A stretch of 64,000 nt of DNA from Dermabacter sp. Its GTDB lineage: Bacteria > Actinomycetota > Actinomycetes > Actinomycetales > Dermabacteraceae. Location: the NCBI GenBank assembly GCA_030538475.1, contig JAUNTX010000004.1, positions 248,001-312,000 on the forward strand, given 5' to 3'. The notes beneath the pieces were generated by a model. The model was not told where the DNA came from. It ran no database searches and saw only the letters and a list, made by a program, of their open reading frames with translations. Both the position numbers and the translations under genes were made by a program. Of this stretch, positions 1 to 64,000 are shown in pieces (positions within the stretch are counted from its first letter, which is position 1; each line of letters begins with the position of its first letter).

Positions 1-1227
1 ATGACCTGGGTGCTGTACGGCTATTCGATGGCGTTCGGCGATTCGCTGGGCGGGATCGTGGGCAACCCGCTCACCCACCTGGGCCTGAGCTTCAGCGGCG
101 ACGATCAGTCGCTGCTCGCCGATTCCGGCGTGCCGTTCTACGTGGCCGCGGGATTCCAGATGACCTTCGCGATTATTTCGTGCGCGATCATCTCCGGCGC
201 CATCGCCGATCGCGTCAAGATGCGCACGTGGGTGGTCTTCGTCATCGCCTGGCTCACCCTGGCCTACGCACCCATGGCGCACATGGTGTGGGGCGGCGGC
301 CTGCTGGGCGAAGACGGGATCTTCGCCTCCATCACCGCGCCCGTCGACTTCGCGGGCGGCACCGTGGTCCACATCAACGCGGGCGTCGCGGGCCTCGTGC
401 TGGCCCTCGTGGTCGGCAAGCGCCTCGGCTTCGGTGCGGGAGCGATGAAGCCGCACAACCTGCCGTTTGTCATGCTGGGCACGGCCCTGCTGTGGTTCGG
501 ATGGTTCGGTTTCAACGCGGGCAGCGCCGGTTCGGCCGACGACGTGGCGGGCCTCGCCTGGGTGAACACCACGGTGGCTGCGGCCGCCGCGATGTGCGGC
601 TGGGCCCTCACCGAGCGCCTCCGCGACCGGGCCGTGACCTCGCTGGGAGTCGCCTCGGGCTCGGTGGCGGGCCTCGTGGCCATCACCCCCGCCGCCGCGG
701 CCCTGACCCCCGTAACCTCGATTGCCGTCGGCGCCCTCGCGGGCGTGTGCTGCGCGCTGGCCGTGAGCCTGAAGTTCCGCTTCGGCTACGACGATTCGCT
801 CGACGTGGTGGGCGTGCACCTCGTGGGCGGCCTCGTGGGCACGATCCTCATAGGCGTATTCGCCACCGACGGCGGCCTGCTCTTTGGTGGGGGAGTGGAC
901 CTGCTTGTCGTCCAGACCCTCGTGGCGCTGTTCGCCGTCGTGTACTCCGGTCTCGTGACCCTCGTGATCGCCCTCGTCCTCAAATACACCCTGGGGTGGC
1001 GCGTGAGCGAGGCGGAAGAGAGGGCGGGCATCGACATCACCCGCCACGCGGAGACGGCGTACGACATGAGCACCACCCTCGCGGCCCGCCTCGAGCGCCG
1101 TCGGCCGCCCCGCATCACCCCGCACGCGCCGAGCGCGGCCCGCCTCGTCGGTGCGAGTTCCGCCGACGCGAGCCCCGCCTCCGCCACCCCCGCACCGCAC
1201 GCAGAACTGGAAGGAGCCGAGCGATGA
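1..1227 (+). CDS. amtB: Ammonium transporter AmtB, 5'-truncated by the window edge
   Basis: Integral membrane ammonium channel of the Amt/Mep/Rh family, which brings NH3/NH4+ into the cell. The visible 408 residues begin inside the protein, in a GYSMAFG segment typical of an early helix, so the true start lies upstream of base 1. Both pore histidines are visible, in GGTVVHINAG and VGVHLVGGLVG. The cytoplasmic tail keeps the family pattern GWRVSEAEERAGID that contacts PII, then adds a low-complexity Ala/Pro tail. The stop overlaps the glnB start as ATGA, so the two are translationally coupled; amtB-glnB pairing is the standard arrangement. Only the missing N-terminus is uncertain. Confidence 0.96.
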   Translation: MTWVLYGYSMAFGDSLGGIVGNPLTHLGLSFSGDDQSLLADSGVPFYVAAGFQMTFAIISCAIISGAIADRVKMRTWVVFVIAWLTLAYAPMAHMVWGGGLLGEDGIFASITAPVDFAGGTVVHINAGVAGLVLALVVGKRLGFGAGAMKPHNLPFVMLGTALLWFGWFGFNAGSAGSADDVAGLAWVNTTVAAAAAMCGWALTERLRDRAVTSLGVASGSVAGLVAITPAAAALTPVTSIAVGALAGVCCALAVSLKFRFGYDDSLDVVGVHLVGGLVGTILIGVFATDGGLLFGGGVDLLVVQTLVALFAVVYSGLVTLVIALVLKYTLGWRVSEAEERAGIDITRHAETAYDMSTTLAARLERRRPPRITPHAPSAARLVGASSADASPASATPAPHAELEGAER

Positions 1228-1565
1228 GACTCATCACCGCCGTTGTCCGCCCCGAGGCCATCGACGCCGTGACCGACGCTCTGCACCGTGCAGGAGTCAG
1301 CGGCCAGACCATTTCGGAAGTGGCCGGGTACGGGCGCCAGGGAGGGCACCACGAGGTGTACCGCGGCGTCGAGTACCACATCGACTCCATCCCGAAGCTT
1401 CGGATCGAGGTGCTCGTGCCCGCGGCAGCGGAGCAGCAGATCATCGACGCTATCGTCGAGGCGGCCCGCACCGGGCAGTACGGCGACGGCAAGGTGTGGT
1501 CCACTACGGTAGAGACCGTGGTGAGGGTCCGCACTGGCGAAACGGGAGTCGATGCCCTTCGATAG
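1224..1565 (+). CDS. glnB: Nitrogen regulatory protein PII (GlnB/GlnK)
   Basis: Trimeric PII signal protein that senses 2-oxoglutarate and ATP/ADP and blocks AmtB when nitrogen is plentiful. The 113-residue product is the usual length. The T-loop runs from about residue 36 to 55, with the GRQGGH segment and Tyr51 in VEYHID, the residue that is uridylylated or, in actinobacteria, adenylylated. The B-loop region TGQYGDGKVW (about 83-92) is intact. The ATG overlaps the amtB stop by four bases, and the 3' end overlaps glnD by 14 bases, so the three genes form one operon. The intact Tyr51 contrasts with the degenerate GlnD next door. By operon context it is best viewed as GlnK. Confidence 0.96.
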   Translation: MRLITAVVRPEAIDAVTDALHRAGVSGQTISEVAGYGRQGGHHEVYRGVEYHIDSIPKLRIEVLVPAAAEQQIIDAIVEAARTGQYGDGKVWSTTVETVVRVRTGETGVDALR

Positions 1566-4038
1566 CCCCGTTCACTCGGAGTTTTTTGGAACGTCCCCGA
1601 CGCTCGGCAGCGAGCGGCGGGGACTGTCCGCGCGCCGGATCGATCACACGCTCAACGTGGGGTTGCAGGCGCGCGGCGCCGGACCGGCCCGGCGCGACGA
1701 GCAGGCGCACCTCATCGACGCGTGGCTCCAGGACGCCTACCGGGGGATTCAGGCGCCGCCGTCGGGCATCGCGCTCGTGGCGCACGGCTCGCTCGGCCGC
1801 CGCGACCTGGGCCCCGTCTCCCGCATCGATATCGCCGTGCTCTGGGACGATACGGCCCGCCACCTCAGCTCCGTCCACGCCCCCGAGGACGGGCTCTACG
1901 ATCCGCAGACCATCGCGGGGCAGCTGTGGCACGCGCTGTGGGAAACCGGAACCTCCTTCGCCCACGCCACCTACTCCCTCGCCCAGTGCTCCCTCATGGC
2001 CTCGGTTGATCTGGCCGATGCCATCCCTCTGCTGGACCTCCGGTTCATCGCGGGCGATCCCGCCGTGGCCGAAGCGGCACGCTCGGCGATCCAGGATTCG
2101 TGGCGCACCGCGCTTCAGACCCGCCCAGCGGAGATTCAGGCGCTCTCCCTGGACCGCGGCCGCCCCTACCCGGCGCTCGCCCATTCGAGCGAACCGAACC
2201 TCATTCTGGATCGCGGCGGGCTGCGCGATGCCACCCTCATTCGCGCCGTCACGACGTACCTGCCCGCGGACTCGAGCTTCTCCCCGCACCCCCAGCACGC
2301 CCCCCGCCTCCGGGCGGCCACGACCCTGCTGCGCGATGTCCGCGATGCGCTCCAGGTGGTGCGCGGCTCCGGCACGGGGCGCCTCCTTGTGCGCGATCAG
2401 CAGGCGGTGGCCGGTCTGCTTGGCATCCTCGACGCCGACACCCTCATGCGCGAACTTGCTGATGCGGGACGCACGATCGCGTGGGAGCTTCGCCGGATCC
2501 TGCGCGTGGCCCGGACCCTTCACGGCGACCAGGTGCTCGCGAACCTGCCGCGGGACGCCACGTGGTTGCCGCCGTCCGCGCGCCTCACGGTGCGCCACGG
2601 CGCGCTCGATTCGCTGGATCCCGGCCCCGGCGATCTGGGTGTGATCGATGCCCTCGCGGCCCTGCGCTTCAGCGCCGAACTCGGCGTCGACCCCTCGCCG
2701 GAACTGCTCGTTCGCTTGCGCGCCTCCGGCCACGGACTCACTCTGCCGCTGACGGCGCCCGAGCGGGACATGCTCGTGGGCCTGCTCGCGGGCGAGCACC
2801 TGGCCGACGTGTGTGAAGCCCTCGAGGTGTATCGCGTGATCGACGCCTGGTGCCCGGCCTGGAACGAACGGCGCGCCTCTGCTCGCGGCACGGAAGGCCA
2901 GCGGTTCACGCCCGACTGGCACCTCGTTCAGACCGTGGTGCACGCCGCGAGCGTGGCCCGCGAGCGGGATCTCGCGCGGCCCGATCTGCTCCTGATCGCG
3001 GCCCTCGTGCACACGCTCGATCCCGCCGATGCCGAGGCCGTGGCCCGCGCCCTCGGATTCGAGGAGGAGGGTGCGCTCACCGTCGCGCTCGTGGCGCGCC
3101 ACCACCGGATGCTGCCCGAATACGCGTTCGCGCGGGACACGATGGAGGCGGCGACCGTGGCCCGGATCGCCGAGGCGTGCCGCTTCGATCACGACACGCT
3201 GGACCTGCTCGTGGCCCTCACCGAAGCCGAGGCGCGGGCCTCGGCGCCGTCGGCCCACTCCCCGTGGCGGGCCGAAACGCTCGCCTTCCTCGCGCGCAGC
3301 GTCCACGCCGTTATCGACGCCCGCAGGCCGTCCGGCTCTCGCGCATCGGGGGCGCCGGGAGAGCCCGATGCGGGGGCCCTCGCTGCGATGGGCGGGGTCC
3401 ACGCCCCGCTCGCGCGGCTCGCGCTCGACGGCGTGAGGACCACGGGGCTCGCGAGCGTGGTGATCGCGCCCGAGGCCGCGGCCGACGGCACCCGCAATCT
3501 CATCGTCGCGATGCCCGACCGTGGGCACTCGCTGCTGACGCTCGCGCACATGGCCGCCCAGTTCGGCATCGAACTCGTCTCGGGACAGCTCGAGGTCAAC
3601 AACCGGGTGGCGTTCTCCTCGTGGTGGGTGCGACCCCGCGGCGATGGTCTGCCCCACCCGTCGGTCATGCGGGAATACCTCGGCGCCCGCCTGGGCCTCG
3701 CCCCCGCGCGGGCACCGCGCGCCGCGAGACGCACCGGTCCCTCGCCGGAACCCTCCCGCGCCGCGGGCCCCGAGGCGCACGTGCGGGTCGTCGCCCGCGA
3801 GGGCGGGACCGGGCTCCAGGTGCTCCACGTCAATGCCGATAACCGGCCCCGGCTAGTCGGCGATATCGCGCAGGCCGTGGCGAGCTTTCCCGTGGTGCTG
3901 CACCGCGCCCACGTGCGTCGGCTGGAGTTCCGCGTCCTCTGCTCGCTGTACGTCAGTGATCGCCGCGGCGCGCCCGTGACGCCCGGCATGGTGCAACGCC
4001 TCACGGCGGCTGTGGAGCGGGCCGCGAGCCTTCGCTAA
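1552..4038 (+). CDS. glnD: GlnD-family PII-modifying protein with degenerate catalytic motifs
   Basis: GlnD normally adds and removes a nucleotide on PII using an N-terminal nucleotidyltransferase (NT) domain, an HD hydrolase domain and two C-terminal ACT domains. Length (828 aa), operon position and fold order match. The NT motif at residues 79-95 reads GSLGRRDLGPVSRIDIAVL: the first Asp of the usual S-D-x-D pair is Arg91 and only Asp93 remains. In the HD domain, the expected HD pair reads VHTLD (His487-Thr488), the following Gly-Asp-His-Ser loop is missing, and the first metal His aligns with Thr461. RHH near 516-518 is kept. ACT-like segments start near 630 and 754. ATG 1552 follows a GGGAG and overlaps glnB. 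Family membership is secure; activity is doubtful. Confidence 0.85.
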   Translation: MPFDSPVHSEFFGTSPTLGSERRGLSARRIDHTLNVGLQARGAGPARRDEQAHLIDAWLQDAYRGIQAPPSGIALVAHGSLGRRDLGPVSRIDIAVLWDDTARHLSSVHAPEDGLYDPQTIAGQLWHALWETGTSFAHATYSLAQCSLMASVDLADAIPLLDLRFIAGDPAVAEAARSAIQDSWRTALQTRPAEIQALSLDRGRPYPALAHSSEPNLILDRGGLRDATLIRAVTTYLPADSSFSPHPQHAPRLRAATTLLRDVRDALQVVRGSGTGRLLVRDQQAVAGLLGILDADTLMRELADAGRTIAWELRRILRVARTLHGDQVLANLPRDATWLPPSARLTVRHGALDSLDPGPGDLGVIDALAALRFSAELGVDPSPELLVRLRASGHGLTLPLTAPERDMLVGLLAGEHLADVCEALEVYRVIDAWCPAWNERRASARGTEGQRFTPDWHLVQTVVHAASVARERDLARPDLLLIAALVHTLDPADAEAVARALGFEEEGALTVALVARHHRMLPEYAFARDTMEAATVARIAEACRFDHDTLDLLVALTEAEARASAPSAHSPWRAETLAFLARSVHAVIDARRPSGSRASGAPGEPDAGALAAMGGVHAPLARLALDGVRTTGLASVVIAPEAAADGTRNLIVAMPDRGHSLLTLAHMAAQFGIELVSGQLEVNNRVAFSSWWVRPRGDGLPHPSVMREYLGARLGLAPARAPRAARRTGPSPEPSRAAGPEAHVRVVAREGGTGLQVLHVNADNRPRLVGDIAQAVASFPVVLHRAHVRRLEFRVLCSLYVSDRRGAPVTPGMVQRLTAAVERAASLR

Positions 4039-4052
4039 AATAGGGGAGCTTC

Positions 4053-4100
4053 GGCCTCTTCTGTGCGCCACCACTGGCGCACGCCGTCACAGCAGAGGCC
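4053..4100 (+). promoter_or_regulatory. Long stem-loop between glnD and ffh
   Basis: Outer arms GGCCTCT (4053-4059) and AGAGGCC (4094-4100) are extended by CTGTG/CACAG (4061-4065/4088-4092) across one mismatch. Inside sits a CGCCA-CCAC-TGGCG hairpin. A TTTTT run follows at 4111-4115, eleven bases downstream. It could end the amtB-glnB-glnD transcript or form the structured leader of ffh. It is not SRP RNA: the conserved tetraloop and asymmetric-loop sequences are absent. Confidence 0.5.
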
Positions 4101-4129
4101 GCACCTACCGTTTTTGGGGTCTGCCACTC

Positions 4130-5707
4130 GTGTTCAACAATCTGTCCGATCGCATAACGTCATCGCTCAAGGGCCTGCGCGGCCAGGGGCGCCTCACCGA
4201 GGCCGATGTCGACAAGACCGTGCGCGAGATCCGCCGCGCGCTGCTCGATGCCGACGTGGCCGTGAGCGTGGTGCGTGACTTCGCGGCGCGCGTGCGCGAA
4301 CGGGCGCTCGGCGAAGAGGTCTCGAAGGCACTGAACCCCGCCCAGCAGGTCGTGAAGATCGTGCACGCCGAACTCGTCGAGGTGCTCGGTGGCGCCACCG
4401 GGCAGCTCGAGTTCGCGAAGAGCCCGCCCACGGTCATCATGCTCGCGGGTCTCCAGGGTGCGGGTAAGACCACGCTCGCGGGCAAGCTCGCCAAGTACCT
4501 CAAGGACGAAGGCCACACGCCGCTGCTTGTGGCTTCCGACCTTCAGCGGCCGAACGCCGTCAACCAGCTGCAGATCGTGGGCGAGCGCGCGGGCGTCAAG
4601 GTGTTCGCCCCCGAGCCCGGCAACGGCGTGGGCGATCCGGTCGTGGTGGCCCTCGATGGTCTCGCCACGGCGCACGCCCAGCAGCACGATGTGGTCATCG
4701 TGGATACCGCGGGCCGCCTCGGTGTTGACGAAGAAATGATGCAGCAGGCGCGCGACATTCGCGATGCCGTGAACCCCCACAACACGCTGTTCGTGGTCGA
4801 TGCGATGATCGGTCAGGACGCCGCGCGCGTGGCCGAAGCGTTCCGCGACGGCGTGGGATTCACGGGCGTGGTGCTGTCCAAGCTCGACGGCGATGCACGC
4901 GGCGGCGCGGCACTGTCGATCACCGGCGTCACCGAACGCCCCATCCTCTTCGCCTCCACCGGCGAAGCGCTCTCCGACTTTGAGCGCTTCCACCCCGACC
5001 GCATGGCCAACCGCATCCTGGACATGGGCGATGTGCTCACGCTCATCGAGCAGGCCGAAAAGTCCATGGACCGGGCCGAAGCCGAAAAGATGGCCTCGAA
5101 GCTCGCCCAGGGCGAAGACTTCAACCTCAACGACTTCCTCGGCATGCTCGCGCAGATCAAGTCCATGGGCTCGATGAAGAAGATGCTCGGCATGATGCCG
5201 AACATGCGCCAGTACAAGGACGCGATCGATCAGTTCGACGACTCGATGATCACGCGCATCGAGGCGATGGTGCAGTCGATGACCCCGTACGAGCGGGCGA
5301 ACCCGAAGGAAATCAACGGGCAGCGCCGCGCGCGCATCGCGAAGGGCTCCGGCACGAGCGTGCAGGAAGTGAACCGCCTGCTCGATCAGTTCAAGCAGAT
5401 GCAGAAGATGATGGGCTCGGTGGGTCGCGGCATGGGCGGCATGGGCGGCGGCGTTCCCGGAGGCCCGGGCATGGGCTTTGGCAAGAAGTCCCGCGGCCGC
5501 ATGCAGGCGCCGGCCAAGAAGAAGAAATCCCGCTCCGGCAACCCGGCTAAGCGTGCCGCCGAAGAAAAGGCCTGGGCCGAGAAGGACGCGGGCAAGGGGA
5601 GCGCCTTTGGCGCGGGCGCCTTCGGTGGGGCCGACGCGGGCGCGGACCTGAACTCGATTGATCCCAGGCAGCTGCCGCCGGAGCTGCGCCAGATGCTCGG
5701 CAAGTAG
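4130..5707 (+). CDS. ffh: Signal recognition particle protein Ffh (SRP54 GTPase)
   Basis: GTPase that binds SRP RNA and the signal peptides of nascent membrane and secreted proteins and delivers ribosomes to FtsY. The 525 residues contain the N domain, a G domain with P-loop GLQGAGKTT near residue 107, the DTAGRLG motif and the TKLD-type KLDGD motif. A Met-rich M domain follows (MGSMKKMLGMMP and a long Met/Gly/Lys tail). Start GTG 4130 places the normal MFNNLSDR-like N-terminus at residue 1. The C-terminal basic Gly/Met/Ala extension of about 70 residues is somewhat long but common in actinobacteria. It heads the ffh-rpsP-KH-rimM-trmD block. Confidence 0.98.
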   Translation: MFNNLSDRITSSLKGLRGQGRLTEADVDKTVREIRRALLDADVAVSVVRDFAARVRERALGEEVSKALNPAQQVVKIVHAELVEVLGGATGQLEFAKSPPTVIMLAGLQGAGKTTLAGKLAKYLKDEGHTPLLVASDLQRPNAVNQLQIVGERAGVKVFAPEPGNGVGDPVVVALDGLATAHAQQHDVVIVDTAGRLGVDEEMMQQARDIRDAVNPHNTLFVVDAMIGQDAARVAEAFRDGVGFTGVVLSKLDGDARGGAALSITGVTERPILFASTGEALSDFERFHPDRMANRILDMGDVLTLIEQAEKSMDRAEAEKMASKLAQGEDFNLNDFLGMLAQIKSMGSMKKMLGMMPNMRQYKDAIDQFDDSMITRIEAMVQSMTPYERANPKEINGQRRARIAKGSGTSVQEVNRLLDQFKQMQKMMGSVGRGMGGMGGGVPGGPGMGFGKKSRGRMQAPAKKKKSRSGNPAKRAAEEKAWAEKDAGKGSAFGAGAFGGADAGADLNSIDPRQLPPELRQMLGK

Positions 5708-5790
5708 GGCGGTGTTTCGTCGTGCGCACCTCCTCCGCCGTCCCCTACGCCAACGTGATCCTGCGGTGCGGAGTTCCGTTCTGAGGCGTC

Positions 5791-5823
5791 GGGGCGTCGG
5801 GTGTGCCTCGGCGCACACGCCCC
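5791..5823 (+). terminator. Hairpin downstream of ffh
   Basis: GGGGC (5791-5795) and GTGTGC (5801-5806) pair with GCACAC (5813-5818) and GCCCC (5819-5823), around a 6-base loop and with a 5-base bulge. No T-run follows, so it is a terminator candidate of the U-less kind, placed just before the rpsP -10 element. Confidence 0.4.
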
Positions 5824-5850
5824 GGCCTGGTTCCCGGGCCCCGGCCCTGG

Positions 5851-5856
5851 CATAAT
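5851..5856 (+). promoter_or_regulatory. Candidate rpsP -10 element CATAAT
   Basis: CATAAT lies in the context TGGCATAATGA, very like the TGGCACAATGG upstream of rplS, and gives a leader of about 125 bases before the rpsP GTG. No convincing -35 hexamer is seen. The assignment rests on the -10 match and on position in the 281-base ffh-rpsP gap. Confidence 0.45.
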
Positions 5857-5988
5857 GATCCACTGTATGTGTGCGCTCGGAGCCCTCTACCCGACCGTGC
5901 ACGTCCAGCCGAAGAACGCGCGGATTCTGCATTCACCCCACGGATCCCGCCGCCTTCACCCACACGAAAAGCAAGGAGAGACAGCCAC

Positions 5989-6432
5989 GTGGCCGTCAAG
6001 ATTCGTCTGAAGCGCATGGGTAAGATCCGTGCACCGTACTACCGCATCGTCGTTGCCGATTCGCGCAAGAAGCGCGATGGCGCCGTCATCGAAGAGATCG
6101 GCAAGTACCACCCCACCGAGAACCCCTCGTTCATTGAGGTCACCTCGGACCGCGCCCAGTACTGGCTGAGCGTGGGCGCCCAGCCCACCGAGCAGGTGGC
6201 AGCGATCCTCAAGGTCACTGGCGACTGGCAGAAGTTCAAGGGTGAAGAGGGCGCCGAAGGCACCCTCAAGACCAAGGATGCCCCGGCCTCCGCCGCCGAT
6301 CTCATTTCCGAAGCTGACAAGGCCGCCGCCGCTAAGCGCGAGGAAGCCAAGAAGGCCAAGGAAAAGGCTGCTGCTGCCGACGAGGCTCCCGCCGCTGAGG
6401 ACGCCGCCGAAGAAGCCACCGAAGAGGCCTGA
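5989..6432 (+). CDS. rpsP: 30S ribosomal protein S16
   Basis: Small-subunit protein needed for 30S assembly. GTG 5989 sits behind AAGGAG and gives the conserved N-terminus [20 protein letters not shown] with the typical DSR and IGKYHP segments. The conserved S16 core ends at about residue 85-90. The remaining 55-60 residues are a low-complexity Ala/Lys/Glu tail (147 aa in total), a feature shared by actinobacterial S16 proteins. It is followed two bases later by the KH-domain gene, so the two are co-transcribed. Confidence 0.97.
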
Positions 6433-6434
6433 GC

Positions 6435-6677
6435 ATGAATGCTCGCACCGAAGCCCTGTCGCACCTCGTGAGCGGGATCGTCGATCACCCCGATGAGGTC
6501 CGCGTCAAGGAGAAGTCCACGCGCCGTGGCCCGCTCCTGGAAGTGCGCGTGCATCCCGAGGATCTGGGCCGCGTGATCGGCCGCTCCGGGCGCACCGCTC
6601 GCGCCCTGCGCACCGTCACCGCGGCACTGTCGGATGATGACATCCGCGTGGACATCGTGGATACCGACAAGCGCTAA
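6435..6677 (+). CDS. khpA: KH-domain RNA-binding protein (KhpA-like)
   Basis: Small single KH-domain protein of 80 residues found between rpsP and rimM in many Gram-positive genomes. The GxxG RNA-contact loop is visible in VIGRSGRTA at about residues 48-56, followed by the expected helix and the strand IRVDIVD. In Firmicutes its homologue KhpA partners with KhpB in RNA binding and cell-size control; whether that holds here is inference. The start ATG lies two bases after the rpsP stop, which indicates tight coupling. Confidence 0.92.
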   Translation: MNARTEALSHLVSGIVDHPDEVRVKEKSTRRGPLLEVRVHPEDLGRVIGRSGRTARALRTVTAALSDDDIRVDIVDTDKR

Positions 6678-6694
6678 CAGTGCTTCACGCCCTC

Positions 6695-6733
6695 AGTAAC
6701 GGCAGTCCTGCAGTGCGCGGGGCTGCCGTTACT
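6695..6733 (+). terminator. Perfect 11-bp inverted repeat between khpA and rimM
   Basis: AGTAACGGCAG (6695-6705) is perfectly complementary to CTGCCGTTACT (6723-6733) around a 17-base loop. No U-tract follows. It could attenuate or end transcription inside the ribosomal operon, or stabilise the 3' end of the rpsP-khpA message. Confidence 0.5.
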
Positions 6734-6792
6734 CATGCGCCCCCCTCCCGTGGGGGAGCGCGCGCAGCAATAACGACCCGGAAGGATCGGCA

Positions 6793-7380
6793 GTGAACGA
6801 CACGGTGACCGTGGTGATCGGCACGATAGGCAAGGCGCATGGGCTGAAGGGCGAAGTCTCCCTCATCCTGCGCACCGACATCCCCGAGGACCGCCTCTAC
6901 GAGGGGGCGAAACTCCAGCTGGATCTGACCGGCGCCGCCGCTCCCGAGCGCGTGGGCCTGAGCACCCTCACGGTGGCGGGCACGCGCACCCAGCAGGGCC
7001 GCTGGTACGTGAAGTTCGAGGAGGTGACGGGCCGCGACCTCGCGGACGCGCTGCGCGGCGCGGACCTCACCCTCGAGGTGGATCGCGAGGAGGAGTTCGA
7101 GGAGGACCCCGACGCCTGGTACCCGGCCGAACTGAAGGGCCTCGCGGTCATCACCGCGGCTGGGGACGTGCTCGGCGAGGTCGTCGACCTGCTGCACTAC
7201 CCCGCGCAGGACCAGCTGATCGTGCGCGCCAAGGATGGCCGACGCGTCATGCTTCCCTTCGTCGATGAACTGGTGCCCGAGGTGGACCTCGAGGCCGGCC
7301 ACGTCATCGCCGCCCCTCCCGGCGGGCTGTTCGACCCGGAAAACGCGGTATCCGAGCGCGACGAGCAGGGTGAGGGCTGA
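6793..7380 (+). CDS. rimM: Ribosome maturation factor RimM
   Basis: Factor that binds S19 and helps mature the 30S head and 16S rRNA 3' domain. The 195-residue protein starts at GTG 6793 after GGAAGG. It shows the N-terminal RimM barrel ([16 protein letters not shown]; then [21 protein letters not shown] near 70-90) and the C-terminal PRC-like barrel ([23 protein letters not shown]). It is followed five bases later by trmD, the classic pair. Confidence 0.96.
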
Positions 7381-7385
7381 GGCCC

Positions 7386-8117
7386 GTGCGCATCGACGTC
7401 ATTACGATCTTCCCCGAGTACCTGGCGCCCCTCGAGCTGTCCCTCATGGGCAAGGCCCGGCGCGAGGGCCTCGTGGACCTGCGCGTGCACAACCTGCGGG
7501 ACTTCACGCACGACCGGCACCGCACCGTGGATGACACGCCCGTCGGCGGCGGCGCGGGCATGGTGATGAAGCCCGAGCCGTGGGCGGAGGCCTTCGCTCA
7601 CGTCCTCGCCTCGGGCGAGGGCACGCTCGCGCCCGACAGCGGCGCGCGTCCGCTCGTCATCTTCCCGAACCCCGCGGGGGAGCCCTTCAGCCAGGCGGCG
7701 GCCGACGAGCGCAGCCGCGAGCCGTGGCTCATTTTCGCGTGCGGGCGCTACGAGGGTATCGACGAGCGCGTGTACGAATACCTGGCCGACCAGGGGGTGC
7801 GCGTGGCCCTCAGCTCGCTCGGCGACTACGTGCTCAACGGGGGAGAAGTGGCCGTGATCGCGATGACGGAGGCGATTGTGCGCCTGATCCCCGGGGTGCT
7901 CGGCAACCCCGAATCGATCATCGAGGAGTCCCATTCGAGCGGCCTGCTCGAATACCCCCTCTACACGAAGCCCGCGGCGTGGACCTCGCCCGACGGTCGG
8001 GACCGCCCGGTCCCACCCATCCTGCTCAGCGGCGATCACGCGAAGATCGCCCAGTGGCGGCGCGAGGCCGCCCTCGAGCGGACCCGCGAGCGCCGCCCCG
8101 ACCTCCTGACCGACTGA
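7386..8117 (+). CDS. trmD: tRNA (guanine37-N1)-methyltransferase TrmD
   Basis: SPOUT-class methyltransferase that makes m1G37 in tRNAs reading CNN codons and prevents +1 frameshifting. GTG 7386 gives [13 protein letters not shown]. Conserved features include [11 protein letters not shown], the SAM-knot motifs [12 protein letters not shown] and [10 protein letters not shown], and the C-terminal [17 protein letters not shown] segment. At 243 aa it is full length. It closes the rpsP-khpA-rimM-trmD block. Confidence 0.98.
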
Positions 8118-8142
8118 CCTCCCTCTTCCTGAAAGGCCGCGC

Positions 8143-9048
8143 GTGACTCCCCTTCGCCGCCCGCTTGTTCGCCGCCCCGCCCCGCGAGTGGCGGCCGCCC
8201 TCGGAGCCGTCCTGCTCGCTGCCGGATGCGCGAGCCCCACGGCCGGTGGCCCGGGCGCCGACGGCGGGGCCACCACCGACGCGGGCGCCGCGACCGAAAC
8301 CGCCGATCCCGCCACCGAGCACGCGTGCCGAACCTTCTTCGGCGATCCCGATTACCTCGCACCCGAGAGCTTCGAGGTGCTCGCGATGGCCGCGAGCGTG
8401 CGCCAGGTGGGCGCCGAGGATCCGGCGTTCTTCACGAGCGTGAGCGGCACCATCGAGCAGACCTTCGCCGAGGCCTCGCCCGAGGTGCGGGAGGCCGCGA
8501 GCGGACTCGGCTCGTGGTTCACCGCCGAAAGTGCGAAGGGAGAGGGCGCCGACATGGAGGCGTTCGCCGCCGCCTACACCGGGGTGGCGAGCGCGTGCGC
8601 GCCGACCTCCGTGGCGGCGGCCTGGCACGTGGAGCCGGGGGCCGACGGCACGAAGCCCGCCGCGCTCGTGTGCGCCGAGATCGCGGTGCAGCCGCAGACC
8701 CTCTCCCATTTCCACAACGCCAACACCCTCACCTCCAACATGTTCGACCTCGTGGGCCTCGCCCCGCGCCAGGTTCGCCCGGCAGACATCGAGCAGATCA
8801 CCGCCACGAACGCGCTCCTGGAAACGCAGCGCGTGGCCGTGGATGACGACGGGGTGCGCGCCGCCATCGCCGAAGTGCAGCGGCCCTTCCAGGAGGCCAT
8901 CGATGGCGACCTGGCCTCGCCGGGACTGCGCGATCCCCTCGGCAGTCTTGGGGTGGCGTGCGATGCGGCGGGCTACAGCGGCGCGGTTGACGTACCCGCT
9001 CATGGAGAATCCGGCGATGAGGACGACGAGGGCGGCACCCTGCCCTGA
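8143..9048 (+). CDS. Predicted lipoprotein of unknown function
   Basis: 301-residue protein with a basic N-terminus, a hydrophobic stretch and a lipobox LLAAGC, so Cys28 is the predicted lipidated residue after cleavage by signal peptidase II. A Gly/Ala/Thr-rich linker (about 29-55) is followed by a mostly helical, acidic domain with four or more Cys residues (HACRTFF, SACAPTS, ALVCAEI, VACDAA), which could form disulfides outside the cell. I recognise no family. The GTG start lies 25 bases after trmD behind GAAAGG, and it ends 10 bases before the convergent MFS gene. It may act at the membrane face as a solute-binding or stalk protein, but nothing shows this directly. Confidence 0.75.
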   Translation: MTPLRRPLVRRPAPRVAAALGAVLLAAGCASPTAGGPGADGGATTDAGAATETADPATEHACRTFFGDPDYLAPESFEVLAMAASVRQVGAEDPAFFTSVSGTIEQTFAEASPEVREAASGLGSWFTAESAKGEGADMEAFAAAYTGVASACAPTSVAAAWHVEPGADGTKPAALVCAEIAVQPQTLSHFHNANTLTSNMFDLVGLAPRQVRPADIEQITATNALLETQRVAVDDDGVRAAIAEVQRPFQEAIDGDLASPGLRDPLGSLGVACDAAGYSGAVDVPAHGESGDEDDEGGTLP

Positions 9049-9058
9049 GCGCGGCGCT

Positions 9059-10327
9059 TCAGGAGGCGCTCGACGCTGGCGGCTGCGGCGCGACGGCCAG
9101 GCGCCGAAGGGCCCCGGAGCGGGCCAGAAGCAGCCCGACGCACAGTTCCATGACGCCCGCGGCGAGGATGACGGCCTGCATCGCGCCGAGCGGCCCGAGC
9201 GTGCCGGACGCGAGGGCGTCGGCGATCCCGGCCCCCACCAGCACCGCCACCGGGTAGAGCCCCTGTCCGAGCAGGCGTCGGGTACCGAAGACCACGCCCT
9301 GCATGTGCACGGGCGTGCGCTCCTGCCAGATCGCGGTGAGCGGCGCATTGGAGGTCTGCACGCCAAGATTGCGGATCACGATGCTGATCCCGAGCCACCA
9401 CAGAGCGGGGGAGAGGACGAGGAGGACCCGGCCGAAGACCGCGCCGACGGAGATCGCCGCGAGCACGAGCAGATCCCGGCGAACGCGGCCACCGATTGCC
9501 ACCACGAGGGACGAGCCGAGGAGAAGCCCGAGCGCGCCCGCAACATTGATCGTGCCGAGCCGGACGGATTCTTCGAGGCGCGTGGCGCCGATGCCCGCGC
9601 TGCCGATCACGAAGGCCGTGACTACGGGCATCGCGAGCCCGTTGGCCACATTGATCCCCGCGAACGCCCCCTGCGTGATGGCCAGGTCGCGGTGGCGCGC
9701 GATGAAACGCAGCCCGTCGAGCATTCCCGCGAACGGATTCCGGCTGTGCGGCGGGGCCGTTGCCGGCTGCGCGGGCCACCGCATGAAGGCCACGACGACG
9801 GCCGCGCCCGCGGCCACGATGGCCTCGACGAGAAAGACAAGGGCGGGCGAGGAGAGCGCGTAGATGAGGGCGCCGATGATCGGCCCCGCCACAACGGGGG
9901 CGTTTTCCACGAGCGTGACGATGCCGCTGACGCGGGTGAGATCGGCTTCCCGCCGCAGCACCCTGACCGAGGCCTGGAGCGAAATGCCGAGGGCGCTCGC
10001 GGCGAGCGAGGACAGGAACACGAGGCCGAGGATGGCGGCAATGGGCCAGGACTGCGCCACGGCGAGCGCCATGAGGGCCGCCACGACGGACGTGGACGCG
10101 TTGGCGAGGACGATGCCCTGCTTGCGCGTCAGGCGATCCAGCAGCGAGCCGAGGACGGGGGCGAGGTAGATGGCGCTGCCCATCGAGATGGCCGTGATCG
10201 CGCCAAGGACCGAGACCGAGGACGTCGTGGAGAACGCGGTGAGAGACAGGGCCAGCGAACTACCGCTCGCGGCAAGGAGGACGAGAACTTGGATGGACCA
10301 GAGAATGCCGAAGATTCGAGTGCTCAC
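9059..10327 (-). CDS. MFS transporter, likely drug/metabolite exporter
   Basis: Polytopic membrane protein of about 422 residues with roughly 12 hydrophobic segments in two halves, separated by a polar loop (RWPAQPATAPPHSRNPFAG). The loop after helix 2 carries LLDRLTRKQG, the MFS motif-A region. The overall pattern fits the efflux type (DHA1/MFS_3-like); substrate cannot be inferred. I take the GTG at 10325-10327 (VSTRIFGILW), preceded by GGGAGG, rather than a further upstream codon, because the upstream extension is polar and looks non-coding. It converges on the lipoprotein gene and is followed on the same strand by the 10488-11369 gene upstream. Confidence 0.85.
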   Translation of the reverse strand: MSTRIFGILWSIQVLVLLAASGSSLALSLTAFSTTSSVSVLGAITAISMGSAIYLAPVLGSLLDRLTRKQGIVLANASTSVVAALMALAVAQSWPIAAILGLVFLSSLAASALGISLQASVRVLRREADLTRVSGIVTLVENAPVVAGPIIGALIYALSSPALVFLVEAIVAAGAAVVVAFMRWPAQPATAPPHSRNPFAGMLDGLRFIARHRDLAITQGAFAGINVANGLAMPVVTAFVIGSAGIGATRLEESVRLGTINVAGALGLLLGSSLVVAIGGRVRRDLLVLAAISVGAVFGRVLLVLSPALWWLGISIVIRNLGVQTSNAPLTAIWQERTPVHMQGVVFGTRRLLGQGLYPVAVLVGAGIADALASGTLGPLGAMQAVILAAGVMELCVGLLLARSGALRRLAVAPQPPASSAS

Positions 10328-10487
10328 GAGGCCAGACAGTAGCCTCCCACCTGCCCGTTTGCCGCCACAGCCCGACACGATAGGCTGAAGGTACGCCAGA
10401 TAGAGATGCCCCCGCTCGAGGACGAGCAGCGCCGCCTCACACGCCCCCTCCACCCCCGTCCTGACGGGGGGATGCCGGACCCGAGGG

Positions 10488-11369
10488 CTACCGGCTGAGG
10501 TAGGTCACGGTCCGCTTCGTCGTAAACGGCAGGTACCAGCACGAGAAGGCGAGCACCACGAAGGTGAGCGCCACGGCGATCATCAAGAACACGCGGCTGG
10601 CATCGCCGAGCGCCGACACCGCGAAGCCCGCGCTCACCACGGCCGCGAGGGCGAAGAGCACGCCACCAGCCACGAGGAGCCGTGACCGCGTCCGCGTGGA
10701 CGCCTTCACCTGCTCGGCCACCTCGCGGGATTCCTCCGACGGGCTCAGAGCGCCCGCCTCCACCCGGCTCAGCACATTCGCGCGAGCCCGCGGGGCGAAA
10801 TGCACGACGAGCCCGGCCACGATGAAAGCGAGGGCCACGCCGATGCCGCTGATCGTCGCGAGCGTCGGATTCGTTTCCGCGAAGCTCGTCTCGCCGAGCG
10901 GCAGCCACAGGGTGAAGAACAGCGCGGGAATCGAGAACAGCACGAGGGCGAGGCTCACGAGGTTCGAGCGATGCTCCTTCTCGCTCAGGCGCGCAAAGTC
11001 CTCCGCCTCGTGGCGAGCCAGCGCCGCGCCCGCCGCCTCGGTCTCCGCAGAGGATGCCGCGCGAGCCTGCTCGTCGGCCGACTGCTGCGCGAAGTTCGGA
11101 AGCGACGCCAGCACGTCCGTCGGCTGCGCCTCGGGCGCCTTCTCCCCGGAACCGAGGCTCCCGCCCGTCGTCCCTTCGTCCAGGCGGCGTCGCGCGCGTC
11201 GGCCCGGCACCTGCACCGGCGCGGGGGCCTCGGGTGCCGACTCAACCGCGGGCACCCGCTCCGTCGGCGCCGTCTCGAGACTCGCTGCCGGAGCCGTATC
11301 GGGGCTTCCCATCGGCGCCGGGGCAGACGGGGGCGGGGTGGAGGGGGAGTGCGAAGTCTGCTCCGTCAT
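10488..11369 (-). CDS. Membrane protein with long Pro/Ala-rich cytoplasmic N-terminus
   Basis: About 293 residues. The first 90 are Pro/Ala/Ser-rich and disordered. A charged helical region follows (AEDFARLSEKEHRSN), then two pairs of hydrophobic segments (LVSLALVLFSIPALFFTLWL, GIGVALAFIVAGLVVHFA; LLVAGGVLFALAAVVSAGFA, VFLMIAVALTFVVLAFSCWY). No family is recognised. ATG 11367-11369 (complement) follows GAAAGG; an upstream in-frame start would add an Arg-rich stretch without a ribosome site. It lies 160 bases upstream of the MFS gene on the same strand and could be co-transcribed with it. Confidence 0.7.
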   Translation of the reverse strand: MTEQTSHSPSTPPPSAPAPMGSPDTAPAASLETAPTERVPAVESAPEAPAPVQVPGRRARRRLDEGTTGGSLGSGEKAPEAQPTDVLASLPNFAQQSADEQARAASSAETEAAGAALARHEAEDFARLSEKEHRSNLVSLALVLFSIPALFFTLWLPLGETSFAETNPTLATISGIGVALAFIVAGLVVHFAPRARANVLSRVEAGALSPSEESREVAEQVKASTRTRSRLLVAGGVLFALAAVVSAGFAVSALGDASRVFLMIAVALTFVVLAFSCWYLPFTTKRTVTYLSR

Positions 11370-11775
11370 GTCGCGTGGCCCTTTCGTTCGCGGATGCCGC
11401 CGAGGTTTCCAGGCAGCGGGCGCCGAGGCGCCCATCGTCGATTCTCCGCGCGCCTCTTCTCGGGCGCGGAACATTCCTATGGTGCATTCCGGGCGCGCGC
11501 CTCCCCAGTTTTTCGCCGGATTTCGCGCGCGGGATCACACCCCGCCCGCTGCCGGGCGCCGAGTTTTCGTGGCACAATGGTGAGCCGTGCGTCTCGCGCT
11601 CATGACTGCCTCGGGGGTGGTGAGCATTCAGCGGGCGGGCAGATCCGTTGCCATGGGAGTGGCGGCCAGAGGCCCAGCACACAGCAGTGATGAATCACAG
11701 TTGCCTCCGCGCACCCCGGTGCGACGCGAGGAGAATATTCGCCGAACGACCCGGGGCGAGAGGTAGGAGAAAACT
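11370..11775. other. 406-base divergent gap upstream of rplS
   Basis: No convincing gene here. It holds the promoter side of the minus-strand membrane protein, a candidate rplS -10 at 11573-11578, and a roughly 190-base rplS leader. The leader contains a small CGCACC/GGTGCG hairpin (11710-11723) shortly before the ribosome site GGTAGGAG. No riboswitch or tRNA is recognised. Confidence 0.6.
11573..11578 (+). promoter_or_regulatory. Candidate rplS -10 element CACAAT
   Basis: Context TGGCACAATGG matches the TGGCATAATGA context upstream of rpsP. It would give a leader of about 190 bases. No clear -35 is visible. Confidence 0.4.
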
Positions 11776-12123
11776 ATGCAGAAGCTTGATGCACTCGATG
11801 CCGCCCAGCTGCGCAGCGACGTTCCGGACTTCCGTCCGGGCGACAACGTGAAGGTTCACGTCAAGGTCGTGGAAGGCAACCGCTCGCGCGTCCAGGTCTT
11901 CCAGGGCTACGTGATCGGCCGCAAGGGCGATGGCATCCGCGAAACGTTCCGCGTGCGCAAGATTTCCTTCGGTGTGGGCGTGGAGCGCGTGTTCCCCGTG
12001 CACGCCCCCACGATCGACAAGATCGAGGTCGTCACCCGTGGCGACGTGCGCCGCGCGAAGCTGTACTACCTGCGCGGACTCACCGGCAAGAAGGCGCGCA
12101 TCCGCGAGAAGCGCGACCACTGA
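11776..12123 (+). CDS. rplS: 50S ribosomal protein L19
   Basis: Large-subunit protein at the 30S-50S interface. 115 residues, the normal length. Conserved segments are [45 protein letters not shown] and the basic C-terminus [19 protein letters not shown] 11776 follows GGTAGGAG. The signal peptidase genes lie downstream, as is usual in actinobacteria, but a strong inverted repeat separates rplS from lepB. Confidence 0.98.
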
Positions 12124-12143
12124 CCCGGCCTGCACGCTCTTTC

Positions 12144-12725
12144 GTGCACCGCCACCAGGCCTCAACGCGGCGATCCCCCCTTGTGTGGGTGATCGCCGCG
12201 TTGCTGTGCGTGAGCCTGATCGGCGTCTTCGCCGTCCGGCACTTCGTGGCGCAGCCGTTTCACGTGCCGAGCACGTCGATGGCGCCCACCCTGAACGCGG
12301 GCGAGGTGATCCTCGTGGACCGCACGGCTCGCGAGAGCGCTGAGCGGGGTCAGGTCGTGGTCGTGGATGGCCGCGGCTATTTCGCCGCCTCGGGCGCGGA
12401 GAACTCCGGGTACTGGGTCAAGCGCGTGGTCGGCACGGGCGGCGACACGGTGCAGTGCTGCAGCGAGTCCGGGGCTCTCCTGCTCAACGGCGTGGAACTG
12501 CACGAGCCTTACCTGGCGCCGTCCCAGCGGGCAAGCGCCGTGGACTTCTCCGTGCAGGTGCCTGCCGGGCGGCTCTTCCTGCTCGGCGACAATCGCGACG
12601 CCTCCGCCGATTCCCGCGCTCACCTGGGCGATCCGGGCGGCGGCATGATCCCGGAGGATCGGGTGGTGGGGCGTGTGACACGTGTGGTGTGGCCGGTCCC
12701 CGCCTGGCGCGAGGTCGGGCCCTAG
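12144..12725 (+). CDS. lepB: Signal peptidase I, first copy
   Basis: Membrane serine protease that removes signal peptides from exported proteins. 193 residues, with one N-terminal membrane helix (about 13-32). The catalytic Ser45 lies in PSTSMAPT and the general-base Lys93 in YWVKRVVG. Box E (GDNRDASADSR) is intact. The GTG start lacks a ribosome site and lies within a small hairpin (TGCACG/CGTGCA, 12131-12148). In-frame GTGs at 12184 and 12189 are alternative starts that would keep the helix. It lies 20 bases after rplS and slightly overlaps the promoter-like TAGAAT of the second copy. Confidence 0.93.
   Translation: MHRHQASTRRSPLVWVIAALLCVSLIGVFAVRHFVAQPFHVPSTSMAPTLNAGEVILVDRTARESAERGQVVVVDGRGYFAASGAENSGYWVKRVVGTGGDTVQCCSESGALLLNGVELHEPYLAPSQRASAVDFSVQVPAGRLFLLGDNRDASADSRAHLGDPGGGMIPEDRVVGRVTRVVWPVPAWREVGP
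12163..12203 (+). terminator. Perfect 13-bp inverted repeat after rplS, inside the 5' end of lepB
   Basis: CAACGCGGCGATC (12163-12175) is exactly complementary to GATCGCCGCGTTG (12191-12203) around a 15-base loop. It is positioned like the rplS terminator yet overlaps codons 7-20 of the annotated lepB start. There is no U-tract. Confidence 0.55.
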
Positions 12726-12728
12726 AAT
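12723..12728 (+). promoter_or_regulatory. Candidate -10 TAGAAT for the second signal peptidase
   Basis: TAGAAT overlaps the stop of the first signal peptidase gene and ends eight bases before the ATG of the second. Transcription would start at or beside the ATG, giving a leaderless message. No -35 is obvious. Confidence 0.4.
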
Positions 12729-12736
12729 GGCTCGTG

Positions 12737-13615
12737 ATGTCACAGAACCCAGCGGAGAACACTGAGGGCCACGGAGCCCGCCCATCCCACGAGGGCCGAG
12801 GCCCGGCGGATGAGGCAGTTTCGGCAAGCCCGGATCCCGGTGCGTCGGCGGGGGCCGACGAGGCAGGCACCGTGGAGCCCAACTCCCGCCGCCCGCGGAG
12901 AGGAATCGGGAAGACCATCCTCGAATACGCGCTGACCATCGTCATCGCCCTGGTCGTCGCCGTCCTCATCAAGACCTTCCTCGTGCAGCCGTTCTTCATC
13001 CCGTCGGCATCCATGCGGCCCACGCTCGTGGAAAACGACAAGATCCTCGTCTCGAAGCTGCACCCGGGCATCCTCGACATCGAGCGCGGCGACATCATCG
13101 TGTTCGAAGACCCCGACAACTGGGTGGGCGCCGATCCGAACGCCCAGCTCACGCCCCGCCAGCAGTTCGCGCGGGTCCTCAGCTACGTGGGCCTCGCCCC
13201 CGACCCGTCGGAAAACCACCTGGTCAAGCGGCTCATCGGGAAGCCCGGAGATCGCGTCACCTGCACGGTGCGCGGCGGGCCCATGAGCGTCAACGGCGTG
13301 GAACTGGACGAGCCGTACATCAACCCCGATTCCGGCGCGTGCCAGACCACGTTCGATGTGCGCGTGCCCGCCGGGAAACTGTGGGTGATGGGCGATAACC
13401 GCTTCAGCAGCGCCGATAGCGCCTTCCACTACTCCCAGGGCGGCAACCCGTACGTGGACCAGCAGCTCGTGACCGGCCGCGCGGTCGTCATCTTCCTGCC
13501 CGTGGATCGCTGGCGCATCCTCGATGATGGCCGGGCCACGTTCAGCGACGTGCCCGCGGCCTCCGCCTCGGCGCTGCGCCCGGACTCCCTGCCCGCCTTC
13601 GCCGCCGCAGCCTGA
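12737..13615 (+). CDS. lepB: Signal peptidase I, second copy
   Basis: 292 residues. A long hydrophilic N-terminal region (about 55 residues, Pro/Glu/Gly-rich) precedes a membrane helix (YALTIVIALVVAVLIKTFLV). The catalytic pair is Ser92 in PSASMRPT and Lys164 in HLVKRLIG, and box E reads MGDNRFSSADS. An insertion between the boxes (PDNWVGADPNAQ...) is typical of the larger actinobacterial SPase I. It starts at ATG 12737, 11 bases after the first copy ends. Tandem SPases here probably divide substrates; which one is the main enzyme cannot be told. Confidence 0.94.
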   Translation: MSQNPAENTEGHGARPSHEGRGPADEAVSASPDPGASAGADEAGTVEPNSRRPRRGIGKTILEYALTIVIALVVAVLIKTFLVQPFFIPSASMRPTLVENDKILVSKLHPGILDIERGDIIVFEDPDNWVGADPNAQLTPRQQFARVLSYVGLAPDPSENHLVKRLIGKPGDRVTCTVRGGPMSVNGVELDEPYINPDSGACQTTFDVRVPAGKLWVMGDNRFSSADSAFHYSQGGNPYVDQQLVTGRAVVIFLPVDRWRILDDGRATFSDVPAASASALRPDSLPAFAAAA

Positions 13616-13620
13616 GCCCA

Positions 13621-14391
13621 GTGGTCGCCGATCCCACGGCGCACGTGGAACTCACCCACGCTGCCGCCTTTTTCGCCGCCCACCCCGGCGCCCGTTCCGT
13701 GGTCGTGATCGGGCTCGACGAAGTGGGCCGCGGCGCCCTCGCAGGCCCCGTCATGGTGGGCGCGTTCGCCCTCACCGTTCGCCGCGAGGCCGACAGGGCG
13801 GCGCTCGTGCACGACGCCCCCGCGGGCGTGCGGGACTCCAAACTGGTGAGCGCCGGTCGGCGCGAGAAGCTCTACGCCGCGATGCGCGAGCGGGGCACGC
13901 TCGCCCACGTGGGCCGGGCGAGCGCCGCGGAGATTGACGACGTGGGCATCTCGGCGGTGCTGACGCTCGCCGCAGTCAGAGCCCTGCGGGGCGTGCGCGA
14001 GGACATCGCGCGGCAAGCGGCCAGCAGCGGGGAGGGGGCCGGTAGCGGGCCGGAGCTCGCGGCGATCATCCTCGACGGGAACCTTGACTACCTCACGCGC
14101 GGGCTCGGGGCGGCCGAAGCGTCCTGCCCCATCGACGTGCGGATCAAAGCGGACCGCGACTGCGTGAGCGTGGCCGCGGCGAGCATCGTCGCGAAGGTCG
14201 AGCGGGACCGCCACATGGTCGCGCTCGATGCCTCGGCCCCCGCCTACGGCTGGGCCCGTAACAAGGGCTACGGTTCCGCCGCCCACCGCGAGGCGCTGAC
14301 CACCCACGGCCTCCACCCCGAACACCGGGCCAGCTGGCGCCTGCTGCCGGAGCCGAGCGAGCCCAGCATGGAGCACCTGTGGGGGCGGTAG
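13621..14391 (+). CDS. rnhB: Ribonuclease HII
   Basis: Endonuclease that removes ribonucleotides from DNA and RNA in RNA:DNA hybrids, using two metal ions. 256 residues. The acidic active site is visible: Asp33-Glu34 in GLDEVGRGALAGP, an Asp in IILDGNLDYL and an Asp in KADRDCVSVAAASIVAKV. The extra loop between about 130 and 145 is Ala/Gly/Ser-rich. GTG 13621 begins five bases after lepB. It is usually followed by the DUF2469 gene, as here. Confidence 0.96.
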   Translation: MVADPTAHVELTHAAAFFAAHPGARSVVVIGLDEVGRGALAGPVMVGAFALTVRREADRAALVHDAPAGVRDSKLVSAGRREKLYAAMRERGTLAHVGRASAAEIDDVGISAVLTLAAVRALRGVREDIARQAASSGEGAGSGPELAAIILDGNLDYLTRGLGAAEASCPIDVRIKADRDCVSVAAASIVAKVERDRHMVALDASAPAYGWARNKGYGSAAHREALTTHGLHPEHRASWRLLPEPSEPSMEHLWGR

Positions 14392-14469
14392 GCTGGGCGG
14401 GCCGCGACAGCGGCCGGTGGCGCCCGAGAGGCGAGCGCCGCACGCGAGAGAAGAATCTGGAGGGCTCAC

Positions 14470-14769
14470 GTGAACACGCACGACCTTGAGAACTACGAGT
14501 CCGACATGGAGCTTCAGCTCTACCGTGAATACCGCGATGTCCTCGGGCTCTTCACCTACGTGGTCGAAACCGACCGCCGGTTCTACCTCGCCAACCAGGT
14601 GGATCTTCAGGTGCGCAGTGCGGGCGGCGAAGTGTTCTACGAACTCACCCTCGCCGACGCGTGGGTGTGGGACGTCTACCGTTCCTCCCGCTTCGTGCGA
14701 TCCGTCCGCGTGGTGACGTTCAAGGACGTCAACATCGAGGAATTGGCGAAGCCGGACATCGACCTGTAG
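14470..14769 (+). CDS. DUF2469 family protein
   Basis: 99-residue actinobacterial protein of unknown function, nearly always found between rnhB and yraN (Rv2901c-like). It is highly conserved: an acidic N-terminus (ENYESDMELQLYREYRDVL), then FTYVVETDRRFYLAN, WVWDVYRSSRFV and KDVNIEEL. It has no membrane segment or recognised catalytic motif. GTG 14470 lies behind GGAGG. A strong terminator follows directly. Confidence 0.95.
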   Translation: MNTHDLENYESDMELQLYREYRDVLGLFTYVVETDRRFYLANQVDLQVRSAGGEVFYELTLADAWVWDVYRSSRFVRSVRVVTFKDVNIEELAKPDIDL

Positions 14770-14804
14770 CCCCGCCGCGGCGGGGCCGTGCCCGTGGGTT
14801 TTTT
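14770..14804 (+). terminator. Rho-independent terminator after the DUF2469 gene
   Basis: CCCCGCC-GC-GGCGGGG (14770-14785) is followed after 13 bases by TTTTTT (14799-14804). The GC hairpin starts at the stop codon and the T-run is the longest nearby. Confidence 0.7.
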
Positions 14805-14878
14805 CGTCGGGGCTGACGGTTATCCCCAATCTGGTGCGCGCGGGGCTGCGACGCGCGAGCGGCGGGCCACAGTGGGGC

Positions 14879-15274
14879 ATGAGCACTTCGCAGAGCATTC
14901 CCACCGACCCCACGTTCCTGACCCCGCGCCAAGTGGGCCAGTGCGGTGAAGACATCGCCACCGATCACTTGCGCGACCTCGGCTACCTCATCCAGAACCG
15001 CAACGTGCGCACGCGGCACGGTGAAATCGACATCGTGGCGCTCGACGGCGACACCCTCGTGTTCGCCGAAGTAAAGACCCGCCGCTCGCACGTGATGGGC
15101 CCCGGCATCATGGCGGTGACCCCGCAGAAGGTCGCGCGGATCCGACGGCTCGCGGGCTGGTACCTCATGGAGCACAGCCCGCCCCACCGCGATATCCGCA
15201 TCGACGCCCTCGACATCCTTCTGCGCTCCGGACACGCACCGCTCGTGGATCACTATCGGGGCGTGCAGTCATGA
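14879..15274 (+). CDS. YraN/UPF0102 family endonuclease-like protein
   Basis: 131 residues with the restriction-endonuclease-like fold signature: GEDIATDHLRDLGY, then RNVRTRHGEIDIVALDGD and FAEVKTRRS, giving the E...D-x-ExK arrangement of the active site. It is usually encoded beside comM and dprA and thought to process DNA in recombination or uptake; its exact role is not settled. I use ATG 14879 (MSTSQ), since the upstream in-frame region is short and lies over the terminator tail. Its stop overlaps the comM start as ATGA. Confidence 0.9.
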   Translation: MSTSQSIPTDPTFLTPRQVGQCGEDIATDHLRDLGYLIQNRNVRTRHGEIDIVALDGDTLVFAEVKTRRSHVMGPGIMAVTPQKVARIRRLAGWYLMEHSPPHRDIRIDALDILLRSGHAPLVDHYRGVQS

Positions 15275-16857
15275 CGGTGGCCCGCACCCTCTCGATGTCG
15301 CTGCGGGGCCTGGAAGGCACCGTGGTCGAAGTCGAAACGGAAGTGAGCGCGGGCCTTCCGGCCTTTACGATCGTGGGCCTCCCGGACTCCTCGACCCTTC
15401 AGGCGCGCGAACGAGTGCGGGGCGCGTGCGCGCACTCGGGGCACAGCGTGGCCAGCAAGCGCCTGACCGTGAACCTGACGCCCGCGTGGATCCCCAAGCA
15501 GGGCTCGAACTTTGACGTGGCGATCGCCATGAGCGCCCTCGCCTCCCTCGGGGTCATGGATCCCCGCGCCCTGTCCCGCGTGCTGTTCCTCGGCGAGCTG
15601 ACGCTCGATGGGGAACTGCGTCCCGTGCCCGGCGTGCTGCCCTCGCTGCTCGCGGCGGCGCGTGCCGGGATCGACCGCGCCGTGGTGCCCGTGGGCAACG
15701 CCGAAGAAGCGGCGCTCGTGCCCGGCATCCAGGTCAGTGCCATCGCCCACCTGGCCGATGCCGTGCGCGACTTCGGGGGTGAGGCGTCGGCGTCCGTGAC
15801 CGTGCCATCGTTCGAGCCCTCCGCCTCACCGCCCGGCGATCCGCAGGGTGGGCCCGTGAGGGTGGGGGAGGCTGACGCCGATGGGTCCGCCTTCCGCGGC
15901 GGCGTGGACTTCGCGGAGATCCACGGCCAGGAGCGCGGCACGCTCGCCGCCCAGGTCGCCGCCGCCGGCGGACATCACCTGCTGCTGCTCGGCCCTCCGG
16001 GCACGGGCAAGACCATGATCGCCTCCCGCCTGCCCACGATCATGCCGGAGTTGGACGATGCCCGGGCCCTCGAACTCAGCGCGATTGCCTCCGTGGCGGG
16101 CGTGTTCGATGCGCGGGCCGGGCTCGTGCGCACGCCGCCGTTTGTAGCGCCGCACCACAGCGCCACCCCCGCCTCGATCATCGGCGGCGGCGCGGGCATC
16201 GCCGGGCCGGGCGCCGTCTCTCGCGCCCACGGGGGAGTGCTCTTCCTCGATGAAGCTCCCGAGTTTTCTCCGCGCGTCCTCGAGGCACTGCGCGAACCGC
16301 TGGAAACGGGCGATATCGCCCTGCACCGGGCGCGCGGCGTCACCGTGTATCCCGCGCGCTTTCAGCTCGTTCTGGCCGCGAATCCCTGCCCGTGCGGCCG
16401 CGCCCACGGCCGCGGCGATGCCTGCACGTGCACCGCGCAGCAAAAGCGCCGTTACCTCACACGCTTGTCCGGCCCGATCCTTGATCGGATCGACCTGCGG
16501 GTGCGGCTCGGGCCCGCCCGCCCCGCCGCGAGGCGCGCAGGGACCACGGGATTAGACAGCGCCCACATACGCGCGCGGGTCATCGAGGCTCGTGGCCGGC
16601 AAGCCGTGCGCCTGCACGGCACGCCGTGGCGGCTCAATGCCCATGTGAGCGGCCGGTTTCTCTCCGAGCACATGCCGCTCGATGGGCGCGATGAAGCGAT
16701 CCTCACCCGGGCACTCGAACGAGGCGCCCTCACGATGCGCGGGCGCGACCGGGTGCGGCGGCTCGCATGGAGCGTCGCCGACCTCGCTGGCCGCGACCGC
16801 CCCACGTCGGACGACCTAGCCACCGCCCTCGATCTGAGAGGCCACGATGCCCTATGA
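15271..16857 (+). CDS. comM: ComM/YifB family Mg-chelatase-like AAA+ ATPase
   Basis: 528 residues. The N-terminal domain has the LonC-like fold (SLRGLEGTVVEVE, GLPAFTIVGLPD). An AAA+ domain follows with Walker A GPPGTGKT (241-248), Walker B GGVLFLDEAPEF and an AANPCPCG cysteine motif. The C-terminal Mg-chelatase domain follows. ComM is a hexameric branch-migration helicase that extends heteroduplex during natural transformation. It is translationally coupled to yraN upstream and dprA downstream (both ATGA overlaps), so the three act together in DNA processing. Confidence 0.95.
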   Translation: MTVARTLSMSLRGLEGTVVEVETEVSAGLPAFTIVGLPDSSTLQARERVRGACAHSGHSVASKRLTVNLTPAWIPKQGSNFDVAIAMSALASLGVMDPRALSRVLFLGELTLDGELRPVPGVLPSLLAAARAGIDRAVVPVGNAEEAALVPGIQVSAIAHLADAVRDFGGEASASVTVPSFEPSASPPGDPQGGPVRVGEADADGSAFRGGVDFAEIHGQERGTLAAQVAAAGGHHLLLLGPPGTGKTMIASRLPTIMPELDDARALELSAIASVAGVFDARAGLVRTPPFVAPHHSATPASIIGGGAGIAGPGAVSRAHGGVLFLDEAPEFSPRVLEALREPLETGDIALHRARGVTVYPARFQLVLAANPCPCGRAHGRGDACTCTAQQKRRYLTRLSGPILDRIDLRVRLGPARPAARRAGTTGLDSAHIRARVIEARGRQAVRLHGTPWRLNAHVSGRFLSEHMPLDGRDEAILTRALERGALTMRGRDRVRRLAWSVADLAGRDRPTSDDLATALDLRGHDAL

Positions 16858-18089
16858 GCACGCACCTGTGTGAGGACCACTCGGCCCGCGCCGTGTGGAG
16901 CGTCATCGCGGAACCCACCGACGCCGCCGCGCGGCTGCTCTGGCTCGCCTACGGTCCAGTGGCCGCACTCGACCTCGCACGTGGTGCGGAGGCCGCCCTC
17001 GCCGCGGCACTCGGCGAGGCCCGCTGGCACGAGGCCGCGAGCGAGCTTCAGGTCAGTTCCGCCGAAGCCTCCCGCGCCCGCCGCAGCCCCACCGAGGTGG
17101 CGCGCGACGCCCTCGCCCGCTGGGGGCCGCGCCTCGGACGCGACGCCGAGACCATCGTGGAGCGGTCCGCCGAACGCGGCATCCGGCTCCTCACTCCCGG
17201 CGAGCCCGAATGGCCCGCGGGGCTCGATGACCTGCGGGCCAATGCCCCCATCGCCCTGTGGGCCCGAGGGCGCGGCCTCGCTGCTCCGCACCTCGGGACA
17301 GGGGTGAGCGTCGCCGTTGTCGGCGCCCGAGCCTCCACCCCCTACGGCAACGAGATCGCCTTCGAGATCGGCGCGGGCCTCGCCGCTCGCGGCGCCACGG
17401 TCGTCTCCGGCGGGGCGTTCGGGATTGACGCGGCCGCCCACCGCGGCGCCCTCGGCTCGGGCGCCACCGTGGCGGTCCTCGCGGGCGGCCTGGACCGCCT
17501 GTACCCGCGCGGCAACGCCGACCTCCTCACGCGCGTGGCCGAGCACGGCGTGCTCTATTCCGAGGCTCCGCTCGGCGCCACGCCCGCGCGCTGGAGGTTC
17601 TTGGCCCGCAACCGCCTGATCGCCGCGATGAGCGGCGCCACCGTCGTGGTCGAGGCCGCGTGGCGCTCCGGGGCACTGTCCACCGCGACGCACGCCGACC
17701 ACCTCTCCCGCCCCGTCGGCGCCGTGCCCGGCTCCGTCCTCTCGGCCGCGAGCGGCGGCTGCCACCGACTCATTCGAGAGCGCGGCGCGCTCCTCATCAC
17801 CGGCACCGACGACATCCTCGACATGCTCTCCACCCAGGAGGTCCTCGGCAGCACCTCTGGCGCGGGCGCCTCTGGCAGCGCCGCCGCGCTGTGGGACGAC
17901 GCCGAACTGCTGAGTCCCGCCGACAGGCTCGTCTTCGACGGTATCCCGCCCCGCTCGGCGATCACGCAGCGCGCCCTCGCCCTCGAGTGCGCTGTGAGCG
18001 AAGAGGAGGTGCGCGCGGCGCTGGCCCGGATTGAGGTGCTCGGCCTCGCGAAGCTGAACGGCGAACGGGTCACGCGGGCTGCGCGGTAG
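16854..18089 (+). CDS. dprA: DNA-processing protein DprA
   Basis: 411 residues. An N-terminal SAM-like region leads into the Rossmann-like DprA core: VAVVGARASTPYG, VVSGGAFGIDAAAHRGAL and AGGLDRLYP, then FLARNRLIAAMSGATVVVEA. A C-terminal winged-helix region follows (SAITQRALALECAVSEEEVRAALARIEVLGLAKL). DprA loads RecA on incoming single-stranded DNA. The start overlaps the comM stop. With comM and yraN it suggests transformation-type recombination, although these genes are also kept in species without known competence. Confidence 0.95.
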   Translation: MSTHLCEDHSARAVWSVIAEPTDAAARLLWLAYGPVAALDLARGAEAALAAALGEARWHEAASELQVSSAEASRARRSPTEVARDALARWGPRLGRDAETIVERSAERGIRLLTPGEPEWPAGLDDLRANAPIALWARGRGLAAPHLGTGVSVAVVGARASTPYGNEIAFEIGAGLAARGATVVSGGAFGIDAAAHRGALGSGATVAVLAGGLDRLYPRGNADLLTRVAEHGVLYSEAPLGATPARWRFLARNRLIAAMSGATVVVEAAWRSGALSTATHADHLSRPVGAVPGSVLSAASGGCHRLIRERGALLITGTDDILDMLSTQEVLGSTSGAGASGSAAALWDDAELLSPADRLVFDGIPPRSAITQRALALECAVSEEEVRAALARIEVLGLAKLNGERVTRAAR

Positions 18090-18163
18090 CGGGGCACCCG
18101 CACGGAGTGGTTGCAAGGGGGCAATCGTGCGGTTCCGCGCCGCGCGCCTGGCACACTGGAGGC

Positions 18164-19234
18164 ATGCCCGCGCCGAACCTTGACGAGCTCGCCCCCGAGG
18201 ACGCCGAACTCCTCGCCCGCTACGAGCGCCACCTGCGGCTCGAGCGGGGCCGCAGCGAGCACACGATCCGGGCCTACCTGTTCGATGTCAGCTCGGCGCT
18301 CGGCTACGCCCACCACGTCGATGCGGTGGCCGCGCGCGGTCTCACCCTCGCGCATCTGCGGGACTGGCTCGCCGCCCGCTCCGAGGCGGGGCATTCGGCC
18401 ACGACCCTCGCCCGCGCCGCCGCCGCCGTCCGCGGCTTCACCCTGTGGATGTACGAAAGCGACCTTGTGAGCGCCGATCCGGGCAGGCGGCTCAAGGCCC
18501 CGGCCAGGGGCAAGCCGCTGCCCAAAGTGCTCACGGGCGAGCAGGCCCGGCGCCTGCTCGCGCCGGAACCGGCGCCGAGCCCGGCCAAGAAAGCCCTGCA
18601 CGGCGCACCCGCAGACGCGTCCGTACCCACCCCCGCGCCCGCGTCCGGTCCCCAGGCATTGCGCGCTACCTCGTCCGCGCCGGACGGCCCCGATTCCGCC
18701 CCTCCTGCTCAGGAGGAGAGCCCCGTGGCGCTGCGCGATCGCGCCATCGTGGAGCTTCTCTACTCTTCCGGCCTGCGCGTTTCCGAATTGGTCTCCCTCT
18801 CCTCCCGCAGCATTGACCACGCTCGCCGCACCGTGCGCGTGGTGGGCAAGGGCAACAAGGAGAGGGTGGTGCCCGTTGGCATCCCCGCGCTCGAGGCGAT
18901 TGAGGCGTGGGAGCTTCACGGGCGCCCCCACCTCGCCGCGGCTTCCGGTGCGAGTACAGACGCACTGTTTCTGGGCGTACGCGGAGGGCGCATCAACGCG
19001 CGAATGATCCGCACCATCGTGGACCAGGCGGCCCGACGGGGCGGGCTCAGCACCCACGTCACCCCGCACACCCTGCGCCACAGCGCGGCCACGCACCTGG
19101 TGGAAGGCGGGGCGGATCTGCGCAGCGTCCAAGACCTGCTCGGGCACGCCTCGCTGCAGACCACGCAGATCTACACGCACGTGAGCCCCGAGCGGCTCCG
19201 CGGCGCCGTCGCGCAGGCGCACCCGCGCGCCTAA
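18164..19234 (+). CDS. xerC: Tyrosine recombinase XerC with an interdomain insert
   Basis: Resolves chromosome dimers at dif with XerD. 356 residues, longer than the usual ~300. The N-terminal core-binding domain (ERHLRLERGRSEHTIRAY) and the catalytic domain are both present, with Arg205 in SSGLRVSEL, Lys in GKGNKERVV, His-x-x-Arg in HTLRHS, His in LGHASL and the nucleophile Tyr337 in TQIYTHV. A Pro/Ala/Ser-rich insert of about 55 residues (about 132-186) lies between the two domains. ATG 18164 follows GGAGG. Its 3' end lies in a 34-bp tandem repeat. Chromosomal XerC is favoured over a phage integrase because of its place after dprA. Confidence 0.93.
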   Translation: MPAPNLDELAPEDAELLARYERHLRLERGRSEHTIRAYLFDVSSALGYAHHVDAVAARGLTLAHLRDWLAARSEAGHSATTLARAAAAVRGFTLWMYESDLVSADPGRRLKAPARGKPLPKVLTGEQARRLLAPEPAPSPAKKALHGAPADASVPTPAPASGPQALRATSSAPDGPDSAPPAQEESPVALRDRAIVELLYSSGLRVSELVSLSSRSIDHARRTVRVVGKGNKERVVPVGIPALEAIEAWELHGRPHLAAASGASTDALFLGVRGGRINARMIRTIVDQAARRGGLSTHVTPHTLRHSAATHLVEGGADLRSVQDLLGHASLQTTQIYTHVSPERLRGAVAQAHPRA

Positions 19235-19303
19235 GAATGCGGATGCAGTGCCGCACCCGCGCGCCTAGAAATGCGGATGCAGCGCTAGGAGTGCGGATAC
19301 AGC
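19219..19303. repeat. 34-bp tandem repeat at the xerC/M23 junction
   Basis: Unit 1 (19219-19249) and unit 2 (19253-19283) match at 28 of 31 bases, with a period of 34. A decayed third copy (19283-19303) shares TGCGGATxCAGC. The repeat covers the last codons of xerC, the gap and the last codons of the convergent peptidase gene. Confidence 0.8.
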
Positions 19304-19893
19304 ACGCTCGGGCCGCGCACCCCGAACAGGGGCAGCGGATCGATGTAGTCGCCGCCGCGCTTGGCGCCGATGTGCAGGCACACCTCACGACAGTGGGCGT
19401 GCGGCGAGTCCGCCTGGAGCGTCCCGATCCGCTGCCCGCGGCCCACCTCATCGCCGGTCGCCACGTCGGCGACGACGGGTTCGTAGGTGGAGATCAGGCC
19501 GTCCGCGTGGGCGATGCTCACCACCGGTTTTCCCGCGACGACGCCCGCGAAGTGGACCGTCCCGGCCTCGACCGCGCTGATGTTCGGCCCGCTGCCGGAG
19601 ATGTCGATCCCGCGGTGACCCGGGCCGTAGCGGTGCGACGGTGCCTCGAAGCGGGCATGGAGCTCGGGCGCGCCCTCGACGGGCCACTGCCACAGGGCGG
19701 TGCGCGATGTGATGGGAGGCAGGGGGCTCGCCGCTTCCTCGGTCGCCCGCACGGCGGCGCCCGCCGTCCCCGCGATGGCTGCGGCCACCTCTCCGGCGCG
19801 CGCCTCATCGGACGGCGCGAGCGGCCACAGTCCCGAGGCGAGCAGGAGGGCGGCGGCGCTGATCGCCAGGGGAGCGGACGTGGAGGAGGTCAT
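19285..19893 (-). CDS. Secreted M23-family peptidase-like protein
   Basis: 202 residues with an N-terminal hydrophobic signal segment (about 8-27), so probably exported. The M23 (LytM-like) core has His93 and Asp97 in GHRGIDIS. The C-terminal HxH motif is CLH (Cys172-x-His174), followed by YIDPL. Many actinobacterial relatives carry CLHWG here, so the Cys is likely a subfamily feature rather than decay. Four to five Cys residues could pair outside the cell. Expected to act on peptidoglycan or regulate other hydrolases. It converges on xerC and its start lies 416 bases upstream of rpsB. Confidence 0.88.
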   Translation of the reverse strand: MTSSTSAPLAISAAALLLASGLWPLAPSDEARAGEVAAAIAGTAGAAVRATEEAASPLPPITSRTALWQWPVEGAPELHARFEAPSHRYGPGHRGIDISGSGPNISAVEAGTVHFAGVVAGKPVVSIAHADGLISTYEPVVADVATGDEVGRGQRIGTLQADSPHAHCREVCLHIGAKRGGDYIDPLPLFGVRGPSVLYPHS

Positions 19894-20309
19894 GCCCCCA
19901 GTGAACCGCTACCCCGGGCCCGTATCCTTACCGCACGCCGCGATTGGGGATAACCGCGCCCCGCGCCGCGAAAAACCGTCGCCGCCGGGGCCCGCGAACG
20001 ACCTGCATCACACCTGCGCCCCGCCAGGTGATGCCCACCGGCGGCGTGCACTAGACTTCCCGTGGCGCTCGTGTATGCGAGTGACTTCGCGTGCCTCACG
20101 ACCCACGCGCACCAGCGGTCCGTACCCGCCCGGGAATCACCTTCCCTCAGGCGAGCGGCGGCGCGCGTGCGAGGCACCAGGGCCTGCCGTCAGTTCCGTC
20201 GGCGGGCAGTAACCGAGAATCGACCCTGCGTCATGACCTCGAGACGTCGGACCACGCCCGTGGCCCGAGGAACCGAGCGAGCCCAGGGTCCAGAAAGAGA
20301 GAGATTGCC
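19894..20309. other. 416-base divergent gap between the M23 gene and rpsB
   Basis: No gene is seen. It holds a bulged inverted repeat GCATCA[CA]CCTG/CAGGTGATGC (20005-20034), the candidate rpsB -10 (20053-20058), and a roughly 245-base rpsB leader ending in GAAAGAGAGAG. The leader is long enough for an autoregulatory structure bound by S2, but no known family is recognised. Confidence 0.55.
20053..20058 (+). promoter_or_regulatory. Candidate rpsB -10 TAGACT
   Basis: TAGACT matches the recurrent TAGANT element in this window. The bulged inverted repeat at 20005-20034 lies just upstream, where a regulator could bind. Confidence 0.45.
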
Positions 20310-21197
20310 ATGGCAGTCGTCACCCTTCGCCAGCTCCTCGAGAGCGGCGTCCACTTTGGTCACCAGACCCGCCGCTGGAACCCGAAGATGAAGCGCTTCA
20401 TCTTCACCGAGCGCAACGGCATCTACATCATCGACCTGATGCAGTCGCTCACCTACATCGATCAGGCCTACGACTTCGTCAAGGAGACGGTGGCGCACGG
20501 CGGCACCATCCTCTTCGTCGGCACCAAGAAGCAGGCCCAGGAATCCATTCAGGACCAGGCCACCCGCGTGGGAATGCCGTTCGTGAACCAGCGCTGGCTG
20601 GGCGGCATGCTCACCAACCTGGCCACCGTGTCGGGCCGCGTGGATCGCCTCAAGGAGCTTGAGCAGATCGACTTCGACGATGTGGCCGGTAGCGGTCGCA
20701 CCAAGAAGGAACTGCTCATGATGCGCCGCGAGAAGGACAAGCTCGAGCGCACCCTCGGCGGTATCCGCGACATGTCGCGCGCGCCGTCGGCCGTGTGGAT
20801 CGTGGACACGAAGAAGGAGCACCTCGCGGTGGATGAAGCCACCAAGCTGGGCATCCCGATCGTGGCCATCCTCGACACCAACGCCGATCCGGACGAGGTG
20901 CAGTACCCGATCCCCGGCAACGACGACGCGATCCGCGCCGTGACCCTGCTGACCCGCGTGATCGCCGACGCCGCGGCCGCTGGTCTGCAGGAGCGCCACC
21001 AGAAGCCTGCCGAGGGCGAGAAGAACGTTTCCGCCGTCGCTGCCGAGCCGCTCGCCGAGTGGGAGCAGGAACTGCTCAAGCAGTCCGAGGTTCAGCAGGA
21101 AGAGGCCACCGCCGACGCCGCTGAAGCCGTGGCCGAGGCCGAAGAGGTCGTGGAGGCTGCCGCCGAGGCTGCTGAAGCACCGGCCGACAACGCCTGA
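20310..21197 (+). CDS. rpsB: 30S ribosomal protein S2
   Basis: 295 residues. Conserved S2 segments: [48 protein letters not shown] and the [19 protein letters not shown] block. After the core (about 240) comes an acidic Ala/Glu-rich tail of about 55 residues. ATG 20310 is behind GAAAGAGAG. Paired with tsf 49 bases downstream, as in nearly all bacteria. Confidence 0.98.
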
Positions 21198-21246
21198 TAT
21201 TCCCGTATCCGACCAGTTCACTCCCACCCCATTTGAGGAGATAAGC

Positions 21247-22071
21247 ATGGCAAATTACACGGCAGCAGACATCAAGGACATCCGTGAGAGCACCGGCGCC
21301 GGCATGCTCGACGTCAAGAAGGCTCTTGACGAGGCGGGCGGCGACAAGGCGAAGGCCATTGAGCTCATCCGCGTGAAGGGCCTCAAGGGCATCGCCAAGC
21401 GCGAGGGCCGCGCCGCGTCGGAAGGCCTCATCGCCGCCGACATCCGCGACATCGACGGTGGCCAGGAAGGCACCCTCGTGGAGATCAACTCCGAGACCGA
21501 CTTCGTGGCGAAGAACGCGAAGTTCGTGGCCCTCGGTGACGAGGCCGTGCAGGCCGCCGTCGCCTCCGGCGCCGCGACGGCTGAGGATCTCGCGAGCACC
21601 CCGTTCGGCGAGGCGCTCACGAACGCTGGCGCGACCATGGGCGAGAAGATCGTCGTGCGTCGCATCGGCCGCGTGAGCGGCGATGTGGTGACCAACTACA
21701 TGCACCGCACCAACAAGGACCTCCCGCCGCAGGTGGGCGTCCTCGTGGCCACGGATGCCGCGGGTGCCGAGGTGGCGAGGGACGTGGCGATGCATATCGC
21801 CGCCTACTCGCCGCTGTACCTGACGCGCGAAGATGTTCCCGCCGATGTGGTGGAGAACGAGCGTCGGATCGCCGAAGAGACCGCGAAGAACGAGGGCAAG
21901 CCCGAGGCTGCCCTGCCGAAGATCGTGGACGGCCGCATGAACGGGTTCTTCAAGGAGAACGTGCTCGTGGACCAGGCGTTCGCCAAGGATCCGAAGCAGA
22001 CCGTCGGCCAGGTCGTCAAGGCCGCTGGCGGCACCGTGACCGGTTTCGTGCGCTTCCGCGTGGGTAACTGA
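21247..22071 (+). CDS. tsf: Elongation factor Ts
   Basis: Nucleotide-exchange factor for EF-Tu. 274 residues; the TDF segment (EINSETDFVAKN, about 78-89) that contacts EF-Tu and the N-terminal UBA-like domain (IKDIRESTGAGMLDVKKALDEAGGD) are intact. ATG 21247 follows TTGAGGAG. Two hairpins follow the stop, marking the end of the rpsB-tsf transcript. Confidence 0.98.
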   Translation: MANYTAADIKDIRESTGAGMLDVKKALDEAGGDKAKAIELIRVKGLKGIAKREGRAASEGLIAADIRDIDGGQEGTLVEINSETDFVAKNAKFVALGDEAVQAAVASGAATAEDLASTPFGEALTNAGATMGEKIVVRRIGRVSGDVVTNYMHRTNKDLPPQVGVLVATDAAGAEVARDVAMHIAAYSPLYLTREDVPADVVENERRIAEETAKNEGKPEAALPKIVDGRMNGFFKENVLVDQAFAKDPKQTVGQVVKAAGGTVTGFVRFRVGN

Positions 22072-22079
22072 TCCTGCTC

Positions 22080-22144
22080 GCGCCCCGCTGAGGGGCGCAT
22101 GAGCGAGGAGGGGGCGTTCGCCGAATGATGGCGGCGCCCCCTTC
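22080..22144 (+). terminator. Double hairpin terminator after tsf
   Basis: First hairpin GCGCCCC-GCTGA-GGGGCGC (22080-22098). The second pairs GGGGGCG (22110-22116) with CGCCCCC (22135-22141), extendable to 22107/22144. No long T-run follows. Confidence 0.6.
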
Positions 22145-22229
22145 CTGCTGCCCCCGGGAAAAATAGACGGGGCCGACGGCATCGCTCACATCCCCAGCGT
22201 GCCGGGACGTCTCCCAGAGGCCGTGCCAC

Positions 22230-22235
22230 TAAACT
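22230..22235 (+). promoter_or_regulatory. Candidate pyrH -10 TAAACT
   Basis: TAAACT lies downstream of the tsf hairpins, 87 bases before the pyrH ATG, and fits the TANNNT pattern. The -35 is unclear. Confidence 0.4.
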
Positions 22236-22321
22236 GGGATCCCGATACCGCACCGTGCGCGCCCGGCCCCGCGAAGGAGCACCGGGAGGCGGTGCAGCCT
22301 CCTATCGGAAGGACACATTCC

Positions 22322-23086
22322 ATGAGCGTTGACCCGGACCCGATCACGTCATCGATCCCCGCGATTTCTCCGAAGGACAACACCCGCCGGGTGTTGCTCA
22401 AGCTGTCCGGTGAGGCGTTCGGCGGCGGCCGCGTGGGCGTGGATCCCGACGTGGTCTCGCGCGTGGCCCGCGAAATTTCCGAGGCGGTGGCCTCCGGCGT
22501 GGAATGCGCGATCGTGGTGGGCGGCGGCAACTTCTTCCGCGGCGCGGAGCTGAGCCAGCGCGGCATGGACCGCCGCCGGGCGGACTACATGGGCATGCTC
22601 GGCACGGTCATGAACTGCCTCGCGCTCCAGGACTTCCTCGAGCAGGCGGGCACGTCCACGCGCGTGCAGACGGCGATCACGATGGGGCAGGTGGCGGAGC
22701 CGTACCTGCCGCTGCGGGCCGTGCGGCACCTGGAAAAGGGCCGGGTTGTCATCTTCGGCGCGGGGGCGGGCATGCCGTACTTCTCGACCGACACGGTCGC
22801 GGTGCAGCGCGCCCTCGAAATCGGCTGCCACGAGGTGCTCATGGCGAAGAATGGCGTGGACGGCGTGTATACGGCGGATCCGAAGAAGGATCCGAACGCC
22901 ACAAAGCTGTCGCACCTCACCTATAACGACGCGCTCGTGCGCGGCCTCAAGGTCGTGGATTCCACGGCGTTCAGTCTGTGCATGGACAACAAGCAGCAGA
23001 TGATGGTGTTCGGGCTCGATGAGCCGGGCAATATCACGCGCGCGATGCGCGGGGAGCGGATTGGCACGGTCGTCACGGGCGACTGA
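22322..23086 (+). CDS. pyrH: UMP kinase
   Basis: Phosphorylates UMP to UDP in pyrimidine synthesis. 254 residues of the amino-acid-kinase fold: [14 protein letters not shown] near residue 22, [10 protein letters not shown], the [16 protein letters not shown] segment, [11 protein letters not shown] and [18 protein letters not shown] chose ATG 22322, behind GGAAGG, which gives a short 20-residue lead; an upstream in-frame codon would lie over the promoter. First gene of pyrH-frr-cdsA-rlmN. Confidence 0.97.
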
Positions 23087-23130
23087 TATACGCTGGCCAG
23101 GTTGATCTTTTAAGGAAGGACCACACGACC

Positions 23131-23697
23131 ATGAGCGAAGAAACCGCGAGCATCATCAAGGATGCCGGAGTACGCATGAGCAAGTCGGTGGAGGTGACCA
23201 AGGAGGAGTTCTCCGCGATCCGCACGGGCCGCGCGAACGCCGCCATGTTCCAGGGCATCACGGCCGACTACTACGGGGCCCCCACCCCGCTCAACCAGTT
23301 GGCGGCCATGCAGTTCCCGGAGGCCCGCACGGTCATCATCACGCCGTACGACAAGGGCGCCACGAGCGGCATCGAAGAGGCGCTGCGCAATTCCGATCTG
23401 GGCGTGAACCCCACGAACAACGGCGACAACCTGCGCATCGTGCTTCCCGCCCTCACGGAAGAGCGCCGCAAGGACTACACGAAGCTCGCGAAGACGAAGG
23501 CAGAAGATGGCCGCATCGCCATCCGTGCCACGCGCGCGAACGCGAAGAAGGCCCTCGAAAAGCTCGTGAAGGACAAGGAAATTGGGGAAGACGAGGGCGC
23601 GCGCGGCGAGAAGGAACTCGAAGCCGTGACCAAGAAGTACATCGACCTCGTGGACGTGGCACTTGCCGCGAAGGAAGACGAACTTCTCTCCGTCTGA
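23131..23697 (+). CDS. frr: Ribosome recycling factor
   Basis: Splits post-termination ribosomes with EF-G. 188 residues; typical motifs are SKSVEVTKEEFSAIRTGRA, YYGAPTPLNQLA, PYDKGATSGIEEALRNSDLG and the C-terminal coiled helices ending EVTKKYIDLVD-like. ATG 23131 follows AAGGAAGG. Encoded 44 bases after pyrH, the usual neighbour. Confidence 0.98.
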   Translation: MSEETASIIKDAGVRMSKSVEVTKEEFSAIRTGRANAAMFQGITADYYGAPTPLNQLAAMQFPEARTVIITPYDKGATSGIEEALRNSDLGVNPTNNGDNLRIVLPALTEERRKDYTKLAKTKAEDGRIAIRATRANAKKALEKLVKDKEIGEDEGARGEKELEAVTKKYIDLVDVALAAKEDELLSV

Positions 23698-23717
23698 ACG
23701 GGGAAGGTCCGCTCCCC

Positions 23718-24728
23718 ATGACATCCCCACAGCACGGCAGGCGCCGCGCCGCTCCGGCCCAGGATTCCGGGGCGGCGTCGCCCGCGTCGGCCACCGCTTC
23801 GGCGGCGCCCGTCCTCGAGGTGCCCGCGCGCACCCCGCACCGCCCGGACGTTGATCCGATCGTGCCGGAGGTGTCCGAAAAGCCTGCCCCGACGCATTCG
23901 ACGAAGAGGCGCAGCGCGGGACGGAACCTTCCCGCGGCGATCATCGTGGGCGTCACGCTCATCCTCGTGGTGCTGTCGGCGATCTACCTGGTGCCCGCGA
24001 TGCTCACGCCGCTCGTAGCGCTCGTCGTCGTGATCGGCGCGCTCGAGGTCACGAACGCCCTCGAGAACGCGAACCTGCGGGTCCCGGCGATCCCGCTGCT
24101 CGTCGCGAGCGTCGGCATGATCGTGTCGGCAGCGGTGTACGGGGCCGACGGTTTGCTGGTCTCCGCCGCGGTCGGGGTCCTCGTGCTCATCGTGTGGCGA
24201 GTGGTCGAGGCCACGGGGCTCATGGCCGTGCGCGACACCGTGGCGAGCATCTTCACGCTGCTGTGGGTGCCGTTCCTCGCGAGCTTCGCCGTCTTGCTGA
24301 TGGCCCAGCCCCACGGCCAGCACAAGCTGCTGTTCGTGATCGCAGTCCCCATCGCCAACGACGTGGGCGGCTACGTGGCCGGGGTGCTGCTCGGCAAACA
24401 CCCGATGGCGCCGTCGATCAGCCCGAAGAAGAGCTGGGAGGGTTTCGCCGGATCCCTGCTCACGGGCGTCGTCATCGCCGCGCTCATCGGCCACTTCCTG
24501 CTTCCCGAGCTGGGCGCGGGCGTGGCGGCGCTGTTCGGCGTGGTCATGGTGGTCGTGGCCACCGTCGGCGACCTGTGCGAATCGCTGCTCAAGCGCGACC
24601 TCGGTATTAAAGACATGGGCCAGTTGCTGCCCGGTCACGGCGGGATCATGGATCGACTGGACTCGATGCTGCTCACCGCCCCCACTCTGTTCATCATGCT
24701 GGCGCTCTGGGAGGCTTTCGGTGGCTGA
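23718..24728 (+). CDS. cdsA: Phosphatidate cytidylyltransferase CdsA
   Basis: Makes CDP-diacylglycerol, the precursor of phosphatidylglycerol and related lipids. 336 residues. A hydrophilic N-terminal extension (about 70 residues, Ala/Pro-rich) precedes about eight membrane segments. The C-terminal signature [22 protein letters not shown] and DRLDSML is intact, as is the SPKKSWEG segment. The 3' end overlaps rlmN by eight bases (GTGGCTGA), the same junction sequence as at pgsA/cinA. Confidence 0.95.
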
Positions 24729-26004
24729 TACGCCCGATACACGTGAGGTGCGGCCGGTCAGGCTCGCGGTCGCGAAGGACCTCTCGCGAGAGGCGGTGAG
24801 TGGCGAGCCGGTCATGCTCGCCCCCGGGCAGCTGCAGCTGCGGCCGTCTCGGCGCGGCAAGCCGCCCGCCCACCTCGCCGATCTGAGCCTCGAGGAGCGG
24901 ATCGAGGCCGTCAAGGAGCTGGGGCTGCCGGGTTTTCGAGCGAAGCAGCTGTCGCGTCACTACTTTGAGCGGTTCACGACCGATCCGGCCGATATGACGG
25001 ACCTGCCGCTCGCGGATCGCGACGCGCTCGTCGAACGGTTCTTTCCGCCGCTCTTGGAACTGGTCTCGCAGCAGGCCGCGGATCACGGCGCCACCCAGAA
25101 GTTCCTGTGGCGGCTCTTTGACGGCTCGCTCGTGGAGAGCGTGCTCATGCGCTACTCGAATCGGGTGACCCTGTGCATTTCGTCGGAGGCCGGGTGCGGC
25201 ATGAACTGCCCGTTCTGCGCGACGGGCCAGATGGGCCTCACCCGCAACCTGTCGGCGGCGGAGATCCTCGAGCAGGTGCGGATCGCGGGCCGGATGCTCG
25301 CCTCGGGGGACCTGCCCGGCGGTGTCGGTCGCGTGAGCAACATCGTGTTCATGGGGATGGGGGAGCCGCTCGCGAACTACCGGCCCGTGGCCACGGTGTG
25401 CAAGCGACTGAACGCCCCGGCTCCCGAGGGCTTCGGCATGGGCGCGCGCCACATCACCGTCTCGACCGTGGGCCTCGCGCCCGCGGTGCGCAGGCTCATC
25501 AAGGAAGAGATTCCGGTGACCCTCGCGGTATCGCTGCACGCGCCGGATGATGAGCTGCGCAACGAACTGGTGCCGATCAATCAGCGCTTCGGCGTGGACG
25601 AGATTCTGGATGCGGCCTACGAGTACTTCGAGGCGACGGGGCGGCGCGTCTCCATTGAATACGCGCTCATTCGGGACATTAACGATCAGGCGGAGCGCGC
25701 GGACCTCCTGGCGCGGCGCCTCATCGCCCGCGGCGGAGCGCACTGGATTCACGTCAACCCGATCCCGCTGAACCCCGTGAAGGGCTCGAAGTGGACCGCC
25801 TCGGATCCGCACGTGGAAAAAGAGTTCGTGGAAACGTTGCGTTCGCACGGTATTTCGGCCACGATCAGGGATACTCGCGGAAGCGATATCGACGGGGCGT
25901 GCGGCCAGTTGGCCGCGACCGTGATCGAGACCGACGAGCACCGCGCGGACCGCGAGGCGCGCGTCGCGCGCGTGGAAGAGCTGGCGAAGGCATCGCCGCT
26001 CTGA
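24721..26004 (+). CDS. rlmN: 23S rRNA/tRNA adenine-C2 methyltransferase RlmN
   Basis: Radical-SAM enzyme that methylates A2503 of 23S rRNA and A37 of some tRNAs. 427 residues. The 4Fe-4S cysteines are Cys159, Cys163 and Cys166 in CGMNCPFC. The [10 protein letters not shown] motif, NPIPLNPV and the C-terminal [14 protein letters not shown], with the conserved resolving Cys, are present. A 60-residue N-terminal lead is longer than in E. coli. GTG 24721 lies inside cdsA. Confidence 0.96.
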
Positions 26005-26087
26005 TCGGCGCGGCGGGGCGCGCAGCGCTTCGTGAGAGATGAACAGGCGGCCTGCGGGTCGCACGGCAAGGTGAGGGAGTCAATCCG

Positions 26088-26636
26088 GTGAGTTCGGCAT
26101 TTGAGCGCGTGGGCCGGTTCAGCACGGGCTACAGCGTGCGCGAGGTCAATGATTTTCTGGCGCGGGCACGCGCCGCCTACGAGGGCGGCGACGAGTCGTT
26201 CCAGCCCGCCGATGTCATGACCGCGAGTTTCACGGTGGAGCGCGGCGGCTACAACATGCGCGTGGTGGATGAGGCCCTGGACCGGCTCTCCGATGCCTTT
26301 GCCCTCCAGTACCGCGATGAGGCCATAGCGCGCGACGGCGAACAGGCGTGGGTGGCGGCCCTGACCGAGCGGGCGGACGTGCTGCGCGAGCGCCTCGAGC
26401 GCCCCGCGGGCGAGCGGTTCGCCCCGGCGGGCGCGGGCGAGCGGGCGTATGACCGGGCCGACGTCGATGCCCTGTGCGATCAGCTGTACGCCTACTTCAC
26501 GCAGGGCCACGCGATGAGCGTGGACGATGTGCGCCGGGCGGCGTTTCGGCGCCGTTCGGGGGCCGACGGTTACCGCGAGGCGGTCGTGGACGTGTACCTC
26601 GACCACGTGGCTGACGTGATGGCGTCCGTTCCGTGA
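26088..26636 (+). CDS. DivIVA-motif protein with four GY-x4-VD units
   Basis: 182 residues without membrane segments. The N-terminal DivIVA-like motif (GY-x4-V-N/D-x-x-L) is repeated: Gly14-Tyr15...Val20-Asn21, Gly54-Tyr55...Val60-Asp61, Ala120-Tyr121...Val126-Asp127 and Gly161-Tyr162...Val167-Asp168. Such DivI1A-domain proteins are actinobacterial; DivIVA motifs sense membrane curvature and organise pole or septum growth, but this protein lacks the long coiled coil of true DivIVA/Wag31. The GTG overlaps nothing upstream; the stop overlaps the M50 protease start (GTGA), so the two are coupled. Function unknown. Confidence 0.8.
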   Translation: MSSAFERVGRFSTGYSVREVNDFLARARAAYEGGDESFQPADVMTASFTVERGGYNMRVVDEALDRLSDAFALQYRDEAIARDGEQAWVAALTERADVLRERLERPAGERFAPAGAGERAYDRADVDALCDQLYAYFTQGHAMSVDDVRRAAFRRRSGADGYREAVVDVYLDHVADVMASVP

Positions 26637-27973
26637 CGATCACCCTGTATGTGCTCGGGATCCTCATCATGGTTCTCGGGCTCGGGGTATCGATTGCGCT
26701 GCACGAGATCGGGCACCTGGTGCCCGCGAAGGCTTTCGGGGTGCGGGTCACGCAGTACATGATCGGTTTCGGCCCCACGGTCGTCTCGCGCACGCGCGGC
26801 GAGACGGAGTACGGGGTCAAGGCGATCCCGCTCGGCGGCTACATCCGCATGATCGGCATGTTTCCCCCGCACAAGGGGGAGGATCCCGGCACGATCCGCG
26901 AGGATTCCACGGGTTTCGTCCAGCAGATGAGCGACGAGGCGAAGACGTGGGAGGCGGAGCAGTACGCGCCCGAGGAGCGGGGGCGCACGTTCGTGGCGCT
27001 CAGCGTGCCGAAGAAGCTCGTCGTGATGCTCGGCGGCCCCGTCATGAACCTGGTGCTGTCGGTGCTGCTGCTCGCGGTGCTCGTCTCCGGGTTCGGCCTG
27101 CCCACGACGACCACTCAGGTGCGGTCGGTCTCCGAGTGTGTGCTCCCGGCGAGCGCCCCGCACGACGCGTCGTGTGAGGGGATGCCGGAGGCGCCCGCGC
27201 TCGCGGCGGGCCTGCGCCCGGGCGACACGGTGACGGCGGTCAACGGCGTTCCCGTCACCACGTTTGACGAGTTTTCGATGCAGGTGCGCGAGCATCCCGG
27301 GGAACAGGTCTCCCTGAGCGTCGAGCGTGGCGGCGAGGCCCTCACTCTGAGCGCGACCCCGATCTCCAACACCGTGGTGGCGCGCTCGGGCTCGGGAGAG
27401 ATCCTCACGAACGCCGACGGTTCCCCGCGCTTCGAGGAGGCGGGCTTCCTCGGGGTCACGGGAACGCCCGCGATGGTGCAGCGCCCCCTCACGGAGGTCC
27501 CCGGCTACGCGTGGACCACGTTCGAGGGTACGGCCCGCGTGGTCCTCACGCTGCCGGTGCGCCTGTGGGACATCGGCGAGGCCGTCTTCACGTCGAAGGA
27601 TCGGGACCCGAACGGGCCGATGGGGGTCGTCGGGGTGAGCCGCCTCGCCGGGGAGGTCGTCTCCGCCGATTCCGCGCGCGTCGAGGTGGCCGACAAGGCG
27701 CGCCTGCTCGTCTCGATCCTCGCCTCCCTCAACATGGCGCTGTTCGTTTTCAACCTCATTCCCCTCATGCCGCTCGATGGCGGGCATGTGCTCGGGGCCC
27801 TCATCGAGGGAGCGCGCCGCATGATGGCCCGGCTGCGCCACCGCCCCGACCCCGGCCCCGTGGATATGTCGAGAATGCTCCCCGTCACCAACGTCGTGGC
27901 GGTAGCGTTTATAGCCATGAGCCTGCTCTTGCTCTACGCCGACCTGGTGGAGCCCATCAGGCTCCTTCGGTAG
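26633..27973 (+). CDS. Site-2 zinc metalloprotease (RseP/Rip1 type, M50)
   Basis: Intramembrane protease that cleaves membrane anti-sigma factors or similar substrates. 446 residues. Zinc motif HEIGH at residues 24-28 in the first helix, a PDZ domain near 185-245 (ALAAGLRPGDTVTAVNGVPV) and the second metal motif in PLMPLDGGHVLG near the C-terminus. About four membrane helices. The Rip1 homologue in mycobacteria controls cell-envelope sigma factors. Here it is coupled to the DivIVA-motif gene, where dxr usually lies. Confidence 0.94.
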   Translation: MTITLYVLGILIMVLGLGVSIALHEIGHLVPAKAFGVRVTQYMIGFGPTVVSRTRGETEYGVKAIPLGGYIRMIGMFPPHKGEDPGTIREDSTGFVQQMSDEAKTWEAEQYAPEERGRTFVALSVPKKLVVMLGGPVMNLVLSVLLLAVLVSGFGLPTTTTQVRSVSECVLPASAPHDASCEGMPEAPALAAGLRPGDTVTAVNGVPVTTFDEFSMQVREHPGEQVSLSVERGGEALTLSATPISNTVVARSGSGEILTNADGSPRFEEAGFLGVTGTPAMVQRPLTEVPGYAWTTFEGTARVVLTLPVRLWDIGEAVFTSKDRDPNGPMGVVGVSRLAGEVVSADSARVEVADKARLLVSILASLNMALFVFNLIPLMPLDGGHVLGALIEGARRMMARLRHRPDPGPVDMSRMLPVTNVVAVAFIAMSLLLLYADLVEPIRLLR

Positions 27974-27985
27974 GGCGGTGGCCAC

Positions 27986-28840
27986 ATGGGCCTGTTTCGC
28001 ACGCGCACCCCGGGCCTTCAGAGGATCTCCGGCTCGCTCGTGAGCGAGGCGCGCACGCTCCTGCTTCGGCACCCGCGCGAGAACGCGCTCGCGGGTGGCC
28101 GCTTCGATGACCTGGCACGCGTGGGCCAGGTCGGGCGGGAGTTCTCGGGCGTCATGGACGGCGGCGAGGTGACCGCGCTGCTGTGGCACGGCGTGAGCCT
28201 CGGCGTGCTCGAGGCGACACGAAGCGAGCAGCACCGGGCCATCGCCGGATTCGTCCGCGGCCAGCGCACCCGCTACGCCTCACTCGTGGGGGAGCGCACG
28301 CAGGTGGCGGCGCTGTGGCCGCTCATCGCCCCCCACCTCGGGCCGGCCCGGGAGATCCGGGGGCACCAGCCCCTCCTGGAGGCGAGCGCGGCACCGTCGG
28401 CCCCCCGCCATCCGGGCGTGCGGCGCGCCCTGCCCACGGAACTGGACGTCGTGTATCCGGCCGCACGCGCCATGTTTCTCGAGGAAGTGGGCGTGGATCC
28501 CGCGCGTGCGGACGGCGGCCGCAGCTACCGGGCGCGCGTGCTCGAACTGCTGCAGGCGGGGCGCACGTACGTGGTCCGGGACGGCGAGAGCGTGGTGTTC
28601 AAGGCCGACGTGGGCGCGGTCTTTGGCCCCGTCGCCCAGATTCACGGGGTGTGGGTGGATCCGGCGTCTCGGGGGCGCGGGATCGCGAAGGCGGCGATGG
28701 TGGCCGTCGCGGAGCAGGTGGCCCGTGAGCACGCGCCGCAGGTCACCCTGTACGTCAATGATTTCAACGCGCGGGCGCGCGCCGCGTATGCCGCGGCCGG
28801 ATTCGTCGAGGTGGGCCAGCTCGCCACCGTGCTGCTGTAG
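27986..28840 (+). CDS. GNAT acetyltransferase with N-terminal DUF4081-like domain
   Basis: 284 residues. The N-terminal half (about 1-135) resembles the DUF4081 domain of actinobacterial GNATs next to Rip1 (Rv2867c-like). The C-terminal GNAT fold shows IHGVWVDPASRGRGIAKAAM, the acetyl-CoA pyrophosphate loop (R/Q-x-x-G-x-G/A), then LYVNDFNARARAAYAAAGF. Substrate unknown. It lies 12 bases after the M50 gene, the conserved position, but without ispG between them. Confidence 0.9.
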   Translation: MGLFRTRTPGLQRISGSLVSEARTLLLRHPRENALAGGRFDDLARVGQVGREFSGVMDGGEVTALLWHGVSLGVLEATRSEQHRAIAGFVRGQRTRYASLVGERTQVAALWPLIAPHLGPAREIRGHQPLLEASAAPSAPRHPGVRRALPTELDVVYPAARAMFLEEVGVDPARADGGRSYRARVLELLQAGRTYVVRDGESVVFKADVGAVFGPVAQIHGVWVDPASRGRGIAKAAMVAVAEQVAREHAPQVTLYVNDFNARARAAYAAAGFVEVGQLATVLL

Positions 28841-28852
28841 GGCGGCGCACTT

Positions 28853-29572
28853 TCAGCCCGTGAGGCGGGCGCGCACGTGCCCCATCTGTTCGTCGAGGCT
28901 CGCCGCGGTCAGGGCGATCTGGCGCAAGTGTTCGCGCATGTCGTCGGGAAGCTCGCCCTTGAACTTGTAGATGAGTTCGTGTTCGGCGCTCGCCCAGAAG
29001 TCCATGGCGATGGTGCGGATCTGGATTTCGATGGGCACGCGCACCGTGCCGGTGCTGAGGAACACGGGCACCTCGACGATGAGGTGCAGGGAACGGTAGC
29101 CGTTTGGCTTCGTGTACTGGATGTAGTCCTTTTCCTCGAGCAGGGTGATGTCCGGCTGGAGCGCGAGGGCGCGCGCCACCTTGTAGCAGTCCTCGACATA
29201 GCTGCACGTGATCCGCACGCCGCCGATATCGCGAATGTTCTTCTTGATCTCCGCGAGGTCCGGCGGGCAGTTCGTGCGCACGAGCTTGCCCAGAAGGGAG
29301 TCCATGGTCTTCACGCGGGTCTTCACGTGCTCGATCGGGTTGTGGGGGAGGGTCGCCTCAAATTCGCCCGAGAGGATTTCCACCTTCGTGAGGACTTCTT
29401 TGAGGCCGAACTCGTAGGGCATGAGGAAGTTCTCGAGCTTGGAGCGGACGGTGCGCAGCACGTCGTCGGGGTCGCTCGCGGCGGTCGGGGCGTCCTCGCC
29501 GATGAGGGCCCGGAGAAACGCGATGGAGGGGGAGGCGACCGGGGCGAGGTCCTCGAGGGGGCGTGTCGGCAT
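28853..29572 (-). CDS. Small alarmone synthetase (RelA/SpoT-like, YwaC/RelP type)
   Basis: Synthesises (p)ppGpp-type alarmones from GTP/GDP and ATP. 239 residues with only the synthetase domain; no HD hydrolase, TGS or ACT part. The signature is visible: KTRVKTMDSLLGKL, DIGGVRITCSYVEDCYKVA, YTKPNGYRSLHLIVEVP, PIEIQIRTIAMDFWASAEHE. ATG 29572 follows AAGGAAGG. It diverges from proS, sharing a 251-base gap with a minus-strand -10-like TATCCT at 29614-29619. It probably adjusts growth under envelope or starvation stress; the full-length Rel should be elsewhere. Confidence 0.93.
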   Translation of the reverse strand: MPTRPLEDLAPVASPSIAFLRALIGEDAPTAASDPDDVLRTVRSKLENFLMPYEFGLKEVLTKVEILSGEFEATLPHNPIEHVKTRVKTMDSLLGKLVRTNCPPDLAEIKKNIRDIGGVRITCSYVEDCYKVARALALQPDITLLEEKDYIQYTKPNGYRSLHLIVEVPVFLSTGTVRVPIEIQIRTIAMDFWASAEHELIYKFKGELPDDMREHLRQIALTAASLDEQMGHVRARLTG

Positions 29573-29823
29573 GGGCTATGGACCTTCCTTGGCCACGTCA
29601 TCTGTGCCCCTGAAGGATAGTGTCCGCAGTTTGGTAAATGCCGGGAGTGACCCGGCGGTCGGCCCCCGGCATCCCGCCCGGTGGGCGCGCGGTCTGGACG
29701 CACGCCCGCGGGTGCGTGGTCCTCCCGGCCACAGGCATCGCCCGCCCGCCGTCGGGCGCTGAGGGGCGGGTTAACATGGAGGGGTCCCGCTCCCCGTTCG
29801 GCCACCTGGCCAGGAGGCTTTCC

Positions 29824-31626
29824 ATGCTGCGCATGTCGTCCAGTTTTCTTCGCACCCTGCGCGATGATCCCTCCGAAGCGGAGTTCGCGAGCCACAAGCT
29901 GCTCGTGCGCGCCGGCTACGTTCGCCGCGCCGCCCCTGGCATCTACACGTGGCTGCCGCTCGGCCTCAAGGTGCTGCGCAAGGTGGAGCAGATCGTGCGG
30001 GAGGAAATGGACGCCGCAGGCAGTCAGGAACTCCTGTTTCCCGCGCTGCTGCCGAAGGAGCCCTACGAGGCCACGGGCCGGTGGAACGAGTACGGCCCGA
30101 ACCTGTTCCGCCTGCAGGATCGCAAGGGCACCGACTTGCTGCTCGCGCCCACGCACGAAGAAATGTTCACCCTCGCGGTCAAGGACCTCTTCACCTCCTA
30201 CAAGGACCTTCCCGCCTCCCTCTACCAGATCCAGACGAAGTATCGGGACGAGGCCCGTCCGCGCGCGGGCCTGCTGCGCCTGCGCGAGTTCGTCATGAAG
30301 GACGCCTATAGCTTCGATCTGGACGACGACGGCCTCGACCGCTCCTACCTCGTCATGCGCGAGGCCTACCAGCGGGTGTTCGCGCGCCTCGGGCTCGACG
30401 TCGTGATCGCTCAGGCCGATGCCGGGGCGATGGGCGGCAGCCGCTCCGAAGAGTTCCTGCACCCCACTCCCGTCGGCGAAGATACGTTCGCGCTGAGCCC
30501 CGCGGGGCTTGCCGCCAACGTTGAGGCGGTCACCACCGTGGGGCCCGAGCCGCTCAGCGCCGCCCAGATCGCGGAGCTTCCGCCCATGCGCGAGGTGCTC
30601 ACCCCGGGCGCGAGCACGATCCAGACGCTCGTGGAGTTCCTCAACGCGCACGAGCCGCGCGAGGACGGCCGCGCGTGGGAGCAGAGCGACACCCTCAAGG
30701 CGCTCGTCTACATGGAACGCACGCCCGAAGGCAAGGAATCGCCCCTGCTCATCATGATCCCCGGCGACCGCCAGGCCGACGAAAAACGACTCGAGACCGC
30801 CCTCGCGCCGAACGAGGTGCGGGCGTTCACCGACGAGGACTTCGAGAAGTACCCCGAGATTACGAAGGGCTACATCGGCCCGCAGGGCTACGGGCTGATG
30901 CCCGCCGACGGCGACGAGCTCCCGCTCGGCATCGCCCGCAACGGCCACCGCGTGCTCGTGGATCCGCGCGCCCAGGACGGCACCCAGTGGGTCGTCGGCG
31001 CGAACCACGCGGGGTATCACACGGTCGGTCTCGTGGCGGGCCGCGACTTCGTGGCCGACGGCTTCGCGGAGGTGGCCGAGGTGCGCGATGGCGATCCCTC
31101 CCCGGACGGCTCCGGCCCGCTCACCCTCACGCGCGGCATGGAAATGGGCCACATCTTCCAGCTGGGCCGCAAGTACGCCGAGGCGCTCGGCCTCACCGTG
31201 CTCGATGAGAACGGTAAGCAGCGGGTCGTGACGATGGGCTCGTACGGCATCGGCATCAGCCGCGCCGTGGCCGCCATCGTGGAATCCACGCACGACGACA
31301 AGGGGCTCGCGTGGCCCCGCGAGGTGGCCCCGCTCGACGTGCACGTGCTCGCCACGGGCAAGGACCCGGAGGTGTTCCGCACGGCCGAAGAGATCGCCGT
31401 CGCCCTCGAAGCCGAAGGGCTCGACGTGCTGTACGACGACCGGCCGAAGGTCTCGCCGGGAGTCAAGTTCAAGGACTCGGAACTGCTGGGCCTTCCCACG
31501 ACCGTGGTGGTGGGCCGGGCCCTCGCCGACGGCGTGGTGGAAGTGCGCGACCGGGCCAGCGGGGACATCCAGAGTGTCCCCGTGGCAGATGCCGTCGCCG
31601 CGGTCCTCAGCGCAGCGCGCGGCTAA
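29824..31626 (+). CDS. proS: Prolyl-tRNA synthetase (bacterial type with editing domain)
   Basis: Class-II aminoacyl-tRNA synthetase. 600 residues. Motif 2 region [21 protein letters not shown]-like ([16 protein letters not shown]), motif 3 [16 protein letters not shown] and the anticodon-binding C-terminus are present. The insertion (editing) domain between motifs 2 and 3 spans about 230-410, as in the E. coli type. Start ATG 29824 follows AGGAGG; an earlier ATG would add 15 residues without a ribosome site. Confidence 0.97.
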
Positions 31627-31645
31627 GCCCCGGGTGCCGACGGCC

Positions 31646-32641
31646 ATGCGGGATGGTGCGCGCCCCGGTCGCGGTGAGCGCCTGCCGTGGTGGGCGAGCC
31701 TCGTGTGCGCGCTCCTCATCGCCCCGCATGCCCTCGTGGCCCTGTGGAAGCTTCTGCTGTGGGCGCTTCCGGGCCCGAGTCTCGCCCTGCTCGAGCGCTG
31801 GCCCTGGCTCTACGGATTCCCCGCGTGGGACCAGGAGCTAACGCCACCGCAGACCTTCTGGTTCGGGCTCGTGTACGTCGGCCTGCTCGCGGCCGCGCTC
31901 GCCTGGATCGCCTGGACCACACGGCGGCGGGCCGGCGGTGAGGCCGCGGCTCTCGCGCGGCCTCTCATCGGTCGCGGCTGGCGCTCGCTCGGGTGGGTGC
32001 TGCCCGTCGGCCTGCTCATCCACTGGAGCGCCATCGCGTGGGGCGCCTCGCTCGTGACCCGGTTCACCCCGGTCGTGAACGAAGCCGAACGTCTCGGGCT
32101 CGCGCAGCCCACGTGGAGCGCCTCGAGCGACGCCTATGCCACTGCCACCAGCGCCACCGATACCTGGTTCTCGGCCATCGGCGTGGGCCTCATCGGCGCG
32201 AGCGAGGAACTGGCGTTCGTGGCCCTCCTCGCCCTCTGGCTGCGCACGTACCGCGTGAGCTGGGGCTGGGTCATCGCGGCCTCGCTCCTTCTGCGCATCG
32301 GCATCCACGCCGAACAGGGCTGGTACGCGGTCCCGAAGTCCGTGTTCTTCGGCCTGAGCGCGCTCCTGCTCGTCATGCTCTTCCATTCGATCAGCGGGGC
32401 CTTTCTCGCGCACCTGCTGTGGAACGCCAGCCTCACCCTGACGGCGAGCTCGTGGATCGAGACTCCCGGCTGGGCGCTCGCGCTGCGCGGCTGGGGCTCG
32501 CCCCTCATGGAACTTGCGGGCGGAGCGTGCCTCATCGCGGTCGGACTCCTCGCCGTCCGCGCGCGTGCACAGACGGGGGCGCCGCCTCAGTCGGACTCGA
32601 GCCCCGGAAGCGACTCGAGCCCCGCGGCAATCTCCGCGTAG
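31646..32641 (+). CDS. CPBP-like (CAAX protease/bacteriocin-processing family) membrane protein
   Basis: About 331 residues with roughly eight hydrophobic segments. A CPBP-like stretch includes GASEELAFVALLALWLRTY (motif 1 EE, but without the usual Arg three residues on), RIGIHAEQGWYA (motif-2-like His) and AHLLWNASLTLTAS (motif-4-like H-x-x-x-N). CPBP proteins are intramembrane glutamic proteases or their inactive relatives. GTG 31634 is an alternative start; neither has a good ribosome site. The 3' end overlaps the convergent lipoprotein gene by 55 bases. Confidence 0.65.
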   Translation: MRDGARPGRGERLPWWASLVCALLIAPHALVALWKLLLWALPGPSLALLERWPWLYGFPAWDQELTPPQTFWFGLVYVGLLAAALAWIAWTTRRRAGGEAAALARPLIGRGWRSLGWVLPVGLLIHWSAIAWGASLVTRFTPVVNEAERLGLAQPTWSASSDAYATATSATDTWFSAIGVGLIGASEELAFVALLALWLRTYRVSWGWVIAASLLLRIGIHAEQGWYAVPKSVFFGLSALLLVMLFHSISGAFLAHLLWNASLTLTASSWIETPGWALALRGWGSPLMELAGGACLIAVGLLAVRARAQTGAPPQSDSSPGSDSSPAAISA

Positions 32642-33705
32642 TTCCCCGCCTCGGTGAGCCACGCGGCCACGAACGGAGCGCGGTGAGTGAACGGCGCGCC
32701 ATACGTGAGGGCGATGGCGTTCGTGAGGCTCGTGAACGACACCTCGCGCGTGAGCGCCGTGAGCCGCGCCGCATCGAGCGGGGACGGCAGCGGGTAGCCC
32801 GCCTCGCGCCGCACGGGCTCAAGGCCCACCGCGGAAGCCACCTCGCCGTAGGCCTCCGCGCGCTCGCGGTGCACGGCCACCCAGCCCACGAGCCGGGAGC
32901 GGGCCTCGCCCGAATCGCGCGAGGCCACCACCTCGAGGGTGTACGCCGCCTCCCACTCCGCCGTCTGCGCGCCGGGCAGGAGGGCGGTCAGCTCGCTCGC
33001 GGCCGTCGCGACCGGCGGATCGTTGGCCGGAACGTCCCTCGTGGGGATGAGGGCGCCGAGCGCGGGCGCCTCCGGTGCCTGGACGTCGATCCCGAGCGCG
33101 GAGGCGAGCCGCGTGAGGCGCGAAAGCGCCCACGTGCACCACGAACCGGCGGAAGCGAAGAGGCGCGCGAGCGTGCCGGAGACCTGGATGGCGCCGAAGG
33201 CGTAGAGGTCGCGCAGGTCGGCAAGCGCGCGGGCCAGGCTCGCGGGGCTCGCGGGCTCGCTCGCTGGGGCGTCGGCGCTCGCACTCGGGCTCTCGGGATT
33301 CTGGCTGTTCGCGAGAGTCTGGCTGCCCGCGCTCGCCCCGCCGTCGGAGGCCGCGGCCGAGGCTTCCGCCTCCGCGCCCGTCTGCAGGGCCCGCTCGTGC
33401 GCGCCGAGGTCCTCAGCCCACTGCCGGGGCAGGTCGGCGAGGGCGGCGCCCGCCTCGCTCGCACCATCGATCGTGAACGCGGCGGCAGCGCCCGGGGCCG
33501 AGAGGGAGGCGAGGAGCACGGTAGTGCGGGAGAGCGCGTCGGCGCGGTACAGCTCGTCGATCCCGGGCGGGGGAGGGGTGTAGGGGGCGGGCGAGCCCAC
33601 CTCGATGCGGCGGCCGTCCACGCACCCGGTCGCGACGGCGCTCACGCCCGCGATCCCCGCCGCGGCAAGCAGCCCTTTGAGCAGTGGCCGTCGACCCACG
33701 TGCAT
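32587..33705 (-). CDS. DUF4439-type ferritin-like lipoprotein
   Basis: 372 residues. N-terminal GRRPLLKGLLAAAGIAG followed by a lipobox-like VSAVATGC makes a lipidated, possibly Tat-routed, exported protein. The body is an Ala-rich helical bundle with two ferritin-like halves joined by an Ala/Ser-rich linker. DUF4439 proteins sit beside rimP in many actinobacteria; function is unknown. No metal-ligand set is obvious. The 3' end overlaps the upstream CPBP-like gene. Confidence 0.82.
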   Translation of the reverse strand: MHVGRRPLLKGLLAAAGIAGVSAVATGCVDGRRIEVGSPAPYTPPPPGIDELYRADALSRTTVLLASLSAPGAAAAFTIDGASEAGAALADLPRQWAEDLGAHERALQTGAEAEASAAASDGGASAGSQTLANSQNPESPSASADAPASEPASPASLARALADLRDLYAFGAIQVSGTLARLFASAGSWCTWALSRLTRLASALGIDVQAPEAPALGALIPTRDVPANDPPVATAASELTALLPGAQTAEWEAAYTLEVVASRDSGEARSRLVGWVAVHRERAEAYGEVASAVGLEPVRREAGYPLPSPLDAARLTALTREVSFTSLTNAIALTYGAPFTHRAPFVAAWLTEAGNYAEIAAGLESLPGLESD

Positions 33706-33833
33706 TGCCGTGCCATCCCTCCGCTTCCGCGAGCGTCTCTCGCTCGCGCCCGGCGGCGCCCGGCGCCACCGTCCCTCGCCCCCGAGCGCGGATCATAGAG
33801 GGCCGCGCCACCTCGAGGTCGAGGTCAGGGCTT

Positions 33834-33848
33834 CACTCTATTAGAGTG
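33834..33848. promoter_or_regulatory. 15-bp palindrome CACTCTA-T-TAGAGTG upstream of rimP
   Basis: Seven-base arms around a single T, 55 bases before the rimP GTG. The right arm contains TAGAGT (33842-33847), a candidate -10, so the palindrome could be both promoter core and operator. TTAGAGTGGGT recurs upstream of the L,D-transpeptidase gene. Confidence 0.5.
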
Positions 33849-33902
33849 GGTCCACGCGCGCTCGCGCCGTGGAAGAGCTGGACCGGTGAGGAAGGTGAAG
33901 GT

Positions 33903-34448
33903 GTGACGCTACCGAAACAGGTCGATGAACAGAGGCTCGCCGAAGCGTGCGCCCCGATCATTCACCGGCACGGACTGGTCCTCGAAAGCCTCGCCACGCA
34001 TCGCGTGGGCGCCTCGACCCGCGTGAACATCGTGGTGGACCTTCCCGAGGATCAGATTGGCAGTGCCGATCTCGATGCCGTCACGGAGGCCTCGCGCGAG
34101 ATCTCGGACCTGCTCGACGCCGACGCGTCGTACATCGGCGAAGGCCCCTCGCAGCTCGAGGTCACCACCCCGGGCGTGTTCCGGCCCCTCAAGGAACGGC
34201 GTCACTTCTTGCGCTCGCGCACCCGCCTCATGGCCGTCACGGACACCGCGCGCCGGCAGTTCGTGGGCCGCCTCGTGGACGTGGACGGCGACACCCTCGT
34301 GTTCGAAGTGATGAAGCCCGCCCACCAGCCAAAGAAGTCCGCGAAGCACGCGGAACGAGACGCGATGATCGAGCGGGTGCCGCCCGGCCCGCACCGCATG
34401 AGCATCGCCGACGTTGAGAGTGCGGAGATTCAGCTCGAGTTCCGCTAG
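33903..34448 (+). CDS. rimP: Ribosome maturation factor RimP
   Basis: Assists 30S central-domain assembly. 181 residues. N-terminal half: PIIHRHGLVLESL and ADLDAVTEASREISDLLD; Sm-like C-terminal half: RRQFVGRLVDVDGDTLVF. The VTTPGVFRPLKERRHFLR segment is characteristic. GTG 33903 follows GAGGAAGG. Heads rimP-nusA-ylxR-infB. Confidence 0.95.
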   Translation: MTLPKQVDEQRLAEACAPIIHRHGLVLESLATHRVGASTRVNIVVDLPEDQIGSADLDAVTEASREISDLLDADASYIGEGPSQLEVTTPGVFRPLKERRHFLRSRTRLMAVTDTARRQFVGRLVDVDGDTLVFEVMKPAHQPKKSAKHAERDAMIERVPPGPHRMSIADVESAEIQLEFR

Positions 34449-34524
34449 CGCCACCGTGCACGACCTGGCGCCGCTCGCGAGCGGCGCCCACAACTAAAGA
34501 ACAGACCAGAGATCAGGAGCCACA

Positions 34525-35493
34525 ATGGACATCGATATGGGAGCCCTCCGGGCCTTGGAGCGCGAACGCGACATCAGCATGGACGTGCTGCTGGACGCAA
34601 TCTCGCAGGCCCTCCTCGCCGCCTACCAGCACACTCCCCACCCCGCCCGCCACGCGCGCGTCGAGATCGACCACAAGACCGGCTCCGTCCAGGTGATTGC
34701 CCAGGACATCGACTCCGACGGCAACACCGAGGAATGGGACGACACCCCCGAAGGCTTCGGCCGCGTGGCCGCCTCAACCGCCCGCCAGGTGATCTTCCAG
34801 CGCATCCGCGAACTCGAGGACGAAGCCGTGCTCGGCGAGTTCTCGGGCCGCGCCGACGACATCGTGTCCGGCGTGATTCAGCAGGGCCGCGACTCCCGCA
34901 TGATCCAGGTGGATCTGGGCTCCGTCGAAGGCATCCTCCCGCCCCACGAACAGGTGCCGGGCGAGGAATACCCCCACGGCAAGCGCATCCGCGCCTACGT
35001 CGTGGACACCAGGCGCGGCCCGAAGGGCCCGTCGATCACGCTCAGCCGCACCCACCCGAACTTCGTGCGCCGACTCTTCGAGCTCGAGGTTCCCGAGGTG
35101 GCCGACGGCACCGTCGAAATCATGGCGCTCGCTCGCGAGTCCGGCCACCGCACGAAGATGGCCGTGCGCGCAACCGTCCCGGGCGTCAACGCGAAGGGCG
35201 CCTGCATCGGGCCGATGGGCGCGCGCGTGCGCGCCGTCATGAACGAACTCGAAGGCGAAAAGATCGACATCATCGACTTCGACGAAAACCCCGCCGCCTA
35301 CGTGGGCAACGCCCTCAGCCCCGCCCGCGTGGGCTCCGTGGTCGTGACCGACGAGGTGAACCGCCAGGTGCGGGCCGTGGTGCCCGACGGTCAGTTCTCC
35401 CTCGCGATCGGCAAGGAAGGGCAGAACGCCCGCCTCGCCGCGAAGCTCACCGGCTGGCGGATCGACATCCGCACGCAGGGGCAGCTGGACTGA
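34525..35493 (+). CDS. nusA: Transcription factor NusA
   Basis: Modulates pausing, termination and antitermination of RNA polymerase. 322 residues: the N-terminal polymerase-binding domain, an S1 domain (about 110-180) and two KH domains ([42 protein letters not shown]). No C-terminal acidic repeats, as in actinobacteria generally. ATG 34525 is behind AGGAG. Confidence 0.97.
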
Positions 35494-35554
35494 GGCCACG
35501 TGATTGAGCGCACGGGGCGAGTCTTAATAACGGGACCGTGCGCGGGCACTGACG

Positions 35555-35560
35555 TAGACT
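35555..35560 (+). promoter_or_regulatory. Candidate -10 TAGACT upstream of ylxR
   Basis: TAGACT ends 40 bases before the ylxR GTG, within the nusA-ylxR gap, suggesting an internal promoter for ylxR-infB. Confidence 0.4.
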
Positions 35561-35600
35561 AATGAGGCTGAAAGTAGGCGCGGGCAGGCGGAAGTGAGCG

Positions 35601-35918
35601 GTGGCACGAAACATGACACCCACGACGCCCGAGCGCACCTGCGTGGGATGCCGGGCAACCGACACCCCCGAGGCAATGCTCCGCGTGGTGCGAACCGGCG
35701 AGGCGGCCCCCGCCGCCCTCACCCTCGATACCGCGCGCTCGGCCCCCGGCCGCGGCGCGTGGGTTCACCCGAGCGCCACGTGCATCGCCTCCGCCCTCAG
35801 CCGCGGTGGATTCGCGCGCTCCTTCCGGAGCCCCGTCGACACCGCGAGCCTCGCGCGAGAGCTCGAGGCAGCAGTACACCCCACAAAGGGATATGAACCA
35901 CTTTTGGAAGCGGGTTAA
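35601..35918 (+). CDS. ylxR: YlxR/DUF448 family RNA-binding protein
   Basis: 105 residues. The family motif ERTCVGCRATDTPEAMLRVV and the GRGAWVHPSATC segment are visible, followed by a helical C-terminus. Structures of YlxR show an RNA-binding-like surface; in Clostridioides, a YlxR homologue binds RNase P RNA. Its place between nusA and infB is conserved. GTG 35601 follows GAAGTGAG. Confidence 0.93.
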   Translation: MARNMTPTTPERTCVGCRATDTPEAMLRVVRTGEAAPAALTLDTARSAPGRGAWVHPSATCIASALSRGGFARSFRSPVDTASLARELEAAVHPTKGYEPLLEAG

Positions 35919-36011
35919 CACCAATGGACATCCGATGAGTACTCACCCATGAGCACCCACAGGAGCTAATGGTCCGCGCCCTGCTCGGCGCCGGACCGAG
36001 ACAGGAGAATT

Positions 36012-38912
36012 GTGGCAAAAGTTCGCGTCCACGAGCTCGCGAAAGAGCTTGGATTGTCGAGTAAAGAGGTTCTGAACAAGCTTCAGGACATGGGCGAATT
36101 CGTCCGCAGCGCATCATCCACGATCGAGGCCCCCGTGGCCCGACGCGTGCGAGGCGCTTTCCCGAAGGCCGCTGAGGCCCCGGCACAGGCAGCACCCCAG
36201 GCGTCGGCCCCCGCCGCCGCGAAGCCCGCCCCCAAGGCGGCAGCCGAGGAGGCCGCGGCCGAGGCTCCGGCCAGGCCCGCCTCAAGCGGCCCGAAGCCGG
36301 GCAAGAAGCCCGCACCGGCCGCCCAGAAGGTCGAGGAGCCGAAGGCGAAAGCCCAGAGCGCCGAGAGCGCTCCGTCGACCCCCGAGGCCGCAGCGCCCGC
36401 CGAGCCGGCCCCCGTTGCAGAGGCGAGCAAGCCCGAGGCGCCCGCGCCCCAGGCAAGCCAGAAGCCCGGTGCGCCGAAGCCCGGTGGCGAGCGTCCCGCT
36501 CCCCGCCCGGGTGGCGCGCGCCCCGGCAACAACCCGTTCGCGCCCTCGCAGGGAATGCCCCGCCCCGGCGGTCGCCCCGGTGGGCCCCGTCCGGGCAACA
36601 ACCCGTTCGCTCCCGCGCAGGGAATGCCGCGTCCGGGTGGCGGCAAGGGCGGTCCTCGCCCCCAGCGGCGTGACGGCCAGGGCGATGCCCGTCCGGCACG
36701 CGGTGGCGACGCCGGTACCCGCCAGGGTGCAGGCCGTCCCGGTCCTCGCCCCGGCGCAGGGCCCCGCCCGAACCCGAACATGATGCCCACGCACTCGCAG
36801 GCAGCCGAATCCGGTTCGCGGACCGGCGCTGGCGCAGGCCGTCCTGGCCGCGGTGGTGCTCGCCCCGGCGGCGGTGGCCGCCCGGGTGGTTTCGGTGGCG
36901 GTCCCGGTGGCGGAGCTCCCGCTGGCGGTGGCGCACGCCCCGGTGGCGGCGGTCGTCGCGGCGGCACCCAGGGTGCCTTCGGTCGCGGTGGCAAGCCCGC
37001 CAAGAGCCGCAAGTCGAAGCGCGCGAAGCGTCAGGAATTTGAGCAGATGCAGGCGCCCGCACCGGGCGGCGTGCAGATCCCTCGCGGCACCGGCGACACC
37101 GTTATTCGCCTGCGCCGCGGCGCGACCCTGAGCGACTTCGCCGAGCGCATCGAGGTCAACCCCGCATCGCTCATCACCGTGCTCTTCGCGCTCGGTGAAA
37201 TGGCCACGGCCACGCAGTCTCTCGACGAAGAAACGTTCCAGCTGCTCGGCGAGGAACTGGGATACCGCATCCAGATCGTCTCGCCCGAGGACGAGGAGCG
37301 CGAGCTGCTCGAACAGTTCGACATCGACCTCGACGGCGAACTGGCCGACGAGGACGACGAGGACCGTCTTCCCCGCTCGCCCGTCGTCACGGTCATGGGC
37401 CACGTGGACCACGGTAAGACCCGCCTGCTGGACGCGATCCGTCGCGCCAACGTGGGCCAGGGCGAAGCCGGTGGCATCACGCAGCACATCGGCGCCTACC
37501 AGGTGCAGGTCGAGCACGAAGACCAGATGCGTCCCATCACGTTCATCGACACCCCGGGCCACGAGGCGTTCACCGCCATGCGTGCCCGCGGTACGAAGGT
37601 CACCGACATCGCGATCCTCGTGGTGGCGGCCGATGACGGCGTGATGCCGCAGACCATCGAGGCGCTTAACCACGCCCAGGCGGCCGACGTCCCGATCGTC
37701 GTGGCGGTCAACAAGATCGACAAGGAGGGCGCGAACCCCGACAAGATTCGCGCGCAGCTCACCGAGTACAACCTCGTGGCTGAAGAGTACGGCGGCGACA
37801 CGATGTTCGTGGACGTCTCCGCTCGCGACAACCTCCACATCGACGACCTCCTCGAGGCCGTCCTGCTCACCGCGGATGCCTCGCTGGATCTGCGGGCGAA
37901 CCCGAACAAGGCCGCGCGCGGCGTCGCCATCGAGGCCAACCTCGACCGCGGCCGCGGACCCGTGGCCACGGTCCTCGTGGAGCAGGGCACCCTGCGCGTG
38001 GGCGATGCCATCGTGTGTGGCACCGGCCATGGCCGCGTGCGCGCCATGCTCAACGACAACGGCGAGAACGTCACCGAGGCGGGTCCGTCGGATCCGGTGC
38101 AGGTGCTCGGTCTCAGCTCGGTTCCCGGCGCGGGCGATTCGTTCCTCGTGGCAGCCGACGAGCGCATGGCGCGCCAGATCGCTGAAAAGCGTGAGGCCGC
38201 CAAGCGTGCCGCGCAGCTGTCGAAGGCACGCAAGCGCATGAGCCTCGAGGACCTCAAGGCCGCGATGGATCAGGGCAAGGTGGAAACGCTCAACCTCATC
38301 CTCAAGGGCGATGCGTCCGGTTCCGTGGAAGCGCTCGAAGAGGCCCTGCTGGGCATCGAAGTGGGCGACGACGTGGAGCTGCGGATCATCGACCGTGGCG
38401 TCGGCGCGATCACGATGAACAACATCAACCTCGCGGTGGCCTCGGATGCGGTCATCATCGGCTTCAACGTTCGCGCCGAGGGCCTGAACGCGGAGTACGC
38501 CGAGCGCGAGGGCGTGGAGATCAAGTACTACTCGGTCATCTACCGCGCGATTGAGGACATCGAGAACGCGCTCGTGGGCATGCTCAAGCCGGAGTTCGAG
38601 GAGAAGGACACGGGCTCCGCGGAGATCCGCGAGATCTTCCGTTCCTCCAAGTTCGGCAACATCGCCGGCTCGCTCGTCATGAGCGGGACGATCACGCGTG
38701 GCGCGAAGGCCCGCATCACCCGCCAGGGTGTCGTGGTGACCGAGCGTCTCGAGATCGCCGGCCTGCGCCGCTTCAAGGACGATGTCACCGAGGTCCGCGA
38801 GGGCTTCGAGTGCGGCATCAACCTGGGCAGCTTCAACGACATCCAGGAAGGTGACCTCATCACCACCTACGAGATGGTCGAGAAGCCGCGCGAGCAGCCG
38901 AAGAAGAACTAG
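36012..38912 (+). CDS. infB: Translation initiation factor IF-2
   Basis: GTPase that places fMet-tRNA on the 30S subunit and joins the subunits. 966 residues. N-terminal IF2_N ([24 protein letters not shown]), then a ~300-residue Ala/Pro/Gly/Arg-rich linker carrying a tandem unit RPGNNPFAP[S/A]QGMPRPGG (about 168-211), a second IF2_N-like region, and the G domain with GHVDHGKT (463-470), DTPGHEAF and NKID. C-terminal domains II, III and IV complete. GTG 36012 follows ACAGGAG. Confidence 0.98.
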
Positions 38913-38940
38913 CCGACGGCCCTTCGGCCAGACGGTGAGT

Positions 38941-38974
38941 GGGCGGCGCTCCGGTGAAAGCCGGGGCGCCGCCC
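38941..38974 (+). terminator. 14-bp hairpin terminator after infB
   Basis: GGGCGGCGCTCCGG (38941-38954) pairs with CCGGGGCGCCGCCC (38961-38974), including one G-U pair, around a TGAAAG loop. No T-run. It precedes the methyltransferase gene. Confidence 0.6.
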
Positions 38975-39002
38975 GCGCTCTACCCCCGTGAAGGAGACAG
39001 CC

Positions 39003-40175
39003 GTGCAGATCATGGCCCTCGTGAGCCCGAGCGTGAATCGCGTGTACGGGAAGGACGCCCCGCGCCTCGCGGAGGCGGAGCTGGCGTTCGTGCTCGAACG
39101 CTCGGCCTCCGGCGCGCTCGTGGGCACCGCGCTCGTTGAGGAGGTGGGTGTCACCTACCTGCGGCTCAGCATCGTCGACGCGGCGTGGGAGAGCCCCGAG
39201 ACCTCGCTCGCCATTGTGCGCGCGCTCGCCTTCAGCCCGCACGTGTTCGCCGCCTTCGAGGAGGTGGGGCGGATGCCGCTGCTGGAGGCGGCCGAGCCCG
39301 CTCGCGAGGCGTCGGCGGAAGCGGCCGATCCGACGGGGAAGGACTCCTCGCCCGCGGTCGGCGAGGGCGAGCGCGTCTACGTGGACGAGCTTCCGAGCGT
39401 CCCGCTCCTGCAACCCCTGCCGCTGCCCCGTGTTGAGCAGCTGCCGAGCGATCTGCTGACCACCCTGAAGTATCAGGGTAAGACGAACGAGCAGTTCACG
39501 GCCCTGTTGCTGGTCCTCGCGGCCGCGGCGGCGGGACGCACCGCTCAGCTGGCCGACGGCACGCTGCGCGTGCTCGACCCCGTGGCCGGGCGCGGCACCA
39601 CCCTCAACCAGGCCCTCGCGTGGGGCCTCAGCCCCGTCGGCGTGGACCTCGATGCGAAGGATTCCGGGCTGTATCGCGCCTTCCTCACCACGTGGCTCAA
39701 GCAGCAGCGCTTCAAGCATCGGGTGGACTCCGGCAAGCTGACGGTGCATCGGCGCTCTCTCGGTGCCCGCTTCACCGCCGAGTTTGCCCGCTCGAAGGAG
39801 GACCAGAAGGCGGGCCGGGTGCAGCGGGTCGAGCTGTTCACCGCCGACACCGCCGAACTGGGGGCCTTCCTCAAGGCCTCGAGCGCGGATGTGATCGTGG
39901 CGGACCTGCCCTACGGGGTCCAGCACGGCTCGCGCGCGGGCAAGCACCTGCAGCGCTCCCCGCTGGACCTCCTGGCCGCGGCGCTGCCCGCGTGGCGCCA
40001 GGTCCTCGCCCCCGGCGGCGCGCTCGCCCTCGCGATCAATCGCCACACGGCCCCGCCCGACCAGGTGCATCGCGTGCTGCACGAGCACGGCTTCGAGGCA
40101 CTGCAGACCGACGAGCGGTTCCGCCACCGGGTCGATGCCTCGATTGACCGCGACGTGGTGCTCGCGCGCCGCTGA
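39003..40175 (+). CDS. TRM11-like SAM-dependent RNA methyltransferase
   Basis: 390 residues. The C-terminal Rossmann domain shows VLDPVAGRGTTLNQAL (SAM motif I), GVDLDAKD and the catalytic-type VIVADLPYGVQHG, whose D-L-P-Y-G resembles the D/N-P-P-Y/F motif of guanine-N2 tRNA methyltransferases such as Trm11/TrmG10. The N-terminal ~150 residues are a poorly conserved, substrate-recognition type region. I choose GTG 39003 because AAGGAG (38991-38996) lies six bases upstream; a GTG at 38988 lacks one. Target RNA unknown; its place between infB and rbfA suggests tRNA or rRNA. Confidence 0.85.
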   Translation: MQIMALVSPSVNRVYGKDAPRLAEAELAFVLERSASGALVGTALVEEVGVTYLRLSIVDAAWESPETSLAIVRALAFSPHVFAAFEEVGRMPLLEAAEPAREASAEAADPTGKDSSPAVGEGERVYVDELPSVPLLQPLPLPRVEQLPSDLLTTLKYQGKTNEQFTALLLVLAAAAAGRTAQLADGTLRVLDPVAGRGTTLNQALAWGLSPVGVDLDAKDSGLYRAFLTTWLKQQRFKHRVDSGKLTVHRRSLGARFTAEFARSKEDQKAGRVQRVELFTADTAELGAFLKASSADVIVADLPYGVQHGSRAGKHLQRSPLDLLAAALPAWRQVLAPGGALALAINRHTAPPDQVHRVLHEHGFEALQTDERFRHRVDASIDRDVVLARR

Positions 40176-40242
40176 GCTTTCCGGCTCCTCCAAGAACCAT
40201 CCGCCACACTGTGGGGGAAACCCCGAGATCAAGGAAGAATCC

Positions 40243-40725
40243 ATGAATGACAATCCCCGAGTTCGCCGCCTTGCCGACCGCATTAAGGAGATCGTGGCCC
40301 GCGCCCTCGATGAGCGCGTGAAGGACCCCCGGCTGGGCTTCGTCACGATCACCGACGTGCGGGTCACGGGAGACAGCCAGCACGCCTCGATCTTCTACAC
40401 CGTCTACGGCACGGATGAAGAGCGGGCGAACACGGCGGCCGCGCTCAAGAGCGCCACGGGCATGCTGCGTACCGAGGTGGGCAAGGGCACGGGCGTGCGC
40501 CTCACCCCGAGCCTCGAGTTCTTTGAGGACACGATCCCCGAAACCTCCAAGACGATTGACGACCTGCTGGTGCAGGCGCGCCACCGCGATGCCGAACTGG
40601 AGCGCGAGCGCACGGGTAAGACCTACGCGGGCGACGCCGATCCCTACCGGGTGCCGGGTGAGCACGACGAGGCCGACGACGCCGCGGACGTGGCTGAGGC
40701 GCCGACGGGCGATACCGAGCGGTGA
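40243..40725 (+). CDS. rbfA: Ribosome-binding factor A
   Basis: Cold-adaptation and 30S maturation factor with a type-II KH fold. 160 residues. Core: RRLADRIKEIVARALDERVKDPRLGFVTITDVRVT and GVRLTPSLEFFEDTIPETSKTIDDLL. The last ~40 residues form an acidic tail. ATG 40243 follows AAGGAAG. Its stop overlaps truB by GTGA. Confidence 0.96.
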   Translation: MNDNPRVRRLADRIKEIVARALDERVKDPRLGFVTITDVRVTGDSQHASIFYTVYGTDEERANTAAALKSATGMLRTEVGKGTGVRLTPSLEFFEDTIPETSKTIDDLLVQARHRDAELERERTGKTYAGDADPYRVPGEHDEADDAADVAEAPTGDTER

Positions 40726-41693
40726 GCACGGCCCCTGCCGCGCCCGTCGGCGTCGTGCTGGTGGACAAGCCGCGGGGCATGACCAGTCACGACGTGGTCT
40801 CCCGGCTGCGCTATCACCTGCGGACCAAGAAGGTGGGCCACGCGGGCACGCTCGACCCGATGGCGACGGGCCTGCTCGTGCTCGGCGTGGGCGGCGCCAC
40901 GAAGCTGCTCACCTACGCGGTGGGGCTCGACAAGACGTACGAGGCCACGATCCGGCTGGGCGCGGCCACCGTGACGGACGACGCCGAGGGCGAGATGGTG
41001 GGGGATCGTGCGCCCGCCGCCGCGCTCGACGCGATCAGTGATGAGCGGCTCGAGGAGGCCATTGGGCGTCTCAGGGGCTCGATCATGCAGGTCCCGAGCG
41101 CCGTGAGCGCGATCAAGGTGGGCGGCGAACGCTCCTACGCGCGCGTGCGGGCCGGGCGCGAGGTCGAACTGGCCGCGCGCCCCATCGAGGTCACGCGCTT
41201 CGAGGTGACGGCCGTGCGCCGGGTCGCGGGGGAGGGCGAGGCGTGGGTGGACATCGATGCCGTCATCGACTGCTCCTCCGGCACGTACATCCGCGCGCTC
41301 GCGCGTGACCTCGGCGCCGACCTCGGCGTGGGCGGGCACCTCACGGCGCTTCGGCGCACCCGCGTGGGCGGCTTCCACCTCGAGGCAGCCCAGCCGGTCC
41401 CCGAGCGCGGGGCGCCCCGGGCCGACGAGGATCCCGCCTCGGCGCTCACGCTGCAGCCGCCCGCGGCCTTTGCCTCTCAGCTCTTGCCGGTGCATCCCGT
41501 CGGCCCCGACGAGGCCCGCACCCTGCGCTACGGCCAGTGGATCACGCCCGGCGGCGCCCCCGCCCCCGCGTCGTGGCCCGCCGCAGCCATCGATGAGGCC
41601 GCGCAAGACCTCGTGGCGCTTGTGGAGCCGGCCTCGGACGGGCGGCTGAAGCCCGCGCTCGTCTTTGCCGCGCCGCAGCCAGGCCCGGCGTAG
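40722..41693 (+). CDS. truB: tRNA pseudouridine-55 synthase TruB
   Basis: Makes pseudouridine 55 in the T-loop of tRNAs. 323 residues. Motif GVVLVDKPRGMTSHDVV, catalytic Asp in VGHAGTLDPMATGLLV, then CSSGTYIRALARDLGADLG. A C-terminal extension with a PUA-like region is present. Coupled to rbfA. A bidirectional terminator separates it from the minus-strand gene. Confidence 0.96.
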   Translation: MSTAPAAPVGVVLVDKPRGMTSHDVVSRLRYHLRTKKVGHAGTLDPMATGLLVLGVGGATKLLTYAVGLDKTYEATIRLGAATVTDDAEGEMVGDRAPAAALDAISDERLEEAIGRLRGSIMQVPSAVSAIKVGGERSYARVRAGREVELAARPIEVTRFEVTAVRRVAGEGEAWVDIDAVIDCSSGTYIRALARDLGADLGVGGHLTALRRTRVGGFHLEAAQPVPERGAPRADEDPASALTLQPPAAFASQLLPVHPVGPDEARTLRYGQWITPGGAPAPASWPAAAIDEAAQDLVALVEPASDGRLKPALVFAAPQPGPA

Positions 41694-41797
41694 CCGAGCG
41701 CATTCCGGCAGAGCGCGCTTCCGGTAGGGCGCACGCATGGCGCCGCGCAGCTCCGGGGGCGCCTCCGCGGAGCGCATCACCGCAGTAGCCACCATGT

Positions 41798-41835
41798 ACG
41801 AGAGGCGGCCACCCGTTCGGGTGACCGCCTCTCGT
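41798..41835. terminator. Bidirectional terminator between truB and the L,D-transpeptidase gene
   Basis: ACGAGAGGCGG (41798-41808) pairs with CCGCCTCTCGT (41825-41835); inside, CACCC-GTTC-GGGTG extends the stem after a one-base mismatch. The near-perfect symmetry serves both convergent genes. Confidence 0.75.
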
Positions 41836-41860
41836 GTGCGTTTCTAGCGCTTGGCGATGC

Positions 41861-43363
41861 TCAGTAGTGCGAGACCACGGTGGTGCCCATCGAGGCCCAG
41901 TCCCACATCCACTTCGCGTCGGCTACCGTCATGTTCACGCAGCCGTGCGAGCCGGAGTAGCCGAAGCTCGAACGCCACGGCGCCCCGTGAATCGCGTAGC
42001 CGCGGTGGAAGTACTGCACGTACGGCACATCCGGCTGGTAGTAGTACTTCGGGTGATCCTTCGGGTAGTACGCCGCGTTCGTCAGATCCTGCGTCTGGTT
42101 GCGCAGGTAGATCTTGTACGTGCCGGTCACCGTTTCGTACCCGGACTTGCCATCCACAATCGAGCGGGGGCCGAACACGATGCGGTCGCCCACGTACGCC
42201 GTCAGCGTCTTGTTGGAGAGGTTGACGTCGATCCACTTCTCGCCGTTGTGCGCCTCGGCGGGAGCGTACGAGGGAAGGTTTTCGACGATCGTGCCCTTCG
42301 GGGCGGGCTTTTCGGTCATCGCGGCCTCCACCTTTTCGGTGGTGAAGGCGGTGGACAGGTCGGTGCCGTTCGAGAGGGCCTCGGTCACCTGCTGGGAGAT
42401 CTGCTCCTTGTTGGTGATCTTGAGGCCGTCCTCCTTCTCGGAGATGACCCGCTTCGAGCCGTCCTCGGAGACCTCGGTGATGCCGTCCTTCTTCGTCACC
42501 TCGACCTCGTTGGCCATCGTGCCCAGGTAGGCGTCGATGTCCTCTTGCTTGACCGAGATGTCGAAGTGATCGCCGGCCTCGTTCGGGGCGACGGCGAGGA
42601 AGTGCAGGCGATCATCGCGCGTGATCTCAAACGTCTTGTTGTCCGGGCCGGTGACCACCATCGAGGTGCCCGTGAGCTCGTTGATCTTCGCGACGGTCTC
42701 TTCGGCCTTGGCGGTGCTCAGCTGGGGCTCCACATCGGTGAACTCCTGGCTCACGCTGAAGTCCTTGAGTGCCGGGGCGTTCGCTTCCACGGCCGCGACG
42801 AACTGCGTGGGATCGACACCCTTGCCGGGCTGAGACGGGACGACGCTGAACTCCTTCGTCTCCTCGTTCTGCACCACCTGGGCATCCACGCTGTTCACCT
42901 GGTCCGCGGGCACGAGCGAGGAGGCAAACGCCTTCGTCTGGTCCGTGTCCACGGCGAGAACGGGGGAGACGTCGGTCGAGCCGCTGAGGGCGGCGTTCAC
43001 GAGCGAGCCCATCGACTGATTACGCTCGAGCGCTTTCGCGGCCGTCGCCTTCGGATCGATGCTCACGCCGAGGTCTTCGAGGGGGACCTCGCTCACGGTG
43101 CCGCCAGCATCCACGCTCACGGTCACGTTCGTGCGGGCCCCGTCGAGCGCCTGGGTGATTTCCGTGGCGTCCATGCCGGACACGTCGGTGCCCAGAATGT
43201 GGGTGCCGGGCAGGGCCTTGCCCTCGAACTGCTTGGCGTAGGCGAGGGAGCCGCCCGTGGCGCCAAGGCCGAGCACGACGGCGAGGGCCACGAGCAGAAG
43301 CAGGAGCTTCTTGCTGCGGCCGGGGGAATCGGTAGCGCGGGGGGAGTCGGCCTGGTACGTCAT
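41861..43363 (-). CDS. L,D-transpeptidase (YkuD) with PG_binding_4 repeats
   Basis: Forms 3-3 cross-links or anchors proteins in peptidoglycan. About 500 residues: a short cytoplasmic lead, a membrane anchor (about 19-44), then two PG_binding_4-like extracellular domains (GTDVSGMDATEITQALDG; LQFLA-type HFLAVAPNEAG), and a C-terminal YkuD domain with His in YAIHGAPW and Cys in SGSHGCVNM. ATG 43361-43363 (complement) follows AAGGAC; a GTG 13 codons upstream is possible. Confidence 0.94.
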   Translation of the reverse strand: MTYQADSPRATDSPGRSKKLLLLLVALAVVLGLGATGGSLAYAKQFEGKALPGTHILGTDVSGMDATEITQALDGARTNVTVSVDAGGTVSEVPLEDLGVSIDPKATAAKALERNQSMGSLVNAALSGSTDVSPVLAVDTDQTKAFASSLVPADQVNSVDAQVVQNEETKEFSVVPSQPGKGVDPTQFVAAVEANAPALKDFSVSQEFTDVEPQLSTAKAEETVAKINELTGTSMVVTGPDNKTFEITRDDRLHFLAVAPNEAGDHFDISVKQEDIDAYLGTMANEVEVTKKDGITEVSEDGSKRVISEKEDGLKITNKEQISQQVTEALSNGTDLSTAFTTEKVEAAMTEKPAPKGTIVENLPSYAPAEAHNGEKWIDVNLSNKTLTAYVGDRIVFGPRSIVDGKSGYETVTGTYKIYLRNQTQDLTNAAYYPKDHPKYYYQPDVPYVQYFHRGYAIHGAPWRSSFGYSGSHGCVNMTVADAKWMWDWASMGTTVVSHY

Positions 43364-43426
43364 ATCCGGAAGTGTCCTTCGCGTGTAGGGGCGCGCGGTC
43401 ACAGCCAGCGCGTCTCAATCCCACCC

Positions 43427-43432
43427 ACTCTA
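43427..43432 (-). promoter_or_regulatory. Candidate -10 TAGAGT for the L,D-transpeptidase gene
   Basis: On the minus strand GTTAGAGTGGGT matches the TTAGAGTGGGT at the rimP palindrome. It gives a leader of about 60 bases. Confidence 0.4.
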
Positions 43433-43545
43433 ACGGTAAAGAGTTGGTCAGGGGAGTGCCTTTGCCGGGCGTCACACTGTGGAGCGTGTCTCGTTCGGTG
43501 CGTGGTTTAGGCTTGAGCAGCAATCTGTGAGTGGGAAGGTCCTTC

Positions 43546-44559
43546 GTGAGCAATCAGCCCGAGCCCGGGCGCCGTCTGTGGCGCGCGCCGAGCGAGGTGC
43601 CCGGCGCCCTCGAGCCCGGCGTCCTCACGATCGGCAACTTCGATGGCGTGCACCGTGGCCACCAGCACCTGCTGCGGGCGGTCGCGGACTGCGCGAGCGA
43701 GCGGGGGCTGCACGCCCGCGCCCTCACCTTTCACCCCCACCCCCGTCACGTCATGACCGGTCAGGCGTGCCCCGAGCTCATCACGGGCTACGAGGATCGC
43801 AACCAGCTCGTGCTCGCGGCGGGCATCGAGGATCTGCTGGATCTCGATTTCACGCGCGAGTTTGCCCAGCACTCCCCGGAGGAGTTTGTTCGCCGCTACC
43901 TCGTGGACCTGCTGAATGCGCGCGTGGTCATCCTCGGGCGCGATACCCGGTTCGGGCGCCGCAACGAAGGCGGCTTTGAGACGATGTGTGAGCTGGGGGA
44001 GCGCTTCGGTTTCGAGGTGATGAGCGTCGAGGATCTGCACCTGGAATCGTGCGGTCCCGAGCGCGTGTCCTCCTCTCGCATCCGCCGCGCCCTGGACGCC
44101 GGACACATGGAACAGGCCACCTCGATGCTGGGCCGCTGGCATTTTGTGAGTGACGTGGTGTGTCACGGTTTCAAGCGGGGCCGCGAACTGGGCTTTCCCA
44201 CGGCGAACTTCAGTGCCTCGCCTTCCGGCCTCGTCCCGGCCGACGGTGTCTACGCGGGCTTTTTCTCCGTCCTCGATGGCGACCGCTTCCTCACGCGCAC
44301 GCCCGCCACGATCTCCGTCGGCACCAACCCCACGTTCGCCGAGGGGCCGCCCCATCGGGTCGTGGAAACCTACGTTCACGGCTCTCACGACTACGACCTC
44401 TACGACCGCGCGGCCCGGGTCGAGTTCGTGTCGCGCCTGCGCCCCACCCTCGCCTTCGAGGGTGTCGAGGCGCTCGTGACCCAGATGCACGACGATGTGG
44501 CCGTGACTCACAGCACTCTGGCTGCGCTACCGGACCGTCGGGGCGCCAGCGCCTGCTAG
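43546..44559 (+). CDS. ribF: Bifunctional riboflavin kinase/FAD synthetase
   Basis: Converts riboflavin to FMN and then FAD. 337 residues. The N-terminal FAD synthetase domain has TIGNFDGVHRGHQHLL (H-x-G-H) and SSSRIRRALDAG; the C-terminal riboflavin kinase domain has HGFKRGRELGFPTANF and PADGVYAGFF. I choose GTG 43546, six bases behind GGGAAGG, rather than GTG 43531. It precedes rpsO as in many bacteria. Confidence 0.95.
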   Translation: MSNQPEPGRRLWRAPSEVPGALEPGVLTIGNFDGVHRGHQHLLRAVADCASERGLHARALTFHPHPRHVMTGQACPELITGYEDRNQLVLAAGIEDLLDLDFTREFAQHSPEEFVRRYLVDLLNARVVILGRDTRFGRRNEGGFETMCELGERFGFEVMSVEDLHLESCGPERVSSSRIRRALDAGHMEQATSMLGRWHFVSDVVCHGFKRGRELGFPTANFSASPSGLVPADGVYAGFFSVLDGDRFLTRTPATISVGTNPTFAEGPPHRVVETYVHGSHDYDLYDRAARVEFVSRLRPTLAFEGVEALVTQMHDDVAVTHSTLAALPDRRGASAC

Positions 44560-44562
44560 CCT
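44557..44562 (+). promoter_or_regulatory. Candidate rpsO -10 TAGCCT
   Basis: TAGCCT overlaps the ribF stop codon and would give an rpsO leader of about 115 bases. It fits TANNNT only. Confidence 0.35.
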
Positions 44563-44681
44563 GGAAAGGCCGTGAAAATCGGCCACGGAGACATGCCCGC
44601 CCCCTGGCGGGATGTCGTTTTCAAGAGCCCGGGTGAACAGGCCCCGGAGCGCCGTGCAGCGAGGGACAAAGAGGAGAGCCA

Positions 44682-44951
44682 GTGGCTTACGATTCCGCAG
44701 TCAAGCAGGAGATCATCAAGGACTTCGGTCAGGGTGAAGGCGACACTGGTTCGCCCGAGGTTCAGATCGCGCTGCTCACGCACCGCATCAAGTACCTGAC
44801 CGAGCACCTCAAGGAGCACAAGCACGATCACCACACCCGTCGTGGTCTGCTGCTCCTCGTGGGTCGCCGCAAGCGCCTCCTGCAGTACCTGCAGTCGGTT
44901 GACATCGAGCGTTACCGCGCGCTGATCCAGCGCCTCGGCCTGCGCCGATGA
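44682..44951 (+). CDS. rpsO: 30S ribosomal protein S15
   Basis: Binds 16S rRNA helices h20-h22. 89 residues, the normal length: [37 protein letters not shown] and the [17 protein letters not shown]-type C-terminus ([17 protein letters not shown]). GTG 44682 follows GAGGAG. An intrinsic terminator follows, then pnp; rpsO-pnp is the classic pair. Confidence 0.98.
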
Positions 44952-44957
44952 GTACTG

Positions 44958-44992
44958 CGCCGCTCACCCACACTGCGGGTGGGCGGCGTTTT
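44958..44992 (+). terminator. Intrinsic terminator after rpsO
   Basis: CGCCGCTCACCC (44958-44969) pairs with GGGTGGGCGGCG (44977-44988) around a 7-base loop, with one T-G pair, followed directly by TTTT (44989-44992). Probably partial, because pnp follows. Confidence 0.8.
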
Positions 44993-45147
44993 ACCACCTC
45001 GAAACCTCCGTTTCGATACCACCAGTGACGACGCCCGGGGTCGGTCCTCGGCAGTGACTTCTTTCCCGCGGGGCGGGACAGCGGTGATTGGCGAAGGCCG
45101 GACCAGGGCACACACAATTCATTTCTGACATGAAGGAGTACGTGTCC

Positions 45148-47382
45148 ATGGAAGGACCCGACATTCATTCGACCATCGCCGTGATCGACAACGGCAGCTA
45201 CGGCACCCGCGAGGTGCGCTTTGAGACGGGCCGCCTGGCCCGCCAGGCCGCCGGTGCGGTCACCGTGTACCTGGACGACGACACGATGGTGCTGAGCGCC
45301 ACCGCCGTCTCCAACCAGCCGAAGGAGCACTTCGACTTCTTCCCGCTCACCGTCGATGTGGAAGAGCGCATGTACGCCGCTGGCCGCATCCCCGGTTCGT
45401 TCTTCCGTCGCGAAGGCCGCCCCGGCACCGACGCGATCCTCGCGGCCCGCCTCACCGACCGCCCGCTGCGCCCGGCCTTCGTCAAGGGCCTGCGCAACGA
45501 GGTCCAGGTTGTCCTGACGGTCATGGCCGCGAACCCGGACGACGCCTACGATGTCGTCGGCATCAACGGCGCCTCCGCCTCCACCCAGATCTCCGGCCTC
45601 CCGTTCTCGGGCCCGATCGGCGCCGTGCGCATCGCGCTCATGCCGAACGCCGACGGCGGCCAGTGGATCGCCTTCCCCTCGTTCAGCCAGCTCGATGAGG
45701 CCGTGTTCTCCATGGTCGTGGCCGGCCGCATGGTCGAGGACGACGTGGCGATCATGATGGTCGAGGCGGAAGCCACCGATCACGCCTGGTCCCTCATCAA
45801 GGAGCAGGGCGCCGTGGCCCCCACCGAAGAGGTCGTGGCCGAAGGCCTCGAGGCTTCCAAGGTGTTCATCCGCGCGCTGTGCGAGGCGCAGAAGGATCTC
45901 GCGAGCAAGGCCGCGAAGCCGGTCCGCGAGTTCCCGCTGTTCCTGGACTACCAGGACGATGCGTACGAGATCGTTGCGGGTGCCGCGACGGATCGCCTGC
46001 GCGAGGTCATGAGCATCGCGGGCAAGCAGGAGCGCGAAGAGCGCACCGAGGAACTGCTCGCCGCGCTCAAGGGCGAACTCGCCGATCAGCTCGCTGATCG
46101 CGAGAAGGAACTCGTGGGCGCCTACCGCGCGCTGACGAAGAAGGTTGTGCGCGAGAAGATCCTCACCGAGGGCGTGCGCATCGACGGCCGTGGCCTGCGC
46201 GATATTCGCCAGCTGTCGGCCGAGGTCGAGGTGCTGCCGCGCGTGCACGGCTCCGCGATCTTCGAGCGTGGCGAAACCCAGATCATGGGCGTGACCACGC
46301 TGAACATGCTCAAGATGGAGCAGCAGATCGATAGCCTGTCGCCCGTGCGGCACAAGCGCTACATCCACCACTACAACTTCCCGCCGTACTCGACCGGTGA
46401 GACCGGCCGCGTGGGCTCCCCGAAGCGTCGCGAGATCGGTCACGGCATGCTGGCCGAGCGCGCGATTGTGCCGGTGCTGCCGGGCCGCGAGGAGTTCCCG
46501 TACGCGATCCGTCAGGTGTCCGAGGCCCTCGGCTCCAACGGTTCGACCTCGATGGGCTCCGTGTGCGCCTCGACGCTCGCCCTGCTCAACGCCGGTGTGC
46601 CGCTCAAGGCGCCGGTGGCGGGTATCGCGATGGGCCTCGTGTCGGACACCGTGGAAGGCGAGACCAAGTACGCCGCCCTCACCGACATCCTGGGCGCCGA
46701 AGACGCCTTCGGCGACATGGACTTCAAGGTCGCGGGCACGTCGGAGTTCGTGACGGCGATTCAGCTGGACACGAAGCTCGACGGCATCCCCGCCTCGGTG
46801 CTCACCGGCGCCCTGTCGCAGGCCCGCGAGGCTCGCCTGCACATCCTGTCGGTGCTGAACGAAGCGATCGATCAGCCCGATGAGATGAGCCCCCACGCCC
46901 CGCGCGTGCTCGCCGTGACCATCCCCGTGGACAAGATCGGTGCGGTGATCGGCCCGAAGGGTCAGATGATCAACCAGATCCAGGACGATACGGGCGCGGA
47001 CATCACGATTGAGGACGACGGCACCGTCTACATCGGCGCGACCGACGGCCCGAGCGCCGAGGCTGCCCGCGCGGCGGTCAACGCGATCGCGAACCCGATG
47101 GTGCCCGAGACAGGCGAACGCTACCTCGGCACCGTGGTGCGCGTGGTGGACTTCGGCGCGTTCGTCTCGCTCACCCCGGGCAAGGACGGCCTCCTGCACG
47201 TCACCCAGTTGCGCAAGCTCAACGGTGGCAAGCGCGTGGACAGTGTCGAGGACGTTGTGAGCGTGGGCCAGAAGATCGAGGTCGAGATCCGCGAGATCGA
47301 CGCCCGCGGCAAGATTTCGCTCGCCGTGGTTGAGGACGACGCCGACGCTCCCGAGGCGGACGCCGCAGGCAGCGACGACTGA
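45148..47382 (+). CDS. pnp: Polynucleotide phosphorylase
   Basis: 3'-5' phosphorolytic exoribonuclease and central RNA-decay enzyme. 744 residues: two RNase PH-like cores, a KH domain ([21 protein letters not shown]) and an S1 domain ([24 protein letters not shown]), ending in an acidic tail. ATG 45148 follows AAGGAG with nine bases between. In-frame codons upstream have poorer spacing. Confidence 0.98.
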
Positions 47383-47404
47383 TCTCCTGATCGTCTCTAA
47401 CTGA

Positions 47405-47440
47405 CGAGGGCGGGTACACCACGCGGTGTGCCCGCCCTCG
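47405..47440 (+). terminator. Strong hairpin terminator after pnp
   Basis: Sixteen-pair stem: CGAGGGCGGGTACACC (47405-47420) against GGTGTGCCCGCCCTCG (47425-47440), loop ACGC, one G-U pair. A short CTTTC follows. Confidence 0.75.
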
Positions 47441-47472
47441 CTTTCGTGGTGTGACGGGTCGCGGGTGCGCGC

Positions 47473-47478
47473 TAGACT
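47473..47478 (+). promoter_or_regulatory. Candidate -10 TAGACT, leaderless promoter for the M16 peptidase
   Basis: TAGACT ends six bases before ATG 47485, so transcription would begin at the start codon. A -35-like GTGACG lies 16 bases upstream. No ribosome site precedes the ATG, which supports a leaderless message. Confidence 0.55.
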
Positions 47479-47484
47479 TCTGCG

Positions 47485-48843
47485 ATGCCCATCAACCTTC
47501 CCCTGAGCCCGTCGGCCAGCCAGGTGCTGTATGACCACGAGGGCGCGCTCGTGCGCCGCTCCATCCTTCCCGGGGGCGTGCGGCTGTTGACCGAACGCGT
47601 GCCGGGCCTCAGATCGGCGTCCGTCGGCTTCTGGCTCCCGGTGGGTTCGCGTGACGAACGGCCCGAGCACGCGGGCAGCACCCATTTTCTTGAGCACCTG
47701 CTGTTCAAGGGGACGCCGCAGCGGACGGCGCTCGAGATCGCGCAGGCGTTTGACGAGGTGGGCGGCGAATCGAACGCGGTGACCGCGAAGGAGCACACGT
47801 GCTACTACGCGCGCGTGCGTTCCGTGGATCTGCCCATGGCGATTGCGACGCTGGCCGACATGGTGACCTCCCCGCTGATCGCCGACGATGCGTTTGCCAC
47901 GGAGCGCGAGGTGATCCTCGAAGAGCTCGCGATGGCGGAGGATGATCCGACGGACGTGGGCCACGAGGCTCTGATCGCCGACGTGCTGGGGCCGGACACG
48001 GCGCTCGGCCGCCCCATCGGCGGGACGGCGCAGACCATCACGGACGTGCAGGCCGAAGCGGTGCGCGCGCACTACCGGGAGCATTACGAGCCGAACACGC
48101 TCGTCGTCACCGCGGTGGGCGACGTGGACCATGACGATGTGGCACGCCAGGTGAGCGAGGCTCTGAGTGCGGGCGGGTGGGACCTGGCCGACGGGGCCGC
48201 GCCCCGGCCGCGCCGCCCCGCCGAGGGCTTCCACTTTCCCGTCCAGCACGAGGCGCACCGCGGGATTGACGCCCTGCGCGGGGTCGGCATCACGCACCGG
48301 CTCGCGCGTACGACCGAGCAGACCCACGTGTTCCTGGGCGGTCCCGCGCTTTCGGCGATTGATCCCCGGCGGCACGCGATGAGCGTGCTCATGTCGATCC
48401 TCGGCGGGGGTATGAGTTCGCGGCTGTTCCAGGAGGTGCGGGAGAAGCGCGGCCTCGCCTATTCCGTTTACGGGTTCTCGAGCGGCTACCGCGATGCGGG
48501 GCTTGTTGGCCTGTACGCGGCGTGCCGCACCCGCCACGCCGACACGGTGGCGTCCCTCATGATGGATGAGACCGCGAAGCTCGCCGAGGCGGGCGTGAGT
48601 GAGGATGAGCTGGGCCGCGCGCTCGGCCAGATCACGGGGTCGATGGCGCTCGGGCTCGAGGACACGCAGGCCCGGATGGGGCGCCTGGCCTCCGCGGAGC
48701 TCATGCACGGCGAATACCGCAGCGTGGACGAGGCCCTCGCCCGCTTCCAGTCCGTGACGCGGGCCCAGGTGCAAGAGCTCGGGCGGGACATTGCCGAGAA
48801 CCTGTGCGTGCGCGTCGACGTGGGGCCCGAACCCACCGCGTAA
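47485..48843 (+). CDS. M16-family zinc peptidase (PepR/mitochondrial processing peptidase-like)
   Basis: 452 residues. Inverted zinc motif His67-x-x-Glu70-His71 in STHFLEHLLFKGT, with the distal Glu in the EREVILEELAMAEDDP helix. The C-terminal half is the M16_C domain (GGGMSSRLFQEVREKRGLAYSVY). Its usual place is after pnp and before dapB. It probably degrades short peptides; the physiological substrate is unknown. Confidence 0.95.
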   Translation: MPINLPLSPSASQVLYDHEGALVRRSILPGGVRLLTERVPGLRSASVGFWLPVGSRDERPEHAGSTHFLEHLLFKGTPQRTALEIAQAFDEVGGESNAVTAKEHTCYYARVRSVDLPMAIATLADMVTSPLIADDAFATEREVILEELAMAEDDPTDVGHEALIADVLGPDTALGRPIGGTAQTITDVQAEAVRAHYREHYEPNTLVVTAVGDVDHDDVARQVSEALSAGGWDLADGAAPRPRRPAEGFHFPVQHEAHRGIDALRGVGITHRLARTTEQTHVFLGGPALSAIDPRRHAMSVLMSILGGGMSSRLFQEVREKRGLAYSVYGFSSGYRDAGLVGLYAACRTRHADTVASLMMDETAKLAEAGVSEDELGRALGQITGSMALGLEDTQARMGRLASAELMHGEYRSVDEALARFQSVTRAQVQELGRDIAENLCVRVDVGPEPTA

Positions 48844-48942
48844 GGCCGCCGGCGGTGCCGCGCCCTAGGGGGCACTACCATGGATGAGGGCCCGCGGCCT
48901 TGCCCGGGCGTCGCCACCGCACCTCAGCCAAGGAGTTTCCCC

Positions 48943-49704
48943 ATGAGTATTCGCGTAGCAGTCCTCGGCGCTTTCGGCCGGATGGGATCGGAGTCGATGA
49001 AGGCCCTCGAGGCCGCGGATGGCATCGAGGTGGTGCGCGGCATCGGTGAAGCGGACGCCCTGGACTCGCTCGTCGGTTCGGACGGCGAAGCGCTCGTGGA
49101 TGTCATCGTGGACTTCACCGTGCCGTCGGCGACGAAAGACAACGTGCTGTGGGCCGTGCGCCACGGGATTCATGCCGTGGTGGGCGCGACGGGGTGGACG
49201 GACGAGGCGCGCGCCGAGGTGCGCGCGGCCCTGGAGGCCCAGCCGAGCGTGGGCGTGTTCATCGCCCCGAACTTCGCCATCGGCGCCGTCCTCGCGATGA
49301 CGTTCGCCGAGCAGGCGGCCCGCTTCTACGAGAGCGCCGAGATCATCGAGCTGCACCACCCCGACAAGGTGGACGCGCCCTCCGGCACGGCCGTGCACAC
49401 TGCCGCGGCGATTGCCCGCGGCCGCGCCGCCGCGAAGCGGGGACCGATCCCCGACGCCACCGAGGTGGACCCGGGCGGTGCGCGCGGCGCCGAGGTGGAC
49501 GGCGTACACGTGCATGCCGTGCGCTTGCGCGGCCTCGTGGCGCACGAGGAGATCCTCTTCGGCAACGTCGGCGAGCAGCTGAGCATCCGCCACGACAGCT
49601 TCGACCGCGCGAGCTTTATGCCCGGCGTGGTGCTCGCCGTGCGGCGCGTCTCCGGCCGCCCGGGCCTCACCGTGGGCCTCGAGAACCTCCTCGACCTGGG
49701 CTGA
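48943..49704 (+). CDS. dapB: 4-hydroxy-tetrahydrodipicolinate reductase
   Basis: Second step specific to lysine/diaminopimelate synthesis. 253 residues. NAD(P)-binding VLGAFGRMG near residue 7-15, DFTVPSA, the GATGW segment, APNFAIGAVL and the catalytic ELHHPDKVDAPSGTA with its Lys. ATG 48943 follows AAGGAG. The partner dapA lies 6 kb downstream. Confidence 0.97.
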   Translation: MSIRVAVLGAFGRMGSESMKALEAADGIEVVRGIGEADALDSLVGSDGEALVDVIVDFTVPSATKDNVLWAVRHGIHAVVGATGWTDEARAEVRAALEAQPSVGVFIAPNFAIGAVLAMTFAEQAARFYESAEIIELHHPDKVDAPSGTAVHTAAAIARGRAAAKRGPIPDATEVDPGGARGAEVDGVHVHAVRLRGLVAHEEILFGNVGEQLSIRHDSFDRASFMPGVVLAVRRVSGRPGLTVGLENLLDLG

Positions 49705-49711
49705 GGCGCGC

Positions 49712-50125
49712 ATGGGATGGAAGATCGGCGCCGCCGCGATCACGGCCGTGACCCTCGGTTTCGTGTGGGGCCTCGGCTGGCTCGCGTACGGCTTCCTCAG
49801 TTCCGGCACCCCGCTCGGCATCGGGGTCGGGGTCGGGATCGCGATCCTCACGCCGATCAGCCTGTGGACCATCCTGCGCGAAGTGCGCTTCGGGATCGCC
49901 ACCCAGCGGCTCGGCCGGGCCGAGGCCCGCGAGGACTTCCTGGCCGGGGTGGAGCTCGGGGATTTCGTCGGTGCGAAGGCGCAGGCGGAAGCCGAGCCGG
50001 AGAACTGGCGCGCGTGGTATCGCCTCGCGATTGCGTATGACCTGAACCGTGACCGGCGGGCCGCGCGGGCGGCCATGCGCCAGGCGCTGCGCGGCTACAC
50101 GAGCGAGACCGCCCGGCAAACCTGA
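49712..50125 (+). CDS. Small membrane protein with TPR-like tail
   Basis: 137 residues. Two N-terminal membrane helices (about 5-30 and 34-57), then a soluble helical region (FLAGVELGDFVGAKAQAEAEPENWRAWYRLAIAYDL; ...RRAARAAMRQAL) resembling one TPR unit. No family assigned. The start lies seven bases after dapB; a weak ribosome site suggests coupling. Confidence 0.72.
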   Translation: MGWKIGAAAITAVTLGFVWGLGWLAYGFLSSGTPLGIGVGVGIAILTPISLWTILREVRFGIATQRLGRAEAREDFLAGVELGDFVGAKAQAEAEPENWRAWYRLAIAYDLNRDRRAARAAMRQALRGYTSETARQT

Positions 50126-50197
50126 GAGCCCGCTCTTGGCGACACGCGCGCGGACCTGGGGCTCGCCTCCCGCCGCGCACGGTGTGCACAGGACCGC

Positions 50198-50203
50198 TAG
50201 AAT
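50198..50203 (+). promoter_or_regulatory. Candidate -10 TAGAAT for the SGNH-SLH-acyltransferase group
   Basis: TAGAAT precedes the SGNH gene ATG by 66 bases and would drive 50270-53346. The -35 is not evident. Confidence 0.4.
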
Positions 50204-50269
50204 CGAGCGCGTTCGCCCGTGCGCCCCTCACGTCCGAACCACCCGCCCCAGCATTGCCCAGGAGTTCTC

Positions 50270-51370
50270 ATGCCTCAGCCCGCCAGCCGCCGCGCGGCGC
50301 TCGCCGGGCTCGGGGCGCTCGCGGCAGCTCTCGGCGCGGGCACCCGCGGTGCGACGGCAGCGCCCCCGTCGGCCCCCGCTTCTGGGCTTCCTGACTCGGG
50401 GCTTCCCGCGCCCCAGCGCTCCGGCGCCTGGCCCCGGGCCGAGCACTCCACCCCCTCGCCTTCGACGAGCGCGACGGATGAGCGGCCGCTCGCCGAAGCG
50501 CTCGCGATTCCCGCCTCGACCGCCTCGATTGCCCTGTGGGGCTCGAGTTCGATGGAGGGCGGTCTCGGCGCCGAACACACGCCGAGGCCGGTCTACATCC
50601 ACGACGAACTCGTCCTCACCGTGAACCCCCTGCCGGTGTTCAACGTGGCCTACGGCGCGCAATGGTCGAACCACACCACGCTGCTGCGCGGCCTGGACAC
50701 CCCCGTGGTGCGGCTACCCGCGGGCTATAGCGGGGGAAAGGTGCCGGTGCAGGTGCAGACCGACGCGGCGGCGCTGTGGACCTTCACGTGCGCGGGCCAG
50801 ATCGAGGGCGGGCCGCACGGCACCCTCACCGGGAGCGCCGAGCACCAGTGGTTCTTCGAGGCCGACGTCCAGGACACGGGAAACTGGGCCACCACGGGCC
50901 GGTTCGTCTCCGACTGGAAGGCCCGCACCGAGGATTCCCGCCACGTGATCTGGACGGGCAAGAACAACATTGGCGACCTGTCGCGCGTGAACGCCGACGT
51001 GGACGCGCTCGTCAAGGCGGCGCGGAACCCGGAGGCCGACGCGATTGTGCTGGGGCAATGGGTGACGAGGAACGATCTCGCGCATCCGCGCAAGATCGCG
51101 AACGTGCACCAGGCCAACCGGGTGCAGGGCGAACGCTATGGCCGCCGCTTCATCGACGTGCAGGACATCCTCACGAGCGAGGCGGGGCTGACCGCGGATC
51201 CCATCTGGGACCTGGGGCTCATGAGCGACCAGGAGACGCAGAAGGAGCGGGAGCAGGGCATCGTGCCGACGCCGCTGCGCGGCACCGACGGCATTCACCT
51301 CAGCGGCTGGGGGAATCTTTTGGTGGCGTGGGCGCTCATCGATCGGATGAAGGAACTGCGGTGGCTGTGA
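50270..51370 (+). CDS. Secreted SGNH/GDSL-type hydrolase or acyltransferase
   Basis: 366 residues. The N-terminus ASRRAALAGLGALAAALG looks like a twin-arginine signal, so the protein is exported. A Pro/Ser-rich linker follows (to about 80). SGNH blocks: block I GSSSMEGG (91-98, catalytic Ser near 93), block III GKNN (230-233) and block V DGIHLSGWG with Asp340 and His343. This set fits esterases that remove or transfer O-acetyl groups on wall polymers; the substrate is unknown. ATG 50270 follows AGGAG. Confidence 0.82.
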   Translation: MPQPASRRAALAGLGALAAALGAGTRGATAAPPSAPASGLPDSGLPAPQRSGAWPRAEHSTPSPSTSATDERPLAEALAIPASTASIALWGSSSMEGGLGAEHTPRPVYIHDELVLTVNPLPVFNVAYGAQWSNHTTLLRGLDTPVVRLPAGYSGGKVPVQVQTDAAALWTFTCAGQIEGGPHGTLTGSAEHQWFFEADVQDTGNWATTGRFVSDWKARTEDSRHVIWTGKNNIGDLSRVNADVDALVKAARNPEADAIVLGQWVTRNDLAHPRKIANVHQANRVQGERYGRRFIDVQDILTSEAGLTADPIWDLGLMSDQETQKEREQGIVPTPLRGTDGIHLSGWGNLLVAWALIDRMKELRWL

Positions 51371-51401
51371 CGGGTGCCGGGGCGGGAAGAGGCGGGTGCG
51401 C

Positions 51402-52118
51402 ATGGGCGTCGTGAGAGATGAAGGCGGACAGCAGTTCACGGCGCGCCGCGGCCTCATCGTGGGCTCGCTCGGCGTGGCCGTCGCCGCGACGGCTGCGCTG
51501 TGGCCCACCCGAACCACCCTCGGCGAGCACGACGGCGATGCCTCGACCCCCATTGAGCGGGACGCCGCGTGGCTGCTCGAGTCGGGGATCGCCACCGAAG
51601 AGGAATCCGGCAGGAGCCTCACCGACCCCGTGACCCGCGAAGAAATCGCCGTGTACCTCTTCCGCCTCGCCGGATCGCCCAACTATCCCGACCCGCAGCA
51701 GGAGCCGTACCGCGATGTCACGGCGAAGTCCACGAACTTCCGCGAGATCATGTGGATGCGCGGGCAGGCCATCGCGTTCGGCGCGTTCGATGCGACCTTC
51801 CGCCCCACCGAGCTGGTCTCGCGCGGCGAAATGTGTGCGTTCCTCTCCCGCATGCTGCACGTCCACCTCGAGCGGCACCTCGCCGAAAGCGGGGGAGCGC
51901 TGCACGCCAGCATCGGCGAGTTCAGCGACGTGCACGCCACCCACCGCTACGCTCGCCCGATCCAGTGGGCCCGCGAATGCGGCCTCATCGACGAGGTGAT
52001 GCTGCTCGCCGCGCCCGCCGCTTCCGACGGTGAGGCGCCCGCTTTCCATCCCGACGCGGACCTCCAGCGCGGCCACCTGGCCCACCTGCTGCGCGGCGCC
52101 GAAGGACTCTTCGCCTAA
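51402..52118 (+). CDS. SLH-domain exported protein
   Basis: About 238 residues. Twin-arginine-like lead TARRGLIVGSLG and one hydrophobic segment, then about three S-layer-homology units. The clearest is PYRDV...REIMWMRGQAIAFGAFDATFRPTELVSRGEMCAFLSRML; others start at REEIAVYLFRLAG and FSDVHATHRYARPIQWARECGLI. SLH domains bind pyruvylated secondary wall polymers. ATG 51402 is nine bases after AGAGG; GTG 51396 is alternative. Placed 31 bases after the SGNH gene. Confidence 0.82.
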   Translation: MGVVRDEGGQQFTARRGLIVGSLGVAVAATAALWPTRTTLGEHDGDASTPIERDAAWLLESGIATEEESGRSLTDPVTREEIAVYLFRLAGSPNYPDPQQEPYRDVTAKSTNFREIMWMRGQAIAFGAFDATFRPTELVSRGEMCAFLSRMLHVHLERHLAESGGALHASIGEFSDVHATHRYARPIQWARECGLIDEVMLLAAPAASDGEAPAFHPDADLQRGHLAHLLRGAEGLFA

Positions 52119-52209
52119 AACACGCTCCCTCGCCCGACCGACGATTCGGTAGGATACGCGAGGCGCCACCGGCGCCGCACAGTCGACGCAGGGGATGCGA
52201 GGGGAAAGC

Positions 52210-53346
52210 ATGACGGCCACGGGCAGCACGCCGCCGGTCGGGGCGCGGGGCGCGCACGAGCCCGTGCGCGTTCTGGGCGACGCCCTCGATACGCGCGATA
52301 ACGCCCTCAACCTCGTGCGGCTCGTGCTCGCGCTCGCGGTGATCTTCGGCCACGCCTTCCCGCTCGGCGGATTCCCCGGTTTCCAGGCGGGTCCGTTCGT
52401 GCACGCGGGGCTGCACGGGCTCGCCGTCCACGCGTTCTTCGCAATCTCCGGCTACCTCATCCTCGCCTCGGGGCTGCGCCTGCCCACGGGGATCTACCTG
52501 TGGCGGCGGTTCCTGCGCATCTATCCCGGGTTCCTCGTCGCGGTCCTCATGACCGCCTTTGTCTTCGCCCCGCTCGGCGGGATGCTCGAGCCGGGCGCCC
52601 GCTGGGAAGCATCCTCGGCGGCGCAGTACGTGCTTGGCGCCCTTGATCTCAAGCCGTCCCAGGAGGGCGTGGAGAGAACGCTCGTGGCCGTGCCCTGGCC
52701 CGAAACGTGGAACGGTTCGCTGTGGACCCTGTTCTACGAGGCCGCCGCCTATCTGGGCATCGCCGTGATCGTCGGCCTGCCCCTCATCCGCCGGGCGCTG
52801 CCGGTCATCGTGCCGATCGCCGCCGTGGCGGGAAGTTTCGTGTACGCGTTCGTGGACCTCGCCTCGCTGCTCTCGTCCCTCCCCACCGCGCTCGCGGATG
52901 TGCTCGTCACGGGGACCGGGCTCTGGGTGCCGTTCCTCTGGGGGATGCTCGCCTTCCAGTGGCGGGACCGTCTTCCGGCGCGCCCGCTCGCCGTGGCCGT
53001 GGCGGCGCTCGCGTTCCTCGTGCTCGCGCACCTCGCGGTGGGTGGGATTCTTGCCGAGCTCATGACCGTGGTGCGCACCCCGCTGCTCGCGTACACGGTG
53101 CTCGGCGCCGGCGCCGTCCTGCGCTCGCGCATCGGGCAGACCAACGACCTGTCCTACGGCATGTACGTCTACGCGTTCCCCGTGCAGCAGATCCTCATCC
53201 TGCTCGGCGTCCAGCAGCTCGGCTGGTTTCTCACCGCCGCCCTGTGCGCGCTCGCCACCCTGCCGTTCGCGGCCCTGTCCTGGGTCCTCATCGAAAAGCC
53301 CGCGCTTGCTCTTGGCGCTCGCCGACGCCCCACGGGGCAGGGCTAA
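52210..53346 (+). CDS. Acyltransferase-3 (OafA/OatA-type) membrane protein
   Basis: 378 residues with about ten membrane helices. N-terminal signature NLVRLVLALAVIFGHAFP contains the paired Arg37 and His48 of the AT3 family; later RRFLRIYPGFLV and YLILASG match. AT3 proteins move acyl groups across the membrane for O-acetylation of glycans. It lacks the C-terminal SGNH domain of OatA; a separate SGNH protein is encoded 1.8 kb upstream in the same direction. ATG 52210 follows GGGGAAAG. Confidence 0.9.
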   Translation: MTATGSTPPVGARGAHEPVRVLGDALDTRDNALNLVRLVLALAVIFGHAFPLGGFPGFQAGPFVHAGLHGLAVHAFFAISGYLILASGLRLPTGIYLWRRFLRIYPGFLVAVLMTAFVFAPLGGMLEPGARWEASSAAQYVLGALDLKPSQEGVERTLVAVPWPETWNGSLWTLFYEAAAYLGIAVIVGLPLIRRALPVIVPIAAVAGSFVYAFVDLASLLSSLPTALADVLVTGTGLWVPFLWGMLAFQWRDRLPARPLAVAVAALAFLVLAHLAVGGILAELMTVVRTPLLAYTVLGAGAVLRSRIGQTNDLSYGMYVYAFPVQQILILLGVQQLGWFLTAALCALATLPFAALSWVLIEKPALALGARRRPTGQG

Positions 53347-53405
53347 CGGGCGCACGCCTTCGTCGTCCCGTCCGCCCACCTCTTGCCCGCCCCCCTGCGC
53401 TCGCA

Positions 53406-53411
53406 TAGTCT
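53406..53411 (+). promoter_or_regulatory. Candidate -10 TAGTCT upstream of the small membrane ORF
   Basis: TAGTCT lies 116 bases before the 39-codon ORF, in the 181-base gap after the acyltransferase. It fits TANNNT only. Confidence 0.3.
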
Positions 53412-53527
53412 GGGGAGGTCACGGCGAGCGCTGTGACGCGAACTCACGGAGGAGTTCCCTCCCGGAGTTTCGTGCCCACGACGGCGCCCGGGCATCCCGG
53501 GGTCGCGAGCCACGGAGGAGCCCCAGA

Positions 53528-53647
53528 ATGTCCGGTCAATTTATAGGCATCGCCTTCCAAGAACTCCTGTTGCTCGTTGGCGGGATCGCAGGCGCGTGCG
53601 CCCTGCTATACGTCACGATTCGAGCCGCCACGAGGCCGCGAAAGTAG
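53528..53647 (+). CDS. 39-residue single-helix membrane miniprotein
   Basis: Short ORF with a strong ribosome site GGAGGAG nine bases before the ATG. The product has a polar start (MSGQFIGIAFQE), one hydrophobic helix (LLLLVGGIAGACALLYVTI) and a basic end (RAATRPRK), which predicts the C-terminus inside. It resembles no family I know. It stands alone between the acyltransferase and HAD genes, on the same strand. Confidence 0.55.
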   Translation: MSGQFIGIAFQELLLLVGGIAGACALLYVTIRAATRPRK

Positions 53648-53713
53648 CGTCGTTTCGTCAGCCTGAGCGCGCTCGCCCGTTGCGGGCCGCCACCCACGGG
53701 AGTCCTTCGCGCC

Positions 53714-53719
53714 TAGACT
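53714..53719 (+). promoter_or_regulatory. Candidate -10 TAGACT for the HAD phosphatase gene
   Basis: TAGACT lies 34 bases before ATG 53754, which has its own ribosome site GAAGGAG. Confidence 0.4.
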
Positions 53720-53753
53720 GGAGGCGTTGCTTTCCCCCTCGTGAAGGAGCCCC

Positions 53754-54452
53754 ATGAGCCCGCACCCCTCCGGCACCGCCCTTGCCACCGCCGATGCCGT
53801 CCTGCTCGATATGGACGGCACGCTCGTGAACTCCGAGAAGAGCGTGGTGGCGTGCTGGGACCGCCTGTTTGCGGAGCTCGGCAGCGACGCCGTGTACGAG
53901 GAGTCTTTTCACGGCCAGCCCGCGCGCAGCCTTCTGCGCCGGGTCTTTCCCGAGATGAGCGAGGCTGATCTCGAGGCCGCCTACGCCACGGTCGAGCGCT
54001 ACGAGATCGAGACCGCCGATTCGGTGGAGGTGCTGCCGGGCACTCGGGAGTTCCTCGCCGATCTCGAGGCCGCCTCGAGCGAGCTTGGGCGGGAGGTCTG
54101 GACGATCGTCACGAGCTGCACGCGTAGGCTGTTCACCGCGCGCTACGCCCACCACGGCCTGCCGATCCCGGACACGCTCGTGACCGCCGATCAGGTGACG
54201 CATGGCAAGCCGAATCCCGAGCCGTACCTGCGCGGCGCCGAACGTCTCGGCGTGAGCGCCGACCAGTGCATCGTTGCCGAAGACGCCGTGCCGGGCCTTG
54301 AGGCCGGGCTCGCCTCGGGCGCCTTCACCCTCGGGGTCACCACCACGAGCGACGCGGAAGCGATTGAGGCGCTCGCCGACGTGCGGGTGGGAAGCCTCGC
54401 CGACGTGAGCGTGCGCGTTGAGGACGGCCGCCTCGCCCTCGTCGTGCGCTGA
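53754..54452 (+). CDS. HAD-superfamily sugar-phosphatase-like hydrolase
   Basis: 232 residues. HAD motif I DMDGT (nucleophile Asp19 and Asp21), motif II T/S in IVTSCTRR, motif III Lys in HGKPNPEPY and motif IV EDAVPGLEAG. The cap is of the helical type found in beta-phosphoglucomutase and sugar-phosphatase families. Probably hydrolyses a small phosphorylated metabolite. A strong terminator follows. Confidence 0.9.
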   Translation: MSPHPSGTALATADAVLLDMDGTLVNSEKSVVACWDRLFAELGSDAVYEESFHGQPARSLLRRVFPEMSEADLEAAYATVERYEIETADSVEVLPGTREFLADLEAASSELGREVWTIVTSCTRRLFTARYAHHGLPIPDTLVTADQVTHGKPNPEPYLRGAERLGVSADQCIVAEDAVPGLEAGLASGAFTLGVTTTSDAEAIEALADVRVGSLADVSVRVEDGRLALVVR

Positions 54453-54483
54453 GGCGCGCGTGGCGCGTGGGTGTGAGACTTTC

Positions 54484-54523
54484 GGGCCCCGCCCGCACGG
54501 GGTGCGGACCCTTCGGTTTTTTT
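54484..54523 (+). terminator. Intrinsic terminator before thyX
   Basis: CCGCAC-GGG-GTGCGG (54493-54507) within GGG/CCC outer pairs, then a seven-T run at 54517-54523, the longest in the window. Confidence 0.85.
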
Positions 54524-54537
54524 GCACCGGCGTGACT

Positions 54538-54543
54538 TAGGGT
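54538..54543 (+). promoter_or_regulatory. Candidate -10 TAGGGT, leaderless promoter for thyX
   Basis: TAGGGT ends six bases before ATG 54550, so the transcript probably starts at the ATG; no ribosome site is present. Confidence 0.4.
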
Positions 54544-54549
54544 GGATAC

Positions 54550-55269
54550 ATGAGTGAGATTACTTTTCGAAGCGACGTCACCGTTGACCTGGTCCGCTCA
54601 CAGGCCTCCGATTCCGACGTGATCTTTGCGGCCCGCGTCTCCACGCAGGGCGAACAGTCCAAGGACGCCGTGGGGACGGAAACTTCCTCCCGCGACCGCG
54701 GCCTCATCAGCTACCTCATGCGGGACCGCCACGGCAGCCCGTTCGAACACAACAGCTTCACGTTCTACGTCGAGGCGCCCATCTTCGTGTTCCGCGAGTT
54801 CATGCGCCACCGCATCGCCTCCTACAACGAGGAATCGGGACGCTACAGGGAAATGCGCCCCGTGTTCTACGTGCCCGGCCATGATCGCAAGCTCATCCAG
54901 AAGGGCAAGCCCGGCGCCTACGACTTCTACGAGGGCACCGAGGACCAGCACGAGGTGGTGCAGCGCGCCTTCCGCACCCAGTGCGAGAGCGCGTTTGCCG
55001 CGTACCAGGAGATGCTCGAGGCGGGCGTGGCCCGCGAGGTGGCTCGGGGCGTGCTCCCGCTCACCCTGTTCAGCTCGATGTACGTGACCATGAACGCGCG
55101 CAGCATCATGAACTTCCTGTCCCTGCGCACCACGCGCGAAGGCACCCACTTCCCCTCGTTCCCGCAGCGGGAAATCGAGATGGTGGGCGAAAAGATGGAG
55201 GAGTTCTTCGCCGAGAAGATGCCCCTCACCTACGACGCCTTCAACGCCGCCGGCCGGGTTGCCCCCTGA
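54550..55269 (+). CDS. thyX: FAD-dependent thymidylate synthase ThyX
   Basis: Makes dTMP with flavin and methylene-tetrahydrofolate. 239 residues. The ThyX signature RHRIASYNEESGRY lies at 86-99 and matches RHRxxSxNExSxR. Later segments (SSMYVTMNARSIMNFLSLR) are conserved. Followed by dapA and RNase J, a common actinobacterial order (thyX-dapA). Confidence 0.97.
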   Translation: MSEITFRSDVTVDLVRSQASDSDVIFAARVSTQGEQSKDAVGTETSSRDRGLISYLMRDRHGSPFEHNSFTFYVEAPIFVFREFMRHRIASYNEESGRYREMRPVFYVPGHDRKLIQKGKPGAYDFYEGTEDQHEVVQRAFRTQCESAFAAYQEMLEAGVAREVARGVLPLTLFSSMYVTMNARSIMNFLSLRTTREGTHFPSFPQREIEMVGEKMEEFFAEKMPLTYDAFNAAGRVAP

Positions 55270-55339
55270 GCGCGGCACCGGCCCTCGTATATTTCCCCCA
55301 CCCCGGTACCCACGGCCAGGCAGGCCACTGGAGGACACC

Positions 55340-56284
55340 ATGACTCGCGCGAGCGACACGACACCGCGCTTTGGCACCCTCGGGGTGGCCATCGTGACGC
55401 CCTACACCGAGGATCTGGAGCGCGTGGATCACGACGCCCTGTCCCGCCTCACCCGGCACCTCGTGGATGCGGGGCACGATCTCATCGTCACGAACGGCAC
55501 CACGGGCGAATCGCCGACCACCACCGACGAAGAAAAGCACGAGGTCGTGAAGACCGTGCGGGAGGCCGCGGGGCCCGACGTGCGGGTGCTTGCCGCGGCG
55601 GGCACGAACGACACGCGCCACTCCCTGAAGCTCGCGCGCGAGGCGGCGAACAACGGGCACGCCGACGGCCTCCTGCTCGTGACGCCGTACTACAACAAGC
55701 CCACGCAGCGCGGCCTCATCGAGCACACTCTCGCCATTGTGAACGAGACCGATCTGCCCGCGATGCTCTACGACATCCCCGGCCGGGCCGGCATCCCCAT
55801 CGAATACGCGAGCGCCGTCGAACTCGCCGAGCACCCGCGGATCGTGGCGCTCAAGGAAGCCAAGAGCAACATCCACGAAGGTTCCGCGCTCATCGCCGCA
55901 ACGGACCTCGATGTGTATTCGGGTGAAGACGCACTCAACCTGCCGTGGCTGGCCGTCGGCGCCGTCGGCGTAGTCTCCGTGACCTCTCACGTGACCGGCC
56001 GCCTGGACCGCCTGCAGATCGACGCCGTGCGCCGCGGGGACCTGGACCTCGCCCAGCGCATCCACCTGGCCCGCATCCCGTTCGTCAACGCGATCATGAA
56101 CCAGGGCCCCGGCACCATGGCCGTGAAGTACGCCCTCGCCCAGCAGGGCATCCTGCCGCACGCCCGCTCCCGCGGGCCGCTCGGCACCGTGAGCGAAGAC
56201 GCCGCGGCGGTCATCCGCGCGGCGATCGCCACCCTCGAACCTCTCCTCGACTCCTTCGAGGATCCCTCTACAACGGAGAAGTGA
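55340..56284 (+). CDS. dapA: 4-hydroxy-tetrahydrodipicolinate synthase
   Basis: Condenses pyruvate with aspartate semialdehyde in lysine/DAP synthesis. 314 residues. VTNGTTGESPT, catalytic Tyr144 in YDIPGRAG and the Schiff-base Lys172 in IVALKEAKSN are visible. ATG 55340 follows GGAGGAC. The stop region leads into the RNase J start. Confidence 0.97.
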   Translation: MTRASDTTPRFGTLGVAIVTPYTEDLERVDHDALSRLTRHLVDAGHDLIVTNGTTGESPTTTDEEKHEVVKTVREAAGPDVRVLAAAGTNDTRHSLKLAREAANNGHADGLLLVTPYYNKPTQRGLIEHTLAIVNETDLPAMLYDIPGRAGIPIEYASAVELAEHPRIVALKEAKSNIHEGSALIAATDLDVYSGEDALNLPWLAVGAVGVVSVTSHVTGRLDRLQIDAVRRGDLDLAQRIHLARIPFVNAIMNQGPGTMAVKYALAQQGILPHARSRGPLGTVSEDAAAVIRAAIATLEPLLDSFEDPSTTEK

Positions 56285-56289
56285 CGCCA

Positions 56290-57981
56290 GTGACCTCACC
56301 CTTTCCCACCCACCTTGGCCAGGCCCCGAAGCTGAAGAACGGCACGCTACGCGTGACCGCCCTCGGCGGCCTCGGCGAGGTGGGCCGCAACATGACCGTC
56401 TTCGAATACGAGGGGCGCCTGCTCGTCGTGGACTGCGGCGTGCTGTTCCCCGAAGAATCCCAGCCGGGGGTCGATCTGATCCTCCCGGACTTCACCCCCA
56501 TCGCGGACCGCCTCGACGACATCGTGGCGATCGTGCTCACCCACGGCCACGAAGACCACATCGGCGCCGTCCCCTACCTCTTGCGCCTCAAGCCCGACAT
56601 TCCCCTCGTGGGCAGCCAGCTCACCCTCGCGTTCGTCGAGGCGAAGCTCAAGGAGCACCGCCTGAGCCCCTACACCCTCGCGGTGAAGGAAGGCGACGTG
56701 GAGAAGCTGGGCCCGTTCGAGTGCGAGTTCGTGGCCGTCAACCACTCGATCCCGGACGCGCTCGCGGTAGCGATCACGACCCCCGCGGGCGTGGTTCTGC
56801 ACACGGGCGATTTCAAGATGGACCAGCTGCCGCTCGATGGCCGCCTCACGGACCTGCGGGCGTTCGCGCGGCTCGGGGAGAAGGGCGTGGACCTCTTCCT
56901 CGTGGATTCCACGAACGCGGAAGTGCCGGGCTTCACGGTGCAGGAGCGCGAGATCGGGCCCGTGCTCGATTCGATCTTCGAACGCTCCCCGCAAAAGATC
57001 GTGGTGGCCTCGTTCTCGAGCCACGTGCACCGCGTCCAGCAGGTGCTCGATGCCGCCGCGGCGCGGGGCCGCAAGGTCGCGTTCGTGGGCCGTTCGATGG
57101 TGCGCAACATGACGATTGCCGCGGACATGGGCTACCTCCACGTCCCCGAGAACACCCTGATCGACGTGAAGAAGGCGGACGCCCTTGCCGACGATCAGGT
57201 GGTGTTCATGTGCACCGGCAGCCAGGGCGAACCGATGGCCGCACTCGGCAGGATCGCCAACCGCAACCACCGGATCGAAGTGGGGCCGGGCGATGTCATC
57301 ATCCTCGCCTCCTCGCTCATCCCCGGGAACGAGAACGACGTGTTCCGCGTGGTCAACGGGCTCATGGAGCTCGGGGCCGACGTCATCCACCAGGCGAGCG
57401 CGCGCGTCCACGTGTCCGGTCACGCGAGCGAGGGTGAACTGCTGTACTGCTACAACATCCTCAAGCCGAAGAACGTCATGCCCGTGCACGGCGAGGTGCG
57501 CCACCTCATCGCCAACGGCAAGATCGCGGAAGCGGCCGGGGTGCCGAGCGAGCGCGTGATCCTCGCGAAGGACGGCACCGTCATCGACCTGAAGAACGGC
57601 GTGGCGAAGGCCGTAGGCGAAGTGCCCGTCGGCTACGTGTACGTGGACGGCTCGAGCGTGGGCGAGGTGAGCGAGTCCGACCTCAAGGACCGCCGCATCC
57701 TGTCTGAAGAGGGCTTCATTTCCCTGTTCGCCGTGGTCAATTCGGAGACGGGCGAACTCATCGCAGGCCCCGAAATCCACTCGCGCGGCATTGCCGAAGA
57801 CAACGAGGTGTTCGAGCGGATCAAGCCGGACATCGTGAAGGCTCTGCGCCAGGTGATCGAGGATGAGCGCGGGCACGATGCTCACCAGCTTCAGCAGGCG
57901 ATGCGCCGTGTGGTGGGCCGGTACGCGAGTCAGCGACTGCGCCGCAAGCCCATGATCATCCCCGTGGTGGTCGAGGCGTAG
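56290..57981 (+). CDS. rnj: Ribonuclease J
   Basis: Metallo-beta-lactamase RNase with 5'-3' exo- and endonuclease activity, a main RNA-turnover enzyme with PNPase. 563 residues: LTHGHEDHIG (metal motif), GDFKMDQ, CTGSQGEPMAAL, the beta-CASP region and the C-terminal domain ending QRLRRKPMIIPVVVEA. I choose GTG 56290, nine bases after GGAGAA; GTG 56281 is too close to the ribosome site. The 3' end overlaps the small minus-strand gene. Confidence 0.96.
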   Translation: MTSPFPTHLGQAPKLKNGTLRVTALGGLGEVGRNMTVFEYEGRLLVVDCGVLFPEESQPGVDLILPDFTPIADRLDDIVAIVLTHGHEDHIGAVPYLLRLKPDIPLVGSQLTLAFVEAKLKEHRLSPYTLAVKEGDVEKLGPFECEFVAVNHSIPDALAVAITTPAGVVLHTGDFKMDQLPLDGRLTDLRAFARLGEKGVDLFLVDSTNAEVPGFTVQEREIGPVLDSIFERSPQKIVVASFSSHVHRVQQVLDAAAARGRKVAFVGRSMVRNMTIAADMGYLHVPENTLIDVKKADALADDQVVFMCTGSQGEPMAALGRIANRNHRIEVGPGDVIILASSLIPGNENDVFRVVNGLMELGADVIHQASARVHVSGHASEGELLYCYNILKPKNVMPVHGEVRHLIANGKIAEAAGVPSERVILAKDGTVIDLKNGVAKAVGEVPVGYVYVDGSSVGEVSESDLKDRRILSEEGFISLFAVVNSETGELIAGPEIHSRGIAEDNEVFERIKPDIVKALRQVIEDERGHDAHQLQQAMRRVVGRYASQRLRRKPMIIPVVVEA

Positions 57982-58297
57982 CCTCTCCCTCTGTCTCCTC
58001 GCGCGCTTCGGCCGCCTTTCGGCGCTCGGTGCGCGCGAGCGAGGCCTTCCACAGGTAGGCGGCGATGATGCCCACGGCGCCGATCTGTATAAAGACCGGA
58101 CCCATGCTCGTCCACGTGACGGCATCGCCCTGGGCGAGGGCGATGATCGTGAGGACGAGCCCGCCGAAGGCCATGAAGGCGCCGGAGAATCGGAGGGCCT
58201 TCCACGCGGCGTCCCCGGGAGGATCGCCCCACGGAGCCTTCTGTTGATCGGGAGCCGTCGGTTGATCGGGGGTCTGGGGCGGGGGCGTCTGCGGCAT
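57956..58297 (-). CDS. Two-helix membrane protein of unknown function
   Basis: 113 residues. A Pro/Gln-rich N-terminus (about 1-35) is followed by two membrane helices (FSGAFMAFGGLVLTIIAL and GPVFIQIGAVGIIAAYLW) and a charged tail (RTERRKAAEAREE). No family assigned. ATG 58295-58297 (complement) follows AGGAGCG. The 3' end overlaps rnj by 26 bases; the 5' end diverges from ftsK. Confidence 0.68.
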   Translation of the reverse strand: MPQTPPPQTPDQPTAPDQQKAPWGDPPGDAAWKALRFSGAFMAFGGLVLTIIALAQGDAVTWTSMGPVFIQIGAVGIIAAYLWKASLARTERRKAAEAREETEGEATPRPPRG

Positions 58298-58471
58298 CGG
58301 TGGCGCTCCTAATGTTGTGGCGGTGAGACCCACCCCATCACGCGAGCCTGGGAAGCGCACGGCTCGCGCAGGCTCGGGCGCCGGGGCGCGTCAGCGTTGC
58401 CTGGGTCGCGTTCGGCCGCCTCGCGCCGTGTCCCACGCCGCCCGGGAGGCGGCGCGCGGTAGATTGGCATC

Positions 58472-61354
58472 ATGGCGACACGTACGACTTCCCCCGCACG
58501 TGCGTCGAAAGGCTCGAAACGAGGCTCCACCTCCGGTACGTCCCGTACCGGGAGCGGGAGTGCTCCCGACCCCTCGACGCTTCCCCTGCCCTTCCGCGCC
58601 GCGCGAGTGGGCTACCTTGGCGTCGCCCGCGCCGTCGGCGGTTTCGTGCGCGGCATCGGGATCGCCCGCTGGGAGGTCGCGTACGAGGACCGCCGCGACG
58701 GCTTCGCGCTCGGGCTGAGCTTGCTGGCCATCCTCATCATGGTGCCCGAGTGGTTCCAGGTGCGGGCCTTCGGCTTTGAGGCCGTCCACACGGTCGTGGC
58801 CGGAACGTTCGGCATCATGGGCATCGTCGTGCCGCTCCTTCTGGGTGGTTGGGCCGTGCGCATGTTCCGCCGCCCGGACCTCGTGGCCGCCAATACGCGC
58901 ATCGGCGCGGGCATCACCCTCATGATCGCCGCCCTGTGCGCCATCGCGACCGTGAGCGCGCGCGTGCCCACCCCCGCCGATGGCATCGGCGCCCTCGCCC
59001 GCGGCGGCGGCATCGTCGGCTACCTCGTGGCCGCCCCGCTCGTCGCGCTCGTGCCCGGCGTCGTCGTCATCATCCTCGCCGCCATCGCGTGCTTCTTCTC
59101 GATCCTCATCATCACCGCGACCCCCGTCACCGACATCGGCCGGAGCATCGCGCACATGTACCAGGCCCTCGTCGGCCGCGGAGAGCGCGAGGAAGACGAG
59201 CGCGAGAAGTTCGGGCTGGGCCGACGCACGAGGCCCGCCGAGGAGGCGAGCGCCGACGCCCCCGACTCCCCGGGTAAAGCGAGCGCCCTCTTGCGCCGCA
59301 AGCGCCGCACCGAGGCCGAACGCGACCACGATGCGTTCGGTTACGACGGCGATGGCGCCTACGATCAGAGCGCCCAGCGCGAGGCCGACAGCACCCAGGT
59401 GCTGCCCCGCACCTCGAAAGCGGCCCGTGCCGGGAGCACGGCGGCCCTGCCCGAGGCCATTGAGGCCCCCTCGGACGATGTGTACGACTACATCGATGCC
59501 GAAAACTCCCGCACGAAGGTGTTCCCCACCGCGGATGCGGCCGCGGCGGACGCGCCGAAGAGTTCCCGCCCCGCGAGGGGCGCGTCGGCCCCCACCACCG
59601 CTGCCGAACCAGCGCCCACCGCCGAACTCGTGCCCCCGCCCGCCGGGGATCTGCCGCGCGCGGGCGAACAGCTGCAGCTGGGCGGCGACATCGTCTACAT
59701 GCTGCCCGAGTCCTCCTCCCTGCTCGAGGGGCCGCCGTCGAAGTCGCGGTCGGAAGCGAACGATCGGGTGGTGCAAGCCCTCGAAGAGGTGTTCCAGCAG
59801 TTCGGCGTGAACGCCGAGGTGGTGGGCTTCAGCCGCGGACCCACGGTCACGCGGTACGAGGTGGAGCTCGGTACCGGCACGAAGGTCGAGAAGGTCACCG
59901 CGCTCAGCAACAACATCGCGTACGCGGTCGCGAGCGCTGACGTGCGCATCCTGTCGCCGATCCCGGGCAAGAAGGCCATCGGCATCGAAATCCCGAACAC
60001 GGACCGCGAGACCGTGGCGCTCGGCGACGTTCTGCGTTCCTCCGTGGCGCGCGGGAGCGAGCATCCCATGGTCATGGGCATCGGCAAGGACGTGGAGGGC
60101 GGGTACGTCATCGCGAACCTCGCGAAGATGCCGCACCTGCTCGTGGCCGGTGCCACCGGCGCGGGTAAGTCGAGCTTTGTCAACTCGATGATCACCTCGA
60201 TCCTCATGCGGGCCACGCCCGATGAGGTGCGCATGGTGCTCGTGGACCCGAAGCGCGTGGAGCTCACGATCTACGAGGGGATTCCCCACCTCATCACGCC
60301 CATCATCACGAACCCGAAGAAGGCCGCGGAGGCCCTCGAATGGGTGGTCAAGGAGATGGACGCCCGCTACGACGACCTCGCGCTGTACGGCTTCAAGCAC
60401 ATCGATGACTACAACAAGGCGGTGCGCGCCGGGCAGGTGAGCCCGCCGCCCGGCTCCGAGCGGACCGTGGCGCCCTACCCCTACCTCCTCGTCGTGGTGG
60501 ATGAGCTCGCGGACCTCATGATGGTGGCCCCGCGCGATGTCGAAGCGTCGATCCAGCGGATCACTCAGCTGGCCCGCGCCGCGGGCATTCACCTCGTGCT
60601 CGCGACGCAGCGGCCGTCGGTCGATGTGGTCACGGGCATCATCAAGGCCAACGTGCCGTCCCGGCTCGCGTTCGCCACGAGCTCGCTCCAGGATTCGCGC
60701 GTGATCCTCGATTCGGTGGGCGCCGAAAAGCTCATCGGCCAGGGCGACGCGCTCTTTCACCCGATGGGTGTCGCGAAGCCCATGCGCGTCCAGGGCGCGT
60801 GGGTGAACGAGTCGGAGATTCACAAGGTTGTGGACCACGTGAAAGCGCAAATGAAGCCGAACTACCGCGAGGACGTGGCGCAGGTGGCGGCAAAGAAGCA
60901 GATCGACGACGACATCGGCGACGATCTCGAAGTGCTGCTGCAGGCCGTGGAACTCGTGGTGACCACGCAGTTCGGTTCGACCTCGATGCTGCAGCGCAAG
61001 CTGCGCGTGGGCTTCGCAAAGGCCGGGCGCCTCATGGACCTCCTGGAATCGCGCGAGATCGTGGGCCCGAGCGAGGGATCGAAGGCGCGCGATGTGCTCG
61101 TGCGCCCCGAAGACCTGGGCCGCGCCATCGCCCTCATCCGGGGCGAAAGCGTGGACCTGTACGAGGACGAGGCCCAGCAGCAGGCGGGGGCCGACGCCGG
61201 CGACGCGGATGCGGAGCCCGCCCAGGATGCCCGGGGCGATGCGCGCTACGGAAGCGACCCCCTGGCCGCCTCGGCGGGGCCCGATGTCACGCCCAGCTGG
61301 AATGATGATGACGACGAGGACAGCGAAGACGCCTGGCAGCTGACCGGCCGCTAG
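58472..61354 (+). CDS. ftsK: DNA translocase FtsK
   Basis: Septal motor that clears chromosomes and activates XerCD at dif. 960 residues: four to five N-terminal membrane helices, a disordered acidic linker (about 245-400), the ATPase core with Walker A GATGAGKS (560-567) and Walker B LVVVDELADLMM, the conserved GAEKLIGQGDAL segment, and a C-terminal gamma winged helix (VTTQFGSTSMLQRKLRVGFAKAGRLMDLLE). XerC is encoded 39 kb upstream. Confidence 0.97.
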   Translation: MATRTTSPARASKGSKRGSTSGTSRTGSGSAPDPSTLPLPFRAARVGYLGVARAVGGFVRGIGIARWEVAYEDRRDGFALGLSLLAILIMVPEWFQVRAFGFEAVHTVVAGTFGIMGIVVPLLLGGWAVRMFRRPDLVAANTRIGAGITLMIAALCAIATVSARVPTPADGIGALARGGGIVGYLVAAPLVALVPGVVVIILAAIACFFSILIITATPVTDIGRSIAHMYQALVGRGEREEDEREKFGLGRRTRPAEEASADAPDSPGKASALLRRKRRTEAERDHDAFGYDGDGAYDQSAQREADSTQVLPRTSKAARAGSTAALPEAIEAPSDDVYDYIDAENSRTKVFPTADAAAADAPKSSRPARGASAPTTAAEPAPTAELVPPPAGDLPRAGEQLQLGGDIVYMLPESSSLLEGPPSKSRSEANDRVVQALEEVFQQFGVNAEVVGFSRGPTVTRYEVELGTGTKVEKVTALSNNIAYAVASADVRILSPIPGKKAIGIEIPNTDRETVALGDVLRSSVARGSEHPMVMGIGKDVEGGYVIANLAKMPHLLVAGATGAGKSSFVNSMITSILMRATPDEVRMVLVDPKRVELTIYEGIPHLITPIITNPKKAAEALEWVVKEMDARYDDLALYGFKHIDDYNKAVRAGQVSPPPGSERTVAPYPYLLVVVDELADLMMVAPRDVEASIQRITQLARAAGIHLVLATQRPSVDVVTGIIKANVPSRLAFATSSLQDSRVILDSVGAEKLIGQGDALFHPMGVAKPMRVQGAWVNESEIHKVVDHVKAQMKPNYREDVAQVAAKKQIDDDIGDDLEVLLQAVELVVTTQFGSTSMLQRKLRVGFAKAGRLMDLLESREIVGPSEGSKARDVLVRPEDLGRAIALIRGESVDLYEDEAQQQAGADAGDADAEPAQDARGDARYGSDPLAASAGPDVTPSWNDDDDEDSEDAWQLTGR

Positions 61355-61376
61355 GAACGAGAGAGGGACACCCACC

Positions 61377-61979
61377 ATGAGCACCGCCCCCACCGCGCGC
61401 CCCCAGGGCGAAGTTCCCCTGTGGAACATCGCCAACATCCTCACCATGGCCCGCTGCGTCATGGTGCCGATCTTCGTGGTGGTGGCGGCCCTGTTCCACG
61501 AGGACATCGCGATGCGCTGGGTGATCGCCGGGATCTTCGTGCTCGCGATGGCCACCGACTTCGTGGACGGCTACCTCGCGCGCTCGCGCAACCTGGTCAC
61601 CGACTTCGGCAAGATCATGGACCCCATCGCCGACAAGGCGATGACCGGTGCGGCGCTCATCATGCTGAGCGTGTGGGAGTACGTTCCGTGGTGGATCACG
61701 ATCCTCATCCTCGTGCGGGAGTTCGGGATCACCCTCATGCGCTTCACGATCCTGAAGTACGGGGCGCTGCCCGCAAACTTCAGCGGCAAGGCGAAGACCA
61801 TGATGCAGTCCGTGGCCATTACGTTCTGCCTCATGCCGTTTGAGCTGCTGTGGCCGCCCGCGTGGTGGATCGGCATCACCCTCATCGTGATCGCCCTGGT
61901 CCTCACCCTGTGGTCGGGCTTCCTCAATGTTCGAGACGGCCTGCGGTTGCGCCGCGAGACCCTCGCCGCCCGTGGCTGA
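61377..61979 (+). CDS. pgsA: CDP-diacylglycerol-glycerol-3-phosphate 3-phosphatidyltransferase
   Basis: Makes phosphatidylglycerophosphate. 200 residues, about six membrane helices. CDP-alcohol phosphotransferase motif DFVDGYLARSRNLVTDFGKI followed by MDPIAD matches D-x2-DG-x2-AR-x8-G-x3-D-x3-D. The substrate assignment rests on the ftsK-pgsA-cinA order. Overlaps cinA by GTGGCTGA. Confidence 0.93.
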   Translation: MSTAPTARPQGEVPLWNIANILTMARCVMVPIFVVVAALFHEDIAMRWVIAGIFVLAMATDFVDGYLARSRNLVTDFGKIMDPIADKAMTGAALIMLSVWEYVPWWITILILVREFGITLMRFTILKYGALPANFSGKAKTMMQSVAITFCLMPFELLWPPAWWIGITLIVIALVLTLWSGFLNVRDGLRLRRETLAARG

Positions 61980-62481
61980 GGCTTTCGCCGCCCCTCTGCT
62001 TGCCCTGCTCGAGGAGCGCGGCCTCACGGTCGCGACCGCGGAATCGCTCACGGGCGGGCTCGTGGTGGCGCGGCTCGTCGACGTGCCCGGCGCGAGCACC
62101 GTCGTGGCCGGTGGCGTGTGCACGTACTCCTTCGAGGCGAAGGCGCGCATTCTGGGCCTTGATCGTGCCGACCTTGAGGCTCGTGGCGCCGTCCGGGAGA
62201 GTGTGGCCGTCTCCATGGCGCGCGCGGCCCAGAGAATCTACGGGGCCGACGTGGCCCTGGCCACTACGGGCGTGGCGGGACCGGGTCCGGATCCGTACGG
62301 GGTTCCGGCAGGCACGGCCTTCGTGGCGTGCGCCGTGGCCGGGAGTGTGCACGTGCGTGAACTGCGCCTCACCGGTGAACGGGCGTGCGTGCGCGCCGGG
62401 GTGGTCGATGCCGCGCTCGCTCTCGGGATCGAGGCGCTGACCAGCACGGATGCTGGCGGCGTGGGGAGCGAGGGCCCCTAA
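61972..62481 (+). CDS. cinA: CinA-C/PncC nicotinamide-nucleotide amidase
   Basis: 169 residues, only the C-terminal CinA domain, which deamidates nicotinamide mononucleotide. TVATAESLTGGLVVARLVDVPGAS, the YSFEAKARILG segment and TTGVAGPGPDPYGVPAGTAF are diagnostic. GTG 61972 overlaps the pgsA stop. Conserved neighbour of recA in Gram-positives. Confidence 0.95.
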   Translation: MAEAFAAPLLALLEERGLTVATAESLTGGLVVARLVDVPGASTVVAGGVCTYSFEAKARILGLDRADLEARGAVRESVAVSMARAAQRIYGADVALATTGVAGPGPDPYGVPAGTAFVACAVAGSVHVRELRLTGERACVRAGVVDAALALGIEALTSTDAGGVGSEGP

Positions 62482-62695
62482 ACCTGTGGCCTTTCACAGT
62501 CACGGCCCGTAGTATCGCGGGAACAAAAGGCCCCCTGGTCGCGTTCCTTCTCATGTGACTACCACTTCTGAGAATGGCCAGATGGCCCGCACATACCGCC
62601 GCCTCGTCACCCCGAGTGCCGGGAAGCCCCGCACGCTCGTGGCCCCGCGCGGCCCCCGCCCCACTTCCGCGGCCGCACAGAAAGGACAGCGCTCG

Positions 62696-63022
62696 ATGGT
62701 GCTTTTCCGCCAAGAACTCGGGGACGTCCTTCGCGACGTCCGCCGCCACCAGGGCAAGACCCTGCGTCAGGTATCCGCCGATGCCCGCGTGTCGCTCGGC
62801 TACCTGAGCGAAATCGAACGCGGCCAGAAGGAAGCCTCGTCCGAACTGCTCGCCTCGATCACCGACGCGCTCGGCTACCCCATGTCGATCATCCTGCGTT
62901 CCGTGGCTGATCGCGTGGCCGTGCACGAAGGCATTGTCGTGCCCGATACCGTGCCCGCCGATCTCGAGGCCCGCGCCCGCCGCGGCAGCGACTCCCTGCC
63001 CGTGCTCGCCGGCACCCACTGA
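62696..63022 (+). CDS. ClgR-like HTH transcriptional regulator
   Basis: 108 residues. Starts MVLFRQELGDVLRDVRRHQG, then a Cro/C1-type helix-turn-helix (KTLRQVSADARVSLGYLSEIERGQKEASSELL). ClgR activates clp protease and repair genes in actinobacteria. I choose ATG 62696 behind AAAGGAC; in-frame GTG 62555 would add 47 Pro/Arg-rich residues not seen in the family. Confidence 0.92.
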   Translation: MVLFRQELGDVLRDVRRHQGKTLRQVSADARVSLGYLSEIERGQKEASSELLASITDALGYPMSIILRSVADRVAVHEGIVVPDTVPADLEARARRGSDSLPVLAGTH

Positions 63023-63026
63023 TGCG

Positions 63027-63281
63027 GTGAGACGCAGCGAATTTCGCGAACGCGCCGAAGCCGCCTTCGGTCCAGAGCTCGCGCGCACCTATGCGCGCGA
63101 GCTCTCTCTTGTGCCCTTCGGCCTCTTGAGTGCCGACGAAGCCATCGAGCAGGGCTTTCCGGTCAAGGATGTCTGGCACACCCTGTGCGATGAAATGAAC
63201 GTGCCCGAGGAACTGCGCTGGGAGGTGCCGCCCCAGATGCGCCGTGTGAGGCGGCCGGGCGCCGGGAGTGGCTTCGAATAA
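63027..63281 (+). CDS. DUF3046 family protein
   Basis: 84 residues. Conserved SEFRERAEAAFGPELARTYARE, LLSADEAIEQGFPVKDVWHTLCDEMNVP. A small actinobacterial protein of unknown role next to recA; it lacks membrane or catalytic features. GTG 63027 lies four bases after the clgR stop. Confidence 0.92.
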   Translation: MRRSEFRERAEAAFGPELARTYARELSLVPFGLLSADEAIEQGFPVKDVWHTLCDEMNVPEELRWEVPPQMRRVRRPGAGSGFE

Positions 63282-63311
63282 TCGAACACGCGGCGCCGAA
63301 ACGGCGTGGAT

Positions 63312-63325
63312 CGAACAGGTGTTCG
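63312..63325. promoter_or_regulatory. LexA (SOS) box upstream of recA
   Basis: CGAACAGGTGTTCG matches the actinobacterial SOS consensus CGAAC-N4-GTTCG exactly. A -10-like TACAGT lies 11 bases downstream. A related half-site, ATCGAACA, is at 63281-63288. Confidence 0.88.
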
Positions 63326-63335
63326 CTTAGGGTGG

Positions 63336-63341
63336 TACAGT
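63336..63341 (+). promoter_or_regulatory. Candidate recA -10 TACAGT
   Basis: TACAGT sits close enough to the LexA box for the repressor to block the -35 region; the leader would be about 165 bases. Confidence 0.5.
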
Positions 63342-63480
63342 ACTGAGCGTGTCCCGGTGCTTCACCCGGCCTGGCCCGTGCCGTTCGGCGCACGGAGGGC
63401 GGGTTATCCACCGCTTGCGGCACCCGGAGTTTAAATGTCTCACCCCCTGCCTACGCTGGGGAGCACATAGCCAGTAACGC

Positions 63481-63495
63481 CCCGCTCACAGCGGG
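63481..63495 (+). promoter_or_regulatory. Small hairpin in the recA leader
   Basis: CCCGCT-CAC-AGCGGG, 18 bases before the recA start; may modulate translation. Confidence 0.35.
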
Positions 63496-63513
63496 ACAAC
63501 GAAAGGACCTGCC

Positions 63514-64000
63514 ATGGCAGCAGCCCCCAAGGATCGCGGCAAGTCGCTGGAAAGCGCGCTCGCGCAGATTGATCGCCAGTTCGGGAAGGGCTCGATCATG
63601 CGCCTCGGCGATGATTCCCGCCCGCCGGTAGAAGTGATCCCCACCGGTTCGGTCGCTCTCGATGTCGCGCTCGGCATTGGCGGCCTGCCCCGCGGCCGCG
63701 TCGTGGAAATCTACGGCCCGGAATCCAGCGGTAAGACCACCGTGACCCTGCACGCGATTGCCAACGCGCAGCGCAACGGCGGTATCGCCGCGTTCATCGA
63801 TGCCGAACACGCGCTCGATCCCGAATACGCCCGCAAGCTCGGCGTCGATGTGGATGCCCTCCTGGTCTCCCAGCCGGACACCGGCGAACAGGCCCTCGAA
63901 ATCGCGGATATGCTGGTGCGCTCCGGCGCGATCGACATCATCGTTGTGGACTCCGTGGCTGCCCTCACCCCGAAGGCGGAAATCGAAGGCGAAATGGGCG
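63514..64000 (+). CDS. recA: Recombinase RecA, 3'-truncated by the window edge
   Basis: Strand-exchange ATPase and SOS co-protease. The visible 162 residues contain [20 protein letters not shown], Walker A GPESSGKT (68-75), [19 protein letters not shown], the Walker B region [14 protein letters not shown] and the start of the L1 loop region. ATG 63514 follows GAAAGGAC. No stop before the window edge. Confidence 0.98.

Follow-up and report, generated by a model that had tools for sequence, protein, structure and literature searches.

A putative phage-tail-type SGNH hydrolase and its SLH partner form a conserved gene pair in Dermabacteraceae

We identified a conserved two-gene unit, an SGNH hydrolase gene and an adjacent gene for an SLH protein, in a 64,000-nucleotide stretch of a Dermabacter genome (the window; Table 1); the pair has so far been found in one bacterial family only, the Dermabacteraceae. 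Judged from sequence profiles and structure models, the hydrolase is of the phage-tail type, not of the OatA or PatB type, and the odds are somewhat in favor of its being a wall-glycan O-acyl esterase that is docked, and perhaps carried, by the SLH subunit. An acyltransferase-3 (AT3) gene follows the pair in the window; it is a lineage-specific neighbor and not a member of the conserved module.

The locus and its surroundings

An earlier note on this DNA had read the co-directional forward-strand genes at 50270-53346 as encoding SGNH, SLH, and AT3 proteins, with AT3 as a domain separate from SGNH; Pfam searches, the family alignment, and structure models bear out these identities, and the AT3 protein is indeed a stand-alone one. 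The gap between the SGNH and SLH genes is 31 bp, and that between the SLH and AT3 genes 91 bp. The gene order in the window is ribF, rpsO, pnp, M16 peptidase, dapB, small gene, SGNH, SLH, AT3, HAD phosphatase, thyX, dapA, rnj, and ftsK; the SGNH gene is thus surrounded by dapB, thyX, dapA, and other core genes, and not by a phage structural module. Three congeners have the same core cluster (dapB, SGNH, SLH, HAD, thyX, and dapA), without the small gene and without AT3. A promoter scan of the locus found none, whether shared by AT3 and the pair or not; three terminator-like sites were found (1.3 expected), all within genes, and an NCBIfam search at the locus gave no family match. Downstream of the AT3 gene, positions 53528-53647 of the window may encode a membrane protein of 39 aa with a single span; its Shine-Dalgarno sequence is good. 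The window's own genome (G000; Dermabacter group) has 2.53 Mb in 13 contigs with a completeness of 100%, and genome-wide statements on it rest on profile and protein searches.

Table 1. Features of the window (first seven lines) and of related loci.
Feature	Position	Strand	Remarks
SGNH hydrolase, 366 aa, tail-fiber type	50270..51370	+	ATG start; Tat-like N-terminus SRRAAL; from family alignment, AlphaFold model, and viral matches
SGNH key residues	Ser93 50546-50548, Asn232 50963-50965, Asp340 51287-51289, His343 51296-51298	+	Family alignment
Beta-rich domain inside SGNH, residues 157-214	50738..50911	+	Between blocks II and III; common to phage tail fibers
Shine-Dalgarno sequence of SGNH gene	50260..50264	+	AGGAG; from sequence
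SLH partner, 238 aa	51402..52118	+	ATG start, or GTG at 51396; RR hydrophobic N-terminus; degenerate SLH trimer; groove 2 is Arg79, Gly127, Trp189
AT3, stand-alone acyltransferase-3, 378 aa	52210..53346	+	ATG start (better Shine-Dalgarno spacing), or at 52195; lineage-specific neighbor outside the conserved pair
Small membrane/TPR-like protein	49712..50125	+	Lies between dapB and SGNH; missing from this position in three congeners
Glycan cluster	L092:5852-12687 (G000, contig 9)		Second AT3 (about 35% identical to window AT3), GT2, DUF2304, epimerase, fused AT3-SGNH
Amidase anchor exchange	L131:7098-8017 (G001) vs L090:6260-8036 (G002)		Swapped as one piece; LGFP form in G000 (L130) too

Conservation of the SGNH-SLH pair

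The SGNH gene adjoins a gene for an SLH or SLH-like protein in 26 of the 27 SGNH-bearing Dermabacteraceae genomes (27 pairs), including all four Dermabacter genomes, and the two genes overlap in some congeners. The exception is G008, with a stand-alone SGNH gene; the only other stand-alone gene is a third copy in B. timonense (G020). The Brachybacterium pairs are found in a quite different gene order, adjoining a tricorn-type protease, which was considered as an associate of the pair and then treated as mere synteny, since it is not adjacent to the pair in Dermabacter. AT3 is found beside one pair, the window's own, and is absent beside the other 26; a protein search for relatives of the window AT3 in the three congeners came up empty, both at this locus and in the rest of their genomes. 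The functional link that had been proposed among the three genes therefore stands in part: the adjacency of SGNH and SLH looks functional, while the triple is not conserved across the Dermabacteraceae, which speaks against a three-gene envelope-acylation module. In 394 genomes across the class, the search for chromosomal tail-fiber-type SGNH genes outside the Dermabacteraceae gave one weak match (E 3e-4). Within the family, the SGNH gene looks dispensable, since two Brachybacterium genomes have it disrupted, one (G030; L087:7377-9682) by an IS21-type element with IstA-like and IstB genes and the other (G026; L088:7500-8217) by a broken reading frame.

Kinship of the SGNH hydrolase with actinophage tail fibers

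Pfam gave only a sub-threshold DUF459 match to the SGNH protein (15.3 bits, against a cut-off of 27.2). Ser93 (in GSSS), Asn232 (in GKNN), Asp340, and His343 are invariant in the 15 aligned family sequences, and the glycine of block II is present, as judged by eye, in 13 of them; all the residues tested for the SGNH superfamily (Ser, Gly, Asn, and His of blocks I, II, III, and V) were found. The AlphaFold model (mean pLDDT 82, with the first 64 residues unreliable) has an SGNH hydrolase fold in which a beta-rich insert separates blocks II and III. Its matches to solved structures are general: the carbohydrate esterase PbeAcXE in the VIA comparison (Z 16.0, 185 residues, rmsd 3.1), and PatB as the top PDB match in Foldseek (E 6e-3). 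A sequence profile of the SGNH protein gave nothing useful against PDB sequences.

Matches to viral proteins are specific. Against the viral models of BFVD, Foldseek gave a best E of 9.6e-18 (compared with 6e-3 for the best PDB enzyme), and the matches are tail fibers and minor tail proteins of Arthrobacter, Gordonia, Rhodococcus, and Clavibacter phages. The PHROGs search led to the tail-fiber family PHROG 11419 (E 9e-9 and 1.6e-10), and HHalign with a profile of phage sequences gave 99.6% (E 7.7e-25) over 263 columns, with the inserted beta-domain covered. This kinship surfaced only with profiles and structures; tblastn with the window SGNH protein alone found no match among plasmids and annotated phages. 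The tail-fiber SGNH domains (Rhodococcus phages ReqiPepy6 and ReqiPoco6, Gordonia phage Patos, Arthrobacter phage GurgleFerb, and PHROG 11419) share with the Dermabacteraceae proteins the whole SGNH fold, the inserted beta-domain, the catalytic residues, and the C-terminal helix; the Dermabacteraceae proteins, in contrast, are chromosomal, about 300 aa long, without fiber parts, and paired with SLH, with no tail genes nearby. PatB and OatA resemble the window SGNH in the fold and in their wall-facing chemistry; the window SGNH differs from them in having no conserved MBOAT or AT3 partner and in its tail-fiber sequence family, so its earlier reading as an OatA/PatB-type part is not upheld.

The SGNH proteins of the Dermabacteraceae form one clade in the tree (support 100/99); the tree is rooted at its midpoint, so that transfer from phage to host is just one possible direction of the relationship. 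Some tail-fiber SGNH domains strip O-acetyl groups from host polysaccharides, as was found by NMR for Possum gp66 (PMC9569702), a Gram-negative case drawn from the literature. From the tail-fiber homology and these known O-deacetylases, we infer that the SGNH protein may be a wall-glycan O-acyl esterase. An IMG/VR contig (L154:2677-5480) carries a homologous SGNH tail-fiber gene with an AT3-like gene directly after it, possibly a pair of viral receptor eraser and writer.

The SLH partner and its ligand groove

One repeat of the SLH protein is above the Pfam cut-off (PF00395, 30.1 bits), and the structure model has the full trimer (E 2.2e-6 and probability 1.00 in Foldseek against SpaA-SLH 7sv4). 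The groove 2 pocket of SpaA is made of Arg43 of repeat 1, Gly29 of repeat 2, and Trp13 of repeat 3, which contact pyruvate (PMC6081394). Among the 27 SLH partners, this Arg43 is retained in all, Gly29 of repeat 2 in 25, and Trp13 in 24; Gly29 of repeat 1 is retained in four, and Gly29 of repeat 3, after realignment, only in the two complete-trimer partners (L084 and L085). All three Gly29 residues are retained in the CsaB-linked amidase SLH trimers (n = 6). The window SLH trimer has one groove intact (Arg/Gly/Trp), with grooves 1 and 3 broken. These residue patterns suggest selection on one SLH groove, whether or not the genome has CsaB; alternatively, the groove 2 residues could be retained for folding. 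The SpaA and Sap SLH trimers share the trimer fold and the groove 2 Arg, Gly, and Trp with the window SLH partner, which differs from them in having a single intact groove, no CsaB in its genome, and no enzyme or S-layer part on its chain.

A profile search for the pyruvyltransferase family PF04230 (CsaB) found no match in G000 (the window's genome, completeness 100%), G001, or G029. The sole SLH matches in G000 and G029 are the SGNH partners; in G001, the genome search gives two SLH repeats, the number in its SGNH partner, and the window SLH query finds that partner only. Since PF04230 is absent from G000, a CsaB-made polymer is not predicted for its SLH protein, and CsaB-dependent anchoring was rejected for this genome; the earlier note had suggested that the gene group decorates the polymer bound by the SLH protein and had proposed seeking csaB elsewhere in the genome, where none was found.

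CsaB varies within Dermabacter together with a purL-linked amidase: in G002 and G003, the amidase has a C-terminal SLH trimer and csaB adjoins it, and in G000 and G001, csaB is absent and the amidase has C-terminal LGFP repeats instead. Between G001 and G002, 0.92 kb of LGFP DNA replaces 1.78 kb of SLH and csaB DNA, with flanks that are 91% and 88% identical. This clean exchange indicates that SLH and CsaB change together at the amidase, while the SGNH-SLH pair is retained in all four genomes. In Helcobacillus (G004; L133:6939-9356), the gene beside the SLH amidase encodes a fusion of a CsaB-like pyruvyltransferase and a family 2 glycosyltransferase.

Export signals

All 27 SLH partners have twin arginines and a hydrophobic stretch (maximum 14-residue hydropathy 1.75-2.54), and 26 of the 27 paired SGNH proteins have no such RR hydrophobic stretch after the start codon, the exception being the window's; both stand-alone SGNH relatives carry an RR signal of their own. 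An RR stretch at L065 (hydropathy 1.46) lies upstream of the start codon and was discounted. TatC is present. The stand-alone, signal-bearing SGNH of B. timonense (G020c) is sister to all other SGNHs in the tree, and that of G008 is placed beside Dermabacter (with moderate support, long branches, and the midpoint root); the distribution fits an ancestral SGNH signal that was lost after pairing, in a few independent losses.

A signal-less hydrogenase subunit is exported together with its Tat-bearing partner (PMC10924467), and the RR stretches match this hitchhiker pattern in 26 of the 27 pairs. By analogy, the signal-less SGNH proteins may be co-exported through the Tat signal of the SLH partner; the window species is the exception, where the SGNH has its own Tat-like signal and carriage would not be needed. 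The twin-arginine stretch of the SLH partner could instead be a plain membrane anchor.

The AT3 neighbor

The window AT3 matches PF01757 with 78 bits, and the catalytic motifs described for AT3 proteins (PMC9833829) are all present: R-X10-H (R37-H48), RXXR (R100-R103), FX5L, and SXXXY (S315-Y319); the protein is thus probably active. It shares the AT3-only architecture and all catalytic motifs with the stand-alone AT3 proteins WbaK, WecH, and B. anthracis OatA; unlike them, it is encoded outside a polymer synthesis cluster. The three congeners have other AT3 genes, most of them in long frames sized like fused AT3-SGNH proteins. G000 itself encodes elsewhere (on contig 9) an enzyme of 841 aa in which AT3 and SGNH are fused in the ordinary way, so the window SGNH was judged unlikely to be a missing domain of OatA.

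Discussion

The explanation that we favor is that the SGNH protein would be a carbohydrate O-acyl esterase of the actinophage tail-fiber kind, encoded on the chromosome with no other tail genes. The SLH protein would be exported or membrane-anchored by its twin-arginine N-terminus and would fold as an SLH trimer, whose remaining groove would hold an acidic wall glycan, so that the esterase is positioned at the cell wall. In most relatives, the SLH protein may in addition act as the Tat carrier for an SGNH protein without a signal. O-acyl groups on a wall glycopolymer would then be cleaved off by the pair. Such groups may be added by the window AT3, which the pair would not need.

A compatible extension takes the two as writer and eraser: a wall glycan would be acylated by AT3 and deacylated by the SGNH-SLH pair, and together they would set the acylation level in this species only. 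The viral contig on which an AT3-like gene directly follows the homologous SGNH tail-fiber gene favors it; the window is a single case among 27 pairs and no shared promoter was found, and we regard the extension as unlikely. AT3-only proteins occur widely and can work either by themselves or alongside a separate SGNH protein, as WecH can with PatB (PMC9558356). A split OatA-like module could be imagined, in which AT3 moves acyl groups across the membrane and SGNH transfers them to the SLH-bound polymer. The three genes are adjacent and co-directional and the AT3 motifs are intact, as such a module would have it, but AT3 is confined to one pair, congeners have no relative of it, a fused AT3-SGNH enzyme is encoded elsewhere, CsaB is absent, and the SGNH is of the tail-fiber type; we consider this module very unlikely.

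Two other readings concern where the proteins act and what they bind. The SGNH of most relatives could be cytosolic and act on esters of cytoplasmic glycolipids or metabolites, with SLH as a membrane-anchored neighbor that does not handle it; the lack of a signal in 26 of 27 paired proteins agrees with this, whereas the RR signals of the stand-alone relatives and of the window SGNH, and an adjacency retained across otherwise different gene orders, make it unlikely. The SLH partner could also bind a polymer pyruvylated by an enzyme outside PF04230. We know of no such pyruvyltransferase family, and the amidase in the same CsaB-less genomes has LGFP repeats and not an SLH trimer; although the pyruvate-contacting residues of groove 2 (PMC6081394) are retained even without CsaB, this seems to us quite unlikely. 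Going beyond the favored explanation, the Dermabacteraceae might have tamed a phage tail-fiber esterase and hold it on their own wall by an SLH carrier, where it would clear away the acyl marks on which phage adsorption depends and so provide standing protection against phages; in most species, the enzyme, lacking a signal, would leave the cell with the help of its SLH partner's Tat signal. We consider this speculation improbable.

The earlier interpretation is thus partly supported, and the SGNH-SLH pairing is real and more interesting than it had stated. Both observations that the earlier note had named as refuting its idea, no co-occurrence of the three genes in relatives and no CsaB in the genome, were made here, and a three-gene acylation module with a CsaB polymer is not supported. 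If the explanation that we favor is true, a virus-type receptor-modifying enzyme would be resident in the wall, served by an anchoring subunit of its own. A pyruvylated ligand is regarded as indispensable for SLH display, and here an SLH trimer would persist without it. All four Dermabacter genomes have the pair, but just two of them have CsaB and SLH anchors. This natural experiment makes ligands of the SLH groove other than pyruvylated ManNAc directly testable.
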